Below, one piece after another: positions 1 to 64,000 of a DNA stretch of 64,000 bases. The notes below the pieces were generated by a model. The model saw only the letters and a list, made by a program, of their open reading frames with translations. It was not told the DNA's origin and searched no databases. Each line of letters begins with the position of its first letter. Position 1 is the stretch's first letter. Source of the stretch: Terriglobia bacterium. GTDB lineage: Bacteria; Acidobacteriota; Terriglobia; Acidiferrales; UBA7541. The stretch spans positions 1 to 64,000 of the forward strand of contig JAIQEV010000001.1 in assembly GCA_020073585.1 (NCBI GenBank), read 5' to 3'. Position numbers and translations under genes: made by a program.

Positions 1-900
1 TCCTGCGGCTGCCACCCCAACTGCGGCGTGGGCACGGCCATCATGATCAACAAGGAGACCAAGGAGTGGGCCCCCGTGCCGCGCTTCCTGGACGCTCCGC
101 AGCTCGTGAAGGACGTCACCGCCATCACCGACGCCGCCCGCGGCAAGGGCTTCTCGAACTTCATGATGGGCCTCGCCCTGCTCCGGAACTACAAGCCCTT
201 CCAGGCTCCCAAGGGCCTCACGCTCATGGACATCTTCAAGAAGTTCGACAAGACCTGGGCGCTCACCAAGAAGTCCGAGACCAAGTATGGCAAGACTTCC
301 CCGGACCGCACCTACGAAGACGCCATGAAGCGCCGCCAGAGCGATCCCTGGAATTTCCTGTTCATCGCCGGGATGTGGTTCCAGGATCTCTTCAACTATG
401 ACTTCCGCCGCACCGAAATGTGCATCATTCCCTACGGCACGCAGCAGGGCGAAATCTCCTTCTGCGCCTATAACACCGGCATCGGCTGGCGCAAGATCAT
501 CGAGAACATGCACAAAAACGCCACCGTGGCCCAGTGGTACAAGGAACACGGCAAGCACGAGATCTACGCCAAGGGCAAGAGCGTCAACCTCGAGACCTAC
601 GAGCACTCCCTGGTCATCGACGCCGCTGACGCCGCCCGCGTCCGCCACCTCGAGCATGACATTCCGCTGACTGCGGCCGAGGAAGACCGCATCCGCCGCA
701 AGCGCGCCCTCGAGGAGCAGGCCAAGGTCCGCGCCATCTACGAAGAGCTGGTGCTCAAGAAGCCCCAGCCCACCGTCGTGCAGATCGGCTCGGTCAACGA
801 CATCGCCAAGTCCGTTCCCGCCGACTTCAGCAAGGCCAATGGCAACGGCAACGGCAAGCCTGCCAAGGCCAAGGAAGCCGAAGCCGTCGCCGGCGACTAA
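1..900 (+). CDS. Radical SAM/Fe-S protein, C-terminal part (Tes/Mss-like), truncated by window edge
   Basis: The open frame enters from the left edge and the visible part is 299 codons, so the start lies outside the window. It begins with a cysteine cluster (SCGCHPNCG, residues 1-9 of the visible part). Further on it has DPWNF...FNYDF, then RTEMCIIPYGTQQGEISFC followed by AYN. That arrangement (R-x-x-x-C-x-I-x-Y, then G-x-I-x-F-C-x-Y-N) resembles the C-terminal region of MJ0619/Tes-type radical SAM enzymes, which join lipid tails into membrane-spanning lipids. The last 40 residues are a low-complexity Gly/Asn/Lys/Ala tail. The radical SAM core itself is not visible. The family call is from remembered motifs; a different multi-cluster radical SAM protein is possible. 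Confidence 0.5.
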   Translation, partial: SCGCHPNCGVGTAIMINKETKEWAPVPRFLDAPQLVKDVTAITDAARGKGFSNFMMGLALLRNYKPFQAPKGLTLMDIFKKFDKTWALTKKSETKYGKTSPDRTYEDAMKRRQSDPWNFLFIAGMWFQDLFNYDFRRTEMCIIPYGTQQGEISFCAYNTGIGWRKIIENMHKNATVAQWYKEHGKHEIYAKGKSVNLETYEHSLVIDAADAARVRHLEHDIPLTAAEEDRIRRKRALEEQAKVRAIYEELVLKKPQPTVVQIGSVNDIAKSVPADFSKANGNGNGKPAKAKEAEAVAGD

Positions 901-931
901 CCATCCGGTCCCATTCCGCAGGTTCTTCCGG

Positions 932-964
932 CTGCCCCGGTTCCGCCGGGGCAGTCGCGTTTTT
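932..964 (+). terminator. Intrinsic terminator after the radical SAM gene
   Basis: Nine-base-pair perfect stem CTGCCCCGG/CCGGGGCAG with a five-base loop, followed five bases later by a run of five T. It sits 32 bases after the stop codon of the upstream gene and before the FmdB promoter. Confidence 0.8.
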
Positions 965-994
965 GGGGCGGCGCACCCGGCGCGGAAAAGGGCT

Positions 995-1002
995 GCTATA
1001 AT
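995..1002 (+). promoter_or_regulatory. Extended -10 promoter for the FmdB gene
   Basis: TGCTATAAT gives a perfect -10 hexamer (997-1002) with the TGn extension; no -35 match is present at the expected place, as is usual for extended -10 promoters. The start codon lies 30 bases downstream. Confidence 0.6.
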
Positions 1003-1031
1003 GGTGTATCGCTTGAAATCGAGGGAAGCCG

Positions 1032-1262
1032 ATGCCGATTTACGAATATGTCTGTGACAAGTGCCATACGCCGTTCGAAAAGCTGGTCCTGAAGAAGTCC
1101 CAAGAGATTGCCTGCCCGAAGTGCGCCAGCAAGAAGAACACCCTGCAGCTTTCGGTCTTCAGCGCCTCGACCGGCGCCGGCAAGGCCGCCGCGGACCGCG
1201 CCAATGCGATCGCCTGCTCGCCTTCCGGTGGCGGCGGCTGCTGCGGCGGCCACTGCCACTGA
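1032..1262 (+). CDS. FmdB family zinc ribbon protein
   Basis: A 76-residue protein starting MPIYEYVCDKC, the hallmark of the FmdB/CxxC_CXXC_SSSS family (PF09723). Two CxxC knuckles (C8-x2-C11 and C29-x2-C32) should bind one zinc. A Gly/Cys/His-rich tail (GGGGCCGGHCH) is the usual end of these proteins and may bind a second metal. A GAGGGAAG ribosome binding sequence precedes the ATG. FmdB was named as a putative regulator of formamidase genes, but in most bacteria its function is unknown. It is a single-gene unit between a terminator and a convergent gene. Confidence 0.85.
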   Translation: MPIYEYVCDKCHTPFEKLVLKKSQEIACPKCASKKNTLQLSVFSASTGAGKAAADRANAIACSPSGGGGCCGGHCH

Positions 1263-1363
1263 TTTCCCGGCCATATTCCCGGTCTGTGTAGGAGCGGGCC
1301 TGGGTTCCCATTTTTTCTTCTGCCGTCCCGTGCGAGGGGCCGGCCTCAGAGGCCTGAGGGCTT

Positions 1364-2017
1364 TCACCGGCGAGAATAGTTGCGCACGTACCCCGGCACG
1401 GGAATCCCGGCTTTGCCCCGCGGATCCGCCACCGGCTCCTGCGGCGTCAATTGCAGCGGCAGAACCCCCGTCCACACTTCGCGAATATATTCCTGCTCAT
1501 CGTCCACCGGCGGCCCCGTGCGCACCTTGGCCGAAACCTCCGCGAGCGGCACGGCCAGCACCATCGTGCCCTTCAACTCCTGCTCGCCCGGCGGCCGTAC
1601 GCTCTCCCAGCGCCCCGGGATCACGCGCTCCACAAACGCGTGCATGGCCTCGAATTTCTCCTTCGCGTCCTCGATCACCTCGGCCTTTCCCAGCACCACC
1701 ACCGAACGGTAGTTGATCGAATGCCCGGTCGCCGAGGGCGCCAGCACCAACCCGTCAATCAACGTCACGCTCAGGCACAGCGCCGCGCCGCCCGCCAGCG
1801 CCCGGAACATCCGGCTGGCCGTCGAGCCGTGCAGAAACAGCCGGTCGCCCACGCGCACATAATTCGTCGGCATCACGTACGGCTGCCCGTCCAGCACAAA
1901 TCCGATCTGGCAGACGAACGCCTCGTCGAGGATGGAATAGATCGCCGCGCGCTCATACACCCCGCGCTGCGGTTTCTGGCGGACTTTCGTCCGTGAGGTG
2001 GGAGTAAAGTCGCTCAT
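1364..2017 (-). CDS. Pyridoxamine 5'-phosphate oxidase family protein (FMN split barrel)
   Basis: A 217-residue protein with the Pyridox_ox_2-type split barrel (PF12900). It has RGVYERAAIYSILDEAF near the N-terminus, GQPYVMPTNYVRVGDRLFLHGS in the first barrel half, and YRSVVVLGKAEVIED followed by the family's H-x-F-V-E-x-x-x-P-G-R-W motif. Proteins of this group bind FMN or F420/haem and are often annotated as NimA-like or flavin-dependent reductases; the substrate cannot be told from sequence. It is a single gene, convergent with the FmdB gene. No strong ribosome binding sequence is visible before the ATG. Confidence 0.85.
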   Translation of the reverse strand: MSDFTPTSRTKVRQKPQRGVYERAAIYSILDEAFVCQIGFVLDGQPYVMPTNYVRVGDRLFLHGSTASRMFRALAGGAALCLSVTLIDGLVLAPSATGHSINYRSVVVLGKAEVIEDAKEKFEAMHAFVERVIPGRWESVRPPGEQELKGTMVLAVPLAEVSAKVRTGPPVDDEQEYIREVWTGVLPLQLTPQEPVADPRGKAGIPVPGYVRNYSRR

Positions 2018-2229
2018 GCCCGCAGCCTATGCCGCCCCGGCTCCCGCAGCAAGTGCCAATCTGGACGCACCGCCCCTGCGAATTCGCGAAGCGCGCGCCC
2101 GGCGCCCATCGCGCCTATTGCGATTGACGCCTGCTGCCGACTCGCATACGATTTGCGCCGTGCCCGGGTTCGCTCGAGAGCTTTTCTCCTGCGGCTGGCG
2201 CGCCATGTCCTTCTGGAGAGCGTGACCTC

Positions 2230-3771
2230 ATGAACCTCATGCATCGCAGCGCAATTCTCGCCACCGCACTCTGCTTCGCCGGACTCTCCGCGCGCGCGCA
2301 GCAGCCCCCGCCGCAGCCCGCTCCGGAAAAGCCCAAGGAAGAGAAGAAGACTCCGCCTCCGCCGGAGGAGAAAGCCGTCCCCACCAAGCACTCCATCCGC
2401 ATCGCCGGCCAGGAGATCAAGTACACCGCCACCGCCGGCACCATGCTCCTGAAGCTCGAGGACGGCACGCCCAAGGCCAGCGTCTTCTACATCGCCTACA
2501 CCAAAGACGACGTGAGCGACGCCGCGCAGCGCCCCATCACCTTCGCCTTCAACGGCGGCCCGGGCTCCTCCTCCGTCTGGCTGCATCTCGGCGCCTTCGG
2601 CCCGCGCCGCGTGCAGATGGGCGACGCCGGTTCGCTGCTGCCGCCGCCCTACACCCTCGTGGACAACGAATCCTCGCTCCTCGATGTGACCGACCTGGTC
2701 TTCATCGACCCGGTCTCCACCGGCTACAGCCGCGCCGTGCCCGGCGAGCCCCCCAAGCAGTTCCACGGCATCGAGGAAGACGTGCAGTCGGTCGGCGATT
2801 TCATCCGCCTCTACACCACCCGCAACAAGCGCTGGTCCTCCCCGAAATTCCTCGCCGGCGAAAGCTACGGCACCACCCGCGCCGCAGGCCTTTCCGGCTA
2901 CCTGCAGCAGCGCTACGGCATGTACCTCAACGGCATCGTGCTCATCTCCGCGATCCTCAATTTCGAAACCGCCGAGTTCGATTCCGGCAACGACCTGCCC
3001 TACATTCTCCATCTGCCCACCTACACCGCCATCGCCTGGTACCACAAGCGCCTGCCCGCGGACCTGCAAGGAAACCTCGAGAAAGCCGTGGCCGAATCGC
3101 GCCGCTTTGCCGCCGGCGAATACGCCGACGCCCTCCTGGCCGGAGACCTGCTCCCTGCGGCGCGCCGCGCGGAGCTCGCGCAGAAGCTCGCGCGCCTCAC
3201 CGGCCTTTCCCAGGACTATGTCGAGCGCAGCCACCTGCGCGTGCCCATCTTCCGCTTCACCAAGGAATTGCTGCGCAGCCAGGGCCGCACCGTCGGCCGC
3301 ATTGACGGGCGCTTTACCGGCATCGACGCCGACGAGGCCGGGGCCAGACCCGATTATGACCCCAGCATCGCGGCGATCATGGGGCCCTACACCGCCGTGC
3401 TCAACGATTACGTCCGCGGCGACCTGAAATTCGAAAGCGACCTGCCCTATGAAATTCTCACCGGACGCGTGCATCCCTGGAGCTACGCCCCCTACGAAAA
3501 CCGCTACGTCAACGTCGCCGAGACCCTGCGCGCCGCCATGACCCAGAATCCCTTCCTGCGCGTCTTCGTCGCCAAGGGCTACTACGATCTGGCCACCCCC
3601 TTCTTCGCCGCCGAATACACCTTCGATCATCTGGGCCTCGATCCCTCCCTCCGCAGCCATCTCTCCGGCGCGTACTACGAAGCCGGCCACATGATGTACG
3701 CCCATCCGCCGTCGCTGCAGAAGCTGAAGCAGGACGTGGCGCAGTTCATGCGCGCGAGCATGGCGAAGTGA
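2230..3771 (+). CDS. Secreted serine carboxypeptidase, peptidase family S10
   Basis: A 513-residue protein with a signal peptide (residues 1-23, cleaved near ARAQ), a Pro/Lys-rich linker (24-55) and an S10 alpha/beta-hydrolase domain. FNGGPGSSS forms the oxyanion-hole motif and GESYG carries the nucleophile serine; DLATPFF and the C-terminal AGHMMY supply the catalytic Asp and His. S10 enzymes remove C-terminal residues at acidic pH, so this is probably a periplasmic peptide scavenger. The stop codon overlaps the GTG start of the CstA gene, implying translational coupling to a peptide/pyruvate transporter. That pairing suggests a route for breakdown and uptake of peptides. Confidence 0.93.
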   Translation: MNLMHRSAILATALCFAGLSARAQQPPPQPAPEKPKEEKKTPPPPEEKAVPTKHSIRIAGQEIKYTATAGTMLLKLEDGTPKASVFYIAYTKDDVSDAAQRPITFAFNGGPGSSSVWLHLGAFGPRRVQMGDAGSLLPPPYTLVDNESSLLDVTDLVFIDPVSTGYSRAVPGEPPKQFHGIEEDVQSVGDFIRLYTTRNKRWSSPKFLAGESYGTTRAAGLSGYLQQRYGMYLNGIVLISAILNFETAEFDSGNDLPYILHLPTYTAIAWYHKRLPADLQGNLEKAVAESRRFAAGEYADALLAGDLLPAARRAELAQKLARLTGLSQDYVERSHLRVPIFRFTKELLRSQGRTVGRIDGRFTGIDADEAGARPDYDPSIAAIMGPYTAVLNDYVRGDLKFESDLPYEILTGRVHPWSYAPYENRYVNVAETLRAAMTQNPFLRVFVAKGYYDLATPFFAAEYTFDHLGLDPSLRSHLSGAYYEAGHMMYAHPPSLQKLKQDVAQFMRASMAK

Positions 3772-5831
3772 AGCGGCTCTTCTCCGTCGCCCTGTGGACC
3801 GCCATCGCCCTCCTGGGCGCCGGCGCCCTGGCCACCATCGCCCTGCACCGCGGCGAGCCGCTCAACGCCACCTGGTTCGTCCTGGCTGCGGGCTGCACCT
3901 ACCTGGTGGCCTTCCGCTTCTATTCCGCGTTTCTCGCCGCGCGCGTCCTCGTTCTCGACGACACCCGCGCCACCCCTGCCGAGCGCTTCGACGACGGCCG
4001 CGACTACGTTCCCACCAACAAGTGGGTTCTTCTCGGCCACCACTTCGCCGCCATCGCCGGCCCCGGCCCGCTCGTCGGGCCTACCCTCGCCGCGCAGTTC
4101 GGCTATCTTCCCGGCACGCTCTGGCTCATCGCCGGCGCCGTCCTCGGCGGCTGCGTCCAGGACTTCGTCATCCTCTTCTGCTCCATTCGCCGCGACGGCA
4201 AATCCCTTGGCCAGATGGCCCGCGAAGAGGTCGGCCGCCGCGGCGGCTTCCTCGCACAGCTCGCCATCCTGGCCATCATGGTCATTCTTCTCGCGGTCAT
4301 CGGCCTGGTGGTCGTCAACGCCCTGAAGTCATCGCCCTGGGCCACCTTCACCCTGGCCATGACCATTCCCATCGCCCTGCTCATGGGCGTCTACCTGCGC
4401 TTCTGGCGCCCCGGCCGCGTCCTCGAGGCTTCGCTGCTCGGTGTGGTGCTGGTGGTCTTCGTGGTCGTGGCGGGGCAGTGGGTGGCCGATGCGCCGTCCT
4501 GGGCCCGGGTCTTCACCCTCTCCGGCACCGCCCTGGCCACGGCCATCATCGTTTACGGTTTTGCCGCTTCGGCGCTGCCCGTCTGGCTGCTGCTCGCTCC
4601 ACGCGACTACCTCAGCGCCTTCATCAAGGCTGGCGCGATCTTCGCCCTGGCCGCCGGCATTCTCTTCGTGCGCCCCACCGTGCAGATGCCCGCTTTCACC
4701 CGCTTCGTGGACGGCAGCGGGCCGGTCTTCGCCGGGAAAATCTTCCCCTTCTGCTTCATCACCATCGCCTGCGGCGCCGTCAGCGGCTTCCATTCCCTGG
4801 TCTCCAGCGGCACCACCCCCAAGATGATCTTGCGCGAAGGCCACGCGCGCCTCATCGGCTACGGCGCCATGCTCATGGAATCCTTCGTCGGCGTCATGGC
4901 CATGGTCGCCGCCTGCGCCATGACCCCCGGCGTCTACTTCGCCATCAACAGTCCCGCCAGCATCGTCGGCGGCACCGCCGAGACCGCCGCCACCACCATC
5001 AGCTCCTGGGGCTACGCGCTCAATCCCCAGACCATGCACGATCTCGCCCGCTCCGTCGGCGAACAAACCCTCCTCAACCGCGCCGGCGGCGCTCCTTCAC
5101 TCGCCGTGGGCATGGCCCAGATCTTTTCCGGCACCATCGGCGGCCCGCGCCTCCTCAGCATCTGGTATCACTTCGCCATCATGTTCGAAGCTCTCTTCAT
5201 CCTCACCGTCCTCGACGCCGGCACCCGCGTCGGCCGCTTCATGATTCAGGAACTCGGCGGCTACGTCTGGAAGCCCTTCGCGCGCACCTCCTGGATGCCC
5301 GGCATTCTCCTTTCCAGCGGCGTGATCGTCGGCCTGTGGGGCTATTTCCTCTACCAGGGCGTGCTCGACCCCCTCGGCGGCATCAATTCCCTGTGGCCGC
5401 TCTTCGGCATTTCCAACCAGCTCCTCGCGGCCGTGGCTCTCGTCGTGGCTACCACCATCCTGATGAAGATGGGCCGCTGGCGCTGGCTTTGGGTGACGCT
5501 CGTGCCCATGGCCGGGCTGGTCACCGTCACCATGACCGCCAGCTACCAGAAAATCTTTCATCCCAACCCGCGCATCGGCTTCCTCTCCTACGCCTCCGCG
5601 CTTTCCGCGCAGCTCGCCGCCGGAAACATTCCCGCCGCCAAAATCGCCGAAACCCGGCGCCTCATCTTCAACCAGCGCCTGGACGCCGCCGTTACCGCAG
5701 TCCTCGCCCTGATGATCCTGGCTCTGCTCGCCGATGCCCTCCGCCACTGGTACGCCCTCATCGCCAAGAGCAAAGCCCCCGTCCTCCACGAAGCCCCGTA
5801 CATCCCCACCCAGTGGGCGGAGGGCGACTGA
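3768..5831 (+). CDS. cstA: Carbon starvation protein CstA family transporter
   Basis: A 687-residue multi-pass membrane protein with the CstA signature: GRDYVPTNKWVLLGHHFAAIAG, GPLVGP, GTLWLIAGAVLGGCVQDF and SGFHSLVSSGTTPKM. CstA proteins (E. coli CstA and BtsT) import pyruvate and small peptides and are induced when carbon is short. The GTG start overlaps the stop of the S10 peptidase gene and the stop overlaps the ATG of ybdD, so all three are probably translated as one unit. Transport of peptides released by the peptidase is an inference from this arrangement. Confidence 0.95.
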   Translation: MKRLFSVALWTAIALLGAGALATIALHRGEPLNATWFVLAAGCTYLVAFRFYSAFLAARVLVLDDTRATPAERFDDGRDYVPTNKWVLLGHHFAAIAGPGPLVGPTLAAQFGYLPGTLWLIAGAVLGGCVQDFVILFCSIRRDGKSLGQMAREEVGRRGGFLAQLAILAIMVILLAVIGLVVVNALKSSPWATFTLAMTIPIALLMGVYLRFWRPGRVLEASLLGVVLVVFVVVAGQWVADAPSWARVFTLSGTALATAIIVYGFAASALPVWLLLAPRDYLSAFIKAGAIFALAAGILFVRPTVQMPAFTRFVDGSGPVFAGKIFPFCFITIACGAVSGFHSLVSSGTTPKMILREGHARLIGYGAMLMESFVGVMAMVAACAMTPGVYFAINSPASIVGGTAETAATTISSWGYALNPQTMHDLARSVGEQTLLNRAGGAPSLAVGMAQIFSGTIGGPRLLSIWYHFAIMFEALFILTVLDAGTRVGRFMIQELGGYVWKPFARTSWMPGILLSSGVIVGLWGYFLYQGVLDPLGGINSLWPLFGISNQLLAAVALVVATTILMKMGRWRWLWVTLVPMAGLVTVTMTASYQKIFHPNPRIGFLSYASALSAQLAAGNIPAAKIAETRRLIFNQRLDAAVTAVLALMILALLADALRHWYALIAKSKAPVLHEAPYIPTQWAEGD

Positions 5832-6064
5832 TGCGCCGCGCTCCCGGTAGAACAGGCTTCAGCCTGTTCTCTTCACTTGCTCGCTTCCGCCACGTTGCCC
5901 GTGCCGCTTGGCGCGCCCTCCGCGAATGGAGCGGCGATGCCGCCTATGACCGCTACCTCCGCGTCGCCGCCGCCAAGCCCGGCGCCCAACCGCCGCTCAC
6001 CCCCGCCGAGTTCTACCTCGAGCAGCTCAACCGCCGCTACTCCCGCCCCACCCGCTGCTGCTGA
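5831..6064 (+). CDS. ybdD: YbdD/YjiX family small protein, CstA partner
   Basis: A 77-residue protein. Its C-terminal half, YDRYLRVAAAKPGAQ-PPLTPAEFYLEQLNRRYSR-PTRCC, matches YbdD/YjiX (PF04328): a YDxY start, the proline-rich turn, the E-F motif and the terminal RCC. The gene is fused to cstA by an ATGA-type overlap, exactly as in E. coli cstA-ybdD and btsT-yjiX, where the small protein is needed for transport activity. The N-terminal 15 residues are unusual because they are encoded by a perfect DNA palindrome (5850-5869), so the ancestral start may have been further in. Confidence 0.85.
   Translation: MRRAPGRTGFSLFSSLARFRHVARAAWRALREWSGDAAYDRYLRVAAAKPGAQPPLTPAEFYLEQLNRRYSRPTRCC
5850..5869. 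repeat. Short palindrome inside the ybdD 5' end
   Basis: GAACAGGCT-TC-AGCCTGTTC is a perfect inverted repeat with a two-base centre. It lies within the first codons of ybdD and would form a strong hairpin in the cstA-ybdD mRNA. A related CTGAAG-centred inverted repeat lies at 20672-20696. Confidence 0.7.
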
Positions 6065-6109
6065 CCGCAGCAGGCGTCCCGCGCTGGAAGTCCCGGGAAG
6101 CAGCTTGCG

Positions 6110-8128
6110 CTAGCGCTCCGGCGCGCGCGCAAACACCTCTTGCACCACCCCCTCCCGGTCCAGAGGCTTTGAGAAAAAATATCCCTGGGCATATTCGCAG
6201 CCCAGCGTCTTGAGGTAGTCCACCTGTTCGGCTGTTTCCGTGCCTTCCGCCACGACTTCCATGCCCAGGTTGCGCGCCAGGGTCATGATCGTATCCACGA
6301 TTTGACCGCTGGTCCGGTTGGTTTCCATGCCGGAGATGAAGGAGCGGTCGATCTTGAGGGTGTCCAGCGGGAAGCGCCGCAAGTAACTCAAGGACGAATA
6401 TCCGGTGCCGAAGTCGTCGATGCTCAAGCGAATTCCGAGTGCTTTGAGTTCGTCGAAAAGCCTGCACGTCCTTTGCGCATCGCTCATGATCACGCTTTCG
6501 GTGATCTCCAGTTTCAAGGCCGGCGGAGCAAGACCCGTCTCCTGCAGAACCTGCCGCACTTGGCTCACCAGATCCGGCTGCGCAAACTGCTTGGCCGAGA
6601 TGTTCACGGCCATGGTCAGCGGGGGAGTGGATGGGAATTGCAGATTCCAGGCGTGCATCTGCCGGCAGGCCTCGCGCATCACCCATCTCCCGATCAATAC
6701 AATCAGCCCGGTTTCCTCCGCCACCGCGATGAACTCCCCCGGCGTGACCATTCCGGACTCCGGCCGCTGCCAGCGCAGCAAGGCCTCGAAGCCCGCGATG
6801 CGCCCATCCTGCAGCGAGACGATGGGCTGGTAGTGCACCCGGAATTCCTCGCGCTCGATCGCCCGGCGCAGGTCCGATTCCAGCTTCAAACGGCGCACCG
6901 CGCTGACATGCATGGCCGGATCGAATATTTCGCACTGCGCCTTGCCCTGGCTCTTGGCGCGGTGCATGGCCGTCTCCGCATCGCGCAGCATGTCTTCCGC
7001 CACGGTGTAGCCGGTGGTGCTTAACGCAATTCCGATGCCGGCTGTGGTGAACACCTCCTGCCCATTGATCAGGAAAGGAGATGCCAGGGTCTGCTGGATT
7101 CGTTCGGCCACGCGCACGCTGTCGCTGCAATCCCGGATGTCTTCGAGCAGGATAGTGAACTCGTCGCCTCCCATCCGCGCCAGCGTGTCCTCCACGCCCG
7201 GACGGGTCGCCGCCTTGTTGCCTGCCGGACGCGCAATCAGATCCTCGCGCCGGATCGTGCGCCGCAGCCGCTGGGCGATCTCCACGATCAGCCGGTCGCC
7301 CGCGTCGTGCCCCAGGCTGTCATTCACCATCTTGAAGCGATCGACGTCTATGAATAGGACCGCGAATTTGTAGTCGGGACGCCGTTTGGACCGTCCGCCG
7401 CACTGCGTCAGCCGGTCCAGAAACAGGGCGCGATTCGGCAGTTGCGTGAGCGGGTCGTGGAAGGCGTCGTAGAGCAGTTTGTCTTCGTAGCGCCGACGCT
7501 CCAGGACGCGTCCCATCTGGATGCCCACCTGCCGCATCACCCGCAACAGCCCGGCATCCGGCTCGGCCGTCACCGGCGAGAAGAACTCCAGCACGGCGGC
7601 AATCTCTTTCCCCGCCAGCACCGGGAACGCCAGAACCGCCTGCATTCCACACTCCCGCGCGGCGCTCATTCCGGGGCACTCTTCCTCCTGCGTGACGTTG
7701 CTGATCCAGGCTGCTTCTCCGCTGGCCGCCACTCGTCCCGGCAGCCCGTCTCCCGGGGGCAGGAAACTTTCCTTGGAGAGCGGGCCCAGTCGTTCCCATA
7801 AGGCGGGATCGGAGACGTACCACACGGCGGCTGGTGCGGCTGTTTTCCCGCTTCCCTCTTCCTGCCAGAAACGTACACGCCCGGCCGGCCATCCCGTGTA
7901 CGCGCACACGCGCGCGAGTGCGAAGCGCAGCGCGTCCTCCAGGGAAGATTGTTCGCTGGCGGCGAAGGCGATCTCTTGCAGCAGTTGAACTTCTTTTTGC
8001 GCCGTATGCAGGGCCCCCAGCATCTCTTTCGCGAGGCTCTCCGCATTCAGGCGGGACTGCTCCTCCCGGCTCAGCAGCTCTTTGAGCCGCGCCAGCTCGC
8101 TGTCCGAAGATGCTGTGGAGTAGGTCAT
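6110..8128 (-). CDS. GAF-GGDEF-EAL c-di-GMP turnover protein
   Basis: A 672-residue cytoplasmic protein: an N-terminal coiled coil (about 8-45), a GAF-like sensor (about 47-212), a GGDEF domain (about 222-400) and an EAL domain (about 412-665). The diguanylate cyclase motif MGGDEF is intact, and 12 extra residues precede it. The phosphodiesterase domain keeps FEALLRW, DDFGTGYSS, KIDRSF and VAEGTET, so both activities are possible. No membrane segment or phospho-receiver is present; input is presumably through the GAF domain. It stands alone and is convergent with cstA-ybdD. Confidence 0.93.
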   Translation of the reverse strand: MTYSTASSDSELARLKELLSREEQSRLNAESLAKEMLGALHTAQKEVQLLQEIAFAASEQSSLEDALRFALARVCAYTGWPAGRVRFWQEEGSGKTAAPAAVWYVSDPALWERLGPLSKESFLPPGDGLPGRVAASGEAAWISNVTQEEECPGMSAARECGMQAVLAFPVLAGKEIAAVLEFFSPVTAEPDAGLLRVMRQVGIQMGRVLERRRYEDKLLYDAFHDPLTQLPNRALFLDRLTQCGGRSKRRPDYKFAVLFIDVDRFKMVNDSLGHDAGDRLIVEIAQRLRRTIRREDLIARPAGNKAATRPGVEDTLARMGGDEFTILLEDIRDCSDSVRVAERIQQTLASPFLINGQEVFTTAGIGIALSTTGYTVAEDMLRDAETAMHRAKSQGKAQCEIFDPAMHVSAVRRLKLESDLRRAIEREEFRVHYQPIVSLQDGRIAGFEALLRWQRPESGMVTPGEFIAVAEETGLIVLIGRWVMREACRQMHAWNLQFPSTPPLTMAVNISAKQFAQPDLVSQVRQVLQETGLAPPALKLEITESVIMSDAQRTCRLFDELKALGIRLSIDDFGTGYSSLSYLRRFPLDTLKIDRSFISGMETNRTSGQIVDTIMTLARNLGMEVVAEGTETAEQVDYLKTLGCEYAQGYFFSKPLDREGVVQEVFARAPER

Positions 8129-8373
8129 TCCCTCGGGCCTGCTCTCGGAACGCCGGCTGCCATGCCCGTCGCGTTTACGCTGTTTTCGGACTCGGCAGGA
8201 ACATGCGGAAGGGAGGTTTCCGGATCGCCTGCCGGGAAGGGGGGAGTAGCTCGGAACAGGAAAGCTTTCCAGCTACATACTTGGCTTTTAACACACCCCG
8301 CTAGCGGGTGTCTATGGATTCTTGCGCGCGGCCCGCGGCCGGCGCGTTCTTCTCTCTGTGCAGCGGAAAAGCT

Positions 8374-9537
8374 TCAGAACTCCTCTTCGTCGTCGTGCTT
8401 GAGCGCGGTGCTCTTCGCCGCCAGCTTCACGCCGTGCGCGCGCACCCCGGAAAGGATGGCCCGGCGCGTCTCCGCCGGCAGCGTCTCCGGAGCGAATACG
8501 CCCGCCAGCTCGCGCGGAAAATACTTCACGAACAGCGAAGCCATGTGCGCCGTGATGTACGCCACCGGCGTGGTGAACATCCCGCGCTGCCGGATCTGGA
8601 AGAGCGTGGGGAACGCGCAATCCGTGCGCAGCAGCACCGGCTTTTCCTTCTTCTCCCCGCGCACCAGCACGCTGGCCGCGAAGCGCGCGTTCTGCAGCAC
8701 CCCCTTGCGGATCAGCCGCGCCACCATCCGCGGCGTGGGCGTGTGCGGAAAGCGGTGCCGCACCATCCCCCGCGATTTCGATAATTTGCCCTGCTTGTGC
8801 CAGCGCCGCAGCCGGTCGATCTCGTTCCCGCCGATCTTTACGTCCAGCTCGCGCATGGCGATGAAATGCGGCAGCGTCGCGACTTCGTCCTGCGCCGCCA
8901 GCACCACCCGCACGGCGCCGATCGGCTCCGGGAATCGGAACTTTTCGAGCTCCGAAAAACGCTTGCCCAGCAGAAATTTTCCGTCCCGGTAGATGCGCGG
9001 ATGCGAAACCGCCTCGTCGAAGGAAACTTCCGGCGACCACTGCGAGATCGGATCGTCGCTCTCCGTGCTCTCATACAGCCGGATGTGCACGGCGTCCACG
9101 CGGTCCACCAGGTCCGCCGCGCGGCGCACCAGCAGATTCGTCAGCCCCGGCGCGGCCCCGGCGTTGATGAGTGCCGCGCGGTTTTTCTTCTCGAAGCGCT
9201 TCGCGTAGCGCATCTGCTCCGCCCGGAACGGGTGCCGCGTGAGGTGCGAGCTGAGGTCCAGGTAGTGCGCGCGCAGGCGCAGCGCCGCGCGCAGCACGAT
9301 CTCGTTGAACAGGGAAGCCGAGGCGTTGATGATCAACTGGCAGCCGCGCCCCGCGCGCACCACCCCGCGCAGGTTCCGCGCATTCACCGCCACCACCGCG
9401 ATGCGGCTCTTCTTGCCCAGAAAGCGCCGCGCACGCTCAGGGTCGCGATCGCCGCACCAGACGGTATGCCCCTGTCGCTCGAGCAGCTGTGCCAGAAGAG
9501 AGCCGGTGGCTCCCGCTCCCAGGACGAAGATGCGCAT
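8374..9537 (-). CDS. Saccharopine dehydrogenase-like NAD(P)-binding protein
   Basis: A 387-residue protein starting MRIFVLGAGATGSLLAQLLERQG, a Rossmann GxGxxG nucleotide-binding motif typical of the Sacchrp_dh_NADP family (PF03435). LIINASASLFN, HYLDLSSH and NAGAAPGLTNLL follow in family order. A longer open frame begins 27 codons upstream, but the Rossmann strand normally begins within a few residues of the start, so the internal ATG at 9537 was chosen; no good ribosome binding sequence supports either. Members act on amino-acid conjugates, but the substrate here is unknown. It is divergent from moaA. Confidence 0.8.
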   Translation of the reverse strand: MRIFVLGAGATGSLLAQLLERQGHTVWCGDRDPERARRFLGKKSRIAVVAVNARNLRGVVRAGRGCQLIINASASLFNEIVLRAALRLRAHYLDLSSHLTRHPFRAEQMRYAKRFEKKNRAALINAGAAPGLTNLLVRRAADLVDRVDAVHIRLYESTESDDPISQWSPEVSFDEAVSHPRIYRDGKFLLGKRFSELEKFRFPEPIGAVRVVLAAQDEVATLPHFIAMRELDVKIGGNEIDRLRRWHKQGKLSKSRGMVRHRFPHTPTPRMVARLIRKGVLQNARFAASVLVRGEKKEKPVLLRTDCAFPTLFQIRQRGMFTTPVAYITAHMASLFVKYFPRELAGVFAPETLPAETRRAILSGVRAHGVKLAAKSTALKHDDEEEF

Positions 9538-9612
9538 CTGGCAGGAAACTCTACCACATACCCGCGCAATCAGCGGGGATTCGGCGCTGTCGTTGCCGTA
9601 CAGCCCGGCACA

Positions 9613-9641
9613 TTGCACTGGGACGGGTCCGGGCGTAGAAT
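9613..9641 (+). promoter_or_regulatory. Predicted sigma-70 promoter for moaA
   Basis: TTGCAC (9613-9618), a 17-base spacer and TAGAAT (9636-9641). Transcription would start near 9648, giving moaA a leader of about 320 bases. The genes to the left read away from this point, so rightward transcription here can only serve moaA. Confidence 0.6.
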
Positions 9642-9721
9642 GGTGCCGAACTCCGACCTCCGGCGCCTACAGGGGAAACAACCCAGGGTACCGGGGGCGA
9701 CGCTCCGGCGGTTTTGCCCGC

Positions 9722-9768
9722 GTTGACCGCTTCGCGGTCACCCATACAGTTGACCGCTTTGCGGTCAC
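9722..9768 (+). repeat. Tandem palindromic repeat, locus A (two units)
   Basis: Two units of TGACCGC-N3-GCGGTCA preceded by GT and followed by C: 9722-9741 with TTC centre and 9749-9768 with TTT centre, period 27 bases. They lie inside the transcribed moaA leader. Confidence 0.95.
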
Positions 9769-9875
9769 CTGTACAAAGGGCAGGGCAGCCGGCGCCGAGG
9801 GCCCGGGTGGAAACGCCCGCGCCTCCCGTGCTTGGAAAGGAGAGCCGCCGAGGGGAAGTTGCCCTCGCGGCGTTG

Positions 9876-9912
9876 CGCCCGATCCCAAGCCGGATTCGGG
9901 CGTTCTTGTTTT
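9876..9912 (+). terminator. Intrinsic terminator within the moaA leader
   Basis: CGCCCGATCC (9876-9885) pairs with GGATTCGGGCG (9892-9902, one bulged T), loop of six bases, followed by TTCTTGTTTT. It is only 57 bases before the moaA start and can act only on moaA transcripts, which points to transcription attenuation. Confidence 0.7.
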
Positions 9913-9968
9913 CAGCAAACTCCTGGTGCGCTATGCCAGGGAAGGGAATCTAGCCGGCAACTCCGCGC

Positions 9969-10952
9969 ATGATTCTTCAGGACAAATTCGGCCGCCCCAT
10001 CACCGACCTGCGCATTTCGGTGACCGACCGCTGCAACTTCCGCTGCGTCTACTGCCGCTCCGCCAATCCCGAGAACTGCCGCCCCGAAAGCGAAATCCTG
10101 AGCTGGGACGAACTCGTGCGCCTGGCCCGCGTCTTCTTCGCTCTGGGCATCCGCAAGATCCGCATCACCGGCGGCGAGCCCCTGGTCCGCCCGGGCGTCG
10201 AGGAGTTCATCGCCCGCCTGCGCGCCCTGGGCTTCGATGACCTCTCCATGACCACCAATGGCCACCTCCTCGCCGAGCGCTGCGACTCCCTGCTGCGCGC
10301 CGGCCTGCGCCGCGTCAACGTCAGCCTCGATTCCCTCGATCCTGTGGCCTTCGAACGCATCACCCGCACCCGCTCCTGCGCCTCGGTCATCGCCGGGATC
10401 GACGCCGTGCAGCAATCCGGCCTGGCTCCCGCCAAGGTCAACGCCGTCCTCGTTCGCGGCATCAACGACGGCGAGGTGGAGGCCTTCGCGGCCTTCGCCC
10501 GCGACCGCGGCGTCATCATGCGCTTCATCGAATTCATGCCCTTGGACGCCGACCGCCACTGGTCCCGCGACCTCATGGTTTCCGCCGCCGAGGTCCACCG
10601 CCGCATCGCGGCCCAGTGGAAGCTCGTGCCCATTCCCCACGCGCCCAGCGAAACCGCCCGCAAATACCGCTTCGCCGATGGCGCTCCCGGCGAGATCGGC
10701 CTCATCGCCCCGGTCACGCAGCCCTTCTGCGGCTATTGCTCGCGCATCCGCCTGACCGCCGACGGCAAGCTCCGCACCTGTCTGTTCAGCAAGGACGACC
10801 GCGACCTCCGCGGCCTGCTGCGCGGCGGGGTCTCCGACGACGACCTGGCCTTCTACATCCGCTCCGTGGTGCACGAAAAGGAAGAGGGGCACCGCATCAA
10901 CGCCCCGGATTTCGTGCCCCCTTCGCGGACCATGGTGTTCATCGGCGGATAG
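9969..10952 (+). CDS. moaA: GTP 3',8-cyclase MoaA (molybdenum cofactor biosynthesis)
   Basis: A 327-residue radical SAM enzyme catalysing the first step of molybdopterin synthesis, GTP to 3',8-cyclo-7,8-dihydro-GTP. CNFRCVYC near residue 23 binds the SAM cluster; ITGGEPL is the SAM-contacting GGE motif. The second cluster is held by CGYC and a cysteine 13 residues later (LRTC). The terminal Gly-Gly, which is required for activity in MoaA, is present as the last two residues (VFIGG). No other moa genes lie nearby. The start is the first ATG after the leader; no clear ribosome binding sequence precedes it. Confidence 0.96.
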   Translation: MILQDKFGRPITDLRISVTDRCNFRCVYCRSANPENCRPESEILSWDELVRLARVFFALGIRKIRITGGEPLVRPGVEEFIARLRALGFDDLSMTTNGHLLAERCDSLLRAGLRRVNVSLDSLDPVAFERITRTRSCASVIAGIDAVQQSGLAPAKVNAVLVRGINDGEVEAFAAFARDRGVIMRFIEFMPLDADRHWSRDLMVSAAEVHRRIAAQWKLVPIPHAPSETARKYRFADGAPGEIGLIAPVTQPFCGYCSRIRLTADGKLRTCLFSKDDRDLRGLLRGGVSDDDLAFYIRSVVHEKEEGHRINAPDFVPPSRTMVFIGG

Positions 10953-11029
10953 CTGGCAAATACCACCAAAACGCGGGAGAATTCATCTAATTGGCAGAGG
11001 TTAACCGTTCACTCGAAACAGTCTGGACC

Positions 11030-12196
11030 ATGGCCACGCTAATCAATCTTTCGAAAACGCCCTCGCTGGCAGGCATCCGCCAGCCCGCCACCCTGCGCCC
11101 CCCGGAAGTCGAGCCGGGCGTGGCCTGCGATTTCGACAGCTACCTGCTCACTCCGGACACCTCCTGCAGCGAGCGCATCGCCGCCGCCAAGGCCCGCCTC
11201 GGCCAGGACGTGGTCATCCTCGGCCATCACTACCAGCGCGACGAAGTGATCCAGTTCGCCGATTTTCGCGGCGACTCCCTCAAGCTTTCCCAGCAGGCTG
11301 CCGAGGCCCAGGGCCGCTACATCGTTTTCTGCGGCGTGCACTTCATGGCCGAAAGCGCCGATATCCTCCGCCGCTCGCACCAGGAGGTCATCCTTCCGGA
11401 TCTCAGCGCCGGCTGCTCCATGGCCGACATGGCCGACATCGGCCAGGTGGAAACTTGCTGGAATGAACTCCAGGCCCTCGGCAACCTGCAAGTCGTTCCG
11501 GTCACCTACATGAACTCCACCGCGGCCATCAAGGCCTTTACCGGCGAACACGGCGGCTCGGTGTGTACCAGCTCCAATGCCGCCGCGGTGATGCGCTGGG
11601 CCTACGCGCGCGGCGAGCGCGTCCTCTTCATCCCCGACGAGCACCTCGGCCGCAACACCGCTTTCCGCATGGGCATTCCCCTCGACCGCATGATCGTCTG
11701 GGATCCTTACCAGGAACTCGGCGGCAACTCTCCCGAGGCCGTGCGCAACGCCAAGGTGATTCTCTGGAAGGGCTACTGCTCCGTGCACCAGCGCTTCCTG
11801 CCCGAGCACGTCGCCAAGGTGCGCCGCGAGCATCCCGGCATCCGCGTCATCGTGCACCCGGAGTGCCGCTTCGAGGTGGTGCAAGCCGCCGACGAAATCG
11901 GTTCGACCGAGGGCATCCTCAAGGCCGTGCAGGCCTCGCCGCCGGGCTCGCAGTGGGCCGTGGGCACGGAAGTTCATCTGGTCCACCGCCTGAGCCAGGA
12001 GCGCAAAGACCGCTTGGTGATCTCCCTGGATCCCAACGTCTGCGTCTGTTCCACGATGTTCCGCATCACGCCGCAGCACCTGCTCTGGGCCCTGGAAAAC
12101 CTGGTCGCCGGCAACGTGGTCAACCGCATTACCGTGGACGACCGCACGCGCCACTATGCCCGCATCGCTCTGGAGCGCATGCTCAGCCTGCGCTGA
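11030..12196 (+). CDS. nadA: Quinolinate synthase NadA
   Basis: A 388-residue protein that condenses iminoaspartate with dihydroxyacetone phosphate to quinolinate in de novo NAD synthesis, using a [4Fe-4S] cluster. Recognisable motifs are ILGHHYQRDEV, FCGVHFMAESA, LSAGCSMAD, TYMNST, SSNAAAV, FIPDEHLGRNTA, HPECRFEVV and CVCSTM; cysteines in CSM, PEC and CVC are the likely ligands. An in-frame TTG at 10991, preceded by GGGAG, would add 13 residues and is a possible alternative start. nadB and nadC are not in the window. Confidence 0.95.
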   Translation: MATLINLSKTPSLAGIRQPATLRPPEVEPGVACDFDSYLLTPDTSCSERIAAAKARLGQDVVILGHHYQRDEVIQFADFRGDSLKLSQQAAEAQGRYIVFCGVHFMAESADILRRSHQEVILPDLSAGCSMADMADIGQVETCWNELQALGNLQVVPVTYMNSTAAIKAFTGEHGGSVCTSSNAAAVMRWAYARGERVLFIPDEHLGRNTAFRMGIPLDRMIVWDPYQELGGNSPEAVRNAKVILWKGYCSVHQRFLPEHVAKVRREHPGIRVIVHPECRFEVVQAADEIGSTEGILKAVQASPPGSQWAVGTEVHLVHRLSQERKDRLVISLDPNVCVCSTMFRITPQHLLWALENLVAGNVVNRITVDDRTRHYARIALERMLSLR

Positions 12197-12234
12197 AGCC
12201 GCCCTCCCGCGCCTCACGCACAACGGACCAGACT

Positions 12235-12702
12235 ATGCCCGACCGCGACCACGACGCCCCCGAACAACCCCGGCACTTCTTCACCCTCGGCGAAGCGGAG
12301 CGTGCGCGCAAGGAACTCGAACCGGTTCTCCTCGAGGCCATGGAATGCCGCAAACGCCTGTCCGGCCTCGAAGAAAACCTCGCCGCCGTGGGCACCCGCA
12401 TCATGATGATGGGCGGCGTGCTCGTGCCCTACCAGAAGCTCACGGAGCTGCGCGTCGAGCAGCGCCAGCTGGGGGAGTCGCTCCAGGCCGCCCTCGAGCG
12501 CATCGGTTCCTCCGGCTGCGTGGTGAAGGACCTGGACGCCGGCCTGCTCGATTTTCCCGCCATCATCGGCAACGAAGAGGTCTATCTCTGCTGGAAGATC
12601 GGCGAGGACCGCATCCGTTTTTATCACCGCCAGGACGAGGGTTTCGCGGGCCGCAAGCCGCTGGACCCCCGCGACCTCGGTCCCGGCAAAGACGTGCAGT
12701 AG
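12235..12702 (+). CDS. DUF2203 domain protein
   Basis: A 155-residue acidic, mostly helical protein. The N-terminal HFFTLGEAERARKELEPVL and the C-terminal half (LDFPAIIGNEEVYLCWKIGEDRIRFYHRQDEGFAGRKPL) match DUF2203 (PF09969), a conserved family of unknown function. The motif VYLCWKxGE followed by WH/YH and a glycine-Arg-x-Pro-Leu end is diagnostic. It starts 39 bases after nadA and may be cotranscribed with it; a terminator follows. Confidence 0.85.
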   Translation: MPDRDHDAPEQPRHFFTLGEAERARKELEPVLLEAMECRKRLSGLEENLAAVGTRIMMMGGVLVPYQKLTELRVEQRQLGESLQAALERIGSSGCVVKDLDAGLLDFPAIIGNEEVYLCWKIGEDRIRFYHRQDEGFAGRKPLDPRDLGPGKDVQ

Positions 12703-12722
12703 TTTCCGATTTCTTGTGTGCT

Positions 12723-12748
12723 GGGCGGGCTTCCCCCGCCCTTCTTTT
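12723..12748 (+). terminator. Intrinsic terminator after the DUF2203 gene
   Basis: Seven-base-pair stem GGGCGGG/CCCGCCC with loop CTTCC and tail TTCTTTT, 20 bases after the stop codon. Confidence 0.8.
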
Positions 12749-12762
12749 CGAGAGGATCGTCC

Positions 12763-14880
12763 GTGTCCCCACTTCCCCCAAACCGCCTGAAGGATTCCGC
12801 CAGCCCCTATCTGCGCTCCGCCGCGCACCAACCCATTGACTGGCACGAATGGGGCGAAGAGGCCTTTGCGCGCGCCCGCACTGAAGACAAGCCCATCCTC
12901 CTGGACATCGGCGCCGTCTGGTGCCACTGGTGCCACGTCATCGACCGCGAGAGCTACGAGAACGCGGAGATCGCCGCCCTCATCAACGAGCACTACGTCG
13001 CCGTCAAAGTGGACCGCGACGAGCGCCCCGACGTCGATTCCCGCTACCAATCCGCCGTCAGCGCTCTTTCCGGACAGGGCGGCTGGCCGCTCACCGGCTT
13101 TCTCCTCCCCGACGGCAAGCCCTTTTTCGGCGGCACCTATTTTCCGCCCGAGGACCACATGGGCCGCCCGGGCTTCCGGCGCATCCTGCTTGCCGTCGCC
13201 GATGCCTACCGCAGCAAGCGCGCGGAGTTGGAGGGCGCGGCGCGTTCGCTGGCCGAAGCCGTGGCGCAGGCGGAAATCTTCACCGGGGCGCGCGCCGGCT
13301 TCGATCCCGCCGTCGTGGATGCCCAGCTCCGCTCCGTCCTGCAGCTCTTCGACAGCAAGAACGGCGGCTTCGGCAATGCCCCGAAGTTTCCCCATCCCTC
13401 GGCGCTGGACCTCGTCCTCGAGCGCTGCCAGCAGTCCAGGGAAGAGCACCTGCTCGCCGTCGCCGGGAATACTCTCGTCAAGATGGCTCGCGGCGGCGTC
13501 TACGACCAGCTCGCCGGCGGCTTCCACCGCTACTCCGTGGACGAGCGCTGGCTCGTGCCGCACTTCGAGAAGATGAGCTACGACAATTCCGAACTGCTGC
13601 GCAATTACCTGCACGGCTGGCAGGTGACCCGGAAGCCGTTTCTGCGCGAAGCCGCCGAGGGCATCATCGACTGGGTCAACGAAGTGCTCTCCGACCAGGT
13701 GAACGGCGGCTTCTACGCCAGCCAGGACGCCGACGTTTCCCTCGACGACGACGGCGATTACTTCACCTGGACCCAGGAAGAGCTGCGCGCCGTGCTCGCG
13801 CCCGAGGAAGCGCGCGTGATGGAGCTGCACTACGACGTCGAACCGCACGGCGAGATGCACCACAACCCGGCCAAGAACGTTTTGTGGATCGCGCGCGACG
13901 CCGCGGAGATCGCCGCAACGCTTGGGAAGCACGAAGCGGAAATCGAGATGATCATCGTCCACGCCAACGGCAAGCTGCTCGCCGCGCGCATGGAACGCCC
14001 CGCGCCCTACGTGGACCAGACCCTGTACGCCGCCTGGAACGCCATGTTCGTCTCCGCGTATCTGGAAGCGGCGCAGGTGCTCGGCGGTCCGCTCGGTGCG
14101 CGCTGCCGCGCCTTCGCCCTGAAAACGCTCGAGCGCATGCTCCGCGAAGTCTGGAGCGAGGCCCGCGGTTTCGGCCACCGCATCGGGGGTCCCGCGCTCG
14201 CGGGCTCGCTCGACGACCAGGTCTTCGGCGTTCAGGCGCTGCTCGATGCCTACGAAGCCACGCTCGACGCGCGCTGGTTCCGCGCGGCGCAGCGCACCCT
14301 GGACCTGGCCATCGCCCGCTACGGCGACACCGAAGCCGGCGGCTTCTTCGACCGCGCCTGCGACGCCGCGCCCCTGGGCGGCCTCGACGTGCGCCGCAAG
14401 CCCTTCCAGGATTCGCCCACGCCCAGCGCCAATTCCGTGGCCGTCATCGCGCTCGTGCGCCTGCACGGCTACACCGGTGAAGAGCGCTACTCCGCTTTCG
14501 CCCAGAAAACCCTGGAAGCTTTTGCCGGCGTGGCCCCGCAGTACGGCATGTTCGCGGCCACCTACGGCCTCGCGGCCACGCTTTTCGCGCGCCATCCCCT
14601 GCAGGTGGTGGTCACCGGGCCCGCCGGCGACGTTGCGGCCGACAAGCTCCTGGATGCCGCGCACAGCGTCTACCGCTTTGGCAAGGCCGTCCTGCGTCTT
14701 ACCTCCGGCGCATCCCTCGAAAACCTCGCCGGCGCGTTGAAAGAGACGCTGCCGCATCTCCCGGCGGATAAGCCCCTGGCCATCGTCTGCGCCGGCCAGA
14801 CCTGCCTGCCGCCCACGAGCGATCCCGAACAGCTCCGCGCGCTGCTCGAAGGCCCCGCCACCGGCGTCACCGCGGACTGA
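12763..14880 (+). CDS. DUF255 thioredoxin-like/glycosidase-fold protein (YyaL/SPATA20 family)
   Basis: A 705-residue protein with an N-terminal thioredoxin-like DUF255 domain (about 1-165) and a C-terminal six-hairpin glycosidase-like region. Typical motifs are NRLKDSASPYL, PIDWHEWGEEAF, the redox-type WCHWCH with MxRESYEN-like surroundings, VDRDERPDVD, GGWPLTGFLLPDG and FGGTYFPPED. The GTG at 12763 was chosen because GAGAGG lies seven bases upstream; the frame opens earlier. Function is unproven (a disulfide or sugar-related role has been proposed). Its 3' end overlaps the convergent lipoprotein gene by 14 bases. Confidence 0.9.
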   Translation: MSPLPPNRLKDSASPYLRSAAHQPIDWHEWGEEAFARARTEDKPILLDIGAVWCHWCHVIDRESYENAEIAALINEHYVAVKVDRDERPDVDSRYQSAVSALSGQGGWPLTGFLLPDGKPFFGGTYFPPEDHMGRPGFRRILLAVADAYRSKRAELEGAARSLAEAVAQAEIFTGARAGFDPAVVDAQLRSVLQLFDSKNGGFGNAPKFPHPSALDLVLERCQQSREEHLLAVAGNTLVKMARGGVYDQLAGGFHRYSVDERWLVPHFEKMSYDNSELLRNYLHGWQVTRKPFLREAAEGIIDWVNEVLSDQVNGGFYASQDADVSLDDDGDYFTWTQEELRAVLAPEEARVMELHYDVEPHGEMHHNPAKNVLWIARDAAEIAATLGKHEAEIEMIIVHANGKLLAARMERPAPYVDQTLYAAWNAMFVSAYLEAAQVLGGPLGARCRAFALKTLERMLREVWSEARGFGHRIGGPALAGSLDDQVFGVQALLDAYEATLDARWFRAAQRTLDLAIARYGDTEAGGFFDRACDAAPLGGLDVRRKPFQDSPTPSANSVAVIALVRLHGYTGEERYSAFAQKTLEAFAGVAPQYGMFAATYGLAATLFARHPLQVVVTGPAGDVAADKLLDAAHSVYRFGKAVLRLTSGASLENLAGALKETLPHLPADKPLAIVCAGQTCLPPTSDPEQLRALLEGPATGVTAD

Positions 14881-15508
14881 CGCTCGGTATTCCGCCAGCC
14901 GTCTGCTTCTCCCGCACGAATTCATAGCGGTCCGAGAACGCTTCCGCATCTTCCGCATGGGTCAAAGCAAAGTTCCGCAGCTCCGCGGTCGTAGCAGTGA
15001 CCAAAATTCCGTCATCCGTATCCAGCGTTGCCAGAGCGAGTTTGCCGGCTTTGCTCTGTTTTTTTAGCCAGGTCTTGTTCAGAAATTCAATCCGCAGAGT
15101 TTTCTCGTCTGCGTGGATTCGGGCGATCATGTGCGCCGTCACCACGGGATAGGGGTAGAAGGTAAAGTCGCGGTCCTCCGTGTCGGGCCCTTCAAAATCC
15201 ATGAATAGAAAATTGCCCAGTTTAACGAGGCGCGCGGTGCTGACGAGCCCGCCCTGATCCTTGCGCTTCGTGCTGGACGCTGTCACGTTGTAACTCAGGT
15301 CATCCTTGCCCCGGGCAAAGATCCAGAGCGGTTCGTCGCTTTCCGCTTCTTGCTCTGGCGGCCGCACTGCCCGCCATTCTCCCAGGATCTGCTGGTCAAA
15401 AATCTTGTCTTCCAGGGTATAAAGCGAAAACAGAGCCATCGCTGGCCCGCAACTCACCAATGCCGATGCGAGACCAATCACGGCAAGAAAGAGCAGAGTC
15501 CGATTCAT
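14867..15508 (-). CDS. Hypothetical lipoprotein
   Basis: A 213-residue protein with an N-terminal hydrophobic stretch ending in the lipobox ALVSC (cysteine 20), so it is probably lipid-anchored. The mature part is a beta-rich domain: ILGEWRAVRPPEQ, WIFARGKDDLSYNVT, LGNFLFMDFEG, YPVVTAHMIARIH. That pattern resembles small lipocalin-like proteins but I do not recognise a family. It is downstream of the DinB-like gene on the same strand but separated by a strong terminator. Confidence 0.7.
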   Translation of the reverse strand: MNRTLLFLAVIGLASALVSCGPAMALFSLYTLEDKIFDQQILGEWRAVRPPEQEAESDEPLWIFARGKDDLSYNVTASSTKRKDQGGLVSTARLVKLGNFLFMDFEGPDTEDRDFTFYPYPVVTAHMIARIHADEKTLRIEFLNKTWLKKQSKAGKLALATLDTDDGILVTATTAELRNFALTHAEDAEAFSDRYEFVREKQTAGGIPSVSPR

Positions 15509-15523
15509 CTTGTCCTCCGGCGG

Positions 15524-15565
15524 AAAAATCGGCCGGAGGCAGTTTGCACGCTCTGCCTCCGGCCG
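15524..15565 (-). terminator. Terminator after the DinB-like gene
   Basis: Perfect 13-bp stem (15530-15542 with 15553-15565) and ten-base loop; on the minus strand it is followed by five T (15528-15524). It also has TTTT on the plus side, so it may work in both directions. Confidence 0.85.
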
Positions 15566-15597
15566 TTTTCCGTCTGAAAACTACCTGCGGAACAGGC

Positions 15598-16170
15598 CTA
15601 CTTGCGCGGCCGCGATTCCGGCGGCACGAGCTTGTTCAGGCGGTAATAGACCACCAGTTGGCCGTAATGCTCCTGCGCGTGCGCCGAGAGCATGTCGGCG
15701 AGGTCGCCCACCCGGGTCAGGGCGTTGGCGAAAGGATGCTTGACCTCGGCGGCGAGGCCCGCATCGCCCTTGGCCTTGAGCACTTCGGCGCCGTCCGCGA
15801 ACGACTTCTTCACCGCGGCGACGACGTCGGCCTTGGTCTTGTACTTATCCCGCGGCAGCCCTTCCCCTCCGTCCTTCGTGCCCTTGACCGCGTCCGCCAG
15901 GAAGTAGTTCACCGCGGAGACGTGCAGCAGTTGTTCGGCGAAGCTGCGCACTTCCGGCGTGGGTTTGAAGTCGTACTTATCCTCGGGAAAATCCTCGGCC
16001 ATGGCGATGAGCTTGCGGCCGGCCTCATCCCAGCGCGCGAGCACGGCCTGGGCGGCGCTCGGCGCGGGTGTCGGCGCCTCCTGCTTCTTCGCGGCTTCCT
16101 GCGCGAGCGCCGGCAGCGCCGCGAGGCTCGCCAATACGGCCAGAGCCAGGATCGAAATACTCTTTCTCAT
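15598..16170 (-). CDS. Secreted DinB-like protein
   Basis: A 190-residue protein with a clear signal peptide (1-23, ending ALAQ) and a DinB/YfiT-like four-helix domain (PF12867): LIAMAEDFPEDKYDFKPTPEVRSFAEQLLHVSAVNYFLAD near residue 60, and a C-terminal AHAQEHYGQLVVYYRLNKLVPP with the family histidine. The three metal-binding histidines (LLHVS, MLSAHAQEH) appear present. DinB-type proteins include thiol-dependent metal enzymes; the role of this exported version is unknown. The upstream region at 16171-16367 is shared with the divergent phosphoesterase. Confidence 0.82.
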   Translation of the reverse strand: MRKSISILALAVLASLAALPALAQEAAKKQEAPTPAPSAAQAVLARWDEAGRKLIAMAEDFPEDKYDFKPTPEVRSFAEQLLHVSAVNYFLADAVKGTKDGGEGLPRDKYKTKADVVAAVKKSFADGAEVLKAKGDAGLAAEVKHPFANALTRVGDLADMLSAHAQEHYGQLVVYYRLNKLVPPESRPRK

Positions 16171-16367
16171 GTTATTTGGTCCTCCGTTGAATTTGCGTTT
16201 CGGACATTCTCCAGCAGGCCGCTCACCGGGGTTCGTGCCGCGCCCGAATCCGCCCTCCGGCGCATCCGGAGGACCCCCATCATACTTAGGAAACGCGGGC
16301 TGGGCGGCGAAATTGCGCGGGCGGTAATCATGCTAAACTTAAGGTTCCAAATGGAGACGAAACAACG

Positions 16368-17726
16368 GTGAACTGGAGCTGGGTGCTGCTGCGTGGCGCG
16401 GTGGGCGTGAGTTTGCTCACGCTGCTTTTTTTGTCGCAGCGTTTCTGGTACCGCGCGATCTGGCGGGTGACCTCCAATCTGCTCAGTCTCTGGCTGCGCA
16501 TCGCGCTCCGCCTGGTCTATCTCGCCGCGCTTCTTTTCGTGATTCTCTCCGCTGCCGACGGTATCCGCATGGGCCACCACCATCTGATGCCGCGCGGAAC
16601 GCTGGTTACGGCCCTGGCCGGACTGTGGTTTTTTAGCGCGCTGTTCGCCTATCTCGCGGTCAAGGGCATCCATGGGCTGGATCGCGTGTGGATCTGGCTG
16701 CGCCGCCATTCGCCGCGCTCCGGCTCCGGCAAGCGCCGGGCTGTGGCGGGGAAAGCCGCGGTCCCGCCCGCCGAGATGCTCGCCAGTCCCGGGCGGCGCT
16801 ACTTTTTCCAGACGGCCACGGCGCTGGCCGGCGCGGGCCCGTTTCTCGGCGCCGTGTACGGTTTTGCCGCGGAGCGCTTGAAGTATCAGGTGCGCCGCGT
16901 CGAAGTGCCGATGGCCAATCTGCCGCCCGCGCTGGACGGCCTGAAGATCGCGCAGCTCAGCGACATTCACCTGAGCGGGTATATGACGCGCGAACAGGTG
17001 CGCCGCGCCGTGGACATGTCCAACGAGCAGGCCGCGGACCTGGCGGTGGTCACCGGCGATTTCATCACCGGAGCGAGCGATCCCGTGGCCGAATGCGTCG
17101 AGGAGCTGCGCCATCTGCGCGCGCCGCTGGGCGCCTGGGGCTGCAACGGCAATCACGAAATTTATGCGAAGGCCGAGGATGCGGCGCAACGCCTCTTCGC
17201 GCAGGCGGGGATGAAGCTGCTGCGGCAGGAGCGCGCGCAACTTTCCTGGCGCGGCGCGCAGCTCAACCTGATCGGCGTGGATTACCAGCGCGAACGCACG
17301 CCCGGCGGGCGGCGCTTGCCCATGCTGGCGCATGCCGAGCCGCTGGTGCGCCGCGACATGCCCAATATCCTGCTCTCGCACAATCCCAACGCGTTCAACC
17401 ACGCCGCGGAACTGGGCATCGAGCTGACGCTCTCCGGGCATACCCACGGCGGGCAGGTGCAGGTGGAAATCCTGGACCACCGCTTCAGCCCCGCGCGTTT
17501 CATCACCGACTACATCGCCGGTCTCTACCAGCGCCCGTTCTTCGCTCCCGCGGGCAACGGCCGCGCCGCGGCGCCCTTGCTGGCCGCCGCCTCCGAGATG
17601 CGCCTCACGGGTCGCAGTTCGCACGGCGCCGCACTGTACGTCAATCGCGGCCTGGGGACCGTCGGCGCTCCCGTGCGCCTCGGCGTACCCCCGGAGATCA
17701 CGCTCCTCGTTCTGCGGCGCGCCTAG
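16368..17726 (+). CDS. Membrane-anchored metallophosphoesterase
   Basis: A 452-residue protein. Four hydrophobic segments lie in residues 1-110, then a basic linker with a possible Tat-like RRYFFQTATALAGAG segment (about 145), then a calcineurin-like phosphoesterase (about 180-445). Metal-site motifs SDIH, TGDF, GNHE and SGHTHGGQ are all present. The layout matches YkuE/YaeI-type phosphodiesterases that act on membrane lipids outside the cytoplasm. Start is a GTG with a GGAGAC sequence upstream. A hairpin terminator follows. Confidence 0.9.
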   Translation: MNWSWVLLRGAVGVSLLTLLFLSQRFWYRAIWRVTSNLLSLWLRIALRLVYLAALLFVILSAADGIRMGHHHLMPRGTLVTALAGLWFFSALFAYLAVKGIHGLDRVWIWLRRHSPRSGSGKRRAVAGKAAVPPAEMLASPGRRYFFQTATALAGAGPFLGAVYGFAAERLKYQVRRVEVPMANLPPALDGLKIAQLSDIHLSGYMTREQVRRAVDMSNEQAADLAVVTGDFITGASDPVAECVEELRHLRAPLGAWGCNGNHEIYAKAEDAAQRLFAQAGMKLLRQERAQLSWRGAQLNLIGVDYQRERTPGGRRLPMLAHAEPLVRRDMPNILLSHNPNAFNHAAELGIELTLSGHTHGGQVQVEILDHRFSPARFITDYIAGLYQRPFFAPAGNGRAAAPLLAAASEMRLTGRSSHGAALYVNRGLGTVGAPVRLGVPPEITLLVLRRA

Positions 17727-17739
17727 CCAGTTCATTTTT

Positions 17740-17762
17740 AGCGGGCTGCGGCCCGCTCTTGT
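17740..17762 (+). terminator. Hairpin terminator after the phosphoesterase gene
   Basis: AGCGGGC/GCCCGCT seven-base-pair stem with TGCG loop and a CTTGTCT tail; a run of T also lies just before it, so it could act bidirectionally. Confidence 0.55.
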
Positions 17763-17798
17763 CTGCGCGGTAGAGCGGCCTGGCGAGGAGAAAATCCG

Positions 17799-18530
17799 AT
17801 GAAACCTCTGCGTTCCTGTCTGCTGCTGTTCACCCTGTCGGGGCTGCTTGGCGCGGCTCCTGCCGGGGCGCAGATTCAACTCGGCGAGGCCGCGCGGCAG
17901 CTCGGGCTGGGGAAATCCGCGGGGCCGGCGGAGGACAAGGTGGCCGCCGGACTGAAAGAGGCGCTGCGGGTGGGCGCGGACAACGCCGTGAAATACACGG
18001 GGCGCAAGGACGGGTATTTCGCGAACGCGGCGATCAAGATCCTGATGCCCAAGAATCTGCGGCCCATCGAAAAGGGGCTGCGCGCGGTGGGCTACGGTCC
18101 CAAGGTGGACGAATTCATCCTGAGCATGAACCGCGCGGCGGAGCAGGCCGCGCCCGAGGCCCGGCTCATTTTTCGCGACGCCATCCTGGCGATGACCTTC
18201 GAGGACGCGCGGAAGATTCTGCAGGGCAGCGACACCGCGGCCACGGAATATTTCCAGGCGCATACCAGCAGCCGGCTCAGCGCGGCCTTCCGGCCGATCG
18301 TGGAGCAAGCGATGCGCGAACACGGGGTCACGCGGCAGTATGAGGCGCTCATCGGACAGTATGAATCGCTGCCGTTCATGAAGGGCCCGACGTTCGACAT
18401 CAACGAATACGTGGTGAGCCAGGCGCTGAACGGGCTTTTCCACATGCTCGGGGAAGAAGAAAAGAAAATCCGCAAGAACCCCGCCGCGCGAGTCACCAGC
18501 CTGCTCAAGGAAGTCTTCGGCAAGCGCTGA
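17799..18530 (+). CDS. DUF4197 secreted protein
   Basis: A 243-residue protein with a signal peptide (1-25, ending AGAQ) and the helical DUF4197 fold: [78 protein letters not shown]. The family (PF13852) is conserved in Gram-negatives and presumed periplasmic, with no known function. A GAGGAG ribosome binding site lies before the ATG. It is the last gene before the large non-coding gap. Confidence 0.9.
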
Positions 18531-18539
18531 GCAGCGCTC

Positions 18540-18960
18540 CGGGCGATTCATGGAAGCTGTGGAAAAGTGTGGATATCTGGTACATCCCTCCCCCCGGTGT
18601 TTTTTGTAAGAGTGGCAAATACAGGACTTACAGGAAGGGGTTGTCTAAGAGTGGCAAATGCTAGACTTAAAGATGCGTGTTTGCATATAGATGCGCAGGA
18701 GTGCGTAAGAGTGTGAAAAGAAGGGAAGTAAAGATGTAAGGAAGCAACGAGGCAGTGAGGGTCGAGGGGACGCGGTGGAGCAGGGCGCGGGGTTGCGAGG
18801 AGTTTTCGAACGGTGATTGACGATAACACAGAAAAGGATAGCAGAAGCGTAAAGGTAATGCAATAGATTACTGAATAGTTTTCGAACGGGCTGTGGAAAA
18901 TGGCGCAAGAACTCGACCCTGTGGAATGCAATGAGGGGGCGGGCGTTCGAGGCCGAGGGG
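18540..18960. other. Candidate chromosomal replication origin (oriC-like region)
   Basis: A 420-base non-coding stretch, visibly richer in A and T than its surroundings, between the DUF4197 gene and thiC. It carries DnaA-box-like sites: TGTGGAAAA (18558-18566 and 18892-18900, complement TTTTCCACA, which fits TTWTNCACA), TGTGGATAT (18568-18576) and TGTGGAATG (18920-18928). Between them are three TAAGAGTG repeats, two copies of AGTTTTCGAACGG (18801-18813 and 18877-18889) and an AT-rich stretch at 18815-18880. Plus-strand G/C bias changes sign across this point. No dnaA or dnaN is nearby, so this remains a candidate. Confidence 0.5.
18607..18713 (+). repeat. TAAGAGTG direct repeats
   Basis: TAAGAGTGGCAAAT occurs at 18607-18620 and 18646-18659, and TAAGAGTG again at 18706-18713. 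The first copy is bounded by GTAAG and CTTAC, an inverted pair enclosing 16 bases. They look like iterons or a protein-binding array. Confidence 0.8.
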
Positions 18961-20630
<1,670 letters not shown>

Positions 20631-20671
20631 CGGTTTGCCGCACGGCAGAGAATGAGTGAGCGGATCGAGAA

Positions 20672-20696
20672 AGCCCGGCCTCTGAAGGGGCCGGCT
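20672..20696. repeat. CTGAAG-centred inverted repeat
   Basis: AGCCCGGCC and GGCCGGCT arms around TCTGAAGG. It lies between thiC and the methyltransferase and falls within the longest possible methyltransferase frame. Confidence 0.6.
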
Positions 20697-20741
20697 ACAG
20701 CGTTTCCCGCAATGCCGGAAATCACAGCGAAGGACAATTGT

Positions 20742-21446
20742 ATGCGTGACCGCAAAGCGGTCAACCTGCGCGAGGAGTTCAACCGCTGGGCCGCGGACGG
20801 GCGCGGCGAGGGGATGGAGCAGGACCATCTGCCGATCGCGCTGCCGGTGCTGGAGAAGATGCGCCTGGGGGCTGCGGACAACGTGCTGGACGTGGGCTGC
20901 GGGGCGGGGTGGCTGACGCGGCGGCTGGCGCGGCTGGCGCCGGACGGGCGCGTGGTGGGGATGGACATTTCGGATGAGATGGTGCGGCGGGCGCGGCGGG
21001 CTTCGCTGGAGCACGAGAATCTGCTGTATGTGGCGGGCGAAGTTGCGGAGATTCCCTGGGAAGGAAATTTTTTCGCGCACGCGATTTCCGTGGAGTCGGC
21101 GTACTACTGGCCGGACCCCGCGGCGGGGCTGCGGGAAATTTTCCGGGTGCTGAGCGAGGGCGGGGCGGCGTGGGTGCTGATCAACTATTACCGCGATAAC
21201 CCGCATTGCCACCAGTGGGCCAAGCATTATGCGATGGCGACGCATCTGCTTTCCGGCGAGGAGTGGGCGGAACAGTTCCGGAAGGCGGGTTTTGTGAATG
21301 TTGCGCACGAGCGGGTGGTGGATGCTTCGCCGTCGCCGGAGGTGTATACGGGGCGGTGGTTCCGGGACGCGGCGCAGTTGCGGGCGTTCAAGGCGGAAGG
21401 GGCGCTGCTGGTACGTGGGGTGAAGGCAGGGTTGAGCGACCGCTAA
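20742..21446 (+). CDS. SAM-dependent methyltransferase (class I)
   Basis: A 234-residue protein from the ATG at 20742, or 264 from 20652. VLDVGCGAGWLTRRLARLAP is the SAM-binding motif I, GMDISDEM motif II-like, and AVSVESAYYWPDPAAGLREIFRVLSEGG covers the later strands, as in UbiE/ubiquinone-type methyltransferases (Methyltransf_11). The substrate is unknown. Codons 2-8 (RDRKAVN) are encoded by one unit of the dispersed palindrome, so the repeat sits on or just inside the start. The upstream ATG would additionally translate another repeat, which makes it less likely. Confidence 0.82.
   Translation: MRDRKAVNLREEFNRWAADGRGEGMEQDHLPIALPVLEKMRLGAADNVLDVGCGAGWLTRRLARLAPDGRVVGMDISDEMVRRARRASLEHENLLYVAGEVAEIPWEGNFFAHAISVESAYYWPDPAAGLREIFRVLSEGGAAWVLINYYRDNPHCHQWAKHYAMATHLLSGEEWAEQFRKAGFVNVAHERVVDASPSPEVYTGRWFRDAAQLRAFKAEGALLVRGVKAGLSDR
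20746..20765 (-). repeat. Palindromic repeat, locus B (single unit)
   Basis: One unit, GTGACCGC-AAA-GCGGTCAAC, in the orientation opposite to locus A. It begins four bases after a likely methyltransferase start codon. Thirty consecutive bases here, from the ATG at 20742, are identical to locus C. Confidence 0.95.
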
Positions 21447-21503
21447 GAAAACTGCGCGTCGCAAACAGGGGCAGGTGTAGCGGAGTTCCTCGGTAGGTAA
21501 CTG

Positions 21504-22595
21504 CTAAGATTTTTCCTCGCGGGATTTCCAATCTTCCCAATCCGTAAGCGTCGCGTCGAACATGGCGTCGCTGGCTTTGTGCAGCCATTTGGCGGGGCGT
21601 TTGTGGAGGTCGCGCAGGACGGCTTTGCGGGCTTTGGGCGTGCCAAGGTGGACGTTGGCGGTTTCGCGGCCCATCTCGCGGAGCAGGCGGTATTCGTCGC
21701 GTTTTTTGGGGAGCTGGCTGAGCTCGATGCGCGAGCAGTCCGGGGCCAGGCGGCGGACGATCCAGCGGCCGCGGAGATGGACGAAGGGATCGGGAGAACG
21801 GACGGCGCGGCGGAGGATCTCCTCGTAATGGATTTTTTCCGAGGCTTTGCCGCCGCGGGCCCAGGCGCATGCGGAAGGGGCCAGGGCCTTGGCTTCGCGG
21901 GCGATCTTTGCGCCGCGCCAGTCGGCGAGGGCCACGAAGCGCTGGCGGCCGAGGCTGCCGAGACCCGCGACGCGGTGCACGATGCGGTAGTCGAGACCGT
22001 CGTGTTCCGGGAAAAGAGATTGCAGGGCTTTGCCGGCGCTCTTGGGGAGTTTGCCTTGGTAGGTGGGGAGAGCGGTGAGTTTCTTCCAGTAGGCCACGGG
22101 GTCGCGCGGGTCGCCGAGGGTCAGTTCGCGGAGCCAGTGATGGTGCTCGCCGAGAACGATGGGAGCGCCGCCATCGGTGATGGCGCTGCGGTAGCCGTCG
22201 AGGAGGGCGTCGCAGGCGTCCTTGCGGGGGAGGGCGAAGTGGTTCTCGGAGGCGGCGAGGAGGGCGCTGGTGGCCAGGCGGACGAGGTCGAGGGTGTAGG
22301 GGAGCGGGTAAGCCTCGTCGAAATCGTTGACGCCCCAGTTGAGGCGGCCTTCGAGGTCGCGCCAGGTGCCGAAATTCTCGACGTGCAGGTCGCCGACGGC
22401 GAGGAGTTCGGGGGCGTTGCGCAGGCCGGGGCAGAGCTCGGGCCAGAGCTGCATCCAGCGGTAGAAGGTGGCGCGAAAAAAGGGGAAGGCGCTGGCGGCC
22501 ATGCGCTGGTGCTTGAGGGCCAGATCGTCCGCGAGGAGGGTCAGGCGCTTGGCGAGCCAGGCCTCGTACTTCTTGGTGGCTTTGCTGATTTTCAT
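21504..22595 (-). CDS. DUF2252 family protein
   Basis: A 363-residue protein matching DUF2252 (PF10009), a family with a protein-kinase-like fold. Conserved pieces are FFRATFYRWM, AVGDLHVENFGTWRD, NDFDEAYPLPYTLDLVRLATS and the later VHRVAGLGSLGRQRFVAL. The GDLHxxNFG and DFDE motifs correspond to catalytic-loop-like and metal-binding positions of aminoglycoside kinase-type folds; the real substrate is unknown. It is divergent from the receiver-GGDEF gene. The plus strand remains G-rich through this minus-strand gene. Confidence 0.88.
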   Translation of the reverse strand: MKISKATKKYEAWLAKRLTLLADDLALKHQRMAASAFPFFRATFYRWMQLWPELCPGLRNAPELLAVGDLHVENFGTWRDLEGRLNWGVNDFDEAYPLPYTLDLVRLATSALLAASENHFALPRKDACDALLDGYRSAITDGGAPIVLGEHHHWLRELTLGDPRDPVAYWKKLTALPTYQGKLPKSAGKALQSLFPEHDGLDYRIVHRVAGLGSLGRQRFVALADWRGAKIAREAKALAPSACAWARGGKASEKIHYEEILRRAVRSPDPFVHLRGRWIVRRLAPDCSRIELSQLPKKRDEYRLLREMGRETANVHLGTPKARKAVLRDLHKRPAKWLHKASDAMFDATLTDWEDWKSREEKS

Positions 22596-22817
22596 GGGTG
22601 TGGCCGGAGCTGTAGTCTAGCTTGTTTTGGCTCCGGGAAGGATAGGCAAGGGCCGGAGCGGGGAAGGTACAGTAACCAGTTGAGGCAAGCCGGTAAAAGG
22701 AACCTGTTATCCGAATTAGGGCGCGTGCTAGTTTGGGAGAACATTGCCCTAGTTTCCTTGATGTCGCCGGATGAAAAGAGCAGAGCCGGGCCACACAGTC
22801 AGGGCCGGGAGAGATGT

Positions 22818-23756
22818 ATGCGTGATCCTGGACAAGATTTCCAGGTGCTGGTGGTGGATGATTCGGTGGTAAGCCGCAAGCTGGTGGAGAATACGCTTTC
22901 GCAAGGGCCGTACACGCTGTTGTTCGCGAAGGACGGCCGCGAAGCGCTGGAGCTGTTCGCGCAGCATCTGCCGCACCTGGTGATCACGGACTGGATGATG
23001 CCGGACATCTCCGGGGTGCAGTTGTGCCAGAAAATCCGCGAGGAGTATCAGGGCTCCTACACCTACATCATCCTGCTTACGAGCGTGGCGGAAAAAGAGA
23101 GCGTGGTGCTGGGACTGCGCGCCGGGGCGGATGACTATCTCACCAAGCCGTTTCATCCCGAGGAGCTGCTGGCGCGCCTCGGGGTGGGGCGGCGGATCAC
23201 GCAAATGAACCGGGAGATCGCCGCGAAAAATTTGCTGCTGGAAGAGATCGCGCATACCGATCCGTTGACGGGATTGCCGAACCGGCGGGCCATCGAACTG
23301 TGGGCGAACCGGCAATTGAAAGGGGCGGAGCGGCACGGGTATCCGATATGGGTGGTGCTGGCGGACCTGGATGCGTTCAAGCCGGTGAACGACACCTATG
23401 GGCACGAGGCCGGGGACCGGGTGCTGCGGCGGTTTGCGGAGGTATTGCGGGCCAACACGCGCGCGGCGGACATCTGCGGGCGGATGGGCGGGGACGAATT
23501 CATCCACGTGGTGAGCCATGCGGAGAAGGGGAATGTGGAGCGCGTGGTGGGGCGCGTGCTCGAGCAGTTTGCGGCGCAAAAGTTCGTATTCGGGGGCAAG
23601 AGCGTGACGGTGACGGCGAGTTTTGGCGCGGCGGTGTGCCAGGGCAATCCCGCGCCGGAGTTCAGCGCGCTGGTGGCGGCGGCGGACGAAGCGCTGTACG
23701 CGGCCAAGCGCGCGGGTGGGAACCAGGTGAAGCTGATTACCCTGGAAGGCTGCTGA
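22818..23756 (+). CDS. Response regulator with GGDEF output (diguanylate cyclase)
   Basis: A 312-residue protein: receiver domain (about 8-125) with acidic pair D14-D15, phospho-acceptor D58 in TDWMMPD and lysine in LTKPF, then a short linker helix and a GGDEF domain (about 145-305) with DPLTGLPNR and an intact MGGDEF. It is PleD/WspR-like: phosphorylation should drive dimerisation and c-di-GMP synthesis. The ATG at 22818 was chosen because GGGAGAG lies just upstream, although the frame is open for much longer. No cognate histidine kinase is in the window. Confidence 0.93.
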   Translation: MRDPGQDFQVLVVDDSVVSRKLVENTLSQGPYTLLFAKDGREALELFAQHLPHLVITDWMMPDISGVQLCQKIREEYQGSYTYIILLTSVAEKESVVLGLRAGADDYLTKPFHPEELLARLGVGRRITQMNREIAAKNLLLEEIAHTDPLTGLPNRRAIELWANRQLKGAERHGYPIWVVLADLDAFKPVNDTYGHEAGDRVLRRFAEVLRANTRAADICGRMGGDEFIHVVSHAEKGNVERVVGRVLEQFAAQKFVFGGKSVTVTASFGAAVCQGNPAPEFSALVAAADEALYAAKRAGGNQVKLITLEGC

Positions 23757-23805
23757 AAGGCCGGTAAGCGGCAGTTCGGGCGTATCTGCGTAGTCCTTTC
23801 TAAGT

Positions 23806-23852
23806 GTGACCGCGCAGCGGTCAACTCCATGCGTGACCGCAAAGCGGTCAAC
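23806..23852 (-). repeat. Tandem palindromic repeat, locus C (two units)
   Basis: Units at 23806-23825 (GCGCAGC centre) and 23833-23852 (GCAAAGC centre), period 27 bases, same orientation as locus B and opposite to A and D. It lies about 110 bases upstream of nuoB. Confidence 0.95.
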
Positions 23853-23959
23853 CTGCGCTGATTTTTCCCGGATAGATACGGCCTGCGAGGGCTGGACTGC
23901 GTCCGGAGGGGGCGATATACTCGGCGCGCCGGGGCGGGAATTCCGAGGGAAAATCTCCA

Positions 23960-24520
23960 ATGGGCGTCATTGATCAGCGGTTTGAGAAGAATTTCATGAT
24001 CACGTCGGTGGATTACGTATTCAACTGGGCGCGGAAGAGCGCGATCTGGCCGCTGACGTTCGGGCTGGCGTGCTGCGCGATCGAGATGATCGCGTCGTCC
24101 ACGTCGCGGTTCGACATTGCGCGGTTCGGGGCGGAAGTGTTCCGGCCGTCGCCGCGGCAGGCGGACCTGATGATCGTGGCCGGGACGGTGACGCTGAAGA
24201 TGGCGCCGGTGCTGAAGCGCGTGTGGGACCAGATGCCGGACCCCAAGTGGTGCATCTCGATGGGAGCGTGCTCGAGCGTGGGCGGGCCGTTCAACGCCTA
24301 TCCGGTGCTGCAGGGCGTGGACCGGATCGTGCCGGTGGATGTGTACGTGGTGGGGTGCCCGCCGCGGCCGGAGAGTCTGTTCTACGCGCTGCTGAAGCTG
24401 CAGGACAAGATCGATCAGATGTCGCTGGCCAAGAGGCCGACGGAAGTGCGCTTGCAGCCCGCGATGGTGGAGGAGTTCAAGCGCGGGGTGATGGTGGCGC
24501 AGACGATGGAGCCGCGGTAA
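23960..24520 (+). CDS. nuoB: NADH-quinone oxidoreductase subunit B (NuoB), solitary copy
   Basis: A 186-residue protein with all four N2-cluster cysteines: the CC pair in GLACCAIEM, the cysteine in [10 protein letters not shown] and that in VGCPPRPES. NuoB carries the terminal [4Fe-4S] cluster next to the quinone site of complex I. It is of normal length and looks functional, but no nuoA, nuoC or nuoD flanks it; a Rieske ferredoxin gene follows after 100 bases. It may supply complex I from a split operon or serve another oxidoreductase. Confidence 0.94.
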
Positions 24521-24620
24521 GCGAAATTCGAAAAGCGAAATGCGAAAATCGGGAAGAAGCTGCGCCTGGGAAGCGGGAATTGGAGCGCGGGGCGGCGAGA
24601 AACCGGACTGAGGAGCGGAG

Positions 24621-24926
24621 ATGGGATTGCAGCGGGTGGCGAAAGTGGCGGAGATTCCGGCGGGGACGATCCGAGAGTTTCAGGTGGAGGGGCAGGCCAT
24701 CGCCCTGGCGAATGTGGGCGGGAAATTCCACGCCATCAACAATTCGTGCCTGCACCGCGGGGGGCCGCTGGGCGGAGGCGTGCTGGAGGGGAGCGTGGTG
24801 ACCTGCCCGTGGCACGGGTGGCAGTTTGACGTGAGCAGCGGGAAGGTCCTGCAGAACCCGGCGGTGGGGGTGGACTGCTATGCGCTGGAAGTGCGCGGAG
24901 AAGATATTTTCGTGAATGTCGGGTAA
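24621..24926 (+). CDS. Rieske [2Fe-2S] ferredoxin
   Basis: A 101-residue protein with the two Rieske motifs CLHRGG and CPWHGW-QFD, which bind a [2Fe-2S] cluster through two Cys and two His. Size and lack of signal peptide match the small soluble ferredoxin subunits of NirD/dioxygenase type. GGAGCGGAG is the ribosome binding site. Its partner is unknown; nuoB is the nearest gene upstream. Confidence 0.93.
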   Translation: MGLQRVAKVAEIPAGTIREFQVEGQAIALANVGGKFHAINNSCLHRGGPLGGGVLEGSVVTCPWHGWQFDVSSGKVLQNPAVGVDCYALEVRGEDIFVNVG

Positions 24927-25185
24927 GGCTCTCCGCAGTAACCTGCCTTTTTATTTTTTAACCTCAATAATATCAGCAAGATACGGATCGTTCCGGCGGT
25001 GATTCAGGATCTCCGCAGGGGCGTTGCGCATTGCCCGCGGGGAGTCTGGGGAGCCGCTGGACGGCGTGCGAGGAGGGGCGATGTGCCAACTTGAGCGGGG
25101 CTGGAACTGAATTTTCGGGCTAACCTGCACATTTCATTTCGCTTTTTTGGCTATCGCGTGTATATTGCGGCGGGAAAAGTGCGCC
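24927..25185. other. Intergenic gap, AT-richer, no gene seen
   Basis: About 260 bases with a T-rich stretch (TTTTTATTTTTTAA near 24950, probably the end of transcription of the Rieske gene) and nothing else recognisable apart from the start region of the EVE gene. Confidence 0.5.
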
Positions 25186-25644
25186 ATGGTTACGCCGACC
25201 TCGCAACGACACTATTGGATTTTCAGCGCTGATCCCCATTATTATCATTGGGATACGCTGTTCGTGAAAGGCAAAGAGATGTGGCATGGCGCCGGGTCCA
25301 AGGCCGACGCCAACCGCGCGCTGAAGCAAGTGCGCAAGGGCGACCGTGTGCTGTGCTACCACGCGGCGCCGGAGCGCTCGATCTATTCGATCGCGGAAGT
25401 GACGCGGGACCCCTATCCCGACCCGCACGATAGCAAGGGCAAGAACCTGGTGGCGGACCTGCGGGCGTTTGAGCGGCTGCCGCGGCAGGTGACGCTGGGG
25501 GAGTTGCGGGCCAACCGGGCGCTGCGCAAGGCGAAGCTGCTGAAGAACGTGCGGCTCATCGTCTCCGCGATCACGGAAGAGGAGTACGTGGAAATCCTGC
25601 GCATGGCGGGAGTGGTGGCGATGCCGGGGATTCCCCTATCCTGA
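25186..25644 (+). CDS. EVE domain protein
   Basis: A 152-residue protein with an EVE/PUA-like fold (PF01878): YWIFSADPHYYHWD, KGDRVLCYHAAPERSIYSIAEVTRDPYPDP and a C-terminal region with LKNVRLIVSAITEEEY. EVE domains bind modified bases and recur in restriction and RNA-modification systems. Here the domain stands alone between a ferredoxin and peptidases. An upstream in-frame start at 25147 is possible but has no better ribosome binding sequence. Confidence 0.85.
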   Translation: MVTPTSQRHYWIFSADPHYYHWDTLFVKGKEMWHGAGSKADANRALKQVRKGDRVLCYHAAPERSIYSIAEVTRDPYPDPHDSKGKNLVADLRAFERLPRQVTLGELRANRALRKAKLLKNVRLIVSAITEEEYVEILRMAGVVAMPGIPLS

Positions 25645-25846
25645 GGCGCGCCTGCGCCGGGCTTCGCGGCGGCATTCAAGCGGGAGCGACCCGCGTCCTG
25701 GAAGAGCACTCTGCGTTCCCCGGCAACTCTTGAGCAATGCCGGCGCGCGTTGGCGCGAATCCGGGGTAAGCGGAGAAATTCACGAGAACATTTTCGGGGC
25801 GGGGTACGTCCAAGCAATAGACAGGATTCCGGGCAGAGGTGTGGGC

Positions 25847-27187
25847 ATGAAGAAAAGCATGGTGAGCAGGGCGCTCTTGTTTGTGGTGGCGGTGGCGGCG
25901 CTGAGCGGCGCGGCGCGGGCGCAGGAATTTCCGGTGGCCACGCGCACGCTGAAGAACGGGATGAAGGTGCTGGTGCAGCCGGACCACAGCATTCCCAACG
26001 TGTCGCTGTATATCTTCTACCGCATCGGGTCGCGCAACGAGCGGCCGGGGACTACGGGGCTGTCGCATTTCTTCGAGCACATGATGTTCAACGGGGCGAA
26101 GAAATACGGGCCGGGCGAGCTGGACAAGGTGATGGAGGCGAACGGGGGGTCGAACAACGCGTACACCACGCGGGACGTGACCGTGTATCAGGACTGGTTT
26201 CCACGCTCGGCGCTGGGGCTGATTTTCGATATTGAGGCGGACCGCATCCGGGACCTGAGCTTCGATCCGGAAAAGATCAAGTCCGAGCGCGGGGTGGTGG
26301 CGTCGGAGCGGCGCACATCGGTGGACGCGAACAATTTCGGGGTGCTGGACGAGCAATTGTGGGCCACGGCGTTTCTGGCGCATCCCTACCAGTGGCCGGT
26401 GGTGGGGTGGATGTCGGATATCGAGCACTGGACGATGGAGGACCTGAAGCAGCACTTCGCGATGGGCTATTCGCCGAGCAACGCGACGATGGTGGTGACG
26501 GGGGACGTGACGCCGGAGGAAATCTTCGGGCTGTGCGAGAAAACGATCGAGCCGATTCCGGCGCACGCGCCGCCGCCGGCGGTGACGACGGCCGAGCCGG
26601 AGCAGCCAGGGGAACGGCGCGTGGTGGTGCACAAGTACGCGCAACTGCCGGTGTTGATGATCGGGTATCACGTGCCGCAGACCAGCAGCGCGGATTACTA
26701 CGCGCTGACGGTGCTGCGCACGGTGCTGGCATCGGGAGAGAGCTCGCGGCTGTACCAGCGGCTGGTGGACAAGGACCAGCTGGCGCTGGACGTGTCCATG
26801 ATGCAGGAGCCGGCGTTCGATGCGACGCTGGCGGTGATCGTGGCGCAGCCGAAGCAGGGCGCGGAGCCGGCGGCGGTGGAGAAGGCGGTCTACGAGGAGC
26901 TGGAGCGGACCAAGAGCGGGCTGATCAGCGACCAGGAGCTGGAGAAGGCCAAGAACATCCAGTTGGTGCGCTTTTACCAGCAGATGCGGACGATCAACGG
27001 GCGCGCCAACACCATCGGGACGTACGAAGTGTTCTTCGGGGACTACAAGAAGCTGTTTGACGCGGCGAAAAACTTTGCCGCGGTGACAAAAGAGGACGTG
27101 CAGCGCGCGGCACGAACCTATTTCGGGGCGAACAACCGGACGGTGGCGACGCTGGTTCCGGAAGCCGAGGAGAAGGCCAAGCCATGA
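25847..27187 (+). CDS. M16 family zinc peptidase, catalytic member
   Basis: A 446-residue protein with a signal peptide (1-23, ending ARAQ) and the inverted zinc motif HFFEH in LSHFFEHMMFNG, with the downstream glutamate in the following helix. It is a pitrilysin-type (M16B-like) peptidase, presumably periplasmic. AGAGG sits seven bases before the ATG. The stop overlaps the ATG of the next M16 gene, and the two proteins probably form a heterodimer in which this one supplies the active site. Confidence 0.93.
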   Translation: MKKSMVSRALLFVVAVAALSGAARAQEFPVATRTLKNGMKVLVQPDHSIPNVSLYIFYRIGSRNERPGTTGLSHFFEHMMFNGAKKYGPGELDKVMEANGGSNNAYTTRDVTVYQDWFPRSALGLIFDIEADRIRDLSFDPEKIKSERGVVASERRTSVDANNFGVLDEQLWATAFLAHPYQWPVVGWMSDIEHWTMEDLKQHFAMGYSPSNATMVVTGDVTPEEIFGLCEKTIEPIPAHAPPPAVTTAEPEQPGERRVVVHKYAQLPVLMIGYHVPQTSSADYYALTVLRTVLASGESSRLYQRLVDKDQLALDVSMMQEPAFDATLAVIVAQPKQGAEPAAVEKAVYEELERTKSGLISDQELEKAKNIQLVRFYQQMRTINGRANTIGTYEVFFGDYKKLFDAAKNFAAVTKEDVQRAARTYFGANNRTVATLVPEAEEKAKP

Positions 27188-28620
27188 GCCGCTCATCCAT
27201 TTGCACGCGCTTTGCGGTGTGGACCGCGCTGGTTCTGACGTTCGCTGCCGCCGCTCCGGCGCAATCGCTGCATCTGCCGGCGCACGAGAAGGTGGTGCTG
27301 AAAAACGGGCTGACCGTGCTGCTGCTGGAGAAGCGCGGGGTGCCGATCGTGAGCTTCGTGGCGCTGGTGAAATCGGGGGCGACGGCGGACCCCGTGGGGC
27401 AGGAGGGGCTGGCTTCGATCACCGCGGGGCTGCTGCGCAAGGGCACGAAGAGCCGCACGGCGCAGCAGTTTGCCGCGGACCTGGATTTCATCGGCGGGGA
27501 GTTCAGCGCCGACGCCGGCGAGGACTACACGAAGGTCTCCGCGGAATTTCTCGCCAAGGACCTGGGGCGCGGACTGGATCTCTTCAGCGACGCGCTGCTG
27601 CATCCGGTTTTCCCGCAGGAGGAAGCGGACAAGCTGCTGCGGCAGAGCCTGGACGGGATCAAGGCAGCGAAGGACGAGGCGCAGTCGGTGCTGACGGCGT
27701 ATTACGACGGCTATCTGTTCGGGGCGCATCCCTACGCGCGGCCGGCGGGCGGGGACGAGGTGTCGCTGGAGCGCATCCGCCGCGAGGCGATCGCGCGTTT
27801 CTACGAGACGCACTACGCGCCGGGGAACACCATCCTGACGGTGGCGGGAGATTTTTCGGCGGCGGAGATGCGCAAGCGCCTCGAAGAGTCGCTGGGCGGG
27901 TGGGCGGCGAAGGCCGTGCCGGCGGCGGCGCTGCCGGCGGCGGCGCCGGCGAAGGGCCGGCGGCTGCTGCTGGTGGACAAGCCGGACTCGACGCAGACGT
28001 TTTTCGCCATCGGCAACGTGGGCATTGCGCGGACGGATCCCGACCGCACGGCGATCCGGCTGATCAATGCGATCTTCGGGGGGCGCTTCACGTCGCTGTT
28101 GAACGAGGAGCTGCGCGTGGAGTCCGGGCTGACCTACGGCGCGGTTTCGTATTTCGATTCGCGGAAGGCGCCCGGGCCGTTTCTGATGTTCAGCTACACG
28201 CAGAACGCGACGACGGCGCCGGCGATGGACAAAGCGCTGGAAGTGCTGCGCAAGCTGCACAAGGACGGGGTGACCAAGGAACAGCTCGATTCGGCGCGGA
28301 CGTACATCAAGGGGCAGTTTCCGCCGACGATCGAGACCTCCATGCAGCTGGCCAATCTGATTGCCACCAACGAATTCCACGGGCTCACGGACAGCGAGGT
28401 GAACGAGCTGGAGGCGCGGCTGGATGCGGTGACGCCGGAAACGGCGCGGCAGGTGATCGCGAAGCATTTTCCGCTGGAGAATCTGGTGTTTGTGCTGATC
28501 GGCAAGGCGGCGGAGATTCGCCCGGCGGTGGAGAAATACGCGGCGCAGAGGGATGCGCGGGCGATCGCCGAGCCGGGCTTCTGGCCGCCGCCGGCGGGCG
28601 GGGCTACCGCACCGAAATAG
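27184..28620 (+). CDS. M16 family peptidase homologue lacking the zinc motif
   Basis: A 478-residue exported protein (signal peptide 1-26) with the M16 fold. Where HxxEH should be it reads GLASITAGLLRKG, so the zinc site is absent. The C-terminal GRFTSLLNEELRVESGLTYG, which holds the substrate-binding Arg/Tyr pair of M16 partners, is conserved. It overlaps the catalytic gene by four bases (ATGA), matching the known active/inactive M16 pairs. Confidence 0.92.
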   Translation: MSRSSICTRFAVWTALVLTFAAAAPAQSLHLPAHEKVVLKNGLTVLLLEKRGVPIVSFVALVKSGATADPVGQEGLASITAGLLRKGTKSRTAQQFAADLDFIGGEFSADAGEDYTKVSAEFLAKDLGRGLDLFSDALLHPVFPQEEADKLLRQSLDGIKAAKDEAQSVLTAYYDGYLFGAHPYARPAGGDEVSLERIRREAIARFYETHYAPGNTILTVAGDFSAAEMRKRLEESLGGWAAKAVPAAALPAAAPAKGRRLLLVDKPDSTQTFFAIGNVGIARTDPDRTAIRLINAIFGGRFTSLLNEELRVESGLTYGAVSYFDSRKAPGPFLMFSYTQNATTAPAMDKALEVLRKLHKDGVTKEQLDSARTYIKGQFPPTIETSMQLANLIATNEFHGLTDSEVNELEARLDAVTPETARQVIAKHFPLENLVFVLIGKAAEIRPAVEKYAAQRDARAIAEPGFWPPPAGGATAPK

Positions 28621-28827
28621 TGGTGCGGAACGGCTGCCGCTCGAGACATTTCGCGACAAAGCACACGCGCGTTCCTCGCAAGGGCACGATATGTCGTGCC
28701 CCTGCGACGCTTCCTGCAAGATGAGTACTCCTCCATTTCTTCCGGATTTGCACAGAGACTGGAACAACCGCGGCGGCACTGTAAATTCCGGGCGCGTGCT
28801 GTGCTATTTTGATGGGCTTGGAGGGGT

Positions 28828-29679
28828 ATGCCGGAACTTCCGGAAGTCGAGACGGTGGCGCGGGGGCTGCGCCCGGTAATCGTGGGGCGGCGGATCGTGT
28901 CCGTGGCGCTGGGGAAGACGGATTTCATGGACGATCCGGCGGCGATCGAGGAGCAGTTGCCGGGGCGGCGGATCGAGGCGGTCGAGCGCTACGGGAAATT
29001 TCTGCTGCTGCGGCTTTCGGCTGCGAATGGAGATGGAGCGCCGGCGGCGCTGATGGTGCATCTGGGGATGACCGGGCACCTGGCGGCGCAGGCGGCGGCG
29101 CGGCCGTGGGCCAAGCATACGCACGCGTGTTTCACGCTGGATGACGGGCGGGAACTGCGCTACACGGACCCGCGGCGCTTCGGGCGGATGGCGTTCTTCA
29201 CGGAGGCGGCGCTGGCCGCGGAGGTGGCGCCCCTGGGCGCGGACCCGCTGGAAGTTGGGGAGGCGGAGTTCTGCGAACGGATGCGCTCGCGGGGGGCGCG
29301 GATCAAGGCGCTGCTGCTGGATCAGCGGGTGCTGCGCGGGGTGGGGAATATCTACGCGGACGAGAGCTTGTGGCGCGCGCGGATTCATCCGGCGCAGACG
29401 GGCGCGCGGCTGACGCGGCAGCAGGCGGCGGCGTTGCGGCGGGCGCTGCGGGAGATCCTGCTGCGGGCGATTGCGCTGCGCGGATCGTCGATTTCCGATT
29501 ACCTGGACGCGGAGGGGCGGCAGGGAGAATATCAGCGGCGCCACCGCGCGTACGGGCGGGAAGGGAAGCCGTGCCCGCGCTGCAAGGCGGCGATCCGGAG
29601 GATTGTGGTGGCGGGGCGGAGCAGTTTTTTTTGCCCCCGCTGCCAGCGGGCGCCGGCGGTGGCAAAAAGGAAGCACTGA
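28828..29679 (+). CDS. mutM: Formamidopyrimidine-DNA glycosylase (Fpg/MutM)
   Basis: A 283-residue protein starting MPELPEVE, where Pro2 is the catalytic nucleophile and Glu3 the general acid. HLGMTG, DPRRFG, GNIYADE and the zinc finger CPRC-x16-CPRC are present. It excises 8-oxoguanine and ring-opened purines. GGAGGGG precedes the ATG. It is translationally linked to dtd, whose ribosome binding site overlaps the mutM stop. Confidence 0.97.
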
Positions 29680-29689
29680 AGGAGCGAAC

Positions 29690-30139
29690 GTGCGAGCTGT
29701 GGTGCAGCGTGTGAGCCGGGCAAGCGTCCGCGTGGAAGGCCGCGTGACCGGGGAGACCGGGGCAGGGCTGATGATTCTCCTCGGCGTGGGGCGGGAGGAT
29801 ACGCCGGCGGTGGCGGCGGCGTTTGCGGAGAAGATCGCCAACCTGCGGATCTTCGAGGACGAACAGGGGAAAATGAACCGCTCGCTGCTGGAGACGGGCG
29901 GCGGGGCGCTGGTGGTTTCGCAGTTCACGCTGTACGGGGACGCGCGGGGGCAGCGGCGGCCGAGCTTCCTCGGCGCGGCGCCGCCGGAGCTGGCGCGCAG
30001 TTTGTACGAGGAGTTCGCGGGGAAGCTGCGGGAGCTGGGCGTGACAGTGGACACGGGCGTGTTTCAGGCGATGATGTCGGTGGAGCTGGTGAATGAAGGG
30101 CCGGTCACCATCCTGCTGGACTCGGACAAGACGTTCTAG
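29690..30139 (+). CDS. dtd: D-aminoacyl-tRNA deacylase (Dtd)
   Basis: A 149-residue protein starting (GTG) with [24 protein letters not shown] and the C-terminal NEGPVTI (the GPVT motif) are the substrate-chirality signatures. It removes D-amino acids from mischarged tRNA. AAGGAG overlaps the mutM stop codon five bases before the GTG, which fixes this start over the longer open frame. Confidence 0.96.
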
Positions 30140-30171
30140 CGGGCGCACGGCGGGCAGGCAGGAAAAACGCG

Positions 30172-30624
30172 ATGCACGCAACTCCTGAAGCACGAAACAT
30201 CGGGATCCGCGCGGCGCTGCCGCGCGACGCCGCGCAAATCGCCGTGCTCGCGGGGCAACTGGGCTATCCGGCGACGCGGGAAGAGATCGCGCGGCGGCTG
30301 GGGGAGATGAATGGGCGGGAAGTGCAGGTAGTGCTGGTGGCGGAGGCGCAGGGCCGGGTGATCGGCTGGGCGCACATCGCCGTGGAAGGGCAGTTGGTGA
30401 GCGACACGCGCGCGGAACTGCGGGCGCTGGTGGTGGCGGAGGAACAGCGCAGCGGCGGCGTGGGGCGGCGGCTGCTGGAGGCGGCGGAAAACTGGGCGCG
30501 GGCGCAGGGCTGCGGGGAGATCGGGCTGCGCTCCAACGTGCTGCGCGAGCGGGCCCACCCGTTCTATGTGCGGCACGGCTACGAGCAGTACAAGACGCAG
30601 AAGGTCTTCCGCAAGAAGCTGTGA
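30172..30624 (+). CDS. GNAT family N-acetyltransferase
   Basis: A 150-residue protein with the GNAT fold: IRAALPRDAAQIAVLAGQLGYP at the N-terminus, the acetyl-CoA-binding loop EEQRSGGVGRRLLEAAENWAR (R/Q-x-x-G-x-G/A pattern) and HPFYVRHGYE at the end. Substrate unknown. It lies 32 bases after dtd and may be cotranscribed. Confidence 0.9.
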   Translation: MHATPEARNIGIRAALPRDAAQIAVLAGQLGYPATREEIARRLGEMNGREVQVVLVAEAQGRVIGWAHIAVEGQLVSDTRAELRALVVAEEQRSGGVGRRLLEAAENWARAQGCGEIGLRSNVLRERAHPFYVRHGYEQYKTQKVFRKKL

Positions 30625-30655
30625 GCTGCGCGATACGCCAATCGCGGGGTGCGCG

Positions 30656-32404
30656 CTAGAAGCCGCCGCCGCCCCCGCCGCCGAAGCCGCCACCGGAGCT
30701 GCCGCCGCCGCCGAAGCCGGAGCCGCCGGAGCTGCGCGGGGCGGAGGCCATGACGCTGCTGGCGCGGGCGGACATCGCGCTCAGGTCGTTGGTGAAGATC
30801 AGGGGATAGAAGCCCGGGCCGTAGGTGCCGCGATACCACTGCGGCGGCTGCGTGCAGATGCCCTGGAAGGCCTTGCTCCAGTTCTTGTCCACGCCGAGAG
30901 CCATGGCGAAGGGCAGGAACTTCTCGAACATCTCCGGGGTCTTGATCATGCGGTTGAAGCGGTCGGACTCGACGTGATTGAGGAAATCCTCGAAGCCCAG
31001 GGCGTGTTCCAAGGCGCGGGCGCCCTCGCTGGTGTGCGCGGGCATGTACCAGCCGAAGGCAAAGATGATGCCGCCGGTCAAGATTCCTGAAATAAAAAAC
31101 GGAAGCGCGGCCATGCCCATGGTGCGCGCCACCCAGGAGCCGCCCCAGACCATCAGAACGCCGATGACCACAGCGATGCCGGTATAGGAACTGCGGGTGC
31201 TGTCCGGGCGCTGGTGGTAATAGCCGTGGGTGACCAGGGAATCGAAGAGGCCGCTCTTCATCTGCGGGAGGCTGGTGTAGAAACGGTTTTCCAGGCTGCT
31301 CATGGAGACGCTTTCGCCGGCGGTGCCACTGGAGAAAAAGCCGTTGAGGAGGACCTGCTCATGGGGCTTTAGACTGGCCCAGGCGGAGCGGTCTTTCTGG
31401 AGGATGAAGTTGTAGTCCTTGTCGGACCACAAGCCGGCCAGGTGCTCGTGCTTCGTTTCTTCGATGACCAGGAAGCCGCGCACGGCGAGGTCCACGATGG
31501 TGGCGGTGATGTCGCGCATGTTGGCGTCATCGTCCACGAGAGTGCCGACTTCGCCGGGGGTGAGCTGGTCGGGCGGGTCGTACTGCGGGGAGATGGGGCG
31601 CAGGCGGGGATCGCGGCCGCGCGTCCACCAAGCGTAGAACATCAGGACGAAAGCGAAGAGGGGAAAGCCGAGCGGCCAGTTGCTGCGCAGGAAGAGCGCG
31701 GCTTTTTCGGCGGCGGTGGGCTCGTGCACGAAGCCTTTGTCGAAGGCCACGGCGACGGTCAGGCCCTGGTGGTAGCCGAGCGCGCCCTGGGTGCGGACCT
31801 CCACGCCATTGCCGGCGATATCCACGTCGGCTTCCTGGGCGCGGGAGCCGTAGGCACCGGTGAAGCGGTTGGCGCGGATGCCGGTGGTGCCGGTGGGGAG
31901 GATGATGCGCGCGGAGGCGGACTGGATGGGGACGTCCCATTCGTCGCCGGTGACGTTCCAGTAGAGCTCGTCGTGGTCCTCGAAGAAGCGCAGGGCGTCG
32001 GCGACGCGGTACTCGATGACGATGGTTTTGCGGGCGTCCTGCGCGCCGGGGACGTAGATCTTGAGCTTGCGGTAGTGGCGCTCGCGGCTGCTCTCGAATT
32101 TGAGAGCGTTGCCGGACTCGTCGGTGACGGCGCGCACGTCGAGGAAGAGCGAGTAGTTGAGGCCCTGCGGGGTGACGTATTCGACGGGGATTTCGCGGTA
32201 GAGGCCGCGCCAGGAGCCGATGAACTGGACGTCGATGGTTTCGGTGACGTCGATGGAGCCGTCGGGGGAGACGATGACCTTGGAGTCGAATCTTTCGATG
32301 CGCAGCTCGCGCGCGGAGGCGGCGGAAGCGCAGAGAAAACCGAGCGCCAGAAAGACGGCGGCGAGGAGCGGCCGGGTTGCGGAGGACCGAGACAGGCGCT
32401 TCAT
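30656..32404 (-). CDS. DUF2207 membrane protein with glycine-rich tail
   Basis: A 582-residue protein: signal peptide (1-31), an extracytoplasmic DUF2207 domain (about 35-240; RFDSKVIVSPDGSIDVTETIDVQF), a membrane helix near 255, a cytoplasmic winged-helix-like part, two more membrane helices (about 400-450), and a Ser/Gly-rich tail ending in a run of Gly. DUF2207 proteins are commonly linked to LemA, as here: lemA lies 19 bases upstream on the same strand. Function unknown, probably envelope-related. Confidence 0.88.
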   Translation of the reverse strand: MKRLSRSSATRPLLAAVFLALGFLCASAASARELRIERFDSKVIVSPDGSIDVTETIDVQFIGSWRGLYREIPVEYVTPQGLNYSLFLDVRAVTDESGNALKFESSRERHYRKLKIYVPGAQDARKTIVIEYRVADALRFFEDHDELYWNVTGDEWDVPIQSASARIILPTGTTGIRANRFTGAYGSRAQEADVDIAGNGVEVRTQGALGYHQGLTVAVAFDKGFVHEPTAAEKAALFLRSNWPLGFPLFAFVLMFYAWWTRGRDPRLRPISPQYDPPDQLTPGEVGTLVDDDANMRDITATIVDLAVRGFLVIEETKHEHLAGLWSDKDYNFILQKDRSAWASLKPHEQVLLNGFFSSGTAGESVSMSSLENRFYTSLPQMKSGLFDSLVTHGYYHQRPDSTRSSYTGIAVVIGVLMVWGGSWVARTMGMAALPFFISGILTGGIIFAFGWYMPAHTSEGARALEHALGFEDFLNHVESDRFNRMIKTPEMFEKFLPFAMALGVDKNWSKAFQGICTQPPQWYRGTYGPGFYPLIFTNDLSAMSARASSVMASAPRSSGGSGFGGGGSSGGGFGGGGGGGF

Positions 32405-32423
32405 GCGGGCCGCAGGCTCCCTC

Positions 32424-32993
32424 TCACGCCGAGGGCGCGCCGAAGCTGACCTTGGGGGCTTCGCGCTCGGCCGCGGCGGTGACTTCGAAGAATTCGCGGA
32501 GCTTGAAGCCCAGCATGCCGGCGAAGAGGTTGGTGGGGAACTGCTGGATCTTGGTGTTGAGGTCGCGCACCACGGCGTTGTAGTAGCGGCGGGCGTTCTG
32601 CACGGTGTCCTCGATCTGCGAGAGGGAGTTCTGCAGGGAGGTGAAACTTTCGATGGCCCGCAGCTGCGGGTAGGCCTCGGAGAGGGCGAAGAGGCTTTTC
32701 AGCGTACCGGAGAGCATGTTTTCCGCCTGGGCCTTGTCGGCCGGGCCGGTGGCGCTCATGGCTTTGTTGCGGGCGGAGATGACGGCGTCGAGAGTGCCCT
32801 TTTCGTGGGCGGCGTAGCCCTTCACCGTTTCGACGAGGTTGGGGATGAGGTCGTAGCGGCGCTTGAGCTGCACGTCAATGTCGGCCCAGGCGTCGTCGCA
32901 CTGCACCTTGAGGCGCACCAGGCTGTTGTACATGCCGACCGCGGCGAAAAGCAGGAGAACGAGAACTCCGAGGACGATCCATCCCATCGGCAA
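32424..32993 (-). CDS. lemA: LemA family protein
   Basis: A 189-residue protein with an N-terminal membrane anchor (4-24), then the LemA helical domain: MYNSLVRLKVQCDDAWADIDVQLKRRYDLIPNLVETVKGYAAHE, ending in LRAIESFTSLQNSLSQIEDTVQNARRYYNAVVRDLN. Cytoplasmic or periplasmic side is unclear. It is first in a two-gene operon with the DUF2207 gene. Confidence 0.94.
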   Translation of the reverse strand: MPMGWIVLGVLVLLLFAAVGMYNSLVRLKVQCDDAWADIDVQLKRRYDLIPNLVETVKGYAAHEKGTLDAVISARNKAMSATGPADKAQAENMLSGTLKSLFALSEAYPQLRAIESFTSLQNSLSQIEDTVQNARRYYNAVVRDLNTKIQQFPTNLFAGMLGFKLREFFEVTAAAEREAPKVSFGAPSA

Positions 32994-33194
32994 ACCTCAC
33001 ACAGGGCAGAGTTCGAACTTATTTCCGAAAGGCCAATATACGCGGTGACGGCCAGAGTGTAAAGCGATCACGCTGGGGCTTGCGCCAGGAATAGCACCGC
33101 CAAATGGAGTATCGCAAGCGTATCGTACTTCAATAATACATTCTGCGCGCGACGTGTTCCTTGGCGATGCCAGGGCGGATCGAGGTAATCCGGA

Positions 33195-33223
33195 TTGTCA
33201 ATTCCAGCGCAAGGGGCTATATA
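33195..33223 (+). promoter_or_regulatory. Sigma-70-like promoter for the DgcZ-type gene
   Basis: TTGTCA (33195-33200), exactly 17 bases, TATATA (33218-33223), about 70 bases before the start codon. The remainder of the 300-base gap (32994-33292) shows no gene. Confidence 0.65.
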
Positions 33224-33292
33224 GGGATAGCGGTCGGGGTTCGGTATCAGAAACGCCGAGGTGGTCCAGGCCACCCGCACAGCGCGTAAAAT

Positions 33293-34192
33293 ATGTCCCA
33301 GCTCAACGCAACGCGCGGCGAGTTGCAGGAGATTATCTCTCAACTGCAACAGGCCATCTACAACCACCAGCAATGGCATGACGCGCTGGTCCGCACGCTC
33401 GTATGCCGGCTGCCGGGTGACCGGCACGACATGAGCCCGAAAGCGCACCGGGAGTGCCGATTCGGCCAGTGGTATTACACCCAGGCCTCCGAAAAGCTGC
33501 AGCGCCATTCCGGGTTCGTCGCCATCGGCGAGGCGCATCTGAGCATGCATCAATTGGCTGCGCGCCTGCTCGTCGCCGCCAGCTCCGAAACTCCTCTTCC
33601 TGCGCATGATTATGACAGCTTTGCCAATGCGCTCGAACGGATGAGGCTGGAGATATTTGCCCTGGAACGTGAAGTAGAGAGCTCCCTGTACAATCGTGAT
33701 GCGCTTACCGGGGCTCTCAACCGGGTCGGCGTGCTGGAGACGCTGCGCGAGCAGCAGGAGATGGTCAAACGCCAAGTTCAAACTTGCTGCATTGCCATGA
33801 TGGATTTGGACAACTTCAAGAACGTCAACGACCTCTACGGACATCGCATCGGAGATCAGGTGTTGACTGTCGCCACCCGCTACGTCATGGAACATCTGCG
33901 GCCTTACGACAAAGTATTCCGCTATGGCGGGGAGGAGTTTGTGCTCTGCTTGCAGCACATAGAACTGACGCCCGCGTATGACATCGTGGAGCGCGTGCGC
34001 AAAGGACTCGCCGCAACGCCCATCGATATCGGCCTCAAAGAACCCATCCACTTTACAGCATCTTTTGGCGTGGTCTTGCTTGACCCGGAACTCCCCGTCG
34101 AACAGTCCATCGACCGTGCCGACAAGGCGATGTATGCGGCGAAATGCACCGGGCGGAATTGTGTGCGGATGTGGAGTTCGGACCTGAGTTGA
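33293..34192 (+). CDS. dgcZ: DgcZ-type diguanylate cyclase with zinc-binding CZB domain
   Basis: A 299-residue protein, close to the 296 of E. coli DgcZ (YdeH). The N-terminal helical CZB domain (about 5-125) has HQQWHDALV, CRFGQWYY and GEAHLSMHQLA, giving the 3His/1Cys zinc site. The GGDEF domain (about 130-295) has DALTGALNR, DLDNFKNVND and an intact GGEEF. In DgcZ, zinc holds the protein inactive, so this enzyme may link zinc to c-di-GMP. It is a single gene with its own promoter. Confidence 0.9.
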   Translation: MSQLNATRGELQEIISQLQQAIYNHQQWHDALVRTLVCRLPGDRHDMSPKAHRECRFGQWYYTQASEKLQRHSGFVAIGEAHLSMHQLAARLLVAASSETPLPAHDYDSFANALERMRLEIFALEREVESSLYNRDALTGALNRVGVLETLREQQEMVKRQVQTCCIAMMDLDNFKNVNDLYGHRIGDQVLTVATRYVMEHLRPYDKVFRYGGEEFVLCLQHIELTPAYDIVERVRKGLAATPIDIGLKEPIHFTASFGVVLLDPELPVEQSIDRADKAMYAAKCTGRNCVRMWSSDLS

Positions 34193-34351
34193 ACGCGCCG
34201 AAGAGTAAAGACGCTTCTCGAATCACCGGAACTTGCCGGGAACTCCGCTGGTTTTCTCCTGCGAATGGTTTGACGGTTGCTTCGCGGGTTCACCCTAGCA
34301 TACCTTGGTATTTTCGTATAATCTGCGCAACGCGGGCCGTGGGCTTCCCTC

Positions 34352-34397
34352 GTTGACCGCTTCGCGGTCACACAGAAAGAGACCGCTTTGCGGTCAC
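34352..34397 (+). repeat. Tandem palindromic repeat, locus D (two units)
   Basis: Units 34352-34371 (TTC centre) and 34378-34397 (TTT centre, with one altered outer base), period 26 bases, same orientation as locus A. It lies between a TATAAT at 34317-34322 and the comM start at 34409, so it would form two hairpins in the comM 5' untranslated region. Confidence 0.93.
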
Positions 34398-34408
34398 ACT
34401 GAATCACG

Positions 34409-35485
34409 ATGTTATTCAAGACCATCAGCGCATCGGTGTACGGCATCGACGCCTACCTCGTCGAGGTCGAGGTGGACGTCGGCTCGGCGCGGCTGCAGGA
34501 TTTCAACGTGGTGGGGCTGCCGGACAACGCGGTGAAAGAGAGCCGCGAGCGCATCAAGTCCGCGCTGCGCAACTGCGGCTTCGAATTTCCCTACGGACAA
34601 GGCGTGACCATCAATCTGGCTCCGGCGGACGTGCGCAAGGAGGGTTCGGGGTTCGACCTGCCGATGGCGCTGGGGCTGGTGGGCTGCATGGGCGGGTTTT
34701 TCGGCAAGCCACTGAACCAGTGCATGTTTCTGGGCGAGCTGTCGCTGGACGGCACGGTGCGTCCGGTGCGCGGGGCGCTTTCCGCGGCGCTGGCGGCGCG
34801 CGAAGCGGGGCTGCGGGCGCTGGCGGTGCCGGAAGCCAACGCGAAGGAAGCGGCGGTGGTGGACGGCGTGCAGGTCTTCGCGGTGCGCTCGCTGCCGCAG
34901 GCCGTGGACCTGGTGAACGCGCCGGAATCGTTCCAGCCGGTGCAGGTGGATGCGCGGCAGATGCTCTCCGAGGCGGCGCAGTACGCGGTGGACCTGCGCG
35001 ACGTGCACGGGCAGCAGGCCGCCAAGCGCGCGCTGGAAGTGGCCTGCGCGGGCGGGCACAACATTCTCTTTCTCGGGCCGCCGGGCGCGGGCAAGACCAT
35101 GCTGGCCAAGCGCATCCCCACGATTCTGCCGCCGATGTCGCTGGAGGAGGCCATCGAGACGACGCGCATCCACAGCGTGGCCGGGACGCTGGACGACGGG
35201 CGGGGGCTGGTGGGCACGCGGCCGTTCCGCTCGCCGCACCACACCATCAGCGATGCGGGGCTGATCGGGGGCGGCGCGATGCCGCGTCCCGGCGAGGTTT
35301 CGCTGGGGCACAACGGGGTGCTGTTTCTGGACGAGCTGCCGGAGTTCCAGCGCAACGTCCTGGAAGTGCTGCGGCAGCCGCTCGAGGACGGCAACGTGAC
35401 GATTTCGCGCGCGGCCGTTTCCGTGACCTTTCCCTCGCGCTTCATGCTGGCCGCGGCCATGAATCCCTGCCCGTGCGGGTATCCC
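34409..35485 (+). pseudogene. comM: comM (YifB, Mg-chelatase-like AAA+ helicase), 5' part, split by prophage
   Basis: About 358 codons of comM remain, compared with a usual length near 500. The N-terminal Lon-protease-like domain ([23 protein letters not shown]..., about 1-165), Walker [14 protein letters not shown] and Walker [11 protein letters not shown] are present. Homology stops at MNPCPCGY, after which the frame runs 20 codons into prophage DNA. The C-terminal AAA+ lid and arginine finger are missing. ComM promotes branch migration during natural transformation, so the lysogen probably lacks it. The other part should lie beyond the right edge of the window. Confidence 0.92.
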
Positions 35486-36986
35486 CATCGCCGATGGACA
35501 AGACCGGAGCCTGAACCGCGACGCCTGAGACCACGTAATTGCTGACGTGAATCTCGGGGACCGTCGCCGCCAGAATCCTCCGCTTACTCTCTCTCCCCAA
35601 CACTGGCCAATCGAAGAGCGGCGAGAACGCCGTCGCGATTTCCCCGGCGGATAACTTCGGCGCGGGAGTTTCGCGCATCAGCATTTCTTCCGCCAACCGC
35701 GTTTGTTTTTCGATGGAAGCGAGCCGGACATTTCGCTCCTCCCGGGTCAAAACACCTTCGAAAAAGGAATCGAGAATCCGCTCGCGTTTCACCCGCAGCT
35801 TCCCGACCTCGCCCTCTAAGCGCGCAATCCTACACCTGATCGCCCCGGAATTGTACTTTTTCTCTATCTCCCCGATGAGCCGCCCGATGAAGGAACGGCT
35901 GGTGAGCTGGTAGCCGAAAAGATCGTCGAGTTTGGGCTCCAGCTTATCCCGCCGCATGATGACGGACACGCATCGCTCGCCGGACCCCGCCGCCGAGGCG
36001 CGCCGCTTGCAGAGATAGTAATGTGCGCGGCGAAAGTGCCCGTAGATGAGCGCCTGGCACTCGGCGCAAATCAGGAACCCATTGTAGGTGAAGGGATGGT
36101 TGCGGTCCGGCTGCGAGCGCCAGTGCAGCCGCGATTTCGCGTCCATGATCTGCTGCACGCGGCGGAATTCCTCCTCCGAAATCAGCGGCGCGCCGATCAC
36201 GCGGACGCGAATGACCTCCTCGGGCGAGCGCTTCACTTTCGGGCGGTCGCCTTGCCGTCCATCGGCCTTCACCCGCCGGGCGGAAGAGGATGCGTCTCTT
36301 TTTTTGTCGATGACCCGCCAGCCGGTCCAGATCGGGTTCCGCATGATGAGATGCATCCCCCGCGGGGTGACCCCCACCATGTCCGCGAGCTTCACATAAC
36401 TGGTCTCGCCGGAGAGGAAAAGCCGGAAGGCTTCGCGGACCTTCTCCGCTTCGGTCTCGTAAAAGAACCCGCGTTTTTCCTCGTAGCCGACGCCGAACGG
36501 AAGGCAGACGGCGCTCTGCGCCAGCTTGCCGGAGCGGCGCTTCTCTTCCTTCGCCGCCCACACGCGCTCGCGGATTTCCGAGAGTTCGTTCCCCGCGATG
36601 ATCGCGCGCAGCCCGGCCACGAGCTTTCCCGTTTTGCTGTTGAGGTCCAAGGGACCGTCGGGAAGATAGAGAACCGTTCCGGTGTCCTGGAACGCCTGAA
36701 AGAGCACGTAGTCCCCGAAATTGTCCGGCCGCATGACGCGGGAAAATTCCCGCACTACCACTCCGCGGATATCCGGGCTTTCGATGAGCTTCAGGAGCGT
36801 TTGCATTTCCGGCGTCCGCAGCACGGCGGCGCCGGAGACGTTCACGAGCTCGATGGTCCTCACGATTTCCAGACCGTAGGCTTCCGCGGTGCGACGGTTG
36901 ATCGTGCGCTGCGCCGGGATGCTGGCCCGGTCGTCCCGGGCCTGCCCCTCGGTCGATACGCGAATCAACTCAATTACTTTTTTCAT
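35442..36986 (-). CDS. int: Large serine recombinase (prophage integrase)
   Basis: A 514-residue serine integrase. Residues 1-150 form the resolvase domain, with catalytic serine in [10 protein letters not shown] and [10 protein letters not shown] in the active-site region. The recombinase domain follows ([14 protein letters not shown]...), then a zinc ribbon (CAEC...CKRR...C) and a coiled-coil motif. The ATG at 36986 was preferred over an open frame 21 codons longer because the catalytic strand starts there. The last 13 residues (from DTRTG) are encoded by comM DNA in antisense. Confidence 0.93.
35475..35490. other. Left prophage-host junction (attL)
   Basis: The comM reading frame is conserved through MNPCPCGY (codons up to about 35485) and loses resemblance directly after. 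The antisense integrase frame crosses the same point and stops in host DNA. The exact crossover dinucleotide cannot be set without attR. Confidence 0.7.
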
Positions 36987-37158
36987 GGCTCTTGGGTTTC
37001 GCCGGCGGATGGCATTCGGCCAGTCCCACCAGTTCCTCGGCGCACTCAAACACCGTCTGCAGGTCCTTTTTTTTGACCGCTTCCCTCATCTTGAGAAGGA
37101 TCTGCCGCCGCTGATTTCCGATTTCCAAAACGGCGTCAACTAGCTCGGACGGCTCCAT
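36970..37158 (-). CDS. Small prophage protein upstream of integrase
   Basis: A 62-residue, charged, helical protein (MEPSELVDAVLEIGNQRRQILLK...). A perfect AGGAGG lies just before its ATG and its 3' end overlaps the integrase start by 17 bases, so it is translated first from the same message. No family recognised; position fits a recombination directionality factor or accessory protein, but there is no sequence evidence for that. Confidence 0.7.
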   Translation of the reverse strand: MEPSELVDAVLEIGNQRRQILLKMREAVKKKDLQTVFECAEELVGLAECHPPAKPKSHEKSN

Positions 37159-37220
37159 TGCTCCTCCTAAGCGGGCTGGAATGCAGGAGGCGAAGCGACC
37201 GGGGACAGGCTGCGCTGCGA

Positions 37221-37257
37221 CCGTACATTACCGTACTTTCTCTCAGTTATAGTACGG
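37221..37257. promoter_or_regulatory. CCGTAC operator-like repeats
   Basis: CCGTAC occurs at 37221 and 37231, ten bases apart, and AGTACGG in inverse orientation at 37251-37257. They start at the predicted transcription start of the integrase unit, a position suited to repression. Confidence 0.6.
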
Positions 37258-37259
37258 GG

Positions 37260-37288
37260 ACCTTAGCGGGTGGTCATGGGGATGTCAA
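37260..37288 (-). promoter_or_regulatory. Promoter of the integrase transcript
   Basis: On the minus strand: TTGACA (37288-37283), a 17-base spacer and TAAGGT (37265-37260). The -35 is perfect. It lies between the end of the late operon and the 62-residue gene. Confidence 0.65.
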
Positions 37289-37353
37289 GAGAGTAATTGC
37301 TAACTTGTCGCAGTAGTCACTCTGGCGGGCAATGCGGCGTCTTTCCCGCCTTT

Positions 37354-37965
37354 TCAGCGGGCGGCCTTGGCGGCGATGGCCCCGGCGGCGGCGCCGATCG
37401 CAAACCACTTCGCCGCGCGCTTGATCCGCTGCCATTTGCTCCCGCCCTTCGCCGCGGTGACGGCGGCGTCACGTTCCTTCACGAGCGCACCGACCTTCAC
37501 GGCGTCATCGGCTTTGTTCTGCTCCAGCACCATTACCCTCTCCCGGCACGCCTTGCAGTCGGCCGCGAAATCGAAGAGGGGCTTCAGGTCCGCCGCCGGG
37601 ATCGTGGCGGTTTGACCGGGTTGGACCCCCGCCTTGGAGGGGTCGCCCTGCGCCAGCGCCGCCGGGAGCGAGAGCGTAATGGGCTGGGGAAGGGGAAGGA
37701 CGCCCGGAAGCGCCCGAATGACCTGTGTGGGCGTCTGTGTGCGTTTCTTGAGGTCTTCCAGCTGGGCCAGCGAATCCTTCAGAACCGCCTCCCGCGCCGC
37801 CTCCCGCTTCCCGGCATCCGCGAGGACGGAATTCTGAGCGGCCAGCGTCGCCTTCAGGCGGATGCCGTCTTCCCGCGCCCCGAGCCACGAGCCGCCGACA
37901 ATGGCGAGCGCCAGGAGCGCGAGCAGCGCCCCGGCGATTTCGAGCTTATGTCTTAGCGTCAACAT
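37354..37965 (-). CDS. Spanin-like lysis protein (membrane anchor plus coiled coil)
   Basis: A 203-residue protein with one N-terminal membrane helix (10-30), then a helical stretch rich in Ala/Lys/Glu (35-80), a Pro-rich part, and a second helix pair; it ends in a basic and hydrophobic segment. As the last gene after endolysin and two holin-like genes, it fits an inner-membrane spanin (Rz-type), although the C-terminal hydrophobic segment is unusual. GGGAGG lies before the ATG. No lipoprotein partner was seen. Confidence 0.55.
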   Translation of the reverse strand: MLTLRHKLEIAGALLALLALAIVGGSWLGAREDGIRLKATLAAQNSVLADAGKREAAREAVLKDSLAQLEDLKKRTQTPTQVIRALPGVLPLPQPITLSLPAALAQGDPSKAGVQPGQTATIPAADLKPLFDFAADCKACRERVMVLEQNKADDAVKVGALVKERDAAVTAAKGGSKWQRIKRAAKWFAIGAAAGAIAAKAAR

Positions 37966-38185
37966 CCGGTCCTCCCGGCGGCGGTCCGTATTTCGCCGCC
38001 ACCACATCCTCTTTGATGGAATGGCCGAGCACCAGGCCACCGAGGGTCCCCATGAACCCGACGTAGACCGGCGTGAGCTTGCCCAGCAGAGCCATCGCAT
38101 GCCCCGCGATGAAGAACGCGATGAAGAACGCGGTCGTCCTCCCGCGCGTGATCTGGAGCAGTTTGCCGCAGAGATCGCGGGGCAT
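37946..38185 (-). CDS. Small membrane protein, holin-like
   Basis: A 79-residue protein with two hydrophobic segments (TAFFIAFFIAGHAMALL and VYVGFMGTLGGLVLG) and a hydrophilic tail. GAGGT precedes the ATG. It overlaps the spanin-like gene by 20 bases and lies in the lysis cassette. Function inferred from position only. Confidence 0.6.
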   Translation of the reverse strand: MPRDLCGKLLQITRGRTTAFFIAFFIAGHAMALLGKLTPVYVGFMGTLGGLVLGHSIKEDVVAAKYGPPPGGPDVDAKT

Positions 38186-38193
38186 GCCGGACC

Positions 38194-38448
38194 TCACAGC
38201 GTCCCGAGAAAGTGGAAGAGCAGACCGATGGCGATGCCGCCCGCCAGAACCGCCAAGCGGTCGAGCCACTTGCTCTCCGTGAACTCGGGAAGGATCATGG
38301 ACGGGAGAAACATCGCCGCGAGAAACACGGCCACCAGCACGCCGAACGTTTTCGGGATGGCGAGCAGGATCGCCGCGACGATCGCGCCGATGATGAAGTG
38401 GAGCAGATGGTATTTCGCGAGAGACTGCTCTACCGAGTTGATATTCAT
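38194..38448 (-). CDS. Small membrane protein, holin-like
   Basis: An 84-residue protein with three hydrophobic stretches (LLHFIIGAIVAAILLAI, VLVAVFLAAMFLPSMIL, AVLAGGIAIGLLFHF). GGAGGT lies seven bases before the ATG, which overlaps the endolysin stop. Holin role inferred from topology and place next to the endolysin. Confidence 0.65.
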   Translation of the reverse strand: MNINSVEQSLAKYHLLHFIIGAIVAAILLAIPKTFGVLVAVFLAAMFLPSMILPEFTESKWLDRLAVLAGGIAIGLLFHFLGTL

Positions 38449-39032
38449 GTTGTGACCTCCAGTGAAGTGCCCGCCGGCGGCGGGGGATTGTTGAGAGCGG
38501 TAACGAGCTTCGTGACGGCATCGATGAAACGCGGCCAGCCTGCGAGACCCCCGTTCACTCTGCGCCGCACCATCTCCCAATTCTGCTGATCCGCATAGAC
38601 GTGGATATGGCGCTCGTGGAAGTAGAGCGCGAGGATGTCCGCCGCGATGGACGGGTCGAGCGCCAAGTCGGGATTCCCCTCGAGGTCCTGGCCGATCTCC
38701 GAACCGAAGTGCGCGTAATTCGCGCGGCCGGTGATCTGCACGAATCCCCGCCCGCGGAATTTCGCGCCATCGCCGGGATTCACGTTCCCGAGGTCCTTCC
38801 GGTTCTCGTACAGGTTCGTGAGGTACGTCGGACCGCCGCGCTCCTTGACCGGGGAAAACGTCCCGGTCTCGATGCCGATGGTGGAGATGGCGGCGACGGC
38901 GGAGAGCGGAGAATAGATGTCGCGTCTGTCGAGCGCGGCCTCCACGAGCGGCCAGTTCGCGCGGACATTCGCGAGCGGCCCGTAAGGCCCCAGGATCGCG
39001 GAGATGATTTCCGGCGGGAGCGGGAAATTCAT
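38445..39032 (-). CDS. Endolysin, glycoside hydrolase family 19-like
   Basis: A 195-residue protein without signal peptide. AISTIGIETGTF carries the likely catalytic glutamate, and GAKFRGRGFVQITGRANYAHFG is the GH19/chitinase-like lysozyme signature. It should cut peptidoglycan after holin release. ATGA overlaps join it to the genes on either side. Confidence 0.88.
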   Translation of the reverse strand: MNFPLPPEIISAILGPYGPLANVRANWPLVEAALDRRDIYSPLSAVAAISTIGIETGTFSPVKERGGPTYLTNLYENRKDLGNVNPGDGAKFRGRGFVQITGRANYAHFGSEIGQDLEGNPDLALDPSIAADILALYFHERHIHVYADQQNWEMVRRRVNGGLAGWPRFIDAVTKLVTALNNPPPPAGTSLEVTT

Positions 39033-39280
39033 TCGTCCTCCTCGTTCTTTTCCCTCAAGAGCTCGGCGATGTACTGCCGCTGCTCATCCGAGTTGGCGAG
39101 AGACATCAGCGCCAGGGTGATGTTCTGGTGCCGCGAGTTGGACTTCCTGATTTCTCCGTTGACCTTGCGGCCCAGGCCGTTCACGTCCTTGCGGCTCTGC
39201 TTGATCATGTAATAGGCGCCGCCGGCGCCGAAGGTGAGCGAGAGCAGGTATCCGGCCGCGGTGATGGTCACGGAATTCAC
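39029..39280 (-). CDS. Small prophage membrane protein
   Basis: An 83-residue protein with one N-terminal membrane segment (VTITAAGYLLSLTFGAGGAYYMI) and a charged helical tail. The GTG start at 39280 was chosen because GAGG lies upstream and it overlaps the preceding stop (GTGA). Possibly another lysis-related membrane protein. Confidence 0.6.
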   Translation of the reverse strand: MNSVTITAAGYLLSLTFGAGGAYYMIKQSRKDVNGLGRKVNGEIRKSNSRHQNITLALMSLANSDEQRQYIAELLREKNEEDE

Positions 39281-39570
39281 AGGCGATCCTCGCGGGGAAT
39301 CAGCTTGTCGACCTCGGCGAGTTCGACCGTCAATTCCATCATCCGGCAAGTGAGGGCCTTCGCCGAGGTCTTCCGGGCCTCATCGATTCTCGCGAGTAGC
39401 AGTTCCCGCTTCACATAGGGGGCGAACGCCTCGCGGTAATCGGCGTAGTCCGGCTCCCTCGGCCCCGCCCCTGTCTTCCGGTATTTATCGTCCATCTTGA
39501 TCGCAAGCGACCGCGCGACCGCAGCCAGCCGGCCCTCGGGCGTTTGCTCCTCATGGGTTCTGCCATTCAT
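39277..39570 (-). CDS. Prophage protein of unknown function
   Basis: A 97-residue charged helical protein with no recognised family. It lies between the DUF2793 tail protein and the lysis genes and is coupled to the next gene by a GTGA overlap. The ribosome binding sequence is weak. Confidence 0.6.
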   Translation of the reverse strand: MNGRTHEEQTPEGRLAAVARSLAIKMDDKYRKTGAGPREPDYADYREAFAPYVKRELLLARIDEARKTSAKALTCRMMELTVELAEVDKLIPREDRL

Positions 39571-39603
39571 GTTCTTGCGCCCCCGGTGATACCTCGCCGT
39601 GCC

Positions 39604-40140
39604 TTAAGCCGCGACCGCCGTGTCGTCCGAATAGCGTCTCCAATTCCCCGACGAAAAGTAGCAGGGAACTCCCGTGCCGAGGCCGGCGCCTTCTCCGGTT
39701 TTTCTTCCGTTCGACGCGTAAGCGACGGACCCCGCCGCCGGCGCCGCCGGAAGATTCGCGACCGTGAAAGCCGGCAGCATGAGCGGGAGCCACGCGGACC
39801 CGCTCCATTGAAGCTGCGCGCTTCCATTCCTCGAGAAAACGACCCATCCGGTTTCCGGCGGATAGAACTCCCACTCGCCGGTCGGCGCCGCAGGATTGTC
39901 CGTGCTCCATACCGCAATCGCGCCGGCGTGCCCCGTCCAGGCCCCGGAGGGACCAGCGGCGACGATGTACGCCTGGCCGTTCGTCGGCCCTCCCGGAGGC
40001 GCGGCGAGCGTGTGATCGATGACGTAGGGGAGCAGCAGCGTGTCGAGCGCGCGGAGCTGCGCGCGGAAGTAGGTGCCGAAGGCGTCGCCATCGGCGGCGG
40101 AGATGATCAGTGCTTTTTTCGGTCCAGTCGTCACGCTCAT
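39604..40140 (-). CDS. DUF2793 phage tail protein
   Basis: A 178-residue protein. LDTLLLPYVIDHTLAAPP, NGQAYIVAAGPSGAWTGHAG and WEFYPPETGWVVF match DUF2793 (PF10983), found downstream of tail-tip genes. Its C-terminus (YASNGRKTGEG...GVPCYFSSGNWRR) has a pattern common at the ends of phage fibres. GGAGGAG precedes the ATG at 40140, which overlaps the stop of the tail-tip gene; the longer frame is ignored. Confidence 0.82.
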   Translation of the reverse strand: MSVTTGPKKALIISAADGDAFGTYFRAQLRALDTLLLPYVIDHTLAAPPGGPTNGQAYIVAAGPSGAWTGHAGAIAVWSTDNPAAPTGEWEFYPPETGWVVFSRNGSAQLQWSGSAWLPLMLPAFTVANLPAAPAAGSVAYASNGRKTGEGAGLGTGVPCYFSSGNWRRYSDDTAVAA

Positions 40141-43079
40141 CCGTTCACTCCTCCAAAGTAGCGTCCAAAGTCCATGCCAAAGCCGGTCATCGAGACCACG
40201 AGAGAGTTGGGCATGAAACTCTCCAGCGAACCGCCCGTATTGGCGAAGACCTGGACGGTCAGGGGATCGGGGTTCGTGGGTCCGTCCGCAACCCGCTGGG
40301 CCATCGTGTAGGTCCACGTTTCGATGGCGACGCCGGTATCGGAATGGATCTGCGCGCCATTGGCGTCGAGGACCTTGACGTCATAGGTCGTCGAGGCTTC
40401 CGGCGCGATGTCCGCATGATCCTGAGCCACGAGCGGTCCGGCCACGGTCTGCGTCAGGCGATTGCGCGACTTCCAGGTGAGCACGAGGCTGGCCCCGGTG
40501 ATGGCCTGGTAGCGCGTACCGTAGGCCAGCGCCTGCATGCAAAGAGCGCCCGGGGGATACGGGCGCGAAAAACGCGAGCGCGTGATGACGCTCACCGAAC
40601 CGGCGCTCGAGAGCGGGAAACCGCCGGCGAGATTCTGCGGGAGCAGCTTGGCGGTGATCGTGCCGTCCGAGCCATAGGGCGCGTCCTTGGTGAGACCCGC
40701 GCCTTCGGAGATGAACCACACGCGCGCGCCCGCCGGATGGTCGACCGGAACGGTGTCGGCGACTCCGCGGAGCACGACGGAGAAGGTGTAAGTGCCGTCG
40801 CCATTCTGCGTCTTCGTCTGGAGGCTCACGATTTCCGACTCGATGAGCGCGAGCAGCTTCCCGTTCGGAACGTCGCTGGCGAGCACGCTGTCGATGAGGT
40901 CCACGTCCACGAGTCCGGAAAGCTGCAGCGTGAACCCCGTCGAATCGAGCGCGGGGGTCGCCGCGGGGTAGGCCGCCGCGAGCAGACCCGAAGGACAGAC
41001 CCCCAGCACCTCCGTCGAGAGAAAATAGCCGGAGCCTTCGTCGAGCCAGATCTGGAAACTCTTGGTCGTCGTGTCGCCGCGGACGCAGAGCGCGAGCGCG
41101 TGGATGCCGTCCTGCTTGAAATGGTAGGGAAGCTCGAGAAGTTCCTGCGCCGCCGGCGCCAGCGGCGCGCCTACCGGATTCACCCATCCCGAGGACGGCG
41201 GAGCGACGAACGCCACGCTGCTGATCCCGAAGATATCCTCGACCGCGTCCATCGTGATTTTCCCGTCGGTCAATTCGCCGTAGCCGATGCGGGTGATCCG
41301 AAAGACCTGATCCACGATGCCCAGCGGGACCCAGGTGAAGCGGAACAGGCCGCCCGGACGGAACTGCCATGCCGTGCGATTAGCCACGAGCTTGATCTTG
41401 GACAGCGGATAGGTGAGCGTCTTCAAGACGCGGATGGCCACCAGCGCCGCGCCGGCCTCCGAGCTGATGCCCTTGAAGTCGATGGTCTGCGGCCGGACCT
41501 CTCCGGTCACGGAGATGTTCGCGGCATCGTAGGCTTTGACCATGCGGTCGTTGAAATTATTCGAGCGGGAAGCGAAGCGGATGGCGACCAGATTGGTCGT
41601 TTCGCTCCACGAGCCGCGGGAGAAGTCCGGCGTCGCCAGGATGTTGTCGACCGTGAGCACCGGAAGCGTCGCCGGGTCGTAGCCTCCGCGGGCGAGGGTG
41701 ATCGTCCACAGGCCCGTCGCCGGGTCGGTGTAAATCAGGCCGTCGCAGTGCCGGAGGATTTCGCCGATGAGCTGGTCGGCGCTGGCCTGCGTGTCGAACT
41801 GCATGGAGATGCCCAGAGCCTCGGAGGCGAGTGTCGATGCCGCCGCCGTGAAACTCGTGGCGTTGATCCGCGCGCCCGGGATACCCAGGCCGTAATCCAC
41901 GTTGGTGAGAAGTTCATAGACCGCAAGCGCCGGATTCGCGTCGCCGCCGATGTTGGCGACCCCGGCGCCCTGGGCCAGGGGATCGGGGCAGCGCCGCACC
42001 ACGAACGCGAGCGGCTTCAGGTAACTGGACGTCCCGACATAGAGCTGCTTGAACACCGCATAGCAGAGTCGGCGGTAGGCGGGAGCGACGTGCGAGTGCT
42101 GCGTCACGATGGTGAAGGTGTCGCCATTCACGAACTGCGTGGACCCGGTCTGCACGGTGAGGTTGATCCGCGAGCAGGAAAACGCCTGGTCGGCCCAGAG
42201 CGCGTGGGAACCTTCGGCGTTCGCGGTGCTGTTGCTCAGTGCGCCGGAGAGCGAACCGACGATCGAAAACTGCATCTTCTGGTACGTCGAATGGGCGGGG
42301 TTCCCATCGATGCCGATGGCGGTGATCGTGATCGTTTCCTCGAGCGCCGCGGACCCGGCGGAGAGCGCGGTGATCGTGCCGTTTCCGGTGCCGCTGTAGG
42401 AATAGCCGATGCCGGACTGGTCCAGCACGATCCGGCCCTGCTTGGCGCTGAGGTAGTCGTCCGGCTGCTGCGTATCGAGACCGCGGTAAAAATTGATGAC
42501 TCCGGAGATGCCGCCGCCGCCCCCGGGACCCGTGCCGCCGAAGAGGTTGTCGCCCGTGGCGGTGACCTGGATGTAGTTCTCGCTGCCGTTGCCATTGTTG
42601 ATCACCGCGGCCGAGCGCGGGACGCTCTTGACGTCCGCCTGGATGTCCACCAGCGCGTCGACCGGGCCGTGGCAAAGCATGAACTGGCAGCCGAGATAAT
42701 ACTTGTAGCCCGTCGTCTGCGTGCGGCCGAAAGAGAGAATCCCGCCGCCGATCTTGATGGCCTTCGTTTTGAGGTCGCCCCACCAGACGGTGTTGCCGCC
42801 CTTGATCATGCACGTTCCGAAGATCACGGGGATGGCGCGGCCCTCTTCCGCCGTCGGGACGGAGAAATCCCCGAGCGCGGACGGCTGCGGCCCCTTGGGA
42901 TGCGGAGCGAGCAGAGCGCCCACCACGGTCGTCGCGACGAAAAGCAGTAACAGTAGCCAGAAGAAGACGTCACCCCGCGTTCCGCGAGCTAACCGACGCT
43001 CGCGCTGCCATTGAACGGGTTCACCGTCGGAATCAGGTCGAACCCGAGAAAACTGATCGTGCGTACGTAATGCGCGCAT
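40137..43079 (-). CDS. Tail tip / host-specificity protein (J-like)
   Basis: A 980-residue protein, by size and place the lambda J/GTA tail-tip equivalent. An N-terminal hydrophobic stretch (about 38-58) precedes PTAEEGRAIPVIFG, typical of tail-tip proteins. Residues about 228-330 hold an Ig-like module shared with the 387-residue tail protein; the C-terminal part looks like FnIII-type strands. The ATG at 43079 overlaps the upstream gene by 90 bases and has only a weak ribosome site, so the exact start is uncertain. Confidence 0.82.
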   Translation of the reverse strand: MRALRTHDQFSRVRPDSDGEPVQWQRERRLARGTRGDVFFWLLLLLFVATTVVGALLAPHPKGPQPSALGDFSVPTAEEGRAIPVIFGTCMIKGGNTVWWGDLKTKAIKIGGGILSFGRTQTTGYKYYLGCQFMLCHGPVDALVDIQADVKSVPRSAAVINNGNGSENYIQVTATGDNLFGGTGPGGGGGISGVINFYRGLDTQQPDDYLSAKQGRIVLDQSGIGYSYSGTGNGTITALSAGSAALEETITITAIGIDGNPAHSTYQKMQFSIVGSLSGALSNSTANAEGSHALWADQAFSCSRINLTVQTGSTQFVNGDTFTIVTQHSHVAPAYRRLCYAVFKQLYVGTSSYLKPLAFVVRRCPDPLAQGAGVANIGGDANPALAVYELLTNVDYGLGIPGARINATSFTAAASTLASEALGISMQFDTQASADQLIGEILRHCDGLIYTDPATGLWTITLARGGYDPATLPVLTVDNILATPDFSRGSWSETTNLVAIRFASRSNNFNDRMVKAYDAANISVTGEVRPQTIDFKGISSEAGAALVAIRVLKTLTYPLSKIKLVANRTAWQFRPGGLFRFTWVPLGIVDQVFRITRIGYGELTDGKITMDAVEDIFGISSVAFVAPPSSGWVNPVGAPLAPAAQELLELPYHFKQDGIHALALCVRGDTTTKSFQIWLDEGSGYFLSTEVLGVCPSGLLAAAYPAATPALDSTGFTLQLSGLVDVDLIDSVLASDVPNGKLLALIESEIVSLQTKTQNGDGTYTFSVVLRGVADTVPVDHPAGARVWFISEGAGLTKDAPYGSDGTITAKLLPQNLAGGFPLSSAGSVSVITRSRFSRPYPPGALCMQALAYGTRYQAITGASLVLTWKSRNRLTQTVAGPLVAQDHADIAPEASTTYDVKVLDANGAQIHSDTGVAIETWTYTMAQRVADGPTNPDPLTVQVFANTGGSLESFMPNSLVVSMTGFGMDFGRYFGGVNG

Positions 43080-43786
43080 GTAGAAAAGTCCAGCGCGCAG
43101 CCCGCCGTCGCGTCGGCCGGCTCCGGCGCGTGCATGCCGGGGACCGCCGAGATGAGTTTCACCGTGGAACCGGAATGGTCCACGATCATGCGGAAGTCGC
43201 TCCCGTACTTCAGGTATCCCCCCTTGAGTGAATCCGGGAGCGAAGCGAACGCCGGGATGGTCAGCACCATCCCGGTCGAATCAATCGCGGTGATCAAGCC
43301 GTGATAGGTGTGCGCCGCGAGGCTCGCGCCGCATCCCGCGTCGCCGAAGATGTGCGAGCAGGGAGCCTGGTAAAGCTGCTGGGGGATCTTCCGCTGCAGC
43401 AGATACTGCGCGGAATTGCAGGTGATTTCGCACTGGTCGGTGAAGCGCGCCGACGCGATCGTTCCGGTGAAGAGCACTACGGTCTCGGTGTCCGAATAGT
43501 GCGAACCGTAGACGGTGACCGCAATCGGCGCCGACGGCAGGTAGGGAACGAGAAGCTGCGCGAGCGCGTGATCCTTGGGAATGAAAATCTTGATCTGGCC
43601 GGAGACCACTTCGTTCGAATGTTCCGCCTCGGTCCGCGTGATGGTCGTGGGCGCGTAGATCTGGGTCAGATAGGTGATCGGGCTCTCAGCGCTGGTCAGC
43701 GCGAAAGTGAGCCCCGTGGTCTGGAAGAGATAGAGCTCGTAGGGCTGCGCGCCGAACCCGGATTTTTCCTTGGCGTCGAAACTCAT
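42989..43786 (-). CDS. DUF2163 / phage BR0599-type tail protein
   Basis: A 265-residue protein matching DUF2163 with the C-terminal BR0599 domain (PF09356). CSHIFGDAGCG and GCALDFSTCAHY provide four cysteines, the arrangement that in lambda L-like proteins binds an iron-sulfur cluster. It sits just upstream of the tail-tip gene as in gene transfer agents and many siphoviruses. Confidence 0.88.
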   Translation of the reverse strand: MSFDAKEKSGFGAQPYELYLFQTTGLTFALTSAESPITYLTQIYAPTTITRTEAEHSNEVVSGQIKIFIPKDHALAQLLVPYLPSAPIAVTVYGSHYSDTETVVLFTGTIASARFTDQCEITCNSAQYLLQRKIPQQLYQAPCSHIFGDAGCGASLAAHTYHGLITAIDSTGMVLTIPAFASLPDSLKGGYLKYGSDFRMIVDHSGSTVKLISAVPGMHAPEPADATAGCALDFSTCAHYVRTISFLGFDLIPTVNPFNGSASVG

Positions 43787-45522
43787 GGCAATTCCCTCGG
43801 CACTTCCTGCAATTCCAGGATGGATTCGGCGTGCTCGGAACTATCCCATCGGATGGCGATGGAATCGGATGCCAGACGCGCGAGGGTGAGAAACGAAACC
43901 ATCGTCGAACCTTTCGCGAAATTCTTCCCCGTCGGCGTCTCCAGCGTGAGGGTCTCCGTGCCGTCCCCGTTGTCGGCGGCGGCGGTGATTTTTCCATAGA
44001 CGTTGCCGGAGCCATCGACGGGGATGAAGGCGACGAACCGCCGCGCCGGCGTGGGGAAAAAGAACCGCGTGTAAAATTCCGACTTGATCCTGATTCCCGA
44101 ATCGGTCGAGAGCACGTCCTGAAAGAGCACCAGGTCCTGATCCCAGGTGGGAGTCCAGAACGGGGTTAGCTGTCCGAAGCGCCGGAGCATGAACGCCCGA
44201 AAGATGGTGACGTTCGGATGGGTATCCAGCCACCACGGAAACTCCTGCCCCACAACCGCGGTCCCGCCCTTGTCGATCACCTGAATGGGTCCGACCTTGG
44301 GATCGATGGTGACCAGGGAGCGCTTGTAGCTGCGCTTCAGCGGCGTCTTTTCCCAGTTCGGCGCGATTTCCAGCACATCGTACCCTTTGAACTGCGCCGG
44401 CGATGTGGTGGGCGCCGGAGCCGCCTGCCCCGCCTCACCGATGAAGTTCAAGTCCACCTGGTCGATTTCGCTGCTGTGCCGCGAGATGTCCACGGATGCC
44501 GGGAGTCTGCAGAGGAAAACCGGCATGACGCGCGTTCCCGGTCCGGCTTTCCAGGCGAACTGCGTCGGGGAGGAACAGGTGACGGAGTGTGCGGCCACGG
44601 CGGTGATGTTCAGGGCCTCGAACGTATATTCGTCGACCCAGATCGCCAGCAGGCCGCCCACGGCGAACTGGCGGTCGGCGGTATCCACGGGGATCACGAA
44701 CGTGCCGATGGCCACGTCGGAAAGCAAGGGCTGCGCGTCCGGCCACCACGGGACGCCATAGGGCTGGTTTTGCCATCCCCAGATGAGCGACTCCATGCCG
44801 GCGGCGTCGCGGGCGTTGAGCGTAAGCGCCCGGTAGCGCATCGCCCGGCGGGGAAGCTGGCGCAGCCCGCGCCGCTGCTCGTTATCGGAGTACGCGCGGA
44901 GCACGTCGGTGAGAAATTCGAAGGTCTCCTCCATCCCCTCGTTCCAGTCGGGCGCGATGGAGAAGAGCGTAATGCGCGCTCCGGTGACCTGCATATCCGC
45001 GCCGCCGATGCCGCTCACGAAAACGAAGACCACGTCCTGAGCGATCTGCGCGGTGCCGAATCTCGGGACCGTGGCCTGATAGGTGAACGAATCGAGAGCG
45101 GGGAAGAGTAGCGGGAGACCGTAGGGATTGGCGACCGTGAGACCGCCGTCCCCGCCGATGTTGATCGCTTGCAGCGTCTGGTGCGAATCGCGGAAAGAGT
45201 TCCAGACCTCGACGCCGAACTGCGTGTCGGAGAGCACGAAGCCGAGCGCCTTCACGCGCGGGATCACGATGATCTTCTCGAAGAGTTGCCCGCCGAATAG
45301 CTCCTGCCGCACTCCGGAGACCGCATGATGCGCCGAGGCGACCGGCTGCGCGCTGGTCTCCGTTCTGAACGAGAATGACGCGTAAGCGGGACCCTGCGAG
45401 ACCTTCAGCCCCAGCACCGCGCTCTGGCTCGCTCCGGAGGAGACGTCGGAGCTCCAATTCGCCGGGTTCAGCAGAATTCGCTGGCCGGACAGATCGTTCC
45501 CGAGAGTGAAGTTCGTCGGCAT
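43783..45522 (-). CDS. Large minor tail protein of unknown family
   Basis: A 579-residue protein rich in beta strands. Its C-terminal half (YDVLEIAPNWEKTPL, FPWWLDTHPN, RAFMLRRFGQLTPFWTPTW) resembles minor tail proteins of the DUF2460 kind that follow the tape measure. The N-terminal half has no recognised match. ATGA coupling to the DUF2163 gene supports a shared role in the tail tip. Confidence 0.65.
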   Translation of the reverse strand: MPTNFTLGNDLSGQRILLNPANWSSDVSSGASQSAVLGLKVSQGPAYASFSFRTETSAQPVASAHHAVSGVRQELFGGQLFEKIIVIPRVKALGFVLSDTQFGVEVWNSFRDSHQTLQAINIGGDGGLTVANPYGLPLLFPALDSFTYQATVPRFGTAQIAQDVVFVFVSGIGGADMQVTGARITLFSIAPDWNEGMEETFEFLTDVLRAYSDNEQRRGLRQLPRRAMRYRALTLNARDAAGMESLIWGWQNQPYGVPWWPDAQPLLSDVAIGTFVIPVDTADRQFAVGGLLAIWVDEYTFEALNITAVAAHSVTCSSPTQFAWKAGPGTRVMPVFLCRLPASVDISRHSSEIDQVDLNFIGEAGQAAPAPTTSPAQFKGYDVLEIAPNWEKTPLKRSYKRSLVTIDPKVGPIQVIDKGGTAVVGQEFPWWLDTHPNVTIFRAFMLRRFGQLTPFWTPTWDQDLVLFQDVLSTDSGIRIKSEFYTRFFFPTPARRFVAFIPVDGSGNVYGKITAAADNGDGTETLTLETPTGKNFAKGSTMVSFLTLARLASDSIAIRWDSSEHAESILELQEVPRELP

Positions 45523-45525
45523 GCC

Positions 45526-46530
45526 CTATTGCTTGACCACCGCAAAATTCGGAAACATCTTGTACGTCGTTGGGCCGATCGTATATTCGGACGCCGCGGA
45601 AAACCCGTTGCCGACGCCGTTCGAATAGAACACGTTGGGGATGCTCCCCAGAGGCGAGTAGCCGCTCGTGTCCCGGGCCGCCCAAATCAGCAGCGGGAGA
45701 AGATTCGCCCGCGAATCGAGAGCGCTCGTCTGCCTGTTTTGAAACTGCGTGGCCACGGCGCTGCCGCCGTAATAGGGAATTTCCGCGCGCACTGACGCAA
45801 GATCGAACACCTGGCTCGCTGCGTTTTTCCCCGTGTAGCCGGTCGGTGCGGTAGTCTGGTCCGCCAGACCGATCCACTTCGATGTGAAGGTATCGACATC
45901 CACGCGGAAGTAGGCGCATTGAGAGGGGAAAAAGTTAGCCCAGTCGCCATGCCCGCAGGGACAATAGCTCGACGTAACATATCCCGGAGATGGGTTGCTC
46001 GCCGTCGACAGCGTCGTGTAATAGCCCTGCGCCGTGCCGAAAAAGTAAGGACCACCCGTCCAGGTCCCGAACTTCTGGAGCGAATTCCCCCAGCCCAGAT
46101 AGACGTAGATACCGGGAGTCTTTTCGACGACGACGACGACGTTGTCTCCCGTCGCGTCGCAGAAGAAGTAATAGTTCTGGATCGACCCAGATAGCAGCGG
46201 CATCCCGACGCCGACGACGTTCACCGAACTGCCGCTTTGATAGGGAGGAGTTCCCGGCTGCACGTTCCACGCGACCGCGCCGTTGTAGGCCGTGCTCATG
46301 TACATCGCGATCCCGTATCCCGCCCCGGTCATCGACTGGAAAATCGTTCCCGCGCCTTCGTTCATCGCCGCGCGGAAGTGCACGAAATTCCCGTGGAGGT
46401 CCAGATGCGCGCGCCAGCCCGCTCCATCCGCGGCGCTCAGGTCGGTATTCCAACCCTGAGCCGCCAGAAACGTCACCAGCTTTTGCAGGAGATCGATCGG
46501 CGAAGTCGCCGTGCCAGTTTGATACGCCAC
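45526..46530 (-). CDS. Virion structural protein, paralogue B
   Basis: A 334-residue protein starting MAYQTGTATSPIDLLQKLVTFL. The same opening appears in the next gene upstream (MSFQTGTATGYDDLLNKLDTFL), so the two are tandem paralogues. This N-terminal motif is widespread in phage structural proteins. The rest is Gly/Tyr/Trp-rich beta structure, probably exposed at the tail tip. Confidence 0.7.
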   Translation of the reverse strand: MAYQTGTATSPIDLLQKLVTFLAAQGWNTDLSAADGAGWRAHLDLHGNFVHFRAAMNEGAGTIFQSMTGAGYGIAMYMSTAYNGAVAWNVQPGTPPYQSGSSVNVVGVGMPLLSGSIQNYYFFCDATGDNVVVVVEKTPGIYVYLGWGNSLQKFGTWTGGPYFFGTAQGYYTTLSTASNPSPGYVTSSYCPCGHGDWANFFPSQCAYFRVDVDTFTSKWIGLADQTTAPTGYTGKNAASQVFDLASVRAEIPYYGGSAVATQFQNRQTSALDSRANLLPLLIWAARDTSGYSPLGSIPNVFYSNGVGNGFSAASEYTIGPTTYKMFPNFAVVKQ

Positions 46531-46540
46531 AGTCCGCCCC

Positions 46541-47704
46541 CTAGATCAGTTTGACCGCGCAGTAATCCACCTTCGTGGTTCGCGAGACGTTCTGCACGAT
46601 GAGGTATGTCGAATTTCCGAGAGTGATCGTGTTCTCGGATGCGTTCTGGAAGCCGGTGACCGCAAGGGCGCCCTCGAGCTCCCCGTAGACGTTGGGGGCA
46701 GCGTCGTGCAGCACGATGGGAAGCACCAAGTACCCGCCGTCGAGGTTCGTGCGCCAGTCGGTCATGCTGTTGCCGTAGGGATAGATTTCCCCGAATACGG
46801 TGTCCTGACCGCGGTCGAATCCCTGCCATGTCCCCGAGGCGAGCCGGAGGCGAAGCTGCGCCTGGTACGCGTTCGACATCGTGGAATTGAAAGAGAACGG
46901 GAAATTGGAGATTTCGTTGCCGCTGTAGCTCCAGCGCCAGTTCGTGGAACCCGCGGCTGGCTCCGAATTCCAGGCCATCGAGCCGCCCACGATGAGCGGA
47001 TAGGGGAACGATCCGGGGCTCATGTATGGAGACATGAAGCCCAGATAGGCCATGACGTAGACCGTCGAGACCTTGGCCACGACGATCACGCGCCGGCCGT
47101 TGGCGATGAACCAATAGGGAGTCGGCTGGTTCCAAAGATTCAGGACCGGAGATGGAGCCGCCTGCGAGGCTCCGCCGACGTAGCCCGCCTGCTGGTTGAA
47201 AGGCAGCCCCGAATTGAACGCCGTGAATCCGCCCAGGCGCCAGTTGTAGTAGTCGCCGCCGGCATCGAAGAAAGTCTTCGCCCCGACGATGATCTGGTCG
47301 AGACCCCCGTTCCCGGGAGCCTGCCAGATCATCTCCGATCCCGCGGTCCTCCGGAGCGAGGTCCATGGCGGAGTCGTCGCGAAGGTGAACGCGTCGGTCG
47401 CGACGAAGGCCGTGCCGCCCGCCGTGATCGTGAAATTTACCTTCGTCGAAGCGAAGGGAGTTCCTACGGTCCCCGTCCCGATCGCGCCGGAGACGGACCC
47501 GCTGACGGAAAACGCCGTCGGGCTGGTGAACGTGACGATGATCGTCTCGGCCACGGAAGCGGACCCGCCAATCAGCCCGGAGATGGCGCCGTTGCCCGTT
47601 CCCGCGAAGGACGGGGAGAGACACATTCCCTGACCCGTGAGGAAGGTGTCGAGCTTGTTCAGAAGATCGTCGTAACCCGTAGCCGTGCCCGTCTGGAAGC
47701 TCAT
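46541..47704 (-). CDS. Virion structural protein, paralogue A, with inserted Ig-like module
   Basis: A 387-residue protein, paralogous to its downstream neighbour. Between residues about 36 and 110 it carries an extra module (GTGNGAIS, GSASVAETIIVTFT, NFTITAGGTAFVATDAFTF) that is absent from paralogue B and recurs in the tail-tip protein. It starts one base before the tape-measure stop, suggesting translational coupling. Confidence 0.72.
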   Translation of the reverse strand: MSFQTGTATGYDDLLNKLDTFLTGQGMCLSPSFAGTGNGAISGLIGGSASVAETIIVTFTSPTAFSVSGSVSGAIGTGTVGTPFASTKVNFTITAGGTAFVATDAFTFATTPPWTSLRRTAGSEMIWQAPGNGGLDQIIVGAKTFFDAGGDYYNWRLGGFTAFNSGLPFNQQAGYVGGASQAAPSPVLNLWNQPTPYWFIANGRRVIVVAKVSTVYVMAYLGFMSPYMSPGSFPYPLIVGGSMAWNSEPAAGSTNWRWSYSGNEISNFPFSFNSTMSNAYQAQLRLRLASGTWQGFDRGQDTVFGEIYPYGNSMTDWRTNLDGGYLVLPIVLHDAAPNVYGELEGALAVTGFQNASENTITLGNSTYLIVQNVSRTTKVDYCAVKLI

Positions 47705-50293
47705 CTATTCCGCCCTCGACAGCGCTTTGCTCGCCGCCTTCGGATTGTTGGTCAGATGCTGCAAAACGATGTTCCCCGCCGCCTTCGAACTGAGGTGCTT
47801 CAGAATGAGGCCCTCGTCGAGACCGATGCCGAGATTGATGTTCGACGCGCCGCCGCCGCCGGCATTGCCCACCAGACCGCCCTCGGCGAACTTCGGAAGA
47901 GCGAGCCGCTCGAGCGAGGGGATTTTGAGGCCGCGATTGATGGCCTCGAGGTTCGCGACGCCGAACGCGGATACCGCGTCGGCCTTCACGATGTACTCGC
48001 CGGGAGAGACGCGCGCCGGGATGGAATCGGACTTCGGACCGCCGGGACCCGTGATGAGGCCGCCCTCGGCGTGGCCGAGTCCAAACAAACCGCCGAGCAG
48101 TCCTCCTCCGCCGCCTTCCGCGCCTCCTCCGAATATTTTCACGAGGAGCAGCTTCACGAGAATCTGCTCGAGCGAGGCGACTACGCTCGCAGCGAGCGAG
48201 CGGAACTGATCAGCGGCCGATGCGGTGCTGCGCCCGAGGTTCTCGAAGAAATTTCCGAAGTCGGCCGAGATCGAGCCGCGAAGCGTCTGGCCAAGAGACG
48301 TGGCGGACGCCTTCACGTTTTCCACGCCGGCCACGGCGTTCTGCGCCGCCGCGACATTGTCCTGATTGCCGGTTTTCTTCGCCGCGGAGAGTTCCGCCTG
48401 GGCGTCCGCGCGGAGCAGCGGCAGGCGCTCGGCGATGAGAGCGTTCAATTCCTTCTCGGCCTCGAGCTGGCTGATCTTTCGAGTCTTGGCTTCGATTTCG
48501 ATCCGCTGCTTCTCGATATCGAAGGATCTCCGATCCTGTTGCAATTTCGTCTCGGCATCCGCGAACTCGGCCTGCGCCGTTTTTAGCTCGGTGAACTGCG
48601 CGATCTGTTCCTCGGTGCCCACCTGCTCCCGGCGGAGCTTTTCGGCCTCCTGCGCGATCTCGGCTTTCGTCACTCCCTGCCGGTTACCCTGCAGCGCGGC
48701 GATTTCCTTCTGGAATTCGAGCACCTTCTGCTGGTGCGCGTCGCTCTTTGCGAACTCCTCCGTATTGAGCGCCTCGATCTTCGTCGCGGAGTTGATCTCG
48801 GTCTCGCGGATTTTGGTTTGGAGTTCCTCGACCTTCGTGAGAGCCTGCAGGCGGGCCGCTTCCTGCTTATCCGCGTCCTTGGGCGTCTCGGCCTTCTGTT
48901 TCGCGAGCGCGGCCTTCTGCGCTTCCGCGTTCGCGGCGTCCACGCCATGCTTCAGGATGGCGACCTCATCCCTGGCATCGGCGGTGACCTCGGCCCTGCG
49001 GCGGTCGAAATACTCCTTGAGCGAAAGCTCGCCCTTGTCGAACCTCTCCTTGTCGATCTGCTCGCTCTGTTTGGCGTAGGCGCGATGGATCGCGAGCTCG
49101 TCCTCCATCTGCTTCATGAGCAGAACGAGCGCGGCCCTTGCCGCGGCGTCGCTCGGAGCAAGCGAAGTAATCGCGGGCGGGGCGTTCTGCGATCTCCGGC
49201 CGGCTTTGGCCTTCGCATCGACAACATCCTGCTGGCGCGTGTTGCCTTGCAACTCGGAAAGCAGCGCGGTTTCGCGAGACTGAATCTCGGCGTCGATGCG
49301 CGCGGCGTCCCCCAGTTCATTCTGCTGGAATTGCTTCCAGGCCTCCTTCGGACCTTTGGTGAGCGCATCGGCAATCGCCCGTCCGATGTTCTGCATGAGC
49401 GCCGAGGTCTTCGCTCCGATTTCTATAAGTCCGGCAACTACGGCGACGATGCCGATGAGCATTCCTTTCATCGCGGACCCGGCCGCTTCGCCCAGCGATT
49501 TGAAGCCGGAGACGCCTTTGTCCGTGGTGGCCTTCACCAGCGCGTTCGCGACATCCGTGAGGGCCGGAACGATCCCCGCTTCGAACTGCGTCGCCATCCC
49601 TTTGCCGGCGTCCTCGAGGTCCTGAAACGATTTCTTTGCCGCCAGGAGGGAAGCCTGGGTTTCGTTATCCAGCAGGAGCCCGAAGCGCTCCGCCTTCGCG
49701 CGGGCATTCTCGAATCCCTCGCCCGCAAGGTCATTCAGGACCGGAATCAATTGCGCGCCGGACCGGCCGAGCAATTGCTGAGCGAGCGCCGCCTTGGTCG
49801 TCGAATCCTTCATCGCGCCGAGGCGATTGGTGATGAGAAGAATTTTCTGGTCCGTGTTCAGTCCCGCGAGGTCTTTCTGGCTGATGTTGAGCGCCTGGAA
49901 AGCCTTCGCCACCAGGGCGCCGCCCTGCTGGAATTCCAAAATCGACCGGGAAAGCTTGACGAAGCCCTTGTCGACCGCCTCGGTCGAGATGCCCAGATCG
50001 CCGGCGGCCTTATGAAAAACCGTCAGCGTCTGCACGGAAGCGCCCGTCACCTGGCTCGCGCGGGCGATGCCAGCCGCGGCATCGAATGCGTCCTTCCCGA
50101 TCTTCCCGAGCCCGAGCAGCAGGCCGGCGGCGGCGATTCCCTGGAAGGCCCGCGCGAGCGAGAGACCGGACCCGGCCGTCTGGTCCTGCTGCTTCTTCAG
50201 GGTTTTGAGCTGGCTGGTGAGCTCCTTGATGGCGGCGGAAACACCCGTATCCTCGGCGGTGAGTTTTACCTTGATCTCGGGAGCGTCGGCCAT
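47705..50293 (-). CDS. Tail tape measure protein
   Basis: An 862-residue protein: N-terminal helix with LTAEDTGVSAAIKELTSQLKTLKKQQ, hydrophobic segments near 50-65 and 280-300, a long Ala/Glu/Lys/Gln coiled coil (about 380-640), and a Gly-rich C-terminus with HAEGGLITGPGG and SIPARVSPGEYIV, common at tape-measure ends. It fixes tail length and lies straight after the frameshifted chaperone gene. Confidence 0.93.
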   Translation of the reverse strand: MADAPEIKVKLTAEDTGVSAAIKELTSQLKTLKKQQDQTAGSGLSLARAFQGIAAAGLLLGLGKIGKDAFDAAAGIARASQVTGASVQTLTVFHKAAGDLGISTEAVDKGFVKLSRSILEFQQGGALVAKAFQALNISQKDLAGLNTDQKILLITNRLGAMKDSTTKAALAQQLLGRSGAQLIPVLNDLAGEGFENARAKAERFGLLLDNETQASLLAAKKSFQDLEDAGKGMATQFEAGIVPALTDVANALVKATTDKGVSGFKSLGEAAGSAMKGMLIGIVAVVAGLIEIGAKTSALMQNIGRAIADALTKGPKEAWKQFQQNELGDAARIDAEIQSRETALLSELQGNTRQQDVVDAKAKAGRRSQNAPPAITSLAPSDAAARAALVLLMKQMEDELAIHRAYAKQSEQIDKERFDKGELSLKEYFDRRRAEVTADARDEVAILKHGVDAANAEAQKAALAKQKAETPKDADKQEAARLQALTKVEELQTKIRETEINSATKIEALNTEEFAKSDAHQQKVLEFQKEIAALQGNRQGVTKAEIAQEAEKLRREQVGTEEQIAQFTELKTAQAEFADAETKLQQDRRSFDIEKQRIEIEAKTRKISQLEAEKELNALIAERLPLLRADAQAELSAAKKTGNQDNVAAAQNAVAGVENVKASATSLGQTLRGSISADFGNFFENLGRSTASAADQFRSLAASVVASLEQILVKLLLVKIFGGGAEGGGGGLLGGLFGLGHAEGGLITGPGGPKSDSIPARVSPGEYIVKADAVSAFGVANLEAINRGLKIPSLERLALPKFAEGGLVGNAGGGGASNINLGIGLDEGLILKHLSSKAAGNIVLQHLTNNPKAASKALSRAE

Positions 50294-50296
50294 CGA

Positions 50297-50967
50297 TTAA
50301 CTCCTCAGAACCCGCGGGATCGCCGGGGGGTCCGTCTTCCTTCGCTGATGCGGAGCCAAAGCGCTCCAGACCAGCAATTCCGTCTCGTAACTTCGCAGCG
50401 CCGAGACCCTCATGCACTCGACGTAGGCGAGCATGAGGTCCCGGAGCGGCCAATCCAGCACTTCGCGAATCCGCCCGAGGTCGTGGCGCGCGACCTCGCG
50501 GATCAGGAGCGCGAAGTCCCCGAGGTCGACGGAGCCGCGTTCCTTATAGGGGGGACCCTTCCGCTCCGGCTCGAAGATTTCGGGGAAATCTCCGATGATG
50601 GTTCCCCTAACGAAAAAAAACCGATAATGAACCGCACGATGCAAGAGCGCATCGCCGTCTTTTCCTCGATGTCGGTGATCCTCGCGAAGCGCGCCGCGTT
50701 GGCGTTGGCCTCCTCGCGGCTCCAAACCTTGCCATCCTCGGTGAGGCAGCCGGCAAGGATGTGGTGGGTCCTGCCGGAGAGCAGGATCTGCGTGAGCAGG
50801 TCCTCCGCGCGCTTCTCCTTGGTGCGCTTCACGCCATCGAGGTCGCTGAGGACCTCGATAGCGCCGGCCAGCCGGAGATGCGCCAGGATGTAGTCGTCCT
50901 GATTGGCGGTGAGAGCCTGCGTGATGCCGGTGAACTTCCTGCCGTCGAGCGTGATGGTGTCGAGCAT
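50297..50967 (-). CDS. Tail assembly chaperone GT, made by -1 frameshift
   Basis: The G frame from 50967 is read for 118 codons to a run of eight T on the message (50620-50613). A -1 slip there continues in the overlapping frame for 105 more residues to 50297, giving about 223 residues. The extension (FVRGTIIGDFPEIFEP...) directly precedes the tape measure. This is the arrangement of lambda G/GT, where a small share of ribosomes shift. The -1 direction follows from the relative frames; frequency is unknown. Confidence 0.82.
50503..50967 (-). CDS. Tail assembly chaperone G (unshifted product)
   Basis: A 154-residue protein (MLDTITLDGRKFTGITQAL...), made when ribosomes do not slip. Its last 36 residues after the T run are Ser/Pro-rich and probably without structure. 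G-like chaperones bind the tape measure during tail assembly. A terminator-like hairpin separates it from the tail-tube gene. Confidence 0.8.
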   Translation of the reverse strand: MLDTITLDGRKFTGITQALTANQDDYILAHLRLAGAIEVLSDLDGVKRTKEKRAEDLLTQILLSGRTHHILAGCLTEDGKVWSREEANANAARFARITDIEEKTAMRSCIVRFIIGFFSLGEPSSEISPKSSSRSGRVPPIRNAAPSTSGTSRS

Positions 50968-51052
50968 TTATCCTCCGGGACGGCCCGTCTATCGCGACGG
51001 GGCGCCCGCTGACTTCGCGCCGTCGCCAAAGCGCTATCGCGCGTCGGCGACT

Positions 51053-51087
51053 TAAAATTAGGGGGAGCCGTTCCGCTCGGCTCCCCC
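51053..51087 (-). terminator. Terminator-like hairpin after the tail-tube gene
   Basis: Ten-base-pair stem (51061-51070 with 51078-51087), seven-base loop, followed on the minus strand by TAATTTTAA. It would reduce read-through from the abundant tail-tube gene into the chaperone and tape measure. Confidence 0.7.
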
Positions 51088-51133
51088 GCTCCCTCTCTTC
51101 TAAGCGCCGGAAAAAGCGCGCCGCCCTCCCCGC

Positions 51134-51931
51134 CTAGAAGAACGTGTACAGATAGTACGGAGACAGCGGATGGTTGGCCGTGTCGTCCAGGATGTTCCCG
51201 TCGAGCGTCCAGTTCCCGTAGTCGTCGGCGATGAGCCCGATCTGGCCGTTGGGGTTGAGGTTCACGCGCCAGATGTCGCAGCCGATCTTCTGGCCGTCGA
51301 CCGGGTCCGGGACGAACACGAGATGGCCCTGCACGAAGGGGACCGTCGCGCCGGCGACCTGATCGAAGTTCCCCAGGAGCGTGTGATAGGTGATCGTGAT
51401 CGCATGCGTCGCGTCGATGCTGGAAGTCAACGGGAAATAGATCAATCCCGTGACCGGATCGGCCAGCGTGTAATCGGTCCCGGCCACGAGCGTGATGAGA
51501 TTCTGCGTGAGCACCGGGGGCGTCCCCGTCGGATCGTAGTTCGGCGTGGCGGTGCGGAAGTACCGGCCCTTGGCGTTCGGCGCTGCCGTGGCGCTTACGA
51601 GCGTCTCCGCCGTCACGGTGCCCACGGCGATCGCGAGCGAAGTCTTCCCCGAAGACATGTTCGCGATAGCCATATGGTCGGAGGAAAAATCCGTGCCCGT
51701 GATGACGATTTTCGGCTGGCGCTTTTTCAGCGCCGTGGCGATCAGCGACACGTTCTTGTTCAGCGACTGGTAGAGCTCGGCGATATCGTCCTTCAGGTCG
51801 AGCTCGAACTTGGTGCAGTTCCCGAGGTGCCGCAGGCCCGTCGGGAGTCCGGCCGCATCGAAAATGTCGAGCAGGATCGAACCCTTTCCGAGCATGGGGA
51901 CATGCGGGATGGGATACTTGAGTCCTGGCAT
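51134..51931 (-). CDS. Major tail tube protein
   Basis: A 265-residue protein in the major-tail position. GSILLDIFDAAGLPTGLRHLGNCTKFELDL and repeated beta-strand segments (VTAETLVSATAAP, LVAGTDYTLADPVTGLIYFP) fit tail-tube proteins of siphoviruses. A terminator follows, as expected for a highly expressed structural gene. No catalytic motif. Confidence 0.8.
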   Translation of the reverse strand: MPGLKYPIPHVPMLGKGSILLDIFDAAGLPTGLRHLGNCTKFELDLKDDIAELYQSLNKNVSLIATALKKRQPKIVITGTDFSSDHMAIANMSSGKTSLAIAVGTVTAETLVSATAAPNAKGRYFRTATPNYDPTGTPPVLTQNLITLVAGTDYTLADPVTGLIYFPLTSSIDATHAITITYHTLLGNFDQVAGATVPFVQGHLVFVPDPVDGQKIGCDIWRVNLNPNGQIGLIADDYGNWTLDGNILDDTANHPLSPYYLYTFF

Positions 51932-51940
51932 GGTGTCCTC

Positions 51941-52405
51941 CTAAGATTTCGAAGTCGGATCGAGCCTGCTCGTCCGGTACCTGATGGTGAAACTCAGCTT
52001 CGCCGACGCGACCGGAACGTCTCCCTCGCGGGAACTCCACGCCGTCCTGCCTTCGTCCACGCCGCTGGCGAGACCCCCGAAGCGTTCGTTCGCCAGCACC
52101 GTCGTTGCGGCCCATACGAGCACCGGGTCCAGCGCCTCGTCCGGCGAGATGCCATTCGAACCCTGCGCCCGGCATTCCAGCGTCAGCGAGAATTGCCGCT
52201 CCGTGAGCGGAGCGGCGTAGGTCTGCTGGCCTAGAGTTTTCGGCACGTCGTCATCCGCGTAAATCAGGATCGCCGGGAGCGAATCGATCTCGATAGGCCG
52301 AGTTCGCTCCCGGTGCACGGTGAGTCCCGGGGGGCTCCCGGCGCCGCCGGCGCCGAGAGCCGCCACGAGAGCGACCATGATTTGCTCGCGAATCGAAGCC
52401 GCCAT
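51941..52405 (-). CDS. Tail terminator-like protein (gpU position)
   Basis: A 154-residue protein with IREQIMVALVAALGAGG at the N-terminus and ALPAIL-like SLPAILIYADDD, then beta strands with RQFSLTLECRA. Size and place just before the tail tube fit tail-completion proteins (gpU/Gp17-like). Confidence 0.7.
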   Translation of the reverse strand: MAASIREQIMVALVAALGAGGAGSPPGLTVHRERTRPIEIDSLPAILIYADDDVPKTLGQQTYAAPLTERQFSLTLECRAQGSNGISPDEALDPVLVWAATTVLANERFGGLASGVDEGRTAWSSREGDVPVASAKLSFTIRYRTSRLDPTSKS

Positions 52406-52444
52406 TCGTTCTCCAAAGAGCGCACGCTGCGTGCGCTCAGCGCG

Positions 52445-52906
52445 CTACGCGGACAGGGTGATGCCCGTCGACGGCAATTGGTACCACACGCCTCCCAGGG
52501 CGATCAGGAGGAGCATGTTGCCGGCGGCGGCGCCGAACGTGGCGGTCTTATTCGTGCCGCCGCTGTAGCCCACCGCGCCCACCACGGTGTGCGCGAAGGC
52601 GGTCTTCGACACGATCGCCAGGTGTTTGCCGTCGTCCGCGCCGGCCGTGGGAGCGGCGAGCGTCATGGCCTCGGCGCTGGCCGCCGAAAGAGTCACCACT
52701 CCGGCCTTTTGCGTGATCGCGCCCGAAGCCGGATAATCCGCGACGCTGACGCCGCTGGCGCTGGCCGCGCCGCCGAGGCCGGAAAGCGCCAGGTCGATGG
52801 CGTCGAGATTCGCCGCTTCGTTCGGCTGCCCCGTGGCCGTTTCGCCCTCGACCACGTTGATTCCATGCGTCGGCTTCACAAGCCCGAGATTTGCTGTCGT
52901 GCTCAT
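52445..52906 (-). CDS. Fibre-like virion protein
   Basis: A 153-residue protein starting TTANLGLVKPTHG, followed by NLDAIDLAL, the opening pattern of many phage fibres and virion decoration proteins. The C-terminal part is Gly/Ala/Thr-rich with a W-Y ending. Probably an accessory fibre or head/tail decoration; no closer family recognised. Confidence 0.65.
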   Translation of the reverse strand: MSTTANLGLVKPTHGINVVEGETATGQPNEAANLDAIDLALSGLGGAASASGVSVADYPASGAITQKAGVVTLSAASAEAMTLAAPTAGADDGKHLAIVSKTAFAHTVVGAVGYSGGTNKTATFGAAAGNMLLLIALGGVWYQLPSTGITLSA

Positions 52907-52936
52907 CGAATCGCCTCCTTGAAAAATGTCTTACCG

Positions 52937-53203
52937 CTACTGCGTAAAAGTCCCCGTCGGGAGCTGCACCGGCTGCGCCGGCGGCGGGGGAGAGTTCACT
53001 TGCATCTGCGCCAGCATTACCGGCGCGATGAGGTTCTTCACCGCGGCGAGGCCGCCCGCCAGATTCGCCTGCACAATCGCGCTCAGCCAAATCTGCACCG
53101 TGACCGCCACGCCGTCCACGCTGCCCACGATGGTGACCTGTGGGTCCGGCCCCGGAACTCCGGGAGTGTAGGTCGCGCTGGTCACCACATACGTGTGCGC
53201 CAT
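52937..53203 (-). CDS. Small prophage protein of unknown function
   Basis: An 88-residue protein (MAHTYVVTSATYTPG...) with beta-strand N-terminus, central hydrophobic helix (LAAVKNLIAPVMLAQM) and Pro-rich tail. Gene is tightly packed between fibre genes. No family recognised. Confidence 0.6.
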   Translation of the reverse strand: MAHTYVVTSATYTPGVPGPDPQVTIVGSVDGVAVTVQIWLSAIVQANLAGGLAAVKNLIAPVMLAQMQVNSPPPPAQPVQLPTGTFTQ

Positions 53204-53205
53204 CT

Positions 53206-54735
53206 CTACTCCTCCGTCCCAAAGACGAAACCGCTCACCGTCCCGGACGCGCTGACATCCGCCTTCAACGCATTGTTGGCCGCGGAGGAGAGGATTCCAT
53301 TTCCCATGTGGGGAGAGTTCTGACCGATCCCCGCCGCCAGCAGCGGGGTGCGAATGACCTCCGTGGCCGAATCGAGCAAGATCACCGAACCGGCCACGCT
53401 GAGGCTGAGGGCGTAGCCCATGAGCCGGAACTTCTTCCCGGCGGTCGGCGTCCAGAGCGTCGCCGGCGTTCCGGCGGTGACGGACACGGCGGCGATGGTC
53501 TTGTATACGCCGGGCGTTCTCGGCATTTCAGTAAGCAGACCCGCGCCTGTAGCTTTGACGAGCTGCGGCATCACGCCGAGAAGCGCGGAGCGCAAGTTGA
53601 CGCCGTCCGTGGACACCCACGGCGACCAGAAGGCATTCTGGCCGTCGGTGTTGCTGTATTGATTGACGTTATAGAAAAAGAGGGAGCCGCCGGGTCCCGT
53701 GCCTATCGGGGAAGAGCCTGCGTATTCCGTCGTGGCAATTTCAAAACTGTTCGGGCTGACGTTGCCGTTGATGTACTTTACGCGCCAGTATCTCTTCACA
53801 AGAGTGGCGACGAAAGTTCCAAATTGAGCCGTCAAATAGCCGCCGGTGGCCTGCGTGATAAGCGCGGCGTTGCCGTTCGGGTCGTCCGTGCACTCGATGT
53901 AACAGCCGTCGCTGGACGCGTTCTGCCAGACGTTCGCGTAGAAGGAGCACTCCACGATCGTCGCTCCCGTCGGCATCGAGTCGTACCAAGTGGAGGATGA
54001 CGGGTAGTAGGTCGTCGTATTGGCGGCGGGCGGCGTCGTGGTTACGACATTGGTGTATTTTCGCTGGATGGACCGCACGACCGGGGCGGCTTCCGATCCA
54101 ACGGGAGACGTGGTGGCAGCGGCTACCGCCGCTCCGCCCCACTGCGCGACATTCTGACTGAGTGTGCCCGCCAGTTTGTCGTAGATCGAGCGCAGCCATC
54201 CGCGAATCCCGGTTCCCGGAATCGAAGGCGGAGCAGCGCCATCGGTCCCCAGGCTCGCCTCGGTCGCCGCTCCGCCCGGCAGTGGAAGCGCCGCGGCGCT
54301 GACCGGCACGGCCGACGCGCGCATCTGCGTATCCGTCAGAGGCCCGGTCACCGCCTGCGGAGATGGGAAAACGACCTCGGCCTGGCCGCTGGCGTTCGAT
54401 TTCAGCCGCTGCACGTTCGTTCCGTCGAACGCGCCTGCCTGGACCGGAGGCCGCGTCGGGACCGATCCGGGAGCGTCGGGACCGCTGACGATCGGGTCGC
54501 CAGGGACGTATTTCTGGGTCGCGCCGTCGAAAATCAGCAGTTGCCCATCCGCCGGAGCCTGCGCCATGACCGCGATTCCCTGAATCGTCGCCGCGTCCGC
54601 TTCGACTTTGACCACTCCCGTGCCCGTGCCGACGAAAAGCTCGTGCGTGTCGGTGCAGAACAAAGGCTCTCCCAGGGCGGCGCTCGCCGGGAGGTTCGCC
54701 TTCAGACCGCGCCGGATTTCAATCGTGTAGGGCAT
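53206..54735 (-). CDS. Tail fibre-like protein with Mtd-type N-terminal domain
   Basis: A 509-residue protein. Residues 1-45 (IEIRRGLKANLPASAALGEPLFCTDTHELFVGTGTG) match the short N-terminal domain shared by phage tropism determinants and fibres, with I-R-R-G, G-E-P and T-D-T positions. Long Ala/Thr/Gly-rich beta segments follow. Likely a receptor-binding or decoration fibre. Its site between head-joining and tail-terminator genes is unusual for a fibre. Confidence 0.72.
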   Translation of the reverse strand: MPYTIEIRRGLKANLPASAALGEPLFCTDTHELFVGTGTGVVKVEADAATIQGIAVMAQAPADGQLLIFDGATQKYVPGDPIVSGPDAPGSVPTRPPVQAGAFDGTNVQRLKSNASGQAEVVFPSPQAVTGPLTDTQMRASAVPVSAAALPLPGGAATEASLGTDGAAPPSIPGTGIRGWLRSIYDKLAGTLSQNVAQWGGAAVAAATTSPVGSEAAPVVRSIQRKYTNVVTTTPPAANTTTYYPSSSTWYDSMPTGATIVECSFYANVWQNASSDGCYIECTDDPNGNAALITQATGGYLTAQFGTFVATLVKRYWRVKYINGNVSPNSFEIATTEYAGSSPIGTGPGGSLFFYNVNQYSNTDGQNAFWSPWVSTDGVNLRSALLGVMPQLVKATGAGLLTEMPRTPGVYKTIAAVSVTAGTPATLWTPTAGKKFRLMGYALSLSVAGSVILLDSATEVIRTPLLAAGIGQNSPHMGNGILSSAANNALKADVSASGTVSGFVFGTEE

Positions 54736-55106
54736 CAGAATGGACCGCCGTCGAGAACGTTTGTCGCCCCGCCGCCGCTGGGCGGCGGCACGGGTCCGGA
54801 CCCCAAAAGAAGTTTCGTGAGTCCGCCGTCGCTCTCCCGGATACGCTCGCGCACGGTGAAATTCTTGCCGCCGGCGATGACCGCATCGTCGATCTTCGCC
54901 GCCGGAAAAGCGGAGGTTTGAATCGTGAGAGTCGTCGCCGTGGCCACCACCTCGCCGCGGTGCGCGTCCTGCACGAGGATCTGATCCGCCTCGTCGAGCA
55001 AACCGATGCCGCCCACTCCTCCCACGGTGATGGCGATGCCCATGTCCGCCAGGAGGGCGGGGATATCGGCATCACCGAACGCGGGAGCAGTGGACGGCGC
55101 CGGCAT
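54735..55106 (-). CDS. Head-tail joining protein, gpFII-like
   Basis: A 123-residue protein. GIGLLDEADQIL, VATATTLTIQTSAFP and KNFTVRERIRESDGGLTKLLL match the small head-tail joining family of lambda FII type. It is coupled by overlap to the fibre gene downstream. Confidence 0.8.
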   Translation of the reverse strand: MPAPSTAPAFGDADIPALLADMGIAITVGGVGGIGLLDEADQILVQDAHRGEVVATATTLTIQTSAFPAAKIDDAVIAGGKNFTVRERIRESDGGLTKLLLGSGPVPPPSGGGATNVLDGGPF

Positions 55107-55367
55107 TTACTTCCTGACCTTCGGCGGCGGGCCGGAGACCCGCTGCGGCGGAGGATCGGCGTTCCCCGGGTGCTCCATGCGATTGACGGTTGCGGGAGCG
55201 GGCTCCGGTTCATCGCCTTCCTCGAGATGCTGGACGGCGGACCCTTCGCCGATGAGCCGGTGCGCGAGCGCGCGCGGCACGTCGTGGATTTCGCCGGCCT
55301 CCGCGTGCTCGCCGGCCAGGATGATGGATCGCGTGAGCCGGAGCCGCTTGATGTTGCTGTCTGCCAT
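55107..55367 (-). CDS. Small prophage protein between capsid and connector genes
   Basis: An 86-residue protein with a short beta-rich start (IKRLRLTRSIILAGEHAEAGEIHDVPRALAHRLIGEGSAV), typical of small proteins coded after capsid genes, and a Pro-rich tail. Role unknown. Confidence 0.65.
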   Translation of the reverse strand: MADSNIKRLRLTRSIILAGEHAEAGEIHDVPRALAHRLIGEGSAVQHLEEGDEPEPAPATVNRMEHPGNADPPPQRVSGPPPKVRK

Positions 55368-55393
55368 GAGGACCTTGCCTCTCTGCGACGGAG

Positions 55394-55416
55394 GCGGGCG
55401 GATTTAGTCCGCCCGC
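55394..55416 (-). terminator. Hairpin after the capsid gene
   Basis: Nine-base-pair perfect stem GCGGGCGGA/TCCGCCCGC with five-base loop between the capsid stop and the next start. It has no T run, so it may act as an mRNA-processing or stabilising hairpin instead of a terminator. Confidence 0.45.
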
Positions 55417-55459
55417 GCCACGCGCCGCTTCATACGCCCCGGGATACCGGGGGAAGGAA

Positions 55460-57565
55460 TTAGATGGTCTTGACGTATTTCGCGACGACGAACGCCAGGG
55501 GGTACTTCAGCGTGACGTCGGTGAGCATGAACGTGGTGAGCTCGATCATCCCCTGCTTCTTCAGCCGGTAGGGATCGACCACGAGCTCGAACCCGCTCCC
55601 CCACATGCCGATGACCATCGACTCGAAAATGCCCCGGACGATCGTATGCAACGTCGCGCCGCTGGTGCCCTTCGTGGAGTTCTTCGTGACCTGGTTCGAG
55701 GACCGCCCGCGGTACCCATCGACGGTCGAATCGTCCGCCCAGATGGGCAGGCCGATGGTGTTCCCCAAACGCGCGGTGCGCTTCAGGGTGGACTTCACGC
55801 CGGGCGTGGTGAGCCACGCGCCTTCGCCGAGCTGATCCGCGTTGGCGTCCTCGAGCTTCTCGGACATGAACACGATGTCGTCCCACGCGGGAGCGCCGCC
55901 GTTGCCCACGTCGGAGATCATGACGTAGGACTGCACGCCGGCCGTGGCCGTGATTCCGGTCGGCTGGTTCGCGCCGCCGCCGACGATGGCGACGCTGTCG
56001 ATGGCGAGCGCGAGGTCGCGCGCGAGGTCTTCGCGCACGAGCGTGTCGACGTCCACCACCGCTTGCGCCAGCAACTGGCGGGAATAGCTCGAGGAAGACT
56101 GGTAGGTCTTCGGGGAGCTGGCGATCGAGCCGAGCGTCAGCGCGGAGTCGGCGACATCGGCACCAGGGTTTTCACCCACCCACGAGCCGGTCGCTTTCCC
56201 GGTCTGCTTCGGGTAGGAGACGTTGTCGCGGAGACCCGCGATGGTGCGCGCGCCGAGTTCCTTGACGCGCATGGTGTTGTAGAGGTACTGGATGAACTCG
56301 CCCGGCTCGGTGAACTTCAATTCCTGACCGGCCGTGGCGGTGGCCGAATCGAGACCGGCGCGGGTTTTGAGCAGATTCCCGAACCGCTTCTGCAGCTCGG
56401 GATTCCAGGCGTGGCGCAGGCTCCACGGCACGAACAAACCGCCGTGGCTTTCCCGGGACCAACCCTTCTCGATCTGCTGCGAGATCTCCATCTCGAAGGA
56501 GTTCTCGCGCTTCGCGGCGCCGCCGTTCGAAGCCGCCTCGATGTTCTGGATCGCGGTCATGATCCCGCGCGCCAGGTTGTACTCCTTCTGCTCCTTCGCG
56601 GTCAGGTCCAAGCGGTCCTGCATTTCGGCGGGAGGCTGCACGAGCGGCTTCGCTCCGCGCTTGGCGACTTCCTCGAGCACCTCGCGCGAGAACGCGTCGA
56701 CGGACTTTCCGTCGGCGACGGCCTGCGCGACACGCTCCTGATCGATCTGGTGGACCTTGCCGAGCCGAATGATTTCAGCGGCGGCGGTCCGGGATTCTGC
56801 GATTTGAGTCTGCGTTTCCACGATGACCTCCTTGAGATTCGGCTCGGAAGCCGGATTTGCACTGCGAATTGAAACCGGGTACTGCCTGCCCGCGGCCTTG
56901 CGATCGTTGCCCACGGTCGGGTCGGCGGGGACTCCGACCGAACTCGCCTCCATCGGCATCCACTTCGTCGCGCGGTACGTGTCGCCTTCCTCTTTCGAGG
57001 ACTTCTCGAGCGTGTACTCGCTGACCATGTAGCCCACGGAGATGAACCGCCGGATGCCGTCCTGGATGTCCGTCTTGATTTGCTGCGCCGGAGCGCTCCG
57101 GGAGAACCGCACCCGTCCGCGAAGTTTCTTGTCGTCGCCGACCTTGACCTTCTCGACGATGCCGATCACCGACTGCGCGTCGTGCGAATCGAGAAAAGAG
57201 AGGCCTAGCTTCGCGCGGGAGAGGTCGATGGCTTCGGGAGAGTGATCGAGGATTTCCTTCCCGAACCAGCGGGCCACGGGATACTCGGAAGAGATGGAGA
57301 TCGCGAAGCGGTCCTCATCCCGCTTGCCGGCGGCTTCCTTCCCCTCGTTCCCGGTGTCGTCGGAGTTTTCCTCCGTCTCGTCGTCGTCATCGTCCGGGTC
57401 CGGCGGCTCCCCGGCATCTTTCTTGGCCTTCCGGCGCAAGAGACGAGCCTCGCGTTCCGCCGGCGTCAGTCTCTTGATCGGGACCATTTCGAGGATCTGG
57501 AAGTCCCGGCTCAGCATTGGGAGCGAGTCTCCGAGCTTTTCGATTTTGCGTTCCAATGGCTTCAT
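55460..57565 (-). CDS. Prohead protease-major capsid fusion (HK97 fold)
   Basis: A 701-residue protein. The N-terminal third is a prohead protease (SFLDSHDAQSVIG with catalytic His; FISVGYMVSEY with catalytic Ser), preceded by an acidic linker rich in Asp/Glu (54-72). Residues about 250-360 are a helical scaffold-like delta region. The HK97 capsid domain follows (QELKFTEPGEFIQYL, VDVDTLVREDLARDLALAIDSVAIVGGGANQPTGI, ending LAFVVAKYVKTI). Self-cleavage should free the capsid protein. Fused forms are known, so this is not a sequencing artefact. Confidence 0.9.
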   Translation of the reverse strand: MKPLERKIEKLGDSLPMLSRDFQILEMVPIKRLTPAEREARLLRRKAKKDAGEPPDPDDDDDETEENSDDTGNEGKEAAGKRDEDRFAISISSEYPVARWFGKEILDHSPEAIDLSRAKLGLSFLDSHDAQSVIGIVEKVKVGDDKKLRGRVRFSRSAPAQQIKTDIQDGIRRFISVGYMVSEYTLEKSSKEEGDTYRATKWMPMEASSVGVPADPTVGNDRKAAGRQYPVSIRSANPASEPNLKEVIVETQTQIAESRTAAAEIIRLGKVHQIDQERVAQAVADGKSVDAFSREVLEEVAKRGAKPLVQPPAEMQDRLDLTAKEQKEYNLARGIMTAIQNIEAASNGGAAKRENSFEMEISQQIEKGWSRESHGGLFVPWSLRHAWNPELQKRFGNLLKTRAGLDSATATAGQELKFTEPGEFIQYLYNTMRVKELGARTIAGLRDNVSYPKQTGKATGSWVGENPGADVADSALTLGSIASSPKTYQSSSSYSRQLLAQAVVDVDTLVREDLARDLALAIDSVAIVGGGANQPTGITATAGVQSYVMISDVGNGGAPAWDDIVFMSEKLEDANADQLGEGAWLTTPGVKSTLKRTARLGNTIGLPIWADDSTVDGYRGRSSNQVTKNSTKGTSGATLHTIVRGIFESMVIGMWGSGFELVVDPYRLKKQGMIELTTFMLTDVTLKYPLAFVVAKYVKTI

Positions 57566-59115
57566 TTGCCCCTCCCGAGTGAAATAAGGCGGGTCGCGCC
57601 GCCGGCCGCGGATTTCTTGCCTTCCCCGTCATTCGCGGCCGCGTCGTCGCCCTCATCCTCTTCGGTGGTGATGTCCTTGGGACCCTTGTCGACCGTAGGA
57701 GCCTTCGCCGCGATGGTCAGCTCGAGGCCGTATTCCTCCGCGAGTTGCTTCTCTTCCGACAACGCCTCGAAGACTTCCTCGACGTCGCCGCCCTGCTCCG
57801 AGATGAGAGCGTCGCGCGAGGTGAGACCCGCGCCGATGGCGAGAATTCCCGCCTGCACGTCCTTGAGCGGATCGACCCAGACCCATCCGCGCGGCTCCCA
57901 TTTGCCGGCCAGGAAGCGCGAGGGATCGCGGGAATCGAGCACCAGGGAGCCGGAGAGCAGCGCCATCGACATCCACTGCTCGAAAATCGGCTGGAGCATC
58001 TGCTCCTTCATGAGCGACTGCAGCATCTTCCACTGGTCGCGTTCGATGAGCAGGCCGGAGCGCATCGAGGAATAGTTGACGCCTTCTAGGTCGGAGGCGA
58101 GCGCGTTGTAGGAAACGCCCATCGAGGATGCGACGAAGCGGAGCATGGCCTTCACAAACATCGGGAAAGCGGACGCGGGATGGTCGGGATTCCACTGCGA
58201 GAACTTCATGCCCGGCGGAAGCGTTTCGATGACGCCGGGCTGCGCCTCGATCCGATATTTCGCGTCCGGGTTCGGTTCGACGAACTGCGATGGGTCGGTA
58301 TATTCGAGGAAACCCATCTTCGCGGCTCCGGTGCGCGCGGCGACGAGCTCCGCCTCGACATAACCCCCGAGCATTCGCATCTCGACCATGCATGGGTGAA
58401 ACCAGGTGATCCCGCGGGTTTGGTTGATCCGCTCCGGGTCGTAGAGATGGAGGATCTGGTCCGCGGGGATTCGCTCGCGGAGCAGGGAGCCGCCGAGATC
58501 GGAGGGGTGCTTCAGATTGACGTGGTAGGCGACCGGACGTCCCCACTCGTCCACCTCGATGCCCATGCGAATTTCGTTCTCGGTCTTGGAAGCGAAGCGC
58601 GAGAAGAGATGGTCGACCTGGTCGGCGTCGATGAGCTGCAGGGCGAAGCGGTGCTTGTTGTTGAACCCGCGAATCGACCGAACGAAGACCTCGCCGTCGG
58701 TCGCGATGTTCTTCAGCACGAGATTCTGGACCGCGCGGAAAGAGAGCTTTCCGTCGGCGGTGCAATTTCCTTTTTTCCCCCATTCGGTCCAAGCATCCTC
58801 GATCTTTTGGTTGAACGCGGCGTTCAGAGTTTTGTCATTGTTCCGCACCTGCGCCTGGTAGCCGATGCCCTTCTCCCCGAGGACGTTCGACGTGAGGATT
58901 TTCAGATAGGACTTCGCGACGGCATTGTTGCGGGACAGTTCGCGCGCACGGGCGCGGAGCAGCCGCATGTTCCCCTTGATTTCCTGATCGGCGGAGAGGA
59001 TCGAAGCGATCCAGTCCATCGTCAGGCGGCCGCCCATCGCGCCGTTGAAAACGGTGAGCGCGCGCTTGCCCGTCACGAGAGCGGAGAGCCGGCGGAACCA
59101 GGCGGGTGATTTCAT
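57562..59115 (-). CDS. Portal protein, lambda gpB family
   Basis: A 517-residue portal protein of the lambda type (PF05136): RARARELSRNNAVAKSYLKILTSNVLG, DGEVFVRSIRG, LQLIDADQVD, IPADQILHLYDPERINQTRGITWFHP, GVSYNALASDLEGVNYSSMRSGLLIERDQW. An acidic Ala/Asp/Glu tail ends it. The internal ATG at 59115, coupled by ATGA to the previous gene, was chosen; the frame upstream of it is not portal-like. Confidence 0.92.
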   Translation of the reverse strand: MKSPAWFRRLSALVTGKRALTVFNGAMGGRLTMDWIASILSADQEIKGNMRLLRARARELSRNNAVAKSYLKILTSNVLGEKGIGYQAQVRNNDKTLNAAFNQKIEDAWTEWGKKGNCTADGKLSFRAVQNLVLKNIATDGEVFVRSIRGFNNKHRFALQLIDADQVDHLFSRFASKTENEIRMGIEVDEWGRPVAYHVNLKHPSDLGGSLLRERIPADQILHLYDPERINQTRGITWFHPCMVEMRMLGGYVEAELVAARTGAAKMGFLEYTDPSQFVEPNPDAKYRIEAQPGVIETLPPGMKFSQWNPDHPASAFPMFVKAMLRFVASSMGVSYNALASDLEGVNYSSMRSGLLIERDQWKMLQSLMKEQMLQPIFEQWMSMALLSGSLVLDSRDPSRFLAGKWEPRGWVWVDPLKDVQAGILAIGAGLTSRDALISEQGGDVEEVFEALSEEKQLAEEYGLELTIAAKAPTVDKGPKDITTEEDEGDDAAANDGEGKKSAAGGATRLISLGRGK

Positions 59116-59723
59116 CGCGCCAGCCCCGTGACGTCTTGCCAGGTCGGCGGGTAATCCGGCGATTCCGGCTCGAGCGTGAACGCCACGCGGTGCGGGACCC
59201 CGAGCTGGCCGGGATTGTTCTGCCGCCAGATCGCGGCGCGGAGTTCGCCGCGGATCGTGCGGAGCTCGGCGATGGGGATTTTGCTGACGGAGCGCCCCGC
59301 GATTTGGTAGGCCTGAATGTCCGCCGTGAGCCGTCCGGAGATCGCGGCCTCGACGATGGCGAGCGTCTTCTCCTCCCAGGTGTTGAACACGCCGGCCGCG
59401 GAGATGCCCACGTTCGGCTCGATATTGATCACGAGCTGATCGCCCGTGATGTCGTAGGTCTCGCCGGTGCCCGCGTTGGTGAGCCGCTCGGCGTAGCGGA
59501 AGGGACCGGGGTTCAAGCTGGCGGTATCGGCGGGAAGGAATTCGATCTGGAAGATATTGTTGAGGACCGTCGCGGCTTTGTTGAACTTCTGGGTGAGGCC
59601 ATTCAGGTAGATCGTGTAGGCCCATCCGTCCGCCGGCGAGAAGTCTCCGAGCGAGCGGGTGAATTTTACCGTTGTCCCCGCGGGGAAGTGATCCGGCACG
59701 ACGTCGGGGATGATCGGCGGCAT
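59112..59723 (-). CDS. Head completion-type protein with gpW-like C-terminus
   Basis: A 203-residue protein directly upstream of the portal gene. Its C-terminal part (AYQIAGRSVSKIPIAELRTIRGELRAAIWRQ) resembles the helical core of lambda gpW, which joins portal and tail. The N-terminal 120 residues form a beta-rich domain (TTVKFTRSLGDFSPADGWAYTIYLNG) seen in other phage structural proteins. It seems to combine two modules. Confidence 0.68.
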   Translation of the reverse strand: MPPIIPDVVPDHFPAGTTVKFTRSLGDFSPADGWAYTIYLNGLTQKFNKAATVLNNIFQIEFLPADTASLNPGPFRYAERLTNAGTGETYDITGDQLVINIEPNVGISAAGVFNTWEEKTLAIVEAAISGRLTADIQAYQIAGRSVSKIPIAELRTIRGELRAAIWRQNNPGQLGVPHRVAFTLEPESPDYPPTWQDVTGLAR

Positions 59724-59796
59724 TGCCTATAAAATAGGGCAAGCCGATTATTTGCAACGACTAGAGACTTTCTCAGGCGGCGATTTCGACAAGAGG

Positions 59797-59826
59797 ACGG
59801 CTCCCGGAGGGCGCTCCGGGAGCCGT
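59797..59826. other. Strong hairpin between zinc ribbon and gpW-like genes
   Basis: Perfect 13-base-pair stem with a four-base loop, lying in the 134-base gap. There is no T run on either side, so a role in mRNA processing or attenuation is as likely as termination. Confidence 0.6.
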
Positions 59827-59857
59827 GGATGGATGGAAGTGGCTAGACCAGGAGATT

Positions 59858-60133
59858 CTAGCGCGAAGCGGCAGCGGAATCCACGGGAAGACCTTGGGAA
59901 GAGCGGAACTGCTGCAACAGCGCGCGGCCTCTGGGAGTGTCGATGGGGATGATATTCTTCGAGCCGCACGAGCGGCAAACTTTTCCCTTGGTCGACAGCC
60001 GCCAGATCGAATAGAGCAGGCCAGGCAAAATCATCATCAGCCACAGAAACAGTTCCAGGATGATCGAGCCCTTCATGTCCGATTTCGGGATTCCGGTCGT
60101 CCCACAGTCAGAACAGATCATTTGCTTCGCCAT
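59858..60133 (-). CDS. Double zinc ribbon membrane protein
   Basis: A 91-residue protein with CSDCG near the N-terminus, a hydrophobic segment (ILELFLWLMMILPGLLYSIW) and CRSCGSKNIIP after it. The two CxxC knuckles could form one zinc ribbon astride a membrane anchor. GGAGGG precedes the ATG at 60133. It lies in the head gene cluster, where a membrane protein is unexpected; function unknown, possibly superinfection-related. Confidence 0.7.
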   Translation of the reverse strand: MAKQMICSDCGTTGIPKSDMKGSIILELFLWLMMILPGLLYSIWRLSTKGKVCRSCGSKNIIPIDTPRGRALLQQFRSSQGLPVDSAAASR

Positions 60134-60190
60134 TTGGCCCTCCAGAGAGTAGCTTACTGAGAGAAACTGCAATTCCCTATATTACTTGCG

Positions 60191-60400
60191 TCATTGTTCC
60201 GAAGAAGCAACATCCGTCTCCTTGATGGTCAGCCGGATTTCACTGACATGTTTCCCGGCGACACCCGGCCGCTCGCGGAGTTCCCACAGAGCCCGCGATG
60301 TGGCGACCGCGACATTGCTGGCGGTCACCGTGGCGGTTTGCCACGCGGCGTGCGCCGGTTTAACTTCCGGGAAAAATGCGGTGATGATGAACTTTTTCAC
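60191..60400 (-). CDS. Small prophage protein
   Basis: A 69-residue protein with a GTG start at 60400 that overlaps the stop of the preceding gene; GGAGGGG lies upstream. VKKFIITAFFPEVKPAHAAWQTATVTASN suggests a small beta-alpha domain. No family recognised. Confidence 0.6.
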   Translation of the reverse strand: MKKFIITAFFPEVKPAHAAWQTATVTASNVAVATSRALWELRERPGVAGKHVSEIRLTIKETDVASSEQ

Positions 60401-60570
60401 GGCTTGCCCCTCCTCGCGCATTTCCGGCGGTGCCGTTGCTCGCAGAGCCGTTCGAGATCATGCCGGAAGTCGGGACAGCGCGCGGCCCGGATGCTCGCCC
60501 GGATGCTCGCCCGGATGAAGTAAACCAAGGCGGCGAACGAGAGCACGAAGACCGTTCCGCTCCAGTTCAC
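60397..60570 (-). CDS. Very small prophage membrane protein with Arg-rich tail
   Basis: A 57-residue frame between GTGA overlaps at both ends: GTG at 60570 overlaps the stop of the gene before and its TGA overlaps the GTG of the next. It has one hydrophobic segment (VFVLSFAALVYFI), then IRASIRASIRA from a repeated DNA unit, then Arg/His/Cys-rich residues. Not in longer ORF lists because of size. Confidence 0.55.
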   Translation of the reverse strand: MNWSGTVFVLSFAALVYFIRASIRASIRAARCPDFRHDLERLCEQRHRRKCARRGKP

Positions 60571-60890
60571 GATTGCACCTTCGCGCCGAACGTGGCCCGC
60601 GAGTTTTCCATCCGCGTTTGCACGGCAGCGGCGCTCAAGTCGCGCTCCCAGAGCGCGAGACTGGTGCCGGTGACCGGATCGCGGAAGTAGACCAGCGTGC
60701 CCCGGGGCGGGTAGGCCATCGATCCGCAGAACTGCGCGCCGGCGGATTCGATGATGCGTTGTGCGGAGAACGGCGAATCGGGTAGGATTTCGTTAGCCGA
60801 CATGGCGACTGACCTCGCTTTGTTGGTTAGGGGCCTGCGGACGTTCGAAGCGTCCGTGGGTCCCGACTTCCCTTTCAGGTTGCTCTTCAT
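60567..60890 (-). CDS. Small prophage protein downstream of terminase
   Basis: A 107-residue protein from the ATG at 60890, which has AGGAGA four bases upstream. An internal ATG (60803) with GAGGT would give 78 residues. The C-terminal half (PPRGTLVYFRDPVTGTSLALWERDLSAAAVQTRM) looks like a small folded domain; no family recognised. Confidence 0.6.
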   Translation of the reverse strand: MKSNLKGKSGPTDASNVRRPLTNKARSVAMSANEILPDSPFSAQRIIESAGAQFCGSMAYPPRGTLVYFRDPVTGTSLALWERDLSAAAVQTRMENSRATFGAKVQS

Positions 60891-60959
60891 AACTTCTCCT
60901 GTCCATAGGACTGAAGTACCAATTTTTCCTTCGCCTCGGGTTCGCCCGGGGACCGGTCA

Positions 60960-62891
60960 TCACCATCCCTGGACCCAGGAAGACCCCCCACCGGGGCGCC
61001 CCCGGCCCCCGGATGGCCCGCCTATGCCGCCCTGTGAGCCGCCAGGACCCCCCCTAGGCGGGTCCGCGGGCGGGAGCCGGAGCGCCGCCGCCAGTTCGCC
61101 CAGCTTGCGGATCGCCGCCTGCCCCAGGACGTACAGCGCCGCCAGGGCATAGACCTCGAGGTCCAGCGCCTCGTTGCGCGCGCGCGTCTTGAGATATTCG
61201 CGGATCGTCCCCTTGCCGCGGCGATACCGCCGGACCGCCTTCTCGGAAGTAAGCTGCGCGAGGTACTCGTCCTCGGCGAAATCGGGAAGATGCATGTAGC
61301 CGGGACCGGGTCCGGGGATTTTCATGCGCGCGAAGATGCGGTCCTTCGCCGTGTCGGTTCCGATGAGCCAGAGCTTCACGCGGTACTGATTGTTGATGCT
61401 GAACTTGCCGAGGATTTCCTTCCCCGATTCGCTCGAACCTTTCAGGGCGAAGATTTTCCGGTGCTGCCGCGCGCGAACGAACCGATAGACGGAGTCGGTG
61501 TGCAACCCGCCGGAGTCGATCATGGTGCAGGTGATTTTTACCTTTTGTCCCGATGCGTGCTCCCAGGTCGAGAGCAGGAACGAGTCGAGCTCGTTCCACA
61601 CCGTCTCCTGGCCGGGATCGCCGAAGAGTTGCTGGTAGGCGATGAGCCAGGATTCCTCTTTGTCGCCCCAGCCCTTCACCACGCACTCGAGGCGGTCGCT
61701 CTGGACGTCTACGGCCGCGGTGAGCAGGCCCACGCCGTCGGGGATCTCCGCCTGGTACGGCTCAAGCCGGCTCTTCAGAGTGAGCGCTTCGACCGAATCG
61801 CCCTGCTCCTCCCACGTTTCGCCGAGCCGCAAATTGATGAACGCCTTCAGCTTTTCCGGGTTGTTTTCCTTGTTGGCCTCGTGCCACTCCTGCGCGAGCG
61901 CGGGCCAGTTTTCGCGCCACGGCGAATAGAGCGCGTTGATGTGGAACCCCACGGTCGCGCGGTCCGGAAACTCGGCGACCCACTCGCCGGCGTTGAGCAT
62001 CTGCTGCTTATAGCGTTCGGGAATTTTCTTCTGACAGCCGGCGCAGATGTAGGCGACGCTCGCCTGGTCCACCTGCCCGTCGGCGTCGACGGAGTAGAAG
62101 AGGCGGTACGCCTTCGATACCGGGTCCCTCCACCAAAAGACCTGCTTCAGGGAGCAGAAGGGACAGGGGACGTGGAAGCGCCGCATATCCGATCGCAGAA
62201 AGTCGCGCTCGATCGGCGAGATGCCTTTCGGCTTCGCCGGCGTCGAACCCTTCACGATTTTGTAATCCGCATAGCCGTCGGTGCGGCGCGTGCCGATGGC
62301 CACGGGATCGCCCTCGCCGTCCACGTCGATGGGATAGCCGTCAACCTCGTCGAAGAGCACCACGGGGACGGGATCGCTGCGGAGCCCGGCGCCGGAGTTC
62401 GCCCCGGTGAGTTTCAGGAATCCTCCGGGGAATTCCTTCAGCGCGAGGGTGTTCCCCGCGCGGCGCGACGTCGGCGGTTTGATTTTCGAGCGCAGCGCCG
62501 TGCAGGACTCGATCATCGGCGTGATCCGCTTCTTCCCGTAGTCCTTCGCGTTGTCGATGGTCGGCTGCACGAGCATGATCGGCTTGGGGTCCGCGTCGAT
62601 GTAGTAGCCGCAGATGTTATTGATCACCGCGTCGGAGTAGCCGACCTGCGTGCTCTTCTGAATCACCACCTCGTGAACGAGCGGGTCCAGGATGACGTCC
62701 ATCATTTCGATTTGAAACTTCTCCGGCTTGAACGGACCCGGCCGTGATGTGGTGCCTTTCGGAAGGACGCGGTTCCGCACCGCCCACTCGGAGACGGTGA
62801 TATCCGGCGGCGGATCGAAGTGCGCGTAAACGCGCGAAAGGACGCCGGCCAGATTAGCTAGAGCGCTTGGGTGTGTTTGGGTTTCCACCAT
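60960..62891 (-). CDS. Terminase large subunit, lambda gpA/GpA family
   Basis: A 643-residue DNA-packaging ATPase-nuclease of the GpA family. KSTQVGYSD is the deviant Walker A, VLFDEVDGYP the Walker B, and CPFC...CAGC a zinc-finger insert. The nuclease domain begins near LLTAAVDVQSDRLECVV, with acidic residues. The last 40 residues are Gly/Pro-rich. GpA-type terminases go with cohesive-end packaging, so a cos site is expected to the right. Confidence 0.94.
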   Translation of the reverse strand: MVETQTHPSALANLAGVLSRVYAHFDPPPDITVSEWAVRNRVLPKGTTSRPGPFKPEKFQIEMMDVILDPLVHEVVIQKSTQVGYSDAVINNICGYYIDADPKPIMLVQPTIDNAKDYGKKRITPMIESCTALRSKIKPPTSRRAGNTLALKEFPGGFLKLTGANSGAGLRSDPVPVVLFDEVDGYPIDVDGEGDPVAIGTRRTDGYADYKIVKGSTPAKPKGISPIERDFLRSDMRRFHVPCPFCSLKQVFWWRDPVSKAYRLFYSVDADGQVDQASVAYICAGCQKKIPERYKQQMLNAGEWVAEFPDRATVGFHINALYSPWRENWPALAQEWHEANKENNPEKLKAFINLRLGETWEEQGDSVEALTLKSRLEPYQAEIPDGVGLLTAAVDVQSDRLECVVKGWGDKEESWLIAYQQLFGDPGQETVWNELDSFLLSTWEHASGQKVKITCTMIDSGGLHTDSVYRFVRARQHRKIFALKGSSESGKEILGKFSINNQYRVKLWLIGTDTAKDRIFARMKIPGPGPGYMHLPDFAEDEYLAQLTSEKAVRRYRRGKGTIREYLKTRARNEALDLEVYALAALYVLGQAAIRKLGELAAALRLPPADPPRGGPGGSQGGIGGPSGGRGRPGGGSSWVQGW

Positions 62892-63357
62892 CGTTCACTG
62901 CCCGCGCCAGATACGCGAGCGACTCCTTGCACGCCTTCTCGATCTTCGCCTGGATCATGACGCGGGAAGTTTCGCCCACGAGTTCGGGAGCGAGCCGCGG
63001 AGGGAGCGCCATGATGCGCGCCTTCGTGGTGAGCACCAGGTCGGTGAGTGTTGCCTCGACGTCCGGGAGCGCCACGAGCAGACCGCGCTCTTTCGCCAGT
63101 TCCATCTCGCGCAGATCGGCATCCGCCCGGAGCAGGCGCACCCGCTCCTCGCGCTCGCCGACGAACCCGCCGTCGAGAGTCGGGACTGCCTTCTTCTCCA
63201 GCGCCTGCTGCAGGTACCGGATGTACCAGAGCATGCACTTCACGGGGTCGTATTGTCCGCGCGCCTCGCGTGGCATTCCCTCCTTCACGAGCTGCTGCAC
63301 GCGCTGCTCCGTAAGATTCAGAGCGCCGGCTACTTTCTTGACGTCGACGGTTGGCAT
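62854..63357 (-). CDS. Terminase small subunit, Nu1-like
   Basis: A 167-residue protein with an N-terminal helix-turn-helix (VDVKKVAGALNLTEQRVQQLVKEGMPRE) like lambda Nu1, and a helical C-terminal part with LREMELAKERGLLV. It should recognise the packaging site and recruit the large subunit. It overlaps the large-subunit gene by 38 bases. Confidence 0.85.
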   Translation of the reverse strand: MPTVDVKKVAGALNLTEQRVQQLVKEGMPREARGQYDPVKCMLWYIRYLQQALEKKAVPTLDGGFVGEREERVRLLRADADLREMELAKERGLLVALPDVEATLTDLVLTTKARIMALPPRLAPELVGETSRVMIQAKIEKACKESLAYLARAVNDGGNPNTPKRSS

Positions 63358-63363
63358 GAGCGC

Positions 63364-63651
63364 CTATGCTTTGCCCGGCTCCTGGCCGGCAGGAGCCTCG
63401 CGTTCGCGTCTCCAAACGAAATTGAAAGCCGCCGGCCCGACCTGCACGAGCGAGTACTCATGCTGCGGGAGCCGGCGCTCGAGGTCATTCGCGGTTTCCT
63501 CGAGCATTTTCTCGATGGCTTCCTCGCTGTAGCCATGCCCCGGCTTCGCGCGAAACTTCCTGGTGGTTTTGCCATTGTTCCAGACGTTGAACACGCGGAG
63601 CGTGACGCATTTCCAGAGGCGCGACTTCCCTCCAGGAGCGAAATGTTTCAC
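63364..63651 (-). CDS. Small prophage protein before terminase
   Basis: A 95-residue protein starting at the GTG at 63651, coupled by GTGA to the methylase stop. WKCVTLRVFNVWNNGKTTRKFRAKPGHGYSEEAIEKMLEE suggests a small DNA- or protein-binding domain. A longer frame exists but covers methylase sequence. No family recognised. Confidence 0.6.
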   Translation of the reverse strand: MKHFAPGGKSRLWKCVTLRVFNVWNNGKTTRKFRAKPGHGYSEEAIEKMLEETANDLERRLPQHEYSLVQVGPAAFNFVWRREREAPAGQEPGKA

Positions 63652-64000
63652 TGGCGCGCCTCCCTCTTCGCTTTCTTTCCCGTCACCTGCTCCCACCTGA
63701 GAACGATGACGTCGCAGAACTTCGGCTCGAGTTCGCAAAGGTAGGCGGTCCGCCCGAGCTTTTCGCACGAGATGAGAGTCGAGCCGGAGCCGCCGAACGG
63801 ATCGAACACCAGGTCGTTTTTCTTCGTGGAATTGCGGAGCATCTTGTCGATGAGCGCGACGGGCTTCATCGTCGGATGGTCTTCGTTCTTTTTATGCTTC
63901 GGGATTTTGATTACGGTCGTTTCGAGTTCGTCGATGGTGATCTTCTCGCCGCGGATCTGAAACCACTGATCCCCGAGCCGCAGCCGGTAGAGATTCGGTT
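63648..64000 (-). CDS. Site-specific DNA methyltransferase (C-terminal part)
   Basis: The frame enters from the right edge; 117 codons are visible. HPTMKPVALI and DPFGGSGSTL-ISCEKLGR-YLCELEP are motifs X and I of class beta N4-cytosine/N6-adenine methylases, and RWEQVTGKKA is their usual end. Prophage methylases of this kind protect phage DNA from host restriction or mark packaging sites. The DPPY catalytic motif lies outside the window. Confidence 0.88.
   Translation of the reverse strand, partial: PNLYRLRLGDQWFQIRGEKITIDELETTVIKIPKHKKNEDHPTMKPVALIDKMLRNSTKKNDLVFDPFGGSGSTLISCEKLGRTAYLCELEPKFCDVIVLRWEQVTGKKAKREARQ

Follow-up and report, generated by a model that had tools for sequence, protein, structure and literature searches.

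The intergenic gap between a DUF4197 gene and thiC in the window, the 64,000-nucleotide stretch of Terriglobia bacterium DNA analyzed here, is a real, origin-like site but one among about fifty. It holds one copy of an intergenic element of about 350 bp, and a sequence model of this element, R1, has at least 49 matches in the window's own genome (G000; 4.03 Mb in 113 contigs). Many of the copies sit at origin-like flips of strand bias, and replication of the chromosome may therefore begin at many places and not at one. That the elements act as recurrent start sites of chromosomal replication is the explanation we favour from the sequence, and in our estimate it is about as likely as not. That these starts would also be primed by transcription, an idea that draws on analogy with known systems, is a good deal less probable.

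The window site

An earlier note had proposed a candidate oriC here, marked by a strand-bias switch that is independent of gene direction. Its base counts were exact on recount (25 C and 20 G at 8461-8520; 23 G and 15 C at 21661-21720), and both counted stretches fall inside genes of the minus strand (8374-9618 and 21504-22595), both of which have a match in Pfam. The GC skew of the plus strand passes from negative to positive at around 17.7-18.6 kb regardless of gene direction, with genes of both directions present on both sides. In 2-kb windows the skew is negative over 1-15 kb, with values of −0.05 to −0.21, is approximately zero at 15-18 kb and reaches +0.20 to +0.25 at 19-25 kb. The cumulative skew minimum is at position 17728, about 0.8 kb to the left of the gap (18540-18960) and about 0.86 kb past the G-tract described below, along the predicted direction of transcription. 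The switch resembles neither a gene-direction effect nor the local inversion that the earlier note had named as fatal to its reading. The note's other refuting outcome, a genome-wide skew minimum lying elsewhere, is inapplicable as worded because the genome has many such minima.

The remaining sequence features claimed for the gap were also confirmed. The gap is AT-richer than its surroundings, with a GC content of 0.51 as against 0.64-0.65 in the flanking genes, and contains direct repeats of 32 and 14 nt as well as two exact DnaA boxes near its ends. Three exact matches to TTWTNCACA occur in the window, all at 18436-18900, the third being within the DUF4197 gene; chance alone would give a mean of 0.75 matches per window, and three or more matches were found in 2 of 100 shuffles. 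The gap is the densest DnaA-box cluster among the 2.4 Mb scanned. As had been stated, dnaA is not nearby, the sole PF00308 match in G000 being on contig C38.

The R1 match of the window copy (222 bits; 18579-18906) is on the plus strand, and the predicted promoter fires leftward on the minus strand, away from thiC (19197-20630, plus strand), which flanks the upstream side of the element. Following this predicted direction, a DnaA-box-type TTTTCCACA at 18892-18900 (minus strand) lies 37 nt upstream of the start of the −35 box, a spacing that is kept in one subfamily, and is followed by a TTCGAA palindrome at 18881-18886. The promoter pattern predicts a −35 box, TTGCAT, at 18858-18863 and, after a 17-nt spacer, a −10 box, TATCCT, at 18835-18840 (both minus strand), with TGC just upstream of the latter as in the extended −10 type. 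The promoter score of this copy, 8.5, is among the weaker promoter matches in the family. The predicted transcript would be pyrimidine-rich and run from the −10 box to the G-tract (18593-18834, minus strand; both ends putative). A second TTCGAA palindrome (18805-18810) is just inside it. Further on are two iteron-like direct repeats on the plus strand (18602-18633 and 18641-18672, spanning 18602-18672), with a shorter third copy at 18705-18718. The G-tract GGGGGGAGGG (18586-18595, minus strand) forms the end of the predicted transcript, and G-tracts at this place are kept across subfamilies. Beyond it, pattern matching gave a second exact TTTTCCACA at 18558-18566 (minus strand) and a third at 18436-18444 (plus strand) within the DUF4197 gene (17799-18530, plus strand), which borders the element downstream. 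No covariance model of Rfam 15 matched at E ≤1 in 17700-19250, a search confined to the window copy.

A dispersed family of elements

A BLAST search of 18540-18960 against G000 returned 19 matches including the query copy, the other 18 having 68-93% identity to it. R1, a sequence-only model, was built on ten copies picked by similarity and gave the 49 matches in G000 at E values up to 0.01; since 150 of 1352 first-look candidates were scored, 49 may be low. Merging two adjacent matches on contig C30 leaves 48 copies. A second species (G009; 3.7 Mb in 10 contigs) has 40 R1 matches. The repetition of the element (49 matches in G000, 40 in G009) leads us to reject a single oriC at the window gap as originally stated: the site is origin-like, but it is not "the" oriC.

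Across 41 genomes, at E ≤0.001 and with stricter filters, R1 found a match in 20 of the 25 members of the genus and in none of the 16 genomes outside it. Five genus members gave nothing and some others gave few, weak matches. R1 also found no match when run on 17 of 61 DUF4197 loci from many phyla. By these searches the element is so far known from one genus only. A promoter-plus-palindrome pattern, which is too strict for other species, gave 12 hits in G000, 12 in G009 and 0-3 in each of the other 39 genomes, while the backward control gave one hit, in G018. A second model, built on all copies, adds a G009 copy at 1,209.7 kb and gives 78 bits to a weak copy at 33.4 kb (position 33,433), which scores 21 bits with R1. 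The weak copy is included in the 61-copy anatomy set and the TTTTCCACA counts but was left out of the 15- or 16-copy jump, flank and gene tests and of the 63-copy averages and counts; it would have added one more copy next to an up-jump, the one at 31.0 kb.

Copy positions are common to the two species. For at least 11 of 15 G009 copies the downstream flank matches that of a G000 copy, and for 6 of them the upstream side matches too. A comparison of 4-kb flanks, covering all 32 upstream pairs and the best 40 of 50 downstream pairs, found no gene or other feature common to the copies, the pairs being mostly inter-species pairs or short matches. In particular, no iteron-type rep gene adjoining the copies was common to these flanks, again for the best 40 of 50 downstream pairs.

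The family layout comprises an upstream TTCGAA, a σ70-like promoter, a repeat-bearing stretch that is mostly about 200-290 nt long and a terminal G-tract, and it is kept across subfamilies with differing hexamers and spacers. The anatomy counts that follow are not independent because the copies are related. When the strand opposite R1 is read, 46 of 61 copies reach a promoter score (−35 box, spacer and −10 box) of 10.5 or higher in the sense direction, against none in antisense and 3.1% of shuffles. The corresponding values at a score of at least 9.5 were 57/61, 6/61 and 12.1%, and the spacer is 17 nt in 54 of those 57 copies. TTCGAA occurs within 60 nt upstream of the −35 box in 47 of 61 copies. 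A G-tract is present downstream in 52/61 copies in sense, compared with 18/61 in antisense and 7.1% of background windows. The 3′ end (CTCTT.., AAAAACAC and the G-tract) is among the best-conserved parts of the element. An exact TTTTCCACA is present in 11 of the 48 copies in G000, mostly in one subfamily that has it at a constant position, and in 3 of 13 G009 copies; what the family conserves is not the DnaA box. Tandem repeats of the GTGACTCGTGACT type occur in short runs on the G-tract side of copies on G000 contigs C86, C97, C29, C87 and C32.

A conserved RNA fold found no support in the single alignment that was folded, whose 19 sequences gave 15 pairs, 2 of them with a two-sided change, and a covariation term of 0.15 kcal/mol. 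The next gene downstream is in sense orientation in 39 and antisense in 24 of 63 cases; the element is therefore not simply the leader of a gene. Its predicted RNA is pyrimidine-rich and thus poor for R-loops save at the G-tract, and this composition of the RNA body argues against a long RNA:DNA hybrid.

The mean GC content of the 2.8 kb upstream of the promoter is 0.57-0.61 compared with 0.65-0.66 downstream, and is normal upstream in several copies. GC-poor islands encoding restriction- or defence-type domains are found about 3 kb upstream of many copies, for example on G000 contigs C64, C112, C70, C109, C21 and C24 and at 28.9 and 1149 kb on G009 contig C2. The domains are MTES_1575 nuclease, Z1, type III Res, UvrD with PD-(D/E)XK, KAP NTPase, DNA methylases and HNH. 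There were 27 GC-poor flanks with a long reading frame; among 20 of their proteins, 10 that looked defence-like were scanned, a biased choice, and 9 had a Pfam hit. The copies may mark hot spots for such islands.

Strand-bias jumps at the copies

A positive skew jump (5-kb flanks) was found at 37 of 42 testable G000 copies, with a mean of 0.110, the other 6 of the 48 having no testable flank. The null mean was 0.049 and is biased toward jumps, because the null was taken from stretches centred on copies. The sign changes from minus to plus at 19 of the 42, and there is no positive jump at five (on contigs C18, C28, C30 and C64, and at C1:107797). Within 2.5 kb of a copy the mean jump was 0.103 (n = 667), compared with −0.016 at 8 kb or more (n = 616), and jumps above 0.15 made up 30.6% of the near and 0% of the far points; the points come from overlapping windows. 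Repeat orientation does not create the jump, since a minus-to-plus change is unchanged by reverse complementation. The switch is usually displaced a little downstream of the promoter. Among 24 G000 copies tested, 20 gave clear switches, of which 18 were downstream of the promoter, 1 upstream and 1 within 200 bp of it; in G009, 10 were downstream and 1 upstream. The oriented mean over 63 copies is −0.12 upstream, crosses zero some 2 kb downstream and climbs to +0.07. The skew zero is thus about 1-2 kb downstream of the promoter, outside the element.

The skew analysis of G009 covers 1.4 Mb, made up of about 1.2 Mb of contig C2 and 0.2 Mb of C1; positions 677,513 and 744,908, each with a copy, fall outside it. 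Over the 1.4 Mb the skew is a sawtooth of sharp up-jumps, each followed by a gradual fall across tens of kilobases. Up-jumps of at least 0.10 (12-kb flanks) number 14, and each of the nine largest has a copy no more than 3.4 kb away. An up-jump is found within 4 kb of ten of the 16 copies, whereas 1.37 would be expected at random and the maximum in 20000 placements was 7. A separate rotation test, in which the weak copy at 33.4 kb was included, gave p = 0.002-0.003, at its resolution limit. None of the 16 copies is near any of the 10 down-jumps. The jump distribution is asymmetric (skewness 0.96), with 2.5% of values above 0.2 and none below −0.2. A jump of at least 0.12 was found within 6 kb of 11 of 15 G009 copies, whereas the share was 11.5% among 980 overlapping windows lying 12 kb or more from copies, in a test that extended to only 2 G000 copies. 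Six of the 16 copies are more than 4 kb from any up-jump (at 978, 1035, 1149, 1210 and 1339 kb on C2 and at 210 kb on C1), and those at 978, 1035 and 1339 kb have no up-jump with 10-kb flanks either. Conversely, up-jumps at around 125, 293.5 and 902 kb on C2 have no copy within 40 kb, even by the second model.

The skew at third codon positions separates the side of the copy from the strand of the gene. In a test of 688 G000 genes identified with a simple codon-usage gene caller, the plus-strand skew of genes 3-6 kb to the left and right of copies was −0.288 and +0.055 for plus-strand genes and −0.013 and +0.298 for minus-strand genes. The side difference is 0.31-0.34, alike for both gene strands, and gene strand has an effect of its own. 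The values in G009, for genes 3-10 kb away, were −0.29 and +0.08 (plus-strand genes) and −0.12 and +0.25 (minus-strand genes), and there the difference can still be seen at 30-50 kb but has disappeared at 50-80 kb. Closer than 3 kb the side effect is weak in G000 (+0.12 and −0.02) and in G009 too. Because the side difference is alike for genes of either strand in both species, gene direction is rejected as the cause of the skew. Gene pairs flanking the copies are likewise mixed (++ 14, +− 12, −− 11, −+ 7). Co-orientation with the supposed forks is 50.3% among 618 genes within 30 kb of copies, and this counts against origins because conflict avoidance would predict more.

In ten outgroup stretches (from G033 and G031) the maximum jump with 5-kb flanks was 0.093, and the mean absolute 4-kb skew was 0.038 compared with 0.086 in G009. 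Single jumps of the size seen here are not unusual, because named loci of other bacteria (at least 18 kb long) span the same spread: the standard deviation is 0.065 in both those loci and G009, and the extremes are +0.280 and −0.210 in other bacteria and +0.296 and −0.239 in G009. What is unusual is the tie of the jumps to one repeated element and the longer-range sawtooth.

Origin use, alternatives, and known systems

In G009 the only PF00308 match lies on C1, and the copy closest to it is about 17 kb away. A cluster of DnaA boxes adjoins dnaA in the same context in both species (G000 C38:15031-15753, locus L015; G009 C1:138205-138925), with 4 boxes at no more than one mismatch, 2 of them exact, within 600 bp, and for this reason an ordinary oriC may exist at dnaA. 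There is no skew switch at dnaA in G009 (−0.107, −0.036, −0.026 and −0.102 across 130-150 kb) or on the G000 dnaA contig, which is positive in every 4-kb bin. Outside the element family, two exact TTTTCCACA and one TTATCCACA are grouped in about 170 bp at G000 C49:67555-67725 (L010:7555-7725), and a weaker skew rise at around 72-76 kb is some kilobases from this group.

The box clusters at dnaA are what would be expected if a DnaA-dependent oriC there worked normally and the elements were secondary sites (stress-induced, R-loop- or oriK-like, or break-induced) that fire often enough to shape the skew. E. coli lacking RNase HI presumably initiates at R-loops. No skew switch accompanies dnaA in G009 or on G000 C38, and since the largest jumps in the G009 sequence analyzed are at elements, the secondary sites would have to dominate fork direction there. 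We regard this arrangement as unlikely. Somewhat less probable still is that the elements are promoters or att-like sites edging defence-gene islands, the real start sites being otherwise defined and 1-2 kb away. The GC-poor upstream averages, the restriction-type genes at several copies and the position of the skew zero, downstream of the promoter and not within the element, would suit such an arrangement; the ordinary genes on both sides of the window copy, the normal upstream GC of several others and the flank comparisons, with no other feature common to the copies, argue against it.

Three other explanations are each very improbable. An inverted assembly caused by repeats, with abnormal GC skew, is documented in a passage of PMC7111523, and repeat-mediated inversions or assembly errors on a single-origin chromosome could in principle give skew jumps at repeats. 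Inversions predict both polarities, whereas 37 of 42 jumps were positive and 0 of 16 copies were near down-jumps, and the declines between jumps are gradual. The copies are short and diverged (68-93% identity), and two separate assemblies share flanks at 11 or more copies, at 6 of them on both sides; this agreement on the junctions speaks against misassembly. Local inversion and misassembly are therefore rejected on the one-way polarity and the shared flanks. The strong promoter-like sequences might instead suggest that transcription or gene direction, for example long transcripts from the elements, causes the skew. This is contradicted by a side effect that is similar on both gene strands and still there at 30-50 kb, by a promoter that is one-way and yet a skew that is two-sided, and by the mixed flanking gene pairs. 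Skew alone cannot distinguish the signs without an outside polarity, and the elements could then be fork-arrest or termination sites with a C-rich leading strand and diffuse initiation between them, a reading with which the head-on S10 and rpoB loci of G009 (below) agree if the nearest copy served them; this reading would still call for many origins, bacterial leading strands are normally G-rich, and the closer loci, G009 16S and G000 rpoB, fit origins. Resection at double-strand breaks was rejected as a cause of the skew by reasoning from its sign only.

If the elements are origins, two forks would depart from each active copy. The outward top strand would consequently be of leading type and G-rich, through exposure of the lagging template at the departing forks, which is how skew in bacteria is customarily interpreted. 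Transcription from the promoter might open or prime the DNA by way of an RNA:DNA hybrid at the G-tract, much as ColE1 RNA II or the mitochondrial LSP-CSB II system does, and such priming would fit a skew zero on the downstream side of the promoter. This priming mechanism is a guess by analogy. The complete proposal, that chromosome replication in the genus starts at some 40-50 dispersed origins defined by their sequence, each transcription-primed via a hybrid at the G-tract, is tentative, and we think it the less probable outcome by some distance. Four highly expressed loci share a contig with a copy, and two of them fit the fork direction: the plus-strand 16S gene of G009 is in positive skew and the plus-strand rpoB of G000 is about 10 kb to the right of a copy, both as expected of origins. 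The S10 and rpoB loci of G009, both on the plus strand, are 48 and 59 kb to the left of the only or nearest copy on contigs that end there, and would be head-on if served by it. The 16S and S10 loci of G000 have no copy on their contigs. Loss of RNase H, looked for as a hint of R-loops, showed no pattern, a match being present in 37 of 41 genomes.

Like a canonical DnaA-dependent oriC, the window copy shows a skew minimum, direct repeats and a gap richer in AT than its surroundings, and three exact TTTTCCACA lie within or next to it. The family differs from such an origin in having about 50 copies, located away from dnaA, of which 37 of 48 in G000 are without an exact TTTTCCACA, and in having a promoter, TTCGAA and a G-tract as its common parts. 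The element resembles iteron plasmid origins (oriV) in its two or more direct repeats, its AT-rich stretch and, sometimes, a DnaA box, but the flank comparison gave no adjacent gene common to the copies. ColE1 RNA II provides a transcription-primed start of replication, and with such origins (ColE1 RNA II, mitochondrial LSP-CSB II, E. coli oriK) the element shares a promoter, a predicted short RNA and a G-tract on which an RNA:DNA hybrid could in principle form. It differs from them in being chromosomal and repeated about 50-fold, with a conserved RNA fold unsupported and priming putative. The replication-associated skew of human N-domains forms sawtooth jumps, and sharp rises with gradual declines are likewise seen here; the scale is tens of kilobases as opposed to about a megabase, and many jumps here are tied to a short repeated element. 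At CSB 2, nascent RNA and non-template DNA form a hybrid G-quadruplex that can terminate transcription and might also affect replication, according to PMC5027508. R-loop-driven initiation has been described for E. coli without RNase HI.

Several skew switches of origin polarity that are independent of gene direction, as expected of a multi-origin chromosome, are present here. In the sections consulted of PMC7198777, multiple origins are reported in cyanobacteria: Synechocystis 6803 and Nostoc 7120 likewise lack a V-shaped skew and are reported to replicate from many sites, but their skew is irregular and those sections describe no common cis-element, whereas here a sequence-defined family is found at sharp jumps. 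Natural use of several origins by one bacterial chromosome is contested. A review (PMC10331603) holds that use of a single origin per chromosome is strict in all bacteria. PMC4403523 finds no evidence of two functional origins but itself proposes candidates; PMC3269012 argues that certain skews point to more than one origin, while cautioning about other causes; and according to the SkewDB paper (PMC8941118), multiple origins, inversions or assembly problems might each account for odd peaks. The family appears to be new, as does its association with skew jumps: no report of such a dispersed origin-like element was found among the results listed by searches of open-access literature, which is weak evidence of novelty.

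Here a short conserved element is found at many skew jumps in two species, and each copy is a concrete site for measuring copy number, fork direction and transcription. If the proposal is true, this bacterium would have a eukaryote-like replication landscape built on a start mechanism like that of the mitochondrion or ColE1.
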